A stretch of DNA of 26,067 nt from a virus. The stretch is taken from positions 1-26,067 of IMG/VR virus record IMGVR_UViG_3300037587_000121; one strand, 5' to 3'. Under the pieces are notes generated by a model. It was not told the DNA's origin, did not search any database, and saw nothing but the letters and a program-made list of their open reading frames with translations. The position numbers and the translations under genes are program-made. Positions 1 to 26,067 of this stretch are shown piece after piece (the first letter of the stretch is position 1; each line of letters begins with the position of its first letter).

Positions 1-811
1 GCTGATCTTCATTGAATGACACCTGCTTGCAGATCCCATTGAATATTGGAAAGGCATCACTGACGACCCCATCCATGTCAGCGGCTCCGAAACTTATGCT
101 GACAGTTTTGTTGATTAACTCTGACGGCTTCCGCGAAGGGATTACGTCCTGATCCAACTCAAGAGTAAGCTTGAATCTTGCGGCTGTGTTATCTTCACGA
201 GTCACAAGGATCGCTCCTCGAATCATTCCTGATTCATTCACTCCGTCGATTGTAACATTTGCAGTGACGAATCCAGGAACCCCGCTGTTGAACACTTCGT
301 TTCCTATTTCAGGATAAACGATCTTGAACGTGAAAGGCTCTACCTCTTCAAGCTGAAAATCTTCAACATGCTCTCCAGTGATAGTGAACTCGAAGGCGTC
401 GTTGTCGAGAAAGTCCGCTTGGTCTGTGCTTTCTTTTCTGATCTCAAAAGCAAAGACACCAGTGTCAAAAAAGTTTCCATTCTGTTCTTGGATTGATTCG
501 ATGAAATCAATATCAACGTGAGAGTTCGGATTGCCACGTTTCTTTATTCTTGCGAGTTGTTGCTGTTGATGCCAAGAGTTCATTAGAACTTCAGGGAGCG
601 TTGGCGTATTGAACTCAACAAGAATATTCTGAGTGACGTTTGCTTTGTTTCTTTTTACTTCTCTGACAGGCACCGCATTCTTTGGCTCCCACTTGTCGAG
701 CTTGATCGGAACTGGAACGTGCATCCCTGGGGTTACTGAGAACCCAGGATTCGTTTTCCTTTTTTTCTTGCGAGGAATTTGTGGCGCAACATAGTATTTG
801 TCAATCGTCAT
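1..811 (-). CDS. Distal tail protein, partial (cut by left edge)
   Basis: An open frame starts at the ATG ending at 811 (MTIDKYYVAPQIPRKKKRK) and stays open for 270 codons to the left edge, so the C-terminus is missing. The N-terminus is rich in Lys and Arg and is followed by a predicted beta-rich region. I do not recognise a named domain. The position, last in the tail module downstream of the tape measure gene and several small virion genes, suggests a tail tip, hub or baseplate component, but that is inference from gene order. No strong Shine-Dalgarno sequence is visible; the upstream gene ends 31 bases away. That it is a gene is fairly sure; its function is not. Confidence 0.75.
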   Translation of the reverse strand, partial: MTIDKYYVAPQIPRKKKRKTNPGFSVTPGMHVPVPIKLDKWEPKNAVPVREVKRNKANVTQNILVEFNTPTLPEVLMNSWHQQQQLARIKKRGNPNSHVDIDFIESIQEQNGNFFDTGVFAFEIRKESTDQADFLDNDAFEFTITGEHVEDFQLEEVEPFTFKIVYPEIGNEVFNSGVPGFVTANVTIDGVNESGMIRGAILVTREDNTAARFKLTLELDQDVIPSRKPSELINKTVSISFGAADMDGVVSDAFPIFNGICKQVSFNEDQ

Positions 812-842
812 TTGTATTCCACACAGAGAGAGTCTTTTAAAA

Positions 843-1073
843 TTAAACGAATACGAGCTTGCCTGCTTCTACCAATTCAAGTTTCTTCTCGAACGGGACA
901 CACTTACAACAGTCGAATTTTCCACAAGTTACTTCATTGCACTTCATGCACCAACCACGAAGTTTGCCACTGCCTTTAACCATCATGAAATGGCCGCCGC
1001 AGTGACAGCACTGCTTCGTGCTGCCAACCTGCTGGCCATCTATGACAATTATCCCTGCTTCTCTTTTTGCCAT
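843..1073 (-). CDS. Small Cys-rich zinc-ribbon-like protein
   Basis: This 76-residue protein has Cys clusters at residues 22-25 (CCHC), 42-45 (CMKC), 50 and 55-58 (CCKC). That is enough for one or two structural zinc sites of the ribbon or knuckle type. The rest is short and basic, with no membrane segment. It lies between a virion-type gene and the last tail gene, with a GAGGA sequence upstream of the ATG. Its place in the tail module suggests a small assembly or accessory protein, but no function can be assigned. Zinc binding is inferred from cysteine spacing only. Confidence 0.7.
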   Translation of the reverse strand: MAKREAGIIVIDGQQVGSTKQCCHCGGHFMMVKGSGKLRGWCMKCNEVTCGKFDCCKCVPFEKKLELVEAGKLVFV

Positions 1074-1079
1074 AACAAT

Positions 1080-1535
1080 TTATTCCTCAAAAATTACTGT
1101 GCAATCAATAACATATTGACCGGTGCCAGATCTTCGGACGACACTGCAACCGTTGTTTGTAGTCGCTGGCATTATAATTTCAGAGCCAGGATTTGCTAAC
1201 CATGAAAAAGTCGCTCTCTGATTTATACTGAAAGCCAACAACTCTGACGCTGCCGTTTCTGTAGGTTCGACACTATGACCTTCACCAGCATCGAAAGCGG
1301 ATGCCTTTGTGTCTGGATCGAGTGGGTTCGGAGTGACTCCCGCTCCCTCTGTGCCAACGCCAGTCGTTCTCTTGACTTCAAAGTTGTTCGCCTGATCGTC
1401 AGGAGCCGCACCACTTGAAACAATTATGTTGTTGATTTTTCCACGAGACAACCCGGCAACAGAAAAGATGTTCACGAGAGTTTGTGGATCCCCTCCTGCT
1501 ACTATGTCGGGAACTGCTACTGTATAACTTGACAT
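1080..1535 (-). CDS. Phage virion-type protein of unknown function
   Basis: This 151-residue protein has a very good Shine-Dalgarno sequence (TAAGGAGG, 8 bases before ATG). The C-terminal half (INQRATFSWLANPGSE, then beta-rich sequence ending in VIFEE) resembles a small protein family common in siphovirus tail or neck modules and usually annotated only as hypothetical; this is recalled from general familiarity, not searched. Composition is acidic, Thr/Ser/Gly-rich and without Cys-rich or membrane segments, which fits a virion beta-sandwich protein. It lies between two other small tail-module genes. A role in the tail or as a decoration is inferred from composition and neighbours. Confidence 0.75.
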   Translation of the reverse strand: MSSYTVAVPDIVAGGDPQTLVNIFSVAGLSRGKINNIIVSSGAAPDDQANNFEVKRTTGVGTEGAGVTPNPLDPDTKASAFDAGEGHSVEPTETAASELLAFSINQRATFSWLANPGSEIIMPATTNNGCSVVRRSGTGQYVIDCTVIFEE

Positions 1536-1570
1536 TTTAATTCCTCCTTATAAAAAAATAGATTAAACAA

Positions 1571-1987
1571 TTACACATTGGCGATTACAAACTTCGGAGT
1601 GATATCAATTGTTTTTGTGTCCAAGACATTGAACGGGCCATTCGAAAAATGTTTGACCGCTATGAGGTCAGAAGATCCAGCGGGTGCGTTTGTTAAAAAA
1701 GAACCGTACACGTTCCCCCAATTCTCTGCCGCTGTGAAAGTTTTCAGAACGTTGTCAACTTGATCTCCCACGACTGTCCAGTCAGCATCGAGCAACTGGA
1801 TCCGAGCGTAACCAGCAAGCGCAAGTTCTGCGATGTCTGTCGCTGGTAAGGCTGCCCCGATTGGAGGTTCCACTGTATCAGTGTACAGGCCCAGATAGAG
1901 AGCGTCGGCACCTCTGGAACTCTGGACGTTTTTAAAGTACCAAGTCAAAACATCTGAATGCCCAATTGTTACAAGTTTTCCCGCCAT
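1571..1987 (-). CDS. Phage virion-type protein, tail module
   Basis: This 138-residue protein begins MAGKLVTIGHSDVLTWYFKN and has a strong GGAGG Shine-Dalgarno sequence 7 bases before the ATG. The central and C-terminal pattern (FTAAENWGNVYGSFLT, then a short beta hairpin) is one I associate with small siphovirus proteins encoded after the tape measure gene; none has a firmly known role. No catalytic motif, coiled coil or membrane segment is visible. It forms a run with the genes on either side (gaps of 3 and 35 bases). A tail tip or tail-surface component is likely, but this is inference from position and composition. Confidence 0.75.
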   Translation of the reverse strand: MAGKLVTIGHSDVLTWYFKNVQSSRGADALYLGLYTDTVEPPIGAALPATDIAELALAGYARIQLLDADWTVVGDQVDNVLKTFTAAENWGNVYGSFLTNAPAGSSDLIAVKHFSNGPFNVLDTKTIDITPKFVIANV

Positions 1988-1990
1988 AGT

Positions 1991-2404
1991 TTACACCTCC
2001 GAAAGATTCATTGTTAAAGTTCGAATGTTTGATGACTCGTCCGTGTCCTCGTCAAGTGAAAGCATCTGAACGATTCCACTGAACTCAGTTTCTTCCGCGA
2101 ACGTTGTAGGGTTCTCGACCCAGATCGATAATGTCATTCGAAGCCCAGATTCATATAATGCCTGAAAATAAGTTTTCATTGTTACATCGAAAAAAGTGAT
2201 CGTCAAGTTAATATCTTTTTTATTATATCTGATTGTTTGAGTGATCAGCGATCCATTTTGTACTCGCCTTGCATTCACAGGATTTAAATGTCTGATAGTG
2301 TGAGAGACCCCTCCCGGAGCTTCGTGAAAGTGAACATCCTTGTCTCCAAGAGCAAAGTTTCCAATAGGTTCGAACGTGTAAAATTTTATCACTGTAGCGG
2401 GCAT
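1991..2404 (-). CDS. Probable distal tail protein
   Basis: This 137-residue protein starts MPATVIKFYTFEPIGNFALG, 3 bases after the tape measure stop codon. It looks beta-rich, with no Cys and no membrane segment. Genes directly after the tape measure in lambda-like and related siphoviruses encode distal tail or tail tip proteins (gpM/gpL or Dit positions), so a distal tail role is the best guess. The similarity to those families is not visible at sequence level. The Shine-Dalgarno sequence is weak, which suggests translational coupling to the tape measure gene. Confidence 0.7.
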   Translation of the reverse strand: MPATVIKFYTFEPIGNFALGDKDVHFHEAPGGVSHTIRHLNPVNARRVQNGSLITQTIRYNKKDINLTITFFDVTMKTYFQALYESGLRMTLSIWVENPTTFAEETEFSGIVQMLSLDEDTDESSNIRTLTMNLSEV

Positions 2405-2407
2405 AGT

Positions 2408-5032
2408 TTAATACGGATTGTGTTTCCGTCCTCGTATCCGGTTGATTGATTTAATATCTTGAGATAGTTCGTCGGCCACGCTTTGCTTTGCAACAGTCGG
2501 GAATGTTTTATCTCCAATCTGCAAGTTAAGATTCGTCGTCCCTCTCGCTCCTTCAGGAGGCGCAACTTTTCCCCCCTCTTGATAAGCTGGCAGGCTATCA
2601 ACGAGCCCTTTTATATCTCCCTTGTGTAACGCAGTCATGGCTCTCGCGCCAAGTCCTTCAAGATTTCGGACAGCTTCTTTTTTGATCACTCTCTCACCTG
2701 CTTCAAGTCTTGCAAGAATCTTGTCGCCCCCTCCGTACCCAGGCAACTTCACTCCCGTCGAGAAGCCAGGGATCCTTCTCTCGCCTCCTCCAGTGTTAAC
2801 AGTGTTAATCACCTGAGTGTGAGTTGCTGTCGTATTTCTCTCAAGGATTTTTTTCAACATTTCTGCTTCCGTCTGTGCGATCTTTATATCAGCCTTCAAT
2901 CCAACGAGAGTGTCTTTCCCGGCGACCAGGTCTGCCTCCAGTGTTGCGAGTTGATCTTTAACGGCAGGGATCGCTCCTGCGGCTGCCTCTTGCATTTCAA
3001 CAGCGAAGTTCTTTGCCGACTTGACAAGTTGTTCGGCCTGATCTGTCGCTCTGTTCAATTCGCTTGTCGTGACTCCAGACTCCTCGGCAGCGCCTTTCTG
3101 GACTTCCAGAATCGCATTGGCTGCGTTTACTGCTGAAAGAGTCAACTCCCTTGCTTTTTCAATGTTGCCTTCTGCACCTTCTTTGACTGCTTTCTTGAAA
3201 GCTTCTCTCGCCCGGGCAAGATCATCGACCAGTTTTTCTAGTGGATCAAATTGAGCTTGTGCAATTGTCTTTTTGCTTTTCGCTATTGCCGCAAATATTT
3301 TTTCAGTAAAGGACGTTGCTGTGTTTAACTCTCTCTCTAGCTCAGTGAGTTCTTTTTTGACGCTCCTGATACTCTCTTTTAAAGCTTTGTTTTTCTGCTG
3401 TTGTGCTTCAACAGTAACGGCAATGGCAGAGAGTTCTTGCTGTGCCGCGTCTGACGCTGACTGGGCGTCCTCTATTCGTAATCGTTTACGTTCTTCGAAA
3501 GAGGCTGCACTTGCTTCCAAACTTTTCTTAACTTCCATCTCTGACTTTTCGAATGCGTCATTGGCTTTGACAAGATCCTCAGTGGCTTCTTTTTGCTTCT
3601 TTGACGCTTTGATCAACCCGAGGAAGGGAACAACAAATCGAGTGAAGTCTGGAAGATTATCAATAAATTTCTTAGTGGCATTGAACCCTTTCGCCATGAC
3701 ATCGAATGTCACAATGGCAACGTCGAGAAGCTTGTTCCAGATCGGAAGCAAAATGTTTCCCAGATTCTTCGCCATGATATTGAAAGACTGCGCGGCCTTC
3801 TTTCCTTTAACTGCTGTAGATGCTAAACGAATATTTACTTCCTTGTTGATCGACCCCAGGGAGTTCATGGCGACGTTCGTGATCTCTGTTGTCTTTGCTA
3901 ACCCGTTAAAGACTTGAACCATCTTGGCTGCTTGTCTGATTCCTACGATCTGAGTTGCAAAGACTAACTTCTGGTTTTCTTCTAGTCCAACGAAAGCCTG
4001 AGAGACATCACCAAGAATGTCTTTTCCTGATCGCATTGATCCGTTTAATTCTTTTTGATCTACTCCAAGATCCCTTAGGGCGTTCGTCACTGGGACCGCA
4101 TCGTCAAGGAGTTTCAATAGTCCAGTTCGGAACGCTTGTGATGACTCGGTTCCTGATCTGAAAACTTCAATGATCGGAGTCAAGAGTCCTGCAGTTTCTT
4201 CGAAAGTAAATCCCATTATTCTGGCAATAGGAGAAACTTCTGCCATACCGATTGCAAGCTCTTTCAAGTTCGTTGCATACCTGTTGGAGACTTCATTCAA
4301 TACGTCTGTCAGTCTTGCGGCCTCTGACGCTGGAGCGTCAAATCCTTTCAGCGTTGACACGAGAAGCTCCGCGGCCTCTGCCGCTTCCAGATCTCCAGCA
4401 ATGACAAGCTTCAACGCTTGCTCTTGCAACAGGAACGCTTCCTGTAAATTAAATCCAGCCTGTTTGAAATTGGCAGCACCTTGCAGAACTTCCGCAGAAG
4501 AAACTCCGAATTTTTTCGCAAGCTCCTCACTGATTGCTGTAAACTGCGAGGCGCTTCCTTCGGTGTCGCTCATTACCTTCTGGAGATCAAGCAACGCAGA
4601 TTCAAATTTGATAGCCTCGCCGAATACTTTAACCCCAAAGAAACCAGCGGCAGCGGCTGTTGCCGCAATGATAGTTCCTTTGATGTTTTTGAAAATGTCT
4701 CCGATCCGTTTTGAACTCGTTGACAATTCCCTGCTGTTCTTTTTGAGCTTGGCAGTCATTGCATTGTGGGCACGTTTGATATCGTTTGCAGAAGCCACAC
4801 CAGAATTCTTTATTTTTTCAAAGTCGCTCCGAGCTTTCTCGGAACTTTTATGAATGGCTTTTTCGGTTCTGATTCCTGCCCTCTTAAACGATTTGGAAAT
4901 ATCTTCGCTTGATTCCTCAGCGTCGCCAGCCATTTTCTCAAAGGACTTTTTTGTTGATTGCTCTAGGTCCTTGATACTTGCTTTGGCACTTGAAGTATCC
5001 CCACCAATTTCAATGTCAACTCTATCTGCCAT
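2408..5032 (-). CDS. Tail tape measure protein
   Basis: This 874-residue protein is the longest gene in the window. It runs through the tail lumen, sets tail length and is ejected at infection. Residues about 1-110 are helical and charged, residues about 113-140 form an Ala/Gly-rich hydrophobic stretch, and residues about 140-390 match the TP901-type phage tail tape measure domain (repeats of A-A-x-F and G-x-S pattern, with SANRY-like NEVSNRYATNLKEL). Two further hydrophobic segments and long coiled coils follow (about 480-700), ending in a basic tail (RIRGRKHNPY). Its length is close to lambda gpH (853 residues), so a tail in the lambda length range is expected. It overlaps the upstream chaperone-type gene by 11 bases. 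Confidence 0.95.
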   Translation of the reverse strand: MADRVDIEIGGDTSSAKASIKDLEQSTKKSFEKMAGDAEESSEDISKSFKRAGIRTEKAIHKSSEKARSDFEKIKNSGVASANDIKRAHNAMTAKLKKNSRELSTSSKRIGDIFKNIKGTIIAATAAAAGFFGVKVFGEAIKFESALLDLQKVMSDTEGSASQFTAISEELAKKFGVSSAEVLQGAANFKQAGFNLQEAFLLQEQALKLVIAGDLEAAEAAELLVSTLKGFDAPASEAARLTDVLNEVSNRYATNLKELAIGMAEVSPIARIMGFTFEETAGLLTPIIEVFRSGTESSQAFRTGLLKLLDDAVPVTNALRDLGVDQKELNGSMRSGKDILGDVSQAFVGLEENQKLVFATQIVGIRQAAKMVQVFNGLAKTTEITNVAMNSLGSINKEVNIRLASTAVKGKKAAQSFNIMAKNLGNILLPIWNKLLDVAIVTFDVMAKGFNATKKFIDNLPDFTRFVVPFLGLIKASKKQKEATEDLVKANDAFEKSEMEVKKSLEASAASFEERKRLRIEDAQSASDAAQQELSAIAVTVEAQQQKNKALKESIRSVKKELTELERELNTATSFTEKIFAAIAKSKKTIAQAQFDPLEKLVDDLARAREAFKKAVKEGAEGNIEKARELTLSAVNAANAILEVQKGAAEESGVTTSELNRATDQAEQLVKSAKNFAVEMQEAAAGAIPAVKDQLATLEADLVAGKDTLVGLKADIKIAQTEAEMLKKILERNTTATHTQVINTVNTGGGERRIPGFSTGVKLPGYGGGDKILARLEAGERVIKKEAVRNLEGLGARAMTALHKGDIKGLVDSLPAYQEGGKVAPPEGARGTTNLNLQIGDKTFPTVAKQSVADELSQDIKSINRIRGRKHNPY

Positions 5033-5543
5033 TGACTCTCTTTCTTATAGGAATTCCCATCTTTGCAAAAGCTTCAAGAGGGTCCATTACTTTTGATTTT
5101 GGATTTAATCTCTCTCCCGCCTTCATTATTAATTCGTTAAATTGCGACATAGTAAACTCCTTGATATCTGAAACGCTGTGGCCTTGGTTCACTAAAAAAT
5201 CAATGAAAAAAGAAATCGGCTCTGGATCTTTTTTTGTTTTCGATCTCTTGCTCTCTTGCGTCTTGGTTTCGTCTGGCTTTGGAAAGTTATAATCAATAAA
5301 AGTTTTGATTAAATCGTCTGTAGCATCGCCGGGGACGTTGGCCCCGTCGATGCTCAGACAATCAATCATCAGCGAAAGGAGCATAGGAGTTGTGAATTCT
5401 TCCGTGCCTTCTGATTCAGCCAAGACACTAATCCGATTAATAATAGGAAGTTCCTTTATCTTAATCGGACGCATAAAGAACTCCAACCTCTCGCCCTCGG
5501 CGTCTGTAATAACGATATGCTTTTCAGCAAAAAAAGTTTTCAT
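5022..5543 (-). CDS. Probable tail assembly chaperone
   Basis: This 173-residue protein sits between the tail tube and tape measure genes, the conserved place of the tail assembly chaperone (lambda gpG/GT position). The N-terminal part is a small alpha/beta region, followed by a charged linker (KTQESKRSKTKKDPEP, about residues 92-107) and a helical C-terminus (VSDIKEFTMSQFNELIMK) of the kind seen in chaperone-type proteins. Many such genes carry a programmed frameshift. An A7 run lies in frame within the linker, but neither alternative frame stays open beyond about 10 codons, so a frameshifted long form is not supported. There is no clear Shine-Dalgarno sequence. The role rests mainly on gene order. 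Confidence 0.75.
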   Translation of the reverse strand: MKTFFAEKHIVITDAEGERLEFFMRPIKIKELPIINRISVLAESEGTEEFTTPMLLSLMIDCLSIDGANVPGDATDDLIKTFIDYNFPKPDETKTQESKRSKTKKDPEPISFFIDFLVNQGHSVSDIKEFTMSQFNELIMKAGERLNPKSKVMDPLEAFAKMGIPIRKRVNGR

Positions 5544-5555
5544 AATTTTTCAGAA

Positions 5556-6329
5556 TTAAGAACCGTGTAATACAAAACCGAAAGGCTCTGCTGGAGTCAC
5601 AACTTTGTCCACAAGAATGTTCAGGATCAAATTAGATTCTGAAACTTCCGTTGAAGAAATCGGACTTGATCCATCAGGCTTGATCTCACAATTCTGAATT
5701 ATCCAAGTGATGTTTCCACCGTTCTGCCCTTGGAACTCAAGTCGTGCAGATCCTTTGATGGACGTGTCATCGCCAGGAACGATTCTATCTCTTGTTCTTG
5801 CGGCCGATGTATAATCAAGCTCAAGAGCAAGGCCTGTAGTAATCGCACCACCGTCAACGATCTTGATCTCTCCAGTGACAGCATCCACAAGAAGATAGTC
5901 ATCCGTCACATCGAATACCGGAGTTCCTGACGCTCCAGTTACAACCAAAGACGAAATATTTGTTTCGTCAGTAAAGATCGACCTGTCAAGAAGGACAGGA
6001 GCGTTCTTCAACTCTGTTGTGATCGTGTCTCCAGATTGAACAGTCGAAACAGTTCCGTTTCCAAAGAGAATTATATTCCAGTTCTGCGAAAACAATTCAT
6101 CGACAGCAAAATTGAAACTCATTCCAATATCAGTCACGATGTTCAAGTCCTTCTGGCGAGAGAGTGAACCTGCAATGAATGCGAAATGTTCTATCTCTGC
6201 AATCGTTCTTTCAATCGAGAACGTTGGAATGTTTCCCAGATCAAGGAACCCGTTTCCTATCGCTCCATCCTGCGCTCCGTCGTTAAAAAATAATCTTGCA
6301 CCACCTAGCGTGTAATCGCCTGTTGACAT
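5556..6329 (-). CDS. Major tail tube protein
   Basis: This 257-residue protein polymerises into the tail tube around the tape measure. It begins MSTGDYTLGGARLFFNDG and continues with a beta-rich sequence containing FSIERTIAEIEHFAFIAG and a long mid region (VTGASGTPVFDVTDDYLLVD) that fits the inserted loop domain of gpV-like tube proteins. The C-terminus carries a further beta domain (GSARLEFQGQNGGN). Placement fits: it lies after the terminator gene and before the chaperone and tape measure genes. The Shine-Dalgarno sequence is strong (TAGGAGG, 8 bases before ATG), as expected for an abundant virion protein. Assignment rests on gene order plus general resemblance. Confidence 0.85.
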   Translation of the reverse strand: MSTGDYTLGGARLFFNDGAQDGAIGNGFLDLGNIPTFSIERTIAEIEHFAFIAGSLSRQKDLNIVTDIGMSFNFAVDELFSQNWNIILFGNGTVSTVQSGDTITTELKNAPVLLDRSIFTDETNISSLVVTGASGTPVFDVTDDYLLVDAVTGEIKIVDGGAITTGLALELDYTSAARTRDRIVPGDDTSIKGSARLEFQGQNGGNITWIIQNCEIKPDGSSPISSTEVSESNLILNILVDKVVTPAEPFGFVLHGS

Positions 6330-6340
6330 TTTACTTCCTC

Positions 6341-6895
6341 CTATGTGTAAGGTTGAAATGCTTTTGTCGCGTACTCGACTTCAAAGCGAATTAAAACTGA
6401 ACCCAATTTGTTATTTACTTTCTCGAAATCTAATAATTCATTATCTACTGGAGTTACTTTATATACAAGCCCCCCAAGATTCTGATTGGACCCCATCAGG
6501 GTTTGAATATCTGCAAGGACTTCCCTTGATTGATTCGTTGACGAACTCGCCGAAACTTTTGCCTCAATCTCAATTGTCAACGTGTAAATATGATTCGTGC
6601 CTCTTGTCGCAACTTGCTCCTCCGGATCGCGAACATCAACCCCGGGCATATCCGTGATCTGGAAGTCGGTGGACTTCCATTCAAAAACACTTGACCCTAT
6701 ATCAGTCTTGAATCCGTTCGTAACTGTCACGGTCATCAGGAGTGCTTTGATCTGATCGACTATCCGCTGGCGCCTTGAACTTAATTCGGGCACAACGATC
6801 AAGAGGGAAGACAATCCCCTTCTTATGATAAAGCTGACAGCGCCATCACTAAGTATTCCAGTTTTTAAACCTTTTGTTAATATTCTATTGCTCAT
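6341..6895 (-). CDS. Tail terminator / minor tail protein U-like
   Basis: This 184-residue protein is likely to cap the growing tail tube and help attach it to the head. From about residue 40 it follows the minor tail protein U pattern: a short helix (RQRIVDQIKALLM), TNGFKTD, an EWKSTDF strand, then PGVDVRDP, and a C-terminal strand of the RFEVEYATKAF type. The first 40 residues are extra relative to that family, so translation could start further in. The chosen ATG is 1 base from the stop of the upstream gene, which suggests coupling. It comes just before the tube gene, the same order as lambda U-V. Confidence 0.75.
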   Translation of the reverse strand: MSNRILTKGLKTGILSDGAVSFIIRRGLSSLLIVVPELSSRRQRIVDQIKALLMTVTVTNGFKTDIGSSVFEWKSTDFQITDMPGVDVRDPEEQVATRGTNHIYTLTIEIEAKVSASSSTNQSREVLADIQTLMGSNQNLGGLVYKVTPVDNELLDFEKVNNKLGSVLIRFEVEYATKAFQPYT

Positions 6896-6896
6896 T

Positions 6897-7766
6897 TTAT
6901 GATGACCTGTTTATGTCTGTCGGGCTGTCGGGATCGTCAATCGCGAATGTCATTGCCGAGGATGTGCCGTCAAGTTTTCTAGATGTTCCAACTGTTGTCA
7001 CAAATTTCAACGAAGATAACAAACTCCAAATCATATAAAGCAATTCCGCAGGGCTCGCAGGCGCTCCATCTGCGGCATAACTTTCAGTCAATGCATTAGT
7101 AAACAAGGCATCAATTTTCGTTTCGTTTGCATTGACTTCGGTAATTATCGCGCTTGCATCAGCAACGTTTTCCGCTCTGGTTGAAGGATCGTAATCAGTC
7201 AAGGCGGCATCAGCCTGCGTTTTTACTTGCGCGGCACTCAAATCATTTAGCGCGGCAATCAGTGCAGGGATAATCGTGTCTGTGCCTGAGAATATAGCCG
7301 CGAGCCCTGTTGAGTTGGCGTCCATTTCTGTTCTGTTCTCAGCGGGCGTAGGAACTGCTGTCGTGATACTTGCTTTTTGCAATGCTCCAAAATCGATGTT
7401 ATCTTGACTCGCAACATTCACGTTCTGCGTTGCAGTATCAAAATCAAAGGCATGCATGGCAGAGGCGTGCCCATATGTTTCAATAACAATAGCTTTATCA
7501 AGCCAAACCTTTGTCGCTGTTAAATCAGATAAATATATTACAATTCTTGCCGCTTGCATTTCCGTTGCAGATAAAACAAGAGAATACCCTTTGCCTTCAT
7601 CAGTAAAGCCATTTGCGGTACTGGCCTCTGCTCCTTCGTCTTTCATTATCACAGAATCACCGGCGGCATGAACAGCGTCAATCCTAAAATCAATTCCATC
7701 AATCTCAAATAATTCAAAATTGATTGTTGCCTGAACTCCATATTTCCTTAAAGTCGTTCCTTGCAT
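6897..7766 (-). CDS. Virion protein, probable fiber or adhesin-type component
   Basis: This 289-residue protein has a good Shine-Dalgarno sequence (GGAGGG). The N-terminal 110 residues form a beta-rich domain (MQGTTLRKYGVQATINFELF, FTDEGKGYSLVL, ATKVWLDKAIVIETYG). A helical Ala/Asn/Thr-rich linker follows (about 115-220, with NADAT-like repeats such as AALTDYDPSTRAENVADAS). The C-terminus has ASPAELLYMIWSLLSSLK and ends DDPDSPTDINRSS. I associate this layout with phage virion proteins near the neck or fiber genes, but no function is established. It is the third of three virion-type genes inserted between the joining protein and the tail terminator. Confidence 0.75.
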   Translation of the reverse strand: MQGTTLRKYGVQATINFELFEIDGIDFRIDAVHAAGDSVIMKDEGAEASTANGFTDEGKGYSLVLSATEMQAARIVIYLSDLTATKVWLDKAIVIETYGHASAMHAFDFDTATQNVNVASQDNIDFGALQKASITTAVPTPAENRTEMDANSTGLAAIFSGTDTIIPALIAALNDLSAAQVKTQADAALTDYDPSTRAENVADASAIITEVNANETKIDALFTNALTESYAADGAPASPAELLYMIWSLLSSLKFVTTVGTSRKLDGTSSAMTFAIDDPDSPTDINRSS

Positions 7767-7769
7767 TTT

Positions 7770-8480
7770 TTACCCTCCTTCTATTCTGCGTCTAAAAATT
7801 GATATGTCGCCACTAGGCGGCGCACCGTTATATTCTGAAGTTGGTGGCGTAAAATCGGAAGTCCAACGGGCCACACCTTTTGAAATACGAAATTCATCCA
7901 CATGTCCATTGTAATAATTACCAACACGTTCGCCCATCCTTCCAATGCTAAAATTAAAAGCTGAATCATTGATAGACGAAGTGCCAAGGTCCGCAAGCGA
8001 GGCATCAAGCACTCCATCAGCAAAAAGAAGGAAATTTATACCACTTCTTACCATTGCGTAATGATGCTGGTTCCCATCGTTAAGTCCTGTAGTTGAACCA
8101 GTTAATTGATGTGAGACTACTCCAATGTTAGTTCCTGCCCAGAAAGCTCCAGATGGTTGTATCCCACCAAAAAAAGACGCATCGATATTAGCACCAGTAA
8201 CACCAATTTGACCAAAAATAATTTCTAAAGCAGCAACCGCACCGGCTCTTCTAAACCAAGCCTCTACAGTCCAATCACCATTCCCCATAGTCCAATCAAC
8301 GGAATCAGAAAAGGTAACATATTGAGAAGATGCAGACACAAATTTTCCCGAACCCGCACCAAACTTTTTTATACCTGTATCTATTGTAGCCCCATTTACT
8401 GTAGGCGTATGCCCGGAATCACTCGAATCAGAAAAATCCGAATTCATATGAAGCAATAATTTTGTATTTGCATCTGGCAT
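7770..8480 (-). CDS. LamG-like (concanavalin A-fold) virion protein
   Basis: This 236-residue protein is nearly all one LamG/laminin-G-type jelly roll: DANTKLLLHMNSDFSDSSDS at the start, TIDTGIKKFGAGSGKF, then YVTFSDSVDWTMGNGDWTVE followed by AWFRR, then HHYAMVRSG, LLFADGVLD, NFSIGRMG, and YYNGHVDEFRISKGVARWT near residue 205. Such domains bind carbohydrate or protein ligands, and in phages they occur in fibers and capsid decorations. The C-terminus (ISIFRRRIEGG) has a short basic end. The gene looks richer in A+T than its neighbours by eye, which hints at separate acquisition. Binding of a host sugar is inference. Confidence 0.85.
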   Translation of the reverse strand: MPDANTKLLLHMNSDFSDSSDSGHTPTVNGATIDTGIKKFGAGSGKFVSASSQYVTFSDSVDWTMGNGDWTVEAWFRRAGAVAALEIIFGQIGVTGANIDASFFGGIQPSGAFWAGTNIGVVSHQLTGSTTGLNDGNQHHYAMVRSGINFLLFADGVLDASLADLGTSSINDSAFNFSIGRMGERVGNYYNGHVDEFRISKGVARWTSDFTPPTSEYNGAPPSGDISIFRRRIEGG

Positions 8481-8589
8481 TTTTTCTCTATCCTCTCAAA
8501 ATTCTTCGCTCTCAGATCGTCTGTGAGCAACGCAAAAACAATGAAGCATGTCTATCCATGTCTCGATAATTCAAAGCACACTGACAGTA

Positions 8590-9393
8590 TCAATAACCGT
8601 CTGCAATCAAAAGAATCGAGAAGTGAACTGAGATGTTTCCAGTCCCATTTGAAATAAGTCCCATATATCCGATGTCCGTTTTTGCTGGCAATCCATCAAC
8701 TGGAGCTTTGAAGTCTGTCGCATTGATTCCAGAAATTCCAACCCAGTGACTCAATGTTGTCATCGGAGAAAAAGGAGCAACTATAATGTCAGCGCCTGTT
8801 CGCTTGAACAAGAAAACATCAACAGACTTCACGCTGTCTCCGTGTAGTTCTTGCTGGATAATATAAGCCCTGACTCCGTTCGGAACTGTATAGGCTCCGA
8901 TCTCTGATCGACCCGCAGGAAAAGGAGCGTTTTCGATAATGCTCCACGTTGCACCCGCTTCAGCGGCTCTCACTGTCAGAGCGCCAACATGACTTCCAGC
9001 AAGTCCCGTTGCATAAGTTCCGCTTGTCAGGACATCCCATGTATAGAGTCGAAGGAGATCAGTCGGGAGAGGGACTGCTGTCGTCCCGTTTGTTTCAATT
9101 GTAAATACTGTCTCGTTCCAGTTTTCATCAATCCCAGTGAATTGAATCGTCCTTGCGCCTGAACCGAGGAATGTGTCATTGACATCACTGGAAACAAATT
9201 CAAGACTGGTCGCGACAGTCGGAACTTGATACACCCCACTGATAGTGAGAGGAGCGAGAGTTGTTCCAACAACGCCATGCCCAAACTTATGAACAATGCT
9301 ATGGCCAGGGACTCTTCCCTTTTCAACTTCTGTGTAAAAGTCTGTCGGTCTTGGAATGTTCTTGTGACCTGGGCCCACTTGCTTTCCGTCCAT
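8590..9393 (-). CDS. Virion structural protein of unknown function
   Basis: This 267-residue protein starts MDGKQVGPGHKNIPRPTDFY with an AAGGAGA Shine-Dalgarno sequence. The segment DFYTEVEKGRVPGHSIVHKF is a signature I associate with a widespread family of phage virion proteins of unknown function. The rest is beta-rich, with GARTIQFTGIDENWNETVFT and a C-terminal barrel-like region. There is no enzymatic motif. It lies after the head-tail joining gene and before the LamG gene, separated from the latter by a 109-base gap that shows no gene. A head- or neck-attached spike or fiber is plausible by position. Confidence 0.8.
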   Translation of the reverse strand: MDGKQVGPGHKNIPRPTDFYTEVEKGRVPGHSIVHKFGHGVVGTTLAPLTISGVYQVPTVATSLEFVSSDVNDTFLGSGARTIQFTGIDENWNETVFTIETNGTTAVPLPTDLLRLYTWDVLTSGTYATGLAGSHVGALTVRAAEAGATWSIIENAPFPAGRSEIGAYTVPNGVRAYIIQQELHGDSVKSVDVFLFKRTGADIIVAPFSPMTTLSHWVGISGINATDFKAPVDGLPAKTDIGYMGLISNGTGNISVHFSILLIADGY

Positions 9394-9402
9394 TTCTCTC
9401 CT

Positions 9403-9705
9403 TTAATCTTCTGACAATAAAATTAATGTCATGCCCGTTCCGTCAGGCTGTATTCCAATGACTTGATACACGACAGAATTGATCGTCATTGTCTCTCCGT
9501 GTGCTACATTTGGAACGTCACTTGTTCTGAGAAGAACTTGAGGCACTGTTGACTCAACTCCCATCTCTCCTTGAACAGCACTTGAAAATTCATCATCAAA
9601 AATTCCTTGAATCGTATTGCCTAAATAGGTTACATCGACAGCGAATTCGTCAGAGTTTAAAAATATTTCTAGGTCGTTTGTTAGATCGTCTTTGAATGTT
9701 GACAT
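9403..9705 (-). CDS. Head-tail joining protein, FII-like
   Basis: This 100-residue protein matches the lambda gpFII-type attachment family in size and layout: an N-terminal helix (FKDDLTNDLEIFLNSDEFAV), a GIFDDEFS motif near residue 35, a LLRTSDVP strand, and the closing YQVIGIQPDGTGMTLILLSED. In lambda, FII forms part of the connector to which the tail binds. It follows the major capsid gene after an 85-base gap, the expected position. Its likely Shine-Dalgarno sequence lies 16 bases before the ATG inside a short GC-rich inverted repeat. Confidence 0.85.
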   Translation of the reverse strand: MSTFKDDLTNDLEIFLNSDEFAVDVTYLGNTIQGIFDDEFSSAVQGEMGVESTVPQVLLRTSDVPNVAHGETMTINSVVYQVIGIQPDGTGMTLILLSED

Positions 9706-9715
9706 TTTATTTTAT

Positions 9716-9727
9716 GGGAGCCCTCCC
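9716..9727 (-). promoter_or_regulatory. GC-rich inverted repeat overlapping the Shine-Dalgarno of the FII-like gene
   Basis: On the minus strand GGGAGGGCTCCC can fold on itself (4 pairs with a 4-base loop) and contains the only GGAGG before the start at 9705. The spacing to ATG is long (16 bases). If it folds, it would limit ribosome access and lower translation relative to the capsid gene. The hairpin is short, so this is a weak call. Confidence 0.25.
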
Positions 9728-9790
9728 TGCTGACAGTCGGGGGAAAGGAGAAAGCCCGAAAGCCAACAGAGAGAGGCAGGCAAAGATATA

Positions 9791-10720
9791 TTAAACCAGA
9801 GTTGTCAGATTCGCATGTTGCCAGAATCCGTAACCCACATTACGAGAAGCTGAAACACCATAGTGATGTTTCTTGTCATTGAACTCAAGTTCGGAACCTT
9901 CTGCTATGGCGTCAACCTTAACAGCTTCTTCCTCCTGTCTGATCAACGGCTTTGCGTTTCCGTCAGTCCTGAACGTTGCAAACTTTGTGGTCCAAGTCAA
10001 TCTTGGATTCACCCACAAGTCAAAACTGAAACCTGAGGAAAGAATCGTGTTGACTCTTGAACCGTTGCTGTCCACGATTGTTGCGTTCTTCAAAGCTGAC
10101 AGCGTTGCCGCCATGAACGGAACTGGAACCATAACTCCGAAAGAGTTTGCTCCTTCATTCATTGGCTCGCCTTCGTCATCAACAAAAGATAAAACCTGAG
10201 TGACGGCCGCAAGGATTGCGATCTCCATCTCAGCCGCACTTGGAGCGGTAGTCGTTCCGACATCGGAAGTGATGTCGTTTGACTGACTTCCTGAGTCACC
10301 TTCCTCATGATCAGTAGCGAAGAACTCCGCTCCGTCATAACAGAGATTAGTTTCTCCATTGATGATCAACTGAGAAAGCAACTTTGCCCAGTGAGAATTT
10401 GTTCGATCAGCAAGTTCTCTGATTCTCAAAAGAACCTGACCGGTCTTATCCCTTCTCAACTCTTTGACAAGAACTTCAAGAGTCGCTTCGAATTCCAGAT
10501 TGGTGATAGTGATTCCGTTATCTCTGAATCCCTTGGCGTTACGACCTCCAAGCCATTCTCTCATTTGCGGAACCATGCCCAACCATTTGTAGGTCTCAGA
10601 TTCTTGATTCGACTGAAACAACATCGAAACATTATCGATCCAAGACGTTCCCACGTTCTGTTCTAAACGCAAGAAAAATTCGCCAATTATGGCTCTGCTT
10701 GATAATGCTAGTGCGCCCAT
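9791..10720 (-). CDS. Major capsid protein, Mu gpT-like
   Basis: This 309-residue protein forms the icosahedral shell. It follows the Mu-like gpT pattern: an N-terminal helix with FFLRLEQNVGTSWIDNVSML, then YKWLGMVPQMREWLGGR, ITNLEFEATLEVLVKELRRD, and a C-terminal half with LWVNPRLTWTTKFATFRTD and HYGVSASRNVGYGFWQHANL. The Shine-Dalgarno sequence is very strong (AAGGAGG, 6 bases before ATG), as expected for the most abundant virion protein. The upstream gene encodes the decoration protein and the downstream one the joining protein. A Mu-type capsid inside an otherwise lambda-type packaging module is a known mosaic arrangement. Confidence 0.9.
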   Translation of the reverse strand: MGALALSSRAIIGEFFLRLEQNVGTSWIDNVSMLFQSNQESETYKWLGMVPQMREWLGGRNAKGFRDNGITITNLEFEATLEVLVKELRRDKTGQVLLRIRELADRTNSHWAKLLSQLIINGETNLCYDGAEFFATDHEEGDSGSQSNDITSDVGTTTAPSAAEMEIAILAAVTQVLSFVDDEGEPMNEGANSFGVMVPVPFMAATLSALKNATIVDSNGSRVNTILSSGFSFDLWVNPRLTWTTKFATFRTDGNAKPLIRQEEEAVKVDAIAEGSELEFNDKKHHYGVSASRNVGYGFWQHANLTTLV

Positions 10721-10754
10721 GTTTACCCTCCTTGTTCATTAAAAGTTCTAGGCG

Positions 10755-10804
10755 AAAAAAAGAATATAGGAGAGAGAGCTTGCAAGAACAACAACCCCTC
10801 TCTC
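10755..10804 (-). terminator. Possible weak terminator or mRNA processing hairpin before the capsid gene
   Basis: On the minus strand GAGAGAG (10804-10798) pairs with CTCTCTC (10778-10772) across a 19-base loop, and a T7 run follows at 10761-10755. The T-run begins 10 bases after the stem and the stem is only 7 pairs, so this is not a classical strong terminator. It could reduce read-through or protect the capsid transcript end. Confidence 0.35.
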
Positions 10805-10822
10805 ACGTTAAATATTTACTGA

Positions 10823-11587
10823 TTAAGCGATTGTCCAGATTCCACGTTTTTCAATAACGTGATAACCTTCGTCTCCACCAGAATGAAGAATGACGTAATC
10901 GCCACGCCTTGCCGTTGCTTTCGTGTTAGTCATGATTCCACCGTCTGCGCCTGTATCGTTAGGACCTGAGATCAAGTCTCCAGCGGCAGGATCGATAGCA
11001 GTTCCGACAGTTCCGAAAGCCCCACCTGTCACAACCATGACATTGATATTTGTCGTAGCCGCAAAAGTCAAGAGAGTCATTGTCTGAGCGTCAGTGTCAA
11101 CCCAGAATCCTTTTGCTGTATCTTCAACGTCCAATGTTGCGGCTGCTGAGAAAGTTTCCCAGATTCTGCCACCGTAAGGATCAGCCATGTTGCCAGCATC
11201 GAATTCAACATCAACAAGACCAGAGGAGTCGAAGCGAACTACCTTGCCGATGAATACTGCACCAACAGGAGAGAACACGAAAGTGTCATCGTCTGTCGCA
11301 TAAACAGGCTGTCCAACGTCAGTGATAACAGCGCCAGCAACTGAAAGCTTGACCACTCCACGCTTCCTCACTCTTACGTTTCTGACAGCCGCGGCGACTA
11401 ATGAGGAGTCCAACTTCTCTTGAACGAACCCAACGAATCTGTCAGTCGCTTCCAGCGGTCTTGCGTGACCTGTCCCATCAACAAGCCCAACGGCAGAGCC
11501 TTCAAAAAATATATCCGCAATGGCTGGGAAGTCGTTTTCATTTCCGAGAACAAAAGCTCTCGCCACATTGACTGCAAGTGTTGTCAT
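10823..11587 (-). CDS. Capsid decoration / cement-type protein
   Basis: This 254-residue protein starts with a GGAGG Shine-Dalgarno sequence, 7 bases before ATG. The first 130 residues match the phage head decoration family seen directly before Mu-gpT-type capsid genes: FPAIADIFFEGSAVGLVDG, GHARPLEATDRFVGFV, VRVRKRGVVKLSVAGA, ITDVGQPVYATDDDTFVFS and GKVVRFDSSGLVDVEFD. A second beta-rich domain (about 145-254) may bind the capsid surface or be exposed. A promoter-like sequence lies just upstream. Such proteins stabilise the expanded shell. The role is inferred from the family pattern and position. Confidence 0.8.
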   Translation of the reverse strand: MTTLAVNVARAFVLGNENDFPAIADIFFEGSAVGLVDGTGHARPLEATDRFVGFVQEKLDSSLVAAAVRNVRVRKRGVVKLSVAGAVITDVGQPVYATDDDTFVFSPVGAVFIGKVVRFDSSGLVDVEFDAGNMADPYGGRIWETFSAAATLDVEDTAKGFWVDTDAQTMTLLTFAATTNINVMVVTGGAFGTVGTAIDPAAGDLISGPNDTGADGGIMTNTKATARRGDYVILHSGGDEGYHVIEKRGIWTIA

Positions 11588-11628
11588 AATCTTTCCTCCA
11601 ATTTTCTAAAAAGTTTCAATCATTAAAA

Positions 11629-11656
11629 TTCATATTCAACGAAATCAAGTTGTCAA
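11629..11656 (-). promoter_or_regulatory. Sigma-70-like promoter before the decoration and capsid genes
   Basis: On the minus strand a perfect -35 box TTGACA (11656-11651) is followed after 16 bases by TATGAA (11634-11629, four of six matches to TATAAT). It lies in a 97-base gap between the protease-scaffold and decoration genes, about 40 bases before the start codon, so it could boost expression of the decoration and capsid genes. A short inverted repeat (GTTGT...ACAAC) overlaps the -35 side and could be an operator. Not proven. Confidence 0.4.
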
Positions 11657-11684
11657 CTTTTACTTAACAACTGCGTGATCTTGT

Positions 11685-12203
11685 TTATCCAGACTTTTTG
11701 ATTCTGTAATTATCAGAATTTTTTTCTACTGCTTCGAACGCTTCGAAACTGGAGAACTCATCCGCAAGCTTTGGATCTGCGTCCCACTTCTGTTTCGCGG
11801 TCATGTCACCCTTGGCGACGATAGTTTCTTCCTTTTCATCTGCGACAGCCTGAGCGGAAGTCTTTTTGATAACTTCAAGGCCGTCAACGTTTGCGGTCTT
11901 GTTTGCATTGATCATCTTAATGGCAGCCTCGCCGGGAGTTGTCTTGCCGTCAGCAATGAAAGCCTCTGCAAGTTTTTCCTGACCAACGATAGTACATTCA
12001 TTGATTCCAGAAATCCTTGCTCTCTCTTTAACAACACCAGCATCCTCGCCCGTCTTGTAACTTGCCGCCTCTGCTGTCTTGACAGCCTCAGCGTGAACGA
12101 CTTTGTTCTGATCAGCACCAACGGCAACAGCCTCGTTGTAGATGTCAGCGTGTTCCACTCTCAAATTTTCCAGATTAGCGTCCTTCTTTGTAAATGCGCC
12201 CAT
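11685..12203 (-). CDS. Nested in-frame scaffold protein (internal start in protease gene)
   Basis: An in-frame ATG at 12203 (MGAFTKKDANLENLRVEHAD) is preceded, 7 bases upstream, by a perfect GGAGG at 12215-12211. Initiation here would give a 172-residue protein identical to the C-terminal part of the protease. The sequence is helical, acidic to mixed charge, rich in Ala, Glu and Lys and without cysteine beyond one residue, typical of head scaffolds. Lambda Nu3 is made the same way from within gene C. It lies upstream of the decoration and capsid genes, the expected place. The site is seen; the protein product is inferred. Confidence 0.7.
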   Translation of the reverse strand: MGAFTKKDANLENLRVEHADIYNEAVAVGADQNKVVHAEAVKTAEAASYKTGEDAGVVKERARISGINECTIVGQEKLAEAFIADGKTTPGEAAIKMINANKTANVDGLEVIKKTSAQAVADEKEETIVAKGDMTAKQKWDADPKLADEFSSFEAFEAVEKNSDNYRIKKSG

Positions 12204-13082
12204 ATTCAGTCCTCCATGATTAATGGTTTCAATTAATAAATCAAAAGTTTTTATGTCATCGACAAGTCCAGCCTTTACCGCATCGTCACCGATAAACGTC
12301 TTGCCGTCAGCCATGTTGCTTCGTGCCTCCTGCTCACTCACTCCCCTAAACTTTGCAACGTCTCCAACGAACACATCCATGACCTTTTCAACCTGCGCTT
12401 GCAATACAGAACGACCGACATCTGTCAAAGGCGCATGTGTGGACGCAATTCTTTTATCCCTTCCTGCTGCAATCTCTGTGACAGCAATTCCCTCTTTGGC
12501 TTCGCGCAATGAGGTGTCAACGTGAGTTTTCAAAACACCAATGCTTCCAGTTACCACCGTGCCACCAGTAATAAAAACATGTTCAGCCGCCGCACCGATC
12601 CACATCGCGGCAGACATCATACTCGAAGACGAAATCGCAATTATCTTTTTTTGTTCTCGTGAATCAAAAATAAGATTTGCAAACTCTTGAACCCCAGGAA
12701 CAGTTCCGCCAGGAGATCCAATATCCAAAACGATTGTGTCAACCTGCTCATTATTCATCAGGGACTTGAAATCTGCTGTAAGACTGTCGAGAGTTGCACC
12801 CCCAAAAAGCATTGTAAAAAAACTTGACTTATGCGTGATCACTCCTTCGATTCTTAAGATGCCAACATTGTCCATGATAGTGACATCAGGAGAAAGACCA
12901 GCCTGGGAAATGTCTGCAATATCAAACGCCTGCAGATTGGCAGTGACAAGTTTCGAATCTCTCTCAAGGCCGATGATCATGTCACTTGTGAACCCAGAAT
13001 ATAAGGACTCAATTTTTGCCAACTCTGGCTCGGCTATCGCCCACAATGACGGGAACAATTTGATTTTATTTTTTGTTGCCAT
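11685..13082 (-). CDS. Prohead protease (S49 / SppA type) fused to scaffold
   Basis: This protein is 465 residues from the ATG at 13082 (MATKNKIKLF), which has an AGGA Shine-Dalgarno sequence; an in-frame ATG 15 bases upstream has none. Residues about 70-290 form an S49 (ClpP-fold) peptidase: oxyanion-type GSPGG at 122-126, the nucleophile Ser157 in MMSAAMWIG, TGSIGVL, and the likely base Lys210 in GRDKRIAS. Residues about 294-465 are helical, Ala/Glu/Lys-rich and resemble scaffold sequence. An internal start at residue 294 would make the scaffold separately, as with lambda C and Nu3. It overlaps the portal gene by 17 bases. It would cleave the scaffold and itself during prohead maturation. 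Confidence 0.9.
   Translation of the reverse strand: MATKNKIKLFPSLWAIAEPELAKIESLYSGFTSDMIIGLERDSKLVTANLQAFDIADISQAGLSPDVTIMDNVGILRIEGVITHKSSFFTMLFGGATLDSLTADFKSLMNNEQVDTIVLDIGSPGGTVPGVQEFANLIFDSREQKKIIAISSSSMMSAAMWIGAAAEHVFITGGTVVTGSIGVLKTHVDTSLREAKEGIAVTEIAAGRDKRIASTHAPLTDVGRSVLQAQVEKVMDVFVGDVAKFRGVSEQEARSNMADGKTFIGDDAVKAGLVDDIKTFDLLIETINHGGLNMGAFTKKDANLENLRVEHADIYNEAVAVGADQNKVVHAEAVKTAEAASYKTGEDAGVVKERARISGINECTIVGQEKLAEAFIADGKTTPGEAAIKMINANKTANVDGLEVIKKTSAQAVADEKEETIVAKGDMTAKQKWDADPKLADEFSSFEAFEAVEKNSDNYRIKKSG
12211..12215 (-). promoter_or_regulatory. Internal ribosome binding site for nested scaffold
   Basis: The sequence GGAGG on the minus strand, inside the protease reading frame, ends 7 bases before an in-frame ATG. 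It is as good as the sites of the free-standing capsid genes and stands exactly at the protease-scaffold boundary. Confidence 0.65.
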
Positions 13083-14691
13083 CTTCTGTTTCCTCATTCA
13101 AAGGGTTGTCAATATTTTTATTCACATCATCCACTTCCTCGTTTGGCGCTGCCACCTCTGGAACCACAGGAGTCATCATCTGTCGAATGGCCAGAAGTTT
13201 CTTTTGCTCTTTTGCTATTTGCTTAATGTTCTGATCAAAGTCAATTCCCATTGCGGCAGACTCAATTGAAATGTTGCTGAAAAATCCATCGACTCTTGCC
13301 TGGGCCGCGGCTGTTTCTTTTGTCGGATCGATCTGGCCAGCGGCAGGGCCAATCCAAAGATTGCCAAGATAAGCTTTTCGCATTAAAGGATCCGTTAGGA
13401 ACCCAGGAGCGATTATTCTTTCCCTGAGAACAGCTTCCTCCATCCAGAGTTCATAGACCAAATTGCAGAAGTGATCAATCATAAATGATCTGCGAGTCAA
13501 GAAAACTTTCCAAGCGTTCAGCATTGCAGTCCTTGCAGCCGAATAACTTTTCGTAAAATGTTGAATGAGCAATTCGAACGGAAGCCCCAGGGCGGTTCCG
13601 ATCTGTCTCAAAATGCTCTGGACAAAAGGATCGAACGTTGCATTTGGTCTTCCTGGGTTCGCTGTAGAAATTTCCTCTCCCTCTGCGAGTCCTACAATAG
13701 CACCTGATCCCATTGTGTAATCTTCGTCAGTCGATTCCCCGCCTTCGTCGCTAGGCAAGAACGTTGAGAAGTTCCCACCTCCGTCAGGGGTGGTCACGAA
13801 CACTGTGAAGTAGGATGAAATGACAGCACTTTGCAATTCGGCGTCAGTGTACTTTCCGAGCTGGTGCAACATCTCAATCACTGGCGCAAGATAAGGAACG
13901 CCTCTTGTCTGCCCTGGCCTCAACTGTTCATAAATGTGAATTATTTTCCTTCTGCCATTTCCAGTGAAGGCACTTATCGAATCCCACTTCCTTTCGATTG
14001 GAGTTGACTGAGACCCCGGATGGGTTGTCCGAACCCAATACTTTTTTGGGGTCCCGTCTTTTTTCTTTGCGATCCCGCCTGCCAGTGTTGTAGTGTCTGG
14101 CTTATTGTTCGGGTTCTCAATTCTGTCAGCTTCGAGAGCTTGCAATCTTAATCCATAGTTGAGAGTGTTGATTTCTTTGAACAACGGAAGAACAAAACAA
14201 TCACCACTTTCAAGAACAGATCTGAAAACAAGATTTTGGTAGTCATAAAAATTCTTGCCTCTGTTGATGTCGCAATCGAGAGACTCGGCCCATGAATTAA
14301 ATTCCCGCTCCGCTTTCTGTTGCCACTTGTCAGCGTCGTCCTCGCTCATGTTCAACACATCTGCATTGATCCTTGATTGCATCTTCAAGCCAGACCCAAT
14401 AACATGAACTTGATTTGTCTTGATCGCACCAGAAGCGATTGGAGTGTTCCTTAACAGCGAACGACTTCGGCTTCTTATCGTTGGCAGGTCATCCAGGGAG
14501 TCAGCGTCAGCGTCTCCGGTCTTTGGATCGAAATTTTTAATCGTCCTACGCTTCTTTGATCCAGCATTATAGGCGCCAGCGATGCCAACAAAGTTGTGCT
14601 TCTCAATCATGTTCTGTTGAGCGATCAATGGCAAGGCTGCCATGTTGATAGGGCCGTCGCTATTTGCTAGTTGATTTAGATTGTTTTTCAT
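13066..14691 (-). CDS. Portal protein, lambda gpB family
   Basis: This 541-residue protein forms the dodecameric ring through which DNA enters and leaves the head. It carries the lambda-type portal pattern: AYNAGSKKRRTIKNFDPKTG near residue 40, DADADSLDDLPTIRSRSRSL, RNTPIASGAIKTNQVHVIGS near 85, GLKMQSRI, then ESGDCFVLPLF, RLQALEADRIENP, GVPYLAPVIEMLHQLGKYTD, LGLPFELLIQHFTKSYSAAR and TRRSFMIDHFCNLVYELWM. The C-terminus is acidic and Asn-rich. It overlaps the preceding small gene by 32 bases and the protease gene by 17 bases. The order (large terminase, small connector-like genes, portal, protease) is the lambda order. Confidence 0.93.
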   Translation of the reverse strand: MKNNLNQLANSDGPINMAALPLIAQQNMIEKHNFVGIAGAYNAGSKKRRTIKNFDPKTGDADADSLDDLPTIRSRSRSLLRNTPIASGAIKTNQVHVIGSGLKMQSRINADVLNMSEDDADKWQQKAEREFNSWAESLDCDINRGKNFYDYQNLVFRSVLESGDCFVLPLFKEINTLNYGLRLQALEADRIENPNNKPDTTTLAGGIAKKKDGTPKKYWVRTTHPGSQSTPIERKWDSISAFTGNGRRKIIHIYEQLRPGQTRGVPYLAPVIEMLHQLGKYTDAELQSAVISSYFTVFVTTPDGGGNFSTFLPSDEGGESTDEDYTMGSGAIVGLAEGEEISTANPGRPNATFDPFVQSILRQIGTALGLPFELLIQHFTKSYSAARTAMLNAWKVFLTRRSFMIDHFCNLVYELWMEEAVLRERIIAPGFLTDPLMRKAYLGNLWIGPAAGQIDPTKETAAAQARVDGFFSNISIESAAMGIDFDQNIKQIAKEQKKLLAIRQMMTPVVPEVAAPNEEVDDVNKNIDNPLNEETEDGNKK

Positions 14692-14905
14692 GGGCTCTTA
14701 ATTTAGGAACTTTCTTTTTAACAGAAAATTCACATTTTCCTTTCGCACTGATCAAGATTGTTTTCAGATTACATGTCTGGTGAACTGGAATGAAGTTCAC
14801 GCAATGAGAATTTGCACAAAAGATCTTTGCCTCTGGCTCGGACGGAGAACTCGGATTCACATAATAAAACGTTTTTTCTTCTTTTTTCCTGTCTTTGTCT
14901 TTCAT
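14660..14905 (-). CDS. Small four-cysteine protein
   Basis: This 81-residue, strongly basic protein (MKDKDRKKEEKTFYYVNPSS) has four cysteines in the pattern C-x4-C-x9-C-x12-C (CANSHCVNF, then TCNLKT, then GKCEFS), which could hold one zinc ion. The ISAKGKCEF ending of the motif resembles small phage proteins with a C-x-x-x-x-C...C...GKC layout. The Lys-rich ends suggest nucleic acid or scaffold contact. It starts with an AAGG Shine-Dalgarno sequence and overlaps the portal start by 32 bases. No function is assigned. Confidence 0.7.
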   Translation of the reverse strand: MKDKDRKKEEKTFYYVNPSSPSEPEAKIFCANSHCVNFIPVHQTCNLKTILISAKGKCEFSVKKKVPKLRAHEKQSKSTSK

Positions 14906-14923
14906 TTGCCTTCCCTTTTCCCG

Positions 14924-15136
14924 TTAAACTGTGGATATTCCACGAATCTGAATTCCACCTCTGTTCGCTTTTGCGATCTGACTTGTCCAGAATGTTATCT
15001 CCTCACGAAGATCCTTGACTTTCTGATTCGTTTTTGACCTGTTCCCTACTGTGTACTGCAAAGAGTTCAACGCCGCGGCATAGGCTGCATTTGCATTGGC
15101 GAGATTCGTTTCCATTTCCACTGTTGTCAATGCCAT
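14924..15136 (-). CDS. Small head-tail connector-like protein (gpW-like / DUF6148-type)
   Basis: This protein is 70 residues from the ATG at 15136 (MALTTVEMETNLANANAAYA). The layout is a first helix of about 25 residues, a short TVGNRSKTNQ turn that resembles the SIGDRSLTR segment of small phage proteins between large terminase and portal, a second helix (VKDLREEITFWTSQIAKAN), and a basic RGGIQIRGI end. In lambda the gpW protein occupies this position and plugs the filled head. Sequence similarity to gpW itself is weak, so the family call is tentative. Its first 11 codons recur on the upstream gene. Confidence 0.7.
   Translation of the reverse strand: MALTTVEMETNLANANAAYAAALNSLQYTVGNRSKTNQKVKDLREEITFWTSQIAKANRGGIQIRGISTV
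15104..15136 (-). repeat. Gene-start repeat, copy 1 (MALTTVEMETN)
   Basis: The first 33 bases of the connector-like gene match the first 33 bases of the upstream zinc protein at 26 positions and encode 8 of 11 identical residues. The CTAAT sequence just before the start also matches. The rest of the two genes is unrelated. Confidence 0.7.
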
Positions 15137-15137
15137 A

Positions 15138-15392
15138 TTAGATACTAGTCCCTTCACCTAAACATTCAGTACATCCAAATAACCCCATTGGCTCTACGCC
15201 TGAGCCATTGCAATGCTTACAAATATCAGATTCTATCAATGTGTCCTCATGGCATTGTTTACATATTAAATTACAGTCAGTAGAATTATCTATGTACTGA
15301 GGGAAGACATTTTTGTCTATTTTATTGCAACAACAAGCACATCTAATCAACTTATCCGTATTCGTTTTCATTTCTGTGATAGTCAATGCCAT
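15138..15392 (-). CDS. Zinc protein with two CxxCxGxG motifs, borrowed gene start
   Basis: This 84-residue protein has CACC at 18-21, C40, CKQC at 44-47, and two DnaJ-type CxxCxGxG motifs at 58-65 (CKHCNGSG) and 74-81 (CTECLGEG). These motifs form zinc sites in DnaJ-type chaperones and many small phage proteins. Residues 1-11 (MALTITEMKTN) nearly copy the start of the next gene (MALTTVEMETN), although the rest is unrelated, which marks a fused or inserted body. The stop codon is 1 base before the next start. A J-domain protein is encoded 4 kb upstream; a functional link is speculation. Confidence 0.7.
   Translation of the reverse strand: MALTITEMKTNTDKLIRCACCCNKIDKNVFPQYIDNSTDCNLICKQCHEDTLIESDICKHCNGSGVEPMGLFGCTECLGEGTSI
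15360..15392 (-). repeat. Gene-start repeat, copy 2 (MALTITEMKTN)
   Basis: This is the second copy of the 33-base start region described at 15104-15136, here fused to a Cys-rich body. The 26 of 33 matching bases include the first 10 in a row and GAAATG and ACGAAT blocks. Confidence 0.7.
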
Positions 15393-15395
15393 TAG

Positions 15396-15614
15396 TTACG
15401 CGTCTCCCGTATTCGCTATATTGAAAATCATTCCGTCAACGACTGGCACCCAGTCGCGACAATTAAGAATTCCTTGTACGCCTTCAATTCCCCTGCTATA
15501 AGTCACCGTTGGCATCTGCAATACTTCTTTGTTTGCAAGAAAAACTACCGCACTGTATCCCAGCGTGTCAATCTCTACTCCCTTTTCAACGCCATTAATA
15601 ACTATTGTTTTCAC
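15396..15614 (-). CDS. Small protein, possible ubiquitin-like beta-grasp fold
   Basis: This 72-residue protein starts with GTG that overlaps the large terminase stop (GTGA), a coupling arrangement. The likely secondary structure is beta hairpin (KTIVINGVEKGV), helix (TLGYSAVVFLANKE), strand (MPTVTYSRG), then VPVVDGMIFNIANTGDA. This order and the VDGMIFN ending resemble phage and bacterial ubiquitin-like small domains. There is no Gly-Gly end, so a conjugation role is not indicated. It lies between the large terminase and connector-like genes. Function unknown; the fold is a guess. Confidence 0.65.
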   Translation of the reverse strand: MKTIVINGVEKGVEIDTLGYSAVVFLANKEVLQMPTVTYSRGIEGVQGILNCRDWVPVVDGMIFNIANTGDA

Positions 15615-17530
15615 CCTATTTGAATTCCCTTTGAAATAACCCTTCGCTTTGGCTTTCGCCTCTGCGGCTGACTTGCTTTTTGATTACCATCTTGCTTTAC
15701 ATTATCCAGCGGAGCTTGTAAAGTTATATTTTCTTTTTTTGAAATATCCTCTAACATCTGCGAGACTGTAGCGTTCGGATAAAGCCAATATTGTAAAATG
15801 TTCAAAGCCACTATTGCATAGACGAAAGTGTCAAGAGCTTCGTTCCTTGCCCGACTCGTATTCTTCCAGACTTTTCTCCTCTTGCCCTTGAACCACTCTG
15901 TCACTTTTCGTTCAGAACAAAGTTGATGAAAATAAGTTTCTGGCATTGTTAATGGAAAGTGAACATATCCAGCCCCAGGGAGTTCTGTTTTCAAGCACTC
16001 GTTCAAGTGATCTTTTGCAGTATCAGTTCCGACTACAAATAAATAGGCGCCTTGCTGTTTCGAAGGAGCTTTGACGATTGGCTGGTTGTATGAGCTTGCA
16101 CCTTTAATGGCAAACACATACCTGATCTTCGGAGTATATCTCGTTTTTGTGAACTCATAAACTTTCGCAGGATAGTGACCACCAGTGTCAATCGCTGCCG
16201 ACATAATTCTCATTCGTTGCCCACAAGCATGGCGATATGATTTCAAAAGAAAATCATCAAGGTGTGACCAGATTTCAAGATCAGATAACTTCCCATGAAA
16301 AGTTTTATATTCCACAACATAAGTTTCGTAGTCAAGGCCGAAGCCAATAACCTGAACTTCGATTCTGTCATCTTGAATGTCAACCCCTGCTGTCAACAGA
16401 ATGATTTTTTCGTTTAGCGGCTCAGGATTGTAAGCCTCTCTTCTGTTGAACAATTTCTCCCAGTTCATTTTTGGATCCATAACTTCTTCCCAGGGAGTAG
16501 CGTCAACGTCATTTGTCCAAGTCTCTCGATCTTCTATGTAAGTCGGGTTGCCTTTCTTTTTCTTTTGCAGAATTTTTAGATGCTTGTTTACTGCACTCCT
16601 CCACTTGCTACTTCCGAGGACTGAATAATATTGAGGAAGTCTAAACCCTGGATATTTTCCATCTGGATTTCCCGGGATCCATTTTCCTTTCTGTAGCATT
16701 GCGAGTTTCTGGCTCTCGCTGATCAACGTCCCGCAACCTTCACACGCCAGAAGCACCTCTCCAGTGAGTTTAAACGTTTCCCGATTGTATTCGAACTTGA
16801 GGTTCTTCCATTTCAACGTCTGCATGTGACCGCACTCAGGGCAAGGAAGAAAGAATTCTCGCTGATCTGACATGAGGTACTCTGCCCAGATTATAGAATC
16901 AACGAGCTTTTTAGGAGAGGAGCAAAGAAAGATTTTTCTGTTGGAAAAGGTCTCAGTTCTTTCGATAGCTTTTGAGACTGTCCAGCCTGGGTACATGTCA
17001 ACTTCGTCAAGTCCGAGAAAGCGAATAGGCTTGGATCTGAGAGTGTCTTCCGAATTAGCTGTGAGAATGTTGACGCTGCCGCCTGGGAACTCTTTCATCA
17101 TAGTCGTGTTCCCTGCTTCACGTTCACGAGACTTCGCAACCCTATTATATAAAACGGGAGTGCAGTCGATCATTGGTTGGAGTCTTTGCTTCGAGAAGAT
17201 TTCTCCAGAGGAGAGTGTTGATTGAACGACAGCCGCTGGGCCCGGCATCAAGTGAATGATTTCACCAAGCCAATTCAGAATACATTCTGTTTTTCCGAGT
17301 TGTGTCCCAGAAACAAAAACGATATATTCCTCTGGACTGCTAGCCGAGAGGCATGACATGATTTCACTGAGATATGGAGTCCGCTCGTTTCTCCAACGCC
17401 CAGGCTCGGCAGAACCTTTCGAAGATAATATCCGAAACTGTTCTGCCCATTCCTGAACCTGAAGATCTGGATCGAGTGTCAATCCCCTGAGAGCGGCCTT
17501 TGTGAATATTCCTTTCTTGATTGCGACCAT
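15611..17530 (-). CDS. terL: Terminase large subunit, GpA-like
   Basis: This protein is 639 residues from the ATG at 17530; a TTG 18 bases upstream would give 645. Neither has a clear Shine-Dalgarno sequence. It is the packaging motor and DNA cutter. In 639-residue numbering: Walker A GTQLGKT at 75-81, Walker B GLDEVD with Asp175/Glu176, zinc insertion CPECG at 230-234 with CEGCG at 263-267, and nuclease acidic residues Asp384 (AGVDIQDDR) and Asp448 (AAIDTGG). WRNERTPYLSEIM near residue 46 is typical of the GpA family. The C-terminus is basic and Gln-rich (QPQRRKPKRRV). The small subunit lies 2.8 kb upstream, separated by accessory genes. Confidence 0.93.
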   Translation of the reverse strand: MVAIKKGIFTKAALRGLTLDPDLQVQEWAEQFRILSSKGSAEPGRWRNERTPYLSEIMSCLSASSPEEYIVFVSGTQLGKTECILNWLGEIIHLMPGPAAVVQSTLSSGEIFSKQRLQPMIDCTPVLYNRVAKSREREAGNTTMMKEFPGGSVNILTANSEDTLRSKPIRFLGLDEVDMYPGWTVSKAIERTETFSNRKIFLCSSPKKLVDSIIWAEYLMSDQREFFLPCPECGHMQTLKWKNLKFEYNRETFKLTGEVLLACEGCGTLISESQKLAMLQKGKWIPGNPDGKYPGFRLPQYYSVLGSSKWRSAVNKHLKILQKKKKGNPTYIEDRETWTNDVDATPWEEVMDPKMNWEKLFNRREAYNPEPLNEKIILLTAGVDIQDDRIEVQVIGFGLDYETYVVEYKTFHGKLSDLEIWSHLDDFLLKSYRHACGQRMRIMSAAIDTGGHYPAKVYEFTKTRYTPKIRYVFAIKGASSYNQPIVKAPSKQQGAYLFVVGTDTAKDHLNECLKTELPGAGYVHFPLTMPETYFHQLCSERKVTEWFKGKRRKVWKNTSRARNEALDTFVYAIVALNILQYWLYPNATVSQMLEDISKKENITLQAPLDNVKQDGNQKASQPQRRKPKRRVISKGIQIG

Positions 17531-17570
17531 GCACAGATAATAAAACAAAACTTTTGCAAGTCAAAGTTCT

Positions 17571-17576
17571 ATTATA
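17571..17576 (-). promoter_or_regulatory. Perfect -10-like hexamer before the large terminase
   Basis: TATAAT on the minus strand lies 40 bases before the ATG and 22 before the TTG of the large terminase gene. No good -35 or extended -10 is present, so promoter activity is uncertain. The same gene lacks a visible Shine-Dalgarno sequence. Confidence 0.25.
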
Positions 17577-17580
17577 TGTG

Positions 17581-17961
17581 TTAGTCGTTGTAGTAGCATC
17601 CGGGTTCGCGATTCTTTATAAATTCTTTGCACCACGGCACGATGTGGTTGTTGTATAGTTTGGATAATATTTCAATATCCTCTCCCCAATATTCATCATC
17701 GGTAAAGTATAGCCTGCCTTCCCACACTCCGCGCCAGCAAAACGAACCCTCCATTTTTATCAAGCATTTACTGGATTCAAATTTATCTAACAAATCTGGT
17801 TCATTCTCTTTGTCGATGTATGACCGCCCCTTGCTATCATTCACGCCAGTCCATTTCTGTACAGGATAAACTTGAAACTCAAGAGTGCGAGCGTCTGTTT
17901 TTACATGCACATTGAAATCATCGCCGTCTATGCTAATACATAACAAAGTAAAATCTTTCAT
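17581..17961 (-). CDS. Hypothetical protein
   Basis: This 126-residue protein is beta-rich in its first 90 residues (MKDFTLLCISIDGDDFNVHV) with several Trp, ending in a helix (LSKLYNNHIVPWCKEFIKNR) and EPGCYYND. Four Cys are scattered, without a zinc pattern. The Shine-Dalgarno sequence is strong (AAGGAGA, 5 bases before ATG). I do not recognise a family. It stands alone between the tRNA-like gap and the large terminase and may be an accessory (moron-type) gene; that is inference from its isolation. Confidence 0.7.
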   Translation of the reverse strand: MKDFTLLCISIDGDDFNVHVKTDARTLEFQVYPVQKWTGVNDSKGRSYIDKENEPDLLDKFESSKCLIKMEGSFCWRGVWEGRLYFTDDEYWGEDIEILSKLYNNHIVPWCKEFIKNREPGCYYND

Positions 17962-18032
17962 AACATCTCCTTCCTTTTAACATTATTTACGCAAGGCCGA
18001 GCCACTCAGGTTTGAACCTCTCTCGTTCTCTC

Positions 18033-18109
18033 ACTTGCGGGTTGGAGTTGAACCAACGATCCCGTGTCCCCGTTTCATTGGAGCGTGGATACCCTTGCAC
18101 AGCCGCTAA
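18033..18109 (-). other. tRNA-like element, possibly degenerate tRNA-Phe(GAA)
   Basis: The 150-base gap between two genes holds a tRNA-like layout on the minus strand. A perfect T-arm (GTTGG, loop TTCAACT, CCAAC) is at 18057-18041. A D-arm has stem GTG/CAC and a loop with AAGGG and TA. An anticodon loop ATGAAAC has T33, GAA and A37. The acceptor TTAGCGG/CCGCAAG has 6 of 7 pairs, one a wobble. Against it: the anticodon stem has two mismatched ends, position 8 is not T and the variable region is 9 bases. It may be a relic or chance. An alternative fold closes 18099-18093 with 17996-17990. Confidence 0.3.
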
Positions 18110-18113
18110 AAAA

Positions 18114-18362
18114 TTATCTTTTTTTGTTATATCGTTTCAGTCTGCGCTTTCCTTCTTTCGGTGACATTCCCGCCCTGTTCAGCATCGCCGCGAATGATAA
18201 TATGGCAATTCTTGCGTGAGACTGTTTTCGCTTTTCTTCTTCCGATACCGCAGGATCAGGAGTCTCAAGTTCTTTCAGTGTAGCCTTGACCATTTCTTTC
18301 TTTCTGATTATCGATTTTGCTTTTCGTTCTTCAAATGTTCCGCGTCTATTCGCTTGGCCCAC
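18114..18362 (-). CDS. Small basic protein with RRGTFEERK motif
   Basis: This protein is 82 residues from the GTG at 18362, chosen because AAGGAGG stands 6 bases before it. The opening VGQANRRGTFEERKAKSI resembles small phage proteins with an (A)NRRGTFEERK start. The rest is helical and very basic, with a Glu/Pro patch (KELETPDPAVSEEEKRKQS) and a hydrophobic helix (ARIAILSFAAMLNRAGM), ending KRRLKRYNKKR. It overlaps the end of the upstream endonuclease relic by 17 bases. It may bind nucleic acid; function unknown. Confidence 0.7.
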   Translation of the reverse strand: MGQANRRGTFEERKAKSIIRKKEMVKATLKELETPDPAVSEEEKRKQSHARIAILSFAAMLNRAGMSPKEGKRRLKRYNKKR

Positions 18363-18878
18363 GTCCAACCTCCTTTTTGACCACAATGGGTCTTTTGTTA
18401 TTTGCTTGCTCCTTTAGAGTGCTCCACTTACAGTTAGAAGGCTTGTAACCGCCCTCGTTATCCTCCCTGTCAATGGTTTTGTCTTTTGGTCTCTCGCCCA
18501 TATCGTTATAAAAGTTTTCAAACTTTAGCCATCTTTTGCAAACAGTAATTCCGCGTCCTCCATAATATTTATAATTATGTGCATCTTTATTAAAACATCT
18601 GTTTTTCATTTGCTGCCACGTTGTATATGTCTTTGTGCCGCAACCCCGTGTTTGATTTTTGCATTTAAAGGGCTGGTTGTTTTCCACAAACACCCACAAG
18701 ACTTTGTTCTGCCGGATCCCAAGTGATCACCGCGCACAATTTTTTCCTCTCCGCAATCACATTTAACAAGCCAGCGCGCTTTGCCATTATTAGACAAGCC
18801 GTGATATCCCAGCACATTTAATCTGCCAAATCTCAACCCCGTTAAATCTTTTCTTTTTGATGATATAATTTTCAACAT
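18346..18878 (-). pseudogene. HNH endonuclease (AP2/HNH homing type), frameshifted
   Basis: Two overlapping frames together encode one recognisable protein. Frame 1 (from 18878) has KDLTGLRFGRLNVLGYHG, the CDCG and SCGCL zinc-type motifs and ends after KHG. Frame 2 resumes with TKTYTTWQQMKNRCF, KYYGGRGITVCKRW, TIDREDNEGGYKPSNCKWST and EQANNKR, the HNH signature of phage homing endonucleases. The switch lies at the G4 run 18647-18644: one more G would read KHGGCGTKTYTTW with no gap. The gene starts 7 bases inside the end of the VRR-NUC gene. Both halves look intact otherwise, so the break is recent or a sequencing error. Confidence 0.85.
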
Positions 18879-19243
18879 AACCCTTTCATATAGTTTTCAA
18901 TCTCTCTTTGTCCATTCTCAAATCCCGCGCTCCACGTCGCATAATAACCGGAGCCAAGCATATCTTGAATAAACTTTCTCTGGTTTTCTTCAACGTCATC
19001 ATAGGACTTGTTCTTGTCTTTCATTTCCAGCCACATGCCTCCATACTCTCCCACTGGCTTTGCAATGAACAGATCGGAAGTCCCAGGAGCGAATCCTTCT
19101 GCCTTCATTGAGTTGATCATTGAAAAAATATTCTTAGCCCTTCCGAGAAACTTCTGAGCGTTGGGAATCGCTATGATTTTATAAGGCTTGTATTGATACG
19201 AGAACCATTTGACCAAAAGTTTCTGTTCTGTTTTTTCGCTCAT
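18872..19243 (-). CDS. VRR-NUC domain nuclease
   Basis: This 123-residue protein matches the stand-alone VRR-NUC (PD-(D/E)XK superfamily) fold: Glu6 in the first helix (EQKLLVKWF), IPNAQ at 26-30, AEGFAPGTSDLFI with Asp57, the catalytic WLEMK with Glu73 and Lys75, Gln88 in EENQRKFI and a GYYATW strand. Such phage proteins cut branched or structured DNA and often lie near packaging or recombination genes. Its start touches the stop of the J-domain gene (TAATG) and its end overlaps the HNH gene by 7 bases. A role in trimming branched DNA before packaging is inference. Confidence 0.85.
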   Translation of the reverse strand: MSEKTEQKLLVKWFSYQYKPYKIIAIPNAQKFLGRAKNIFSMINSMKAEGFAPGTSDLFIAKPVGEYGGMWLEMKDKNKSYDDVEENQRKFIQDMLGSGYYATWSAGFENGQREIENYMKGLC

Positions 19244-19884
19244 TAGCTTGCCCCCGTAAAAGTAACAGTCTGACTCATAGCTTTCATTCCATACATTACA
19301 CGATGATTCATTTTCATTTCCTTGTCAAAATCATATCCATATTCCTTCAACATGTGACTGGCTCTCTTTCCAACCTCTTTGTCATGCTTCGATTTCTCAA
19401 TCGTTTCAGTGTGTTTCTTGATCTCGACTATTAACATAAGGCCAATTGGATTCATTTTGCTTTTATGCTTCAATCTCCTTAAAACGTTTCCGATTTCCTT
19501 TCTGCTATCTCTTGCGACCTTGATATTCTTGTCAAGCTCTCCCATGCCTATGAATAAATTGTTTTTCATCTCCAACAAGATATCCATCTTTTGGATCTTG
19601 ATAAGTCCGTTCTGTGAGAGAACCAACTGGAACATTTGTTGCAGAAGCCCGCCAGCCTTTCTGTCATAGTCTTTTTCAGATACATCGCTCCCAGTGAGAT
19701 CATAAAACCTCCTTCGCTCTGGATCACTCAAAACCTCATAGGCACTGGCAAGCTTTTTGAATTTCTCGGCATTGCCGTCTGGCTTGTCAGGATGATACTT
19801 TTTCGACAATAATCTATATTGGTCTTTAATCTCTTGCTGATCTGCGTTACGTCTCACTCCTAGCGGCTTGTAGTGATCTTCCAT
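19243..19884 (-). CDS. J-domain (DnaJ-like) protein
   Basis: This protein is 213 residues from the ATG at 19884 (GGGAG Shine-Dalgarno, 9 bases before it); a longer reading frame adds 25 unrelated residues. Residues 3-65 form a complete J domain: [20 protein letters not shown], the HPD triad at 31-33 followed by KPDGNAEKF, then [21 protein letters not shown] stimulates Hsp70 ATPase. The remaining 150 residues are helical and Lys-rich ([30 protein letters not shown]) with no zinc or client domain. It could recruit host DnaK to phage assembly or replication. Being next to the terminase genes suggests packaging, which is inference. Confidence 0.88.
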
Positions 19885-19885
19885 G

Positions 19886-20107
19886 TTAAGACCCGCTCCC
19901 TTCTTTTGCGCCGTCACAGTGCAATAGCAATTTCGTATTTGTATCACAAGGCCCGTCAAGATTCAAGTCTTTGAAAATCGCCAGAATGTTTTTTCTGTTA
20001 CAGCATTCAAGATCTGCGTCCTCAGTGTTGCTGTATGCAATGGCAAGTTCGATCAACAATTTCTGATCGCCCATTGTATAAAGCTTCCTTTCTTGTTCGT
20101 CTGTCAT
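19886..20107 (-). CDS. Small protein with LamG-like C-terminal fragment
   Basis: This protein is 73 residues from the ATG at 20107 (AGGAG Shine-Dalgarno, 5 bases away; the start overlaps the upstream stop as ATGA). The body ([20 protein letters not shown]) is helical and acidic with CC near residue 44. The last 19 residues, [20 protein letters not shown] minus the first, look like the opening strand of a LamG gene: compare DANTKLLLHMNSD in the LamG protein of this window. The stop comes right after. This may be a fusion with a truncated LamG gene. The function of the body is unknown. Confidence 0.65.
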
Positions 20108-20301
20108 TTTATCTCCTCTACACACTTCCTGCATCTATAAAAAGACAGATTTGGATCGCGATCCGTTTTAACCAAAAACGAATCTACATTACTCACACTT
20201 GCAATGACGCCATTTTCAGCACGGTTGTCTTCATCGGGAACACAACAATGCCGCCTATCTATCACTTTCACCTTCATTCCGATTTTTGGATTTTTTATCA
20301 T
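20104..20301 (-). CDS. Hypothetical small protein
   Basis: This 65-residue protein (MIKNPKIGMKVKVIDRRHCC) starts with an AAGGA Shine-Dalgarno sequence. It looks like a small beta barrel (GMKVKVIDRR, GVIASVSNVDSFLVKTDRD) in the manner of KOW or SH3-like folds, ending with two Cys in RCRKC. No family is recognised. The stop overlaps the next start (ATGA). It lies directly after the small terminase gene. Confidence 0.65.
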   Translation of the reverse strand: MIKNPKIGMKVKVIDRRHCCVPDEDNRAENGVIASVSNVDSFLVKTDRDPNLSFYRCRKCVEEIK

Positions 20302-20314
20302 TTTATATTCCTTT

Positions 20315-20812
20315 CTATTTTACCTGCTTAATTGCATTTTCGATTTCCGCCTTCAAGATTCTTCTGAATTTGAATTCGTCAGTCACTCCCAAGAGTTTCT
20401 TTGTTGCCCTGATAGTGACGTTCAGCATTTGATCCCTGTAGGCTCTGTACAAACTCTCCGCCTCCCTCGCACAAGATTCATTGCTGTGAACCTTCCCCGC
20501 CTTTTCTGCATACTCAAGTTCCGCGAGATCAGCCTTGCTTTTTTCTCTCCGTGCTTTTGCCTTGTTGAATTCAACAGTGTGGTTCTCTCCTGTGACCTTT
20601 GTTCCCTTTGCTCCAAGCTTCGCATTCCCATTAATTTTGAGGTTTGCGGCAAGTTCCTTATCGGCCGCAACTGGATCGATCTTCCCATCAACGAGAGTGA
20701 TCTTTGTCGGCTTGTCCTTGCAGTATCTTCGTATGATCTCATAGGAGACCTCCCTTCGCTTTGCATACGCTGTCATTGATAATAATTCAATTTTGACTTT
20801 TTTCTTTTTCAT
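20315..20812 (-). CDS. terS: Terminase small subunit, Nu1-like
   Basis: This 165-residue protein would recognise the packaging site and hand DNA to the large subunit. Residues about 8-50 form a Nu1-type helix-turn-helix ending with VDGKIDPVAADKELAANL, a very typical sequence for this family. After a short linker, a long helix follows (NKAKARREKSKADLAELEYA, then EKAGKVHSNESCAREAESLY) and a C-terminal part (TIRATKKLLG ... ILKAEIENAI), which would oligomerise and contact the large subunit. The AAAGG Shine-Dalgarno sequence is formed by the last codons of the upstream gene. The large subunit is 2.8 kb downstream. Confidence 0.88.
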   Translation of the reverse strand: MKKKKVKIELLSMTAYAKRREVSYEIIRRYCKDKPTKITLVDGKIDPVAADKELAANLKINGNAKLGAKGTKVTGENHTVEFNKAKARREKSKADLAELEYAEKAGKVHSNESCAREAESLYRAYRDQMLNVTIRATKKLLGVTDEFKFRRILKAEIENAIKQVK

Positions 20813-20814
20813 AT

Positions 20815-21144
20815 TCAGCCTTTGTTAAAATCACATGATTTATATTTAGATGCAGTCTTGGCGATTTTCAATGATCCTCCACGAAATTTCATTTCGGTTG
20901 CTCTCTTTCTCTCCGCTCGATAATCCGCTTGATACTTTTGCATTTTCTTTTTGTTCTTCGGCTTGTTTCGATATTCTTCCTGCTCAACCTTTCGAGCCGC
21001 GACAGAGAGCGCATTGCATACGCAACAAGTATTGCAACCTTTATATCGAAGGCTCCCGCCCTCAAAAACAGCGTCTTTGTATTCGTGGCCATGAATACAA
21101 AGATCTCCGACATATCTGTTTTTACTTAGCTTTTGTACTCGCAT
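20815..21144 (-). CDS. Small basic zinc-binding-type protein
   Basis: This protein is 109 residues from the ATG at 21144 (AAGGAA Shine-Dalgarno); a longer reading frame would add 49 residues lying over the upstream gene and has no better site. The motif C16-x-H-x-H (LCIHGHEY) followed by C37, C40, C41 and C43 (GCNTCCVC) with SLRYKG between them resembles the C.HGH...RY...C..C zinc module seen in small phage proteins and at the start of endonuclease VII-like proteins. The rest is a highly basic helix with no nuclease motif. Nucleic acid binding is likely but unproven. Confidence 0.7.
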   Translation of the reverse strand: MRVQKLSKNRYVGDLCIHGHEYKDAVFEGGSLRYKGCNTCCVCNALSVAARKVEQEEYRNKPKNKKKMQKYQADYRAERKRATEMKFRGGSLKIAKTASKYKSCDFNKG

Positions 21145-21541
21145 TGTTTCCTTTCTTTTCTGGGAGAGGGAACAACTTTTGCCTGTCTGCTGTTGTGATT
21201 TTTTCATCACGACAAACCTCTCCAGTGTCTTGCCTGATAAGCTGTTTCTTGTCGGTCTTCCAGTTATACGCCCAATGACACTCAACGTCACGCCACTCGT
21301 GCTGTGTTGAAACCTTCTGACTCAAGAGCCCCATTTGCCCGAGGAGGACATCGATCTTCGCCTTGTACTCTGCAACGACTCCTTTCTTGTCCGCTTCAAG
21401 CTGTACGTTATCAATGTACTTCTGCGAGAGTGTCTTTGCATATTCTGCAAGCTCGTCCGGAGTCAGCTTCGTTTTCAGATTCTCTTTAAAAGTTCCACTG
21501 ACTCTTGGAGGCTGTGGCGTTGAAGTCTTTTTCTTTTCCAT
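21122..21541 (-). CDS. Hypothetical phage protein with coiled coil
   Basis: This 139-residue protein (MEKKKTSTPQPPRVSGTFKE) has an AAGGAAG Shine-Dalgarno sequence. Residues about 25-78 form a helical coiled-coil region (KLTPDELAEYAKTLSQKYID ... YKAKIDVLLGQMGLLSQKV), followed by a beta domain with HEWRDVECHWAYNWKTDKKQ and IRQDTGEV. This helix-then-YRDVxC-DTGE layout occurs in a common phage hypothetical family of unknown function, usually in the early or middle gene region. The end overlaps the next gene by 23 bases. Confidence 0.72.
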   Translation of the reverse strand: MEKKKTSTPQPPRVSGTFKENLKTKLTPDELAEYAKTLSQKYIDNVQLEADKKGVVAEYKAKIDVLLGQMGLLSQKVSTQHEWRDVECHWAYNWKTDKKQLIRQDTGEVCRDEKITTADRQKLFPLPEKKGNNASTKAK

Positions 21542-21564
21542 AATACTCTTCCTTTCTTAAAAAA

Positions 21565-22179
21565 TTATCTTTTCTTTTCAAACTGCTTATTAAAATTTTC
21601 GTCAAGCTTATCTTTATAGTCTCTCTTTATTATTTTACTTATCATCCTGAAGGCATTCTTCCTGCGATACAACTGAGCAATCGAAGGACCGAACAATCTT
21701 TCACTCCGTGGCGCCCTGTATCTCTTTCCAGTTCTCGATACCCTCTGAACAAATCCTCCCTTTCTATGTTTTCTCGCAACATACTGGAAGCCCTTCTTTG
21801 ATTTAATAATAAAAGATCCCTTGACGACTTTTCGCCCTCCCTTAACCTTGACACTGACCCCCCTCTTGCTTTTTTTCGGACTGTATAAAAACAATCCTCT
21901 GCCTTTCTTTAGAATAGAGATTGTAAAAAATGGGACAGTCTTTCTACTATCTGCACGTCTGAGCCTGACAACCTTTCCAAGTTTCAACGATCTTGCTTTG
22001 ATATTATATTTTTTCTTGATGTCAGTTCCGATCTCTTTGTTGATCGTTCTCCCGACAGTGTTCAGCGTAAGAACGACCGCTGTTCTCAAAGCCTTGTTCA
22101 TGTCCTGATACATGTCAGTGAGATCATTGACATCAACATGAAGATTGAAAGTGTTTCTTGTCTCGCTCCTGGACGCCAT
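21565..22179 (-). CDS. Minor tail protein Z-like, displaced from the tail module
   Basis: This 204-residue, very basic protein has an AGGAGG Shine-Dalgarno sequence. It follows the minor tail Z pattern: a leading helix with ALRTAVVLTLNTVGRTINKE, KYNIKARSLKLGK, a SILKKGRGLFLYSP strand, GVSVKVKGGRKVVKGSFIIK, GFQYVARKHRKGG and RSERLFGPSIAQLY near residue 160. In lambda, gpZ completes the head-proximal end of the tail and is encoded between FII and U. Here FII-like and U-like genes are 12 to 15 kb away, with no Z between them. The family call is fairly sure; its role in tail completion is expected from the family. Confidence 0.82.
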   Translation of the reverse strand: MASRSETRNTFNLHVDVNDLTDMYQDMNKALRTAVVLTLNTVGRTINKEIGTDIKKKYNIKARSLKLGKVVRLRRADSRKTVPFFTISILKKGRGLFLYSPKKSKRGVSVKVKGGRKVVKGSFIIKSKKGFQYVARKHRKGGFVQRVSRTGKRYRAPRSERLFGPSIAQLYRRKNAFRMISKIIKRDYKDKLDENFNKQFEKKR

Positions 22180-22183
22180 TCTG

Positions 22184-22567
22184 TTATCCTCCTACCAAAG
22201 GTTTCGTTCTCGAATTTATAACCGTACATTCATTGCAAATTCTATTATAAGCCCCGACCCCCGTGAATTTCTTTTCACACTTCAAGCAATGTCTTTTATA
22301 TTTGACTGTCTTGTGTTTGGCAAGATGTTTCGTGCTACTCAAAGCAACGCTCCTGTCCTGAATTGATTTCTTTGAAACCGAACCAGGAGGATTCTTTTTT
22401 CTATACTTCTTTTGATAGCGTCTGTTTTTTTCCATCTCACATTCAGACTTTACCAGAACTCCATTGACTCGCTTTCTTTTGCAGGTCAGTCTATCAGCGG
22501 ACGTCTTTCGTTCTTGCTTCACTGGCTTTTTGCAAATTATACACTTAGTCACTTTTCTATTTTTCAT
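22184..22567 (-). CDS. Small basic protein with two zinc-ribbon modules
   Basis: This protein is 127 residues from the ATG at 22567 (AAGGTG Shine-Dalgarno). Two four-Cys modules are visible: C9, C12, C29, C43 (KCIICKKPVK ... LTCKRK ... SECEME) and C94, C97, C111, C114 (HCLKCEKKFTGVGAYNRICN, then EC). The second has the CxxC-KKF-x-G-x-YNRIC-x-x-C form common in small phage zinc ribbons. The basic linker (RRYQKKYRKKNPPG) fits nucleic acid binding. It overlaps the upstream gene by 11 bases. Function unknown; a regulator is possible. Confidence 0.72.
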   Translation of the reverse strand: MKNRKVTKCIICKKPVKQERKTSADRLTCKRKRVNGVLVKSECEMEKNRRYQKKYRKKNPPGSVSKKSIQDRSVALSSTKHLAKHKTVKYKRHCLKCEKKFTGVGAYNRICNECTVINSRTKPLVGG

Positions 22568-22817
22568 TTTCACCTTTGTCAAGATCAAGATCCTCAAGAC
22601 CTTTCAGTGTCTCAACGTCTTCCTGCCCAACGGCCATCGATGATCCAGGTAGCATGTTTGCAAGATCAGCGATGATCAAGGCGAGGATGCTTTTTAACTG
22701 ACACGCAATCTGAGCTTCGCCTTTTGTCATTGGTCTTGTTTTGCAAAGTCCAGTCTGTAGCTCAACAGCAATTCGCCCTGACCTCATTTGTTGCACATCT
22801 ATTTTAATCTGAATCAA
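22557..22817 (-). CDS. Hypothetical protein
   Basis: This 86-residue protein is read from a TTG at 22817 with AAAGGAG upstream; no closer ATG fits. It has a beta start (IQIKIDVQQMRSGRIAVELQ), a hydrophobic helix (CQLKSILALIIADLANML) that is amphipathic rather than clearly membrane-spanning, and a very acidic end (EDVETLKGLEDLDLDKGEN). No family is recognised. It overlaps the zinc-ribbon gene by 11 bases. Start uncertain. Confidence 0.6.
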   Translation of the reverse strand: MIQIKIDVQQMRSGRIAVELQTGLCKTRPMTKGEAQIACQLKSILALIIADLANMLPGSSMAVGQEDVETLKGLEDLDLDKGENEK

Positions 22818-22831
22818 AAGCTCTCTCCTTT

Positions 22832-23041
22832 CTACCAGTCGAAATCTGGATTGATTTTTACTTCAAGACATTCATATTCAAAATTGATTCTCTTTTCATT
22901 AACTGACTCCATAAAAGAATCTAAGCTTAACAGATAGACATCGTTCCTGTCTCTCAAAAACTTTTCTGCTTCTGCGAAACCTCGCATCTGATCCCGCTTG
23001 CTTCTCAACACACTAAGCGTGATATATTTTTCAACGCTCAT
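22832..23041 (-). CDS. Hypothetical small protein
   Basis: This 69-residue protein (MSVEKYITLSVLRSKRDQMR) starts inside the stop of the MazG gene (ATGA), so the two are likely co-translated. It is mixed helical with a strand-like end (RINFEYECLEVKINPDFDW). No recognised domain. It could be a small partner of the MazG protein, but only the coupling suggests it. Confidence 0.62.
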   Translation of the reverse strand: MSVEKYITLSVLRSKRDQMRGFAEAEKFLRDRNDVYLLSLDSFMESVNEKRINFEYECLEVKINPDFDW

Positions 23042-23421
23042 ATCACTTTCCCGCCGTGGCGATAAGGCCTCGTCTTGTTGTACTCCATTTTCGTCTCAAT
23101 CGCTTTCTGCATGTTGATCCCACAAGTCTCGCTATAATCAAAAATTCTCAGGATTACGTCAGCGAGTTCAATCGGAATCCCTCCTGGAACCGAAGAAACA
23201 ACCTCCATGCCAATCTTTCCATTTGAAGTATACTCCAGCCACTCGAACGGCTGAACCTCAGTAATTGCAGAAGCTCCTTTCTCCCTGTATATCTCAAGAG
23301 CTTCCGAAAGCTCGCTATGACAGAGAGCAATAAACTCTCCGAACGAAAGCCCCTCTCCCTCATGCCAGCCTTTTTCTTCTGCGATCTTCCACGCTTCTGT
23401 TTGTAGCTTAAAAATATCCAT
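23038..23421 (-). CDS. MazG-type nucleotide pyrophosphohydrolase
   Basis: This protein is 127 residues from the ATG at 23421 (AAAGGAA Shine-Dalgarno); an upstream in-frame start would lie inside a tRNA gene. It would hydrolyse NTPs or dNTPs to monophosphate and pyrophosphate. The metal-binding motif pair of the all-alpha NTP-PPase family is present: E37-x-x-E40 in HSELSE and E85-x-x-D88 in ELADVI. KGWHEGE near residue 17 and IPIELADVILRIFDYSE are typical of phage MazG. About 45 residues separate the motifs, longer than in small classic members. It may cleanse nucleotides or, as proposed for cyanophage MazG, affect alarmone-linked metabolism. Confidence 0.85.
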   Translation of the reverse strand: MDIFKLQTEAWKIAEEKGWHEGEGLSFGEFIALCHSELSEALEIYREKGASAITEVQPFEWLEYTSNGKIGMEVVSSVPGGIPIELADVILRIFDYSETCGINMQKAIETKMEYNKTRPYRHGGKVI

Positions 23422-23439
23422 TTGATTCCTTTCTTTAAT

Positions 23440-23522
23440 TGGCGGAGGCCAGAGAATCGAACTCTGTACGGTTTCACCCGTCACGGTTTTCAAGACCGTT
23501 TGCAACCATTTGCCTACTGTCC
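23440..23522 (-). tRNA. tRNA-Ser(TGA), imperfect acceptor stem
   Basis: The anticodon arm ACGGT, CTTGAAA, ACCGT gives TGA, a long variable arm follows (class II) and the T-arm CAGAG, TTCGATT, CTCTG is perfect. A G and encoded CCA end it. The acceptor is faulty: 5' GGACAGT faces 3' GCCTCC, only the outer GGA:TCC pairs hold, and the 3' strand is one base short. It may be decaying or rebuilt from two tRNAs. It reads UCA-type serine codons if active. Confidence 0.75.
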
Positions 23523-23533
23523 AAATTTTAAAA

Positions 23534-23616
23534 TGGGTGTGGACGGAATCGAACCGCCACTATCCCGAAGGAGACAGATTTACAATCTGCCGCATTTCCC
23601 AATCTGCCACACACCC
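23534..23616 (-). tRNA. tRNA-Tyr(GTA)
   Basis: The acceptor GGGTGTG pairs fully with CACACCC. The anticodon loop TTGTAAA gives GTA, the variable arm is long (CTCCTTCGGGA hairpin) and the T-arm is GGCGG, TTCGATT, CCGTC. The discriminator is A and CCA is not encoded. It is 2 bases after the Ser(GCT) tRNA. Confidence 0.93.
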
Positions 23617-23618
23617 TT

Positions 23619-23707
23619 TGGCGGAGAGTATAGGATTTGAACCTATGTAGGTTTTACCCTGTCTCGGATTAGCAATCCGGCCCATTACCAGACTCTGGCA
23701 ACTCTCC
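23619..23707 (-). tRNA. tRNA-Ser(GCT)
   Basis: The acceptor GGAGAGT pairs fully with ACTCTCC, followed by G73 and encoded CCA. The anticodon loop TTGCTAA gives GCT, the variable arm is long, and the T-arm is ATAGG, TTCAAAT, CCTAT. It begins 6 bases after the exonuclease stop codon, so it is probably processed from a shared transcript. It reads AGC/AGU. Confidence 0.93.
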
Positions 23708-23713
23708 AGGTTT

Positions 23714-24280
23714 TTAAACGGCTCCGAGGCATTTCAAATAAACAGCTCTCGTGATCATCGTATCGTAGGCAGCATCATGAGCCTTGCTTTCGTCAACCTC
23801 AATTTTCAAATACTTTGCAACTGTCATCAATTTGAAGTTCTCAAACTGACTTCGGACTTGCCTGTACTTCACGGCAACCATATTCGACACATCAATGGCA
23901 GGCCAAAAGAAATAACTGCCATAATATTTATCGTGACATCTCTTGAACCACTCCCGAAGGAACCCGTCATCGAATCGAGAATTATATCCAACGAGCGTGA
24001 ACTTGTCAGAGCGATCAAACCTGTCAACGTACTTGTTCAAGATTCTTATAAATTGAATATAGCAATCGTGAGGATCAGCAAAAGTTTCAATCTGCGAACG
24101 AGTAATCCCGTTTGCTTCCAGCGCCTCGTCCTCAATCACCTGACCAGGAAATGGTTTCATTTTAAAGTCGAATGAATAATCTCTCACTCCGTCAAGCTCG
24201 ATTGTTCCTGCAAGTTGCAAAATAGGATTCACCTTGTCATCCGTCCCGCCTGTCTCAACATCAAAATAAATTGTTTTCAT
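23714..24280 (-). CDS. DnaQ-like 3'-5' exonuclease (DEDDh)
   Basis: This 188-residue protein has the full DEDDh set: Asp7 and Glu9 in FDVETGG, Asp104 in VGYNSRFDDGF, and His168 with Asp173 in SKAHDAAYD. The fold is the RNase H-like exonuclease of DnaQ and RNase T. It would degrade or proofread single-stranded DNA ends or trim RNA. No polymerase is encoded in the window, so the partner is unknown. The Shine-Dalgarno sequence is AAAGGAAAG. The first 10 codons and this site are duplicated 397 bases upstream at the start of a chimeric ORF. Just after it come three tRNAs, so a role in RNA end trimming cannot be excluded. Confidence 0.9.
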   Translation of the reverse strand: MKTIYFDVETGGTDDKVNPILQLAGTIELDGVRDYSFDFKMKPFPGQVIEDEALEANGITRSQIETFADPHDCYIQFIRILNKYVDRFDRSDKFTLVGYNSRFDDGFLREWFKRCHDKYYGSYFFWPAIDVSNMVAVKYRQVRSQFENFKLMTVAKYLKIEVDESKAHDAAYDTMITRAVYLKCLGAV

Positions 24281-24282
24281 TT
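24250..24282 (-). repeat. 33-base direct repeat, copy A (exonuclease start)
   Basis: This is the native copy, covering the first 10 codons of the exonuclease gene and the 2 bases before them. It is identical over 33 bases to 24647-24679; the similarity continues through the Shine-Dalgarno sequence with one indel. Confidence 0.9.
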
Positions 24283-24298
24283 CTTTCCTTTCGTTTTG

Positions 24299-24323
24299 AG
24301 TTGTTCGAAAAATTCGAATAACT
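24299..24323 (-). promoter_or_regulatory. Hairpin or dyad operator before the exonuclease gene
   Basis: On the minus strand an 11-base arm AGTTATTCGAA and TTCGAACAACT (10 of 11 pairs, 3-base loop) stands 19 bases before the start codon. No U-run follows, so a terminator is unlikely; an RNA hairpin or a dyad protein site is more likely. Confidence 0.4.
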
Positions 24324-24336
24324 GATTAAATTATTA

Positions 24337-24552
24337 TTATCCTTCCCAGCCACACTCTGGACAATAGACTCGATTGTTTTCACAATACCCACAAGGAGGA
24401 TTGCTGATAGCAGAACAACAACAAGACCCTTCCTCCCTCTCTATTATCCCAGGACAGAAATCCCGATTGCAAATTTCATCCTCACAATACCCGACCACGT
24501 GTTCGCTCAGTTCCTCAATCTTTATTGCAAGACGTTTCAAGAGTTTAATCAT
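24337..24552 (-). CDS. Cys-rich small protein, duplicated-cassette copy 2
   Basis: This 71-residue protein has residues 1-15 (MIKLLKRLAIKIEEL) that nearly copy the start of the gene at 24658-24873, with 39 of 45 bases equal. The rest differs: C23, C28, C33, C44-46, C54, C57, C64 and C67 (NPPCGYCENNRVYCPECGWE) form at least one zinc ribbon with a CGYC...CPEC layout. It starts inside the stop of the chimeric ORF (ATGA). It is probably a zinc-binding regulator or small accessory protein; function unknown. Confidence 0.68.
   Translation of the reverse strand: MIKLLKRLAIKIEELSEHVVGYCEDEICNRDFCPGIIEREEGSCCCSAISNPPCGYCENNRVYCPECGWEG
24508..24552 (-). repeat. MIKLLKR gene-start repeat, copy 2
   Basis: This covers 15 codons, with 39 of 45 bases equal to 24829-24873. 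Both copies start with ATGA overlapping the stop of a gene that ends in ERARA. Confidence 0.8.
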
Positions 24553-24677
24553 TTCGCCCTCGCCCTTTCCAACATATAGGCGCCCCTGATATTCTCAAAC
24601 CAACAAACGGCTGTGCCACACAAAATTTCTGCGGGATGTGTTGTCACTGTCTCAACATCAAAATAAATTGTTTTCAT
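24549..24677 (-). CDS. Chimeric 42-residue ORF at duplication junction
   Basis: The ORF starts MKTIYFDVET, an exact copy of the exonuclease start with its Shine-Dalgarno sequence, and continues THPAEILCGTAVCWFENIRG and AYMLERARAK, which match the end of the gene at 24870-25103 (YPAEVLSGHTAVGWF, YLLERARA). It thus joins the start of one gene to the end of another. The join falls where the two parents share FDVET and FETET. It likely arose by tandem duplication. It may be translated, but it lacks the exonuclease body and the N-terminal half of the other parent, so it may do nothing. Confidence 0.6.
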   Translation of the reverse strand: MKTIYFDVETVTTHPAEILCGTAVCWFENIRGAYMLERARAK

Positions 24678-24679
24678 TT
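24647..24679 (-). repeat. 33-base direct repeat, copy B (chimeric ORF start)
   Basis: This is identical to 24250-24282, in the same orientation, 397 bases away. It opens the chimeric ORF at 24549-24677. Confidence 0.9.
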
Positions 24680-24873
24680 TTTCCTTTCTTAAAATTCACC
24701 ATTGTCTTGATTTCTTTTATTGCAATTTCTTCTTTTGTTGAATATTTCATAAACCACCGTTCGCATCCCGACGGCGTATCGTGTCTATACTCTTGAATCC
24801 CATCATACTTTTCTTCTGGATGCCCATTCAGCTTTTCAATCTTTTTTGCAAAACGCTTCAAGAGTTTAATCAT
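24658..24873 (-). CDS. Small protein, duplicated-cassette copy 1
   Basis: This protein is 71 residues from the ATG at 24873, which overlaps the upstream stop (ATGA); a longer frame runs back into the upstream gene. It begins MIKLLKRFAKKIEKL like copy 2, then differs (HPEEKYDGIQEYRHDTPSGC ... STKEEIAIKEIKTM). Its last 10 residues (GKNENNLF region) are read from the Shine-Dalgarno sequence and start of the copied exonuclease segment in another frame, so the original end was probably altered by the duplication. Function unknown. Confidence 0.62.
   Translation of the reverse strand: MIKLLKRFAKKIEKLNGHPEEKYDGIQEYRHDTPSGCERWFMKYSTKEEIAIKEIKTMVNFKKGKNENNLF
24829..24873 (-). repeat. MIKLLKR gene-start repeat, copy 1
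   Basis: This is the upstream copy of the 45-base start region matching 24508-24552 at 39 positions. Confidence 0.8.
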
Positions 24874-25103
24874 GTGGCCGCCCTCGCTCTCTCCAGTAAA
24901 TAACAACCACTGATTCCCTTGAACCAGCCAACGGCAGTATGACCACTCAACACCTCTGCTGGATATCTTGTTTCAGTTTCAAACTCACTACCGTCATCTT
25001 TAGTGACAATCACCTTTTGCCCAACAGCATATTTATTATTCCAATCGTCAACCTTTTTCTGTTCCTGCTCTGTTATCTTCTGTTGCCTTTTACTGATCTT
25101 CAT
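24870..25103 (-). CDS. Small phage protein of the KDDGSEFET / ERARA type
   Basis: This 77-residue protein begins with a charged helix (MKISKRQQKITEQEQKKVDD), followed by a small beta barrel: KYAVGQKVIVTKDDGSEFET, TRYPAEVLSGHTAVGWFKG, SGCYLLERARA. The VGxxVxVTKDDGSE...TR...LxGHTxV...YLLERVR layout is a small phage protein family of unknown function that I have seen in early gene regions. Start and stop each overlap a neighbour by 1 to 4 bases. Its C-terminal third is duplicated in the chimeric ORF at 24549-24677. Confidence 0.72.
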   Translation of the reverse strand: MKISKRQQKITEQEQKKVDDWNNKYAVGQKVIVTKDDGSEFETETRYPAEVLSGHTAVGWFKGISGCYLLERARAAT

Positions 25104-25315
25104 TAAAAAAGCCTTTCCGTTTTATAGATTTTCGTATTCTTAAACATGCCAACATCAGTGTAGCCTTTCTTGATCATTTCGTTCCTGCAACGTGTCGCGG
25201 CAATAGAGCATTTGAATTTTCGAGACCTGTTCAGTAACTCGCCTTTCTTCAATCCGGAGACAGTGAAGCGAACAATCTTTTTTTCATGCACCTGCTGATT
25301 CGGATCACCACTCAT
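25103..25315 (-). CDS. Hypothetical small basic protein
   Basis: This 70-residue, basic protein (MSGDPNQQVHEKKIVRFTVS) ends MFKNTKIYKTERLF. The middle (RSRKFKCSIAATRCRNEMIK) is helical with two Cys. The start overlaps the upstream stop (ATGA) and the end overlaps the next ATG by 1 base (TAATG). No family is recognised. Confidence 0.65.
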   Translation of the reverse strand: MSGDPNQQVHEKKIVRFTVSGLKKGELLNRSRKFKCSIAATRCRNEMIKKGYTDVGMFKNTKIYKTERLF

Positions 25316-25539
25316 GATGTCTCTTCCTCTTGAAACTCTGCGTCAACAACTTCGTATTTTTCTTCCTGCGCTTTGTGGATCCGATGAATCATGTGAGGCA
25401 AAATATATATTGAAGCTTCGTGACTCTGACAGTAATTTCCAGAGTCATCAATCCAGAATCCTTCACGCACTTTGCAAAGTTCATCTGTCTCAGTGACTTT
25501 CGAAATCCCATCCAACTCAAATGTGATTATCAATTTCAT
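25312..25539 (-). CDS. Small protein, paralog of the upstream gene
   Basis: This 75-residue protein (MKLIITFELDGISKVTETDE) is related to the 60-residue protein just upstream: LCKVREGFWIDD against LDKLKNGFLIDN, and SIYILPHMIHRIH against RYWIPPSQIDHIE. The predicted fold is a small beta barrel (strand, VREGFWIDDSG hairpin, YILP strand). It has an acidic tail (VVDAEFQEEETS). The Shine-Dalgarno sequence is GGGAG. The pair looks like a tandem gene duplication. Function unknown. Confidence 0.68.
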   Translation of the reverse strand: MKLIITFELDGISKVTETDELCKVREGFWIDDSGNYCQSHEASIYILPHMIHRIHKAQEEKYEVVDAEFQEEETS

Positions 25540-25542
25540 AAT

Positions 25543-25725
25543 TCAACTCCCTCCAATTTCTATGTGATCGATTTGGGAAGGCGGGATCCAATATCTCGCA
25601 CACTCCAAAGATTCTGTGAGCCGATTTCGATTGTCAATCAAGAATCCATTCTTTAATTTGTCAAGATGATCAGCCTCGACAGTCAGTGTAAATTGTTTGA
25701 AACGATACACGCAAATAAAATTCAT
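25543..25725 (-). CDS. Small protein, paralog of the downstream gene
   Basis: This 60-residue protein (MNFICVYRFKQFTLTVEADH) ends IPPSQIDHIEIGGS and is the partner of the gene at 25312-25539. The shared core is the short helix-turn, an N/EGFxID(N/D) hairpin and a final xIP/LP...I..I strand. The Shine-Dalgarno sequence AAGGAA lies inside the end of the upstream gene, which overlaps by 4 bases. Function unknown. Confidence 0.68.
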   Translation of the reverse strand: MNFICVYRFKQFTLTVEADHLDKLKNGFLIDNRNRLTESLECARYWIPPSQIDHIEIGGS

Positions 25726-25994
25726 AATTCCTTCCCTTTCTTTTTTTCGAAATGAATAAAATTCTGTCCTCCATCGATCTCAGGCTCTGTTATCTTTTCG
25801 AATTCACAAAAAGCGTTTCTGACTGTTACCTTTTCTCCCGTTCCTTTTTCGTTTTTCTTTTCAGAAGCTCCCGCCTTTCCTGCGACAATCATTCCTGTTG
25901 TAAAGATTGTATCAGTAAACCTCACGGCAAGAACGAATTCTCCTTTCGTCTTATGCTTGACCTTGTAAATCTCTCCCGTTTTAATCTTCACCAC
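25722..25994 (-). CDS. Hypothetical small protein, KOW-like beta barrel
   Basis: This 90-residue protein starts at GTG (25994), or at the next codon, also GTG (25991); AAGGAG stands 4 or 7 bases before them, so the second is slightly favoured. The sequence (VKIKTGEIYKVKHKTKGEFV) then LAVRFTDTIFTTGMIVAG looks like a small beta barrel, followed by a Lys/Gly-rich linker and an FCEFEKITEPE strand. The stop overlaps the next start (ATGA). No family is recognised. Confidence 0.65.
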   Translation of the reverse strand: MVKIKTGEIYKVKHKTKGEFVLAVRFTDTIFTTGMIVAGKAGASEKKNEKGTGEKVTVRNAFCEFEKITEPEIDGGQNFIHFEKKKGKEL

Positions 25995-26031
25995 TTTTCT
26001 CCTTTCCGTTTAACTGTTCGACAGTTTTCAT
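25981..26031 (-). CDS. Possible 16-residue leader ORF
   Basis: The ORF MKTVEQLNGKEKSGED starts at ATG (26031) and ends in TAA at 25981-25983. It overlaps the stop of the partial gene upstream (ATGA) and contains the Shine-Dalgarno sequence of the next gene. It may couple translation or be chance. Confidence 0.25.
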   Translation of the reverse strand: MKTVEQLNGKEKSGED

Positions 26032-26067
26032 TCGAGACACAACACTCGTTTAGGAATGATACAGAAC
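26028..26067 (-). CDS. C-terminal end of a gene cut by the right edge
   Basis: The frame FCIIPKRVLCLE then TGA (26030-26028) is open to the right edge. Its stop overlaps an ATG (ATGA), the coupling style used throughout this region. Only 12 residues are visible, so this is tentative. Confidence 0.35.
   Translation of the reverse strand, partial: FCIIPKRVLCLE

Follow-up and report, generated by a model that had tools for sequence, protein, structure and literature searches.

Start-associated sequences of cluster K mycobacteriophages are short upstream elements found at many genes. In Island3, genes 67-68 share ~60 bp at their 3' ends, and Brujita carries one copy; two explanations were offered by the authors, one of them being recombination with an unknown partner genome (PMC3029335). 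Rad52-like recombinases are responsible for relaxed homologous recombination between divergent temperate phages (PMC3945230). Here, we describe a locus in which neighbouring small genes share their starts. An identical case of start sharing was not found in the literature, the only counterpart found being the mirror-image one of Island3/Brujita.

Layout of the locus and its repeats

The source record is a 26,067-bp fragment of a tailed phage, a virus record and not an isolate; the whole of this stretch is referred to below as the window. A search of IMG/VR gave three distinct phages in synteny with it: L002 (G001), L006 (G002), and L011/L012 (G003/G004). Over a large part of the structural region, G002 and the window are 86-89% identical. 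Between homologous blocks, small genes appear to be ordered differently in G002 and in the window (L023:5250-6920 versus window 17982-18871): in the reversed window, the matches at 7197-7380, 7691-7951, and 7959-8086 are out of order.

All genes of the region are encoded by the minus strand, in the order A, B1, a hybrid ORF composed of a C start and an A' end, B2, and C (Table 1). The match of gene A to its family covers most of the profile (positions 10-66 of 70, E=1.4e-8), and its product is predicted to be a small helix-plus-beta-barrel protein (pLDDT 85). A known PDB fold was sought for this protein and none was accepted, since only weak Tudor/SH3-like matches were obtained (E>0.05). Gene A ends with ACATGA, which overlaps the start of B1. 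The coding bias of B1 is best in its own frame. The final 10 B1 codons (KKGKNENNLF, 24658-24690) run out of frame through the upstream copy of the C start; judged from this arrangement, the repeat created the B1 C terminus incidentally, and the end of B1 is thus hybrid as well, a point omitted from the earlier note. The exonuclease encoded by gene C has a full-length domain match (PF00929, residues 5-181, E=5e-14; also phrog_192), and an 86% match to it is present in L002. Genes for tRNA-Tyr and tRNA-Ser (23534-23707, minus strand) are located directly downstream of C, ahead of a MazG-like pyrophosphatase gene. Another stretch, at ~23440-23520, resembles a tRNA but received no ARAGORN call.

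Table 1. Positions of genes and repeated segments in the window
Feature	Position	Strand	Description
Gene C	23714..24280	-	188 aa; intact DnaQ-type 3'-5' exonuclease (RNase_T)
C-start copy, resident	24250..24292	-	start of intact exonuclease
Gene B2	24337..24552	-	71 aa; leader and Zn-ribbon-like body, phrog_22771
A'-end and B2 leader	24507..24655	-	155-nt repeat copy nearer C
Hybrid ORF C'A'	24549..24677	-	42 aa/codons; MKTIYFDVET followed by VTTHPAEIL...LERARAK
C-start copy, upstream	24647..24689	-	ribosome-binding site and first codons
Gene B1	24658..24873	-	71 aa; shared leader MIKLLKRFAKKIEKL and body without relatives
A-end and B1 leader	24828..24982	-	155-nt repeat copy farther from C
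Gene A	24870..25103	-	77 aa; phrog_9165
D1	25312..25539	-	allele type alone in relatives L002 and L006
D2	25543..25725	-	allele type alone in relative L011/L012; 29% identical to D1
Head-tail adaptor, resident	14924..15136	-	phrog_118; start MALTTVEMETN
Zn-type gene with adaptor-like start	15138..15392	-	start MALTITEMKTN, like that of the next gene, fused to CxxC Zn-type body
Tract, most likely imported	15137..15700	-	ends in foreign start and Zn body

Both repeats reported in the earlier note, a 33-nt exact one (24250-24282 and 24647-24679) and a 45-nt one at gene starts (24508-24552 and 24829-24873, 39/45 matches), are present as described. When gaps were allowed, the former extended to 43 nt with 97.7% identity (self-BLAST, E=7e-15), while the latter is part of a 155-nt, 72% identical repeat that spans the A and A' ends and the B starts (self-BLAST, E=1e-18). 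The two units share order and orientation. To compare starts, all ORF starts of the window were scanned pairwise, in register, over 36 bases. None of the 39,583 distant pairs (>3 kb apart, whole window) reached 24/36; nearby pairs of the A-B-C locus scored 33/36 and 31/36, and a third pair, 15392/15136, scored 26/36. The same scan revealed no comparable pairs in the three relatives. Chance similarity of the repeats is ruled out by self-BLAST and the scan together. At all three start pairs, the truncated copies are upstream of the intact ones. Another repeat, 11916/12273, was rejected as a gene duplication, because both of its copies are inside one long ORF (11685-13097).

The hybrid ORF consists of ten exonuclease-start codons (MKTIYFDVET) joined in frame to the end of an A-type gene (VTTHPAEILCGTAVCWFENIRGAYMLERARAK, the last ~32 codons). 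The earlier note was right about the head-to-tail arrangement and about a hybrid ORF whose two parts meet at a short motif common to both; the motif is GAGACAG, with ~7 nt shared at the join. The exonuclease body is missing, and from C only motif I (DVET) is kept; no match was found in Pfam or PHROG, so there is no full-length RNase_T domain. The A part lacks the helix and the first strand of the predicted fold, together with the family's invariant His of GHTAV. Given that a single exonuclease motif is left and that these elements of A are missing, the hybrid ORF product is probably not an exonuclease or other enzyme. For the same reasons, it is highly improbable that selection has kept it as a fusion protein with a function of its own, and no homologue with the same fusion was found. 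The fusion is in frame, its coding bias is best in its own frame, and its start, ribosome-binding site, and stop are all intact, but an in-frame join is expected by chance in 1 in 3 cases. The hybrid ORF ends with AAATGA, which overlaps the B2 start. The hybrid ORF may persist because its own ribosome-binding site and this ATGA overlap could keep B2 translated.

Relatives of the phage and further stacked loci

A single B gene is present in 3/3 syntenic relatives, always as a leader with a Zn body; the proteins are 70% (L002), 86% (L006), and 53% (L011/L012) identical to B2. Because all three relatives share this form, the Zn-type B is ancestral in the phage group, with B1 as the odd copy. A Zn body derived within the window is ruled out by the same observation, and the proposal of the earlier note that B2 became a zinc-type protein therefore has to be abandoned. 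Gene A, B1, and the hybrid ORF occur in 0/3 syntenic relatives, and C occurs among them in L002 only; by this comparison, it is A, B1, and the hybrid ORF that are new in the window. Beyond the leader, the B1 and B2 bodies are indeed unrelated, as had been suggested: both nucleotide and protein scores were within those of shuffled sequences, which rules out that the body of B1 is a Zn body that has diverged; it is a replacement. In 5/5 B contexts, the upstream gene overlaps the B start via ATGA, consistent with translational coupling. B2 is a mosaic relative to G002, with 80% identity in the leader and 100% in the last ~100 nt, a difference showing that crossovers do occur between leader and body.

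No relatives of B1 were found among phages, in IMG/VR, or by a search of genomes with the leader pattern. With the leader pattern, IMG/VR yielded no junction between A and a leader, and the 84,980 genomes of bacteria and archaea yielded no match; the exonuclease C, searched in genomes, also gave no match. Other phages carrying A do not have B next to it, and the genes downstream of A differ there. A single-unit A-B-C allele in related phages, which would follow from the duplication envisaged in the earlier note, was not found; the relatives with one B lack A altogether.

A second case is located at 15.1-15.7 kb, where a Zn-type gene and the head-tail adaptor have similar starts, with 7/33 bases different (79% identity). 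G002 and G003/G004 contain the adaptor only; the Zn-type gene is absent, and the site is empty. The adaptor start is identical to that of G002 (33/33). Identity to G002 is 50-78% in 15396-15700, the alignable part of the tract, and mostly 85-98% above 15710 and below 15136; it shifts sharply at the borders, 15700/15136, as it does inside B2. Since the tract has diverged from G002 while the resident start is identical to it, the upstream adaptor-like start was most likely imported with the tract rather than freshly copied from the resident gene. An imported tract at 15.1-15.4 kb argues for DNA exchange between two phages rather than for a duplication inside a single one. A search for relatives of the 15.1-kb Zn gene gave no convincing candidate. 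Beyond gene A, D1 and D2 (25312-25725) are adjacent homologues which, judged by their distribution in the relatives, are two alleles of one locus stacked together. Stacked pairs of this kind were not seen in the three relatives. For the D alleles, genomes carrying them were found; B1 and the 15.1-kb Zn gene had no such match.

Possible origin of the partly repeated cluster

The two copies have diverged very unequally: 29% in the A-end (26/90), 13% in the leader (6/45), and ~2% in the C-start (~1/43), the A-end versus C-start difference being significant (Fisher p=0.00015), and the B bodies are unrelated. Changes between the A and A' ends are distributed 9/3/14 over the codon positions (p=0.03; third versus first and second, p=0.013, on the basis of 30 codons). 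Because they concentrate at third positions, the two ends probably diverged under selection, A and A' both being working genes in the meantime. A is closer to its counterparts in the unrelated phages L004 and L017 (74% and 69% identity over 35 residues) than to A' (63%). The single duplication proposed in the earlier note therefore holds only in part: the head-to-tail order and the hybrid ORF stand, while one in-genome duplication followed by drift does not agree with repeated parts that differ so unequally.

We consider it somewhat probable, and the most economical reading, that the locus is the scar left when two divergent relatives of the phage recombined out of register (over length). In the scheme that we infer, there were two parents and a single crossover. 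Parent one would have provided A-B1 and the start of its own exonuclease gene C, and this DNA would have been joined at GAGACAG, just inside C, into the middle of A' of parent two, which would have provided A'-B2-C. The product would be a cluster with a part repeated head to tail and with units from different parents, which would account for the unlike B bodies and for the divergence of the A ends. Such a product could survive, as no gene would be lost: the truncated copies would be upstream, with resident B2 and C intact. A RecT protein (PF03837) is encoded by relatives G001 and G002. The second case at 15.1-15.7 kb, the stacking of D1 and D2, and the mosaic B2 also speak for such recombination. 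The unequal divergence of the copies fits this recombination, because conservation between phages of the group varies in a similar way, C being ~97% identical to L002 just after its start, B leaders ~80%, and other regions ~70-74%. No phage with A-B1-C or with A'-Zn-C, the two expected parents, was found. Against two parents, the C copies are the same over their first ~15 nt, yet different in L002 (about 5/31 nt); such near-identity in otherwise diverged parents requires recent exchange or gene conversion. The leaders also speak against it, as B1 matches B2 at 40/48 positions and the relatives at 34-37/48; B2 versus L006 is 40/48 as well.

Several other origins have to be weighed against out-of-register recombination. 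Tandem duplication of A-end/B/C-start in one genome, after which A' diverged, the B1 body was replaced in a later recombination, and gene conversion made the two C starts alike, would account exactly for order and orientation, for the A-B junction with ATGA overlap that occurs twice here and was seen nowhere else, and for AAACTCTTGAARCGT, which is common to the B1 and B2 leaders and was not found in relatives. We nevertheless regard it as rather unlikely, since it requires these further events, leaves the very unequal divergence among segments to be explained, and conflicts with an A' that changed as a working gene rather than as a fragment, and with single-B relatives that have no A. The old split between A and A' combined with a fresh C-start copy could also be produced stepwise, if in an older A-B1-A'-B2-C array a short C-start copy later replaced the front half of A', with ATGAAAA and GAGACAG as the sites of a template switch or of gene conversion. 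ATGAAAA does begin an A-family gene (in L003), but a phage with two full A genes was not seen, and two events are invoked where one may do; such cassette shuffling is unlikely.

It is distinctly unlikely that the phage group has a recurrent route of gene birth, in which new bodies would be fused to a copied resident start, gaining a ribosome-binding site and a start while the resident gene stays intact downstream; B1/B2, C'/C, and the Zn/adaptor pair would be the cases. The assembly of the record was considered as well, since it is a virus record rather than an isolate, the assembled sequence was analysed and not the reads, and several loci are stacked in the window versus none in the three relatives. 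Two metagenome strains could have been stacked head to tail in one contig, but a mis-join at a 33-43 nt repeat would collapse both copies into one rather than create the C'-A' join, which shares only ~7 nt. The hybrid frame is also open, with the ATGA overlap intact, and between the copies at 15.1 kb there is a new body whose gene borders are clean. An artefact of this sort is, we think, very doubtful.

Comparison with known systems

Products of out-of-register exchange are rarely observed in phages, as their traces fade or none is left at the mosaic border. In this 26-kb contig, both copies of the shared piece are kept at several sites, and for one of them a relative has an empty site. Such sites could reveal the way in which hybrid small ORFs form in phages and the reason that a new body can be expressed at once, and their value is that of a clear case study.

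As in Island3/Brujita, an extra small gene without homologues shares an end with its neighbour, and a close relative is single-copy (PMC3029335). In contrast to that case, where the 3' end is shared, here it is the 5' start (and the A-end), several sites are found in one contig, and a hybrid ORF is present. The locus resembles exchange by Rad52-like recombinases in having diverged sequences with short identical stretches, and RecT of the relatives belongs to that class (PMC3945230); the outcome here, however, is out of register, with a partial duplication left behind. The similarity to start-associated sequences of cluster K mycobacteriophages consists in short conserved sequences at translation starts within one genome (PMC3203893), but in our case coding starts are involved, and they are common to two neighbours only. 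The process is already known in phage genome change, and the locus is an unusually clear example of it rather than a new system.
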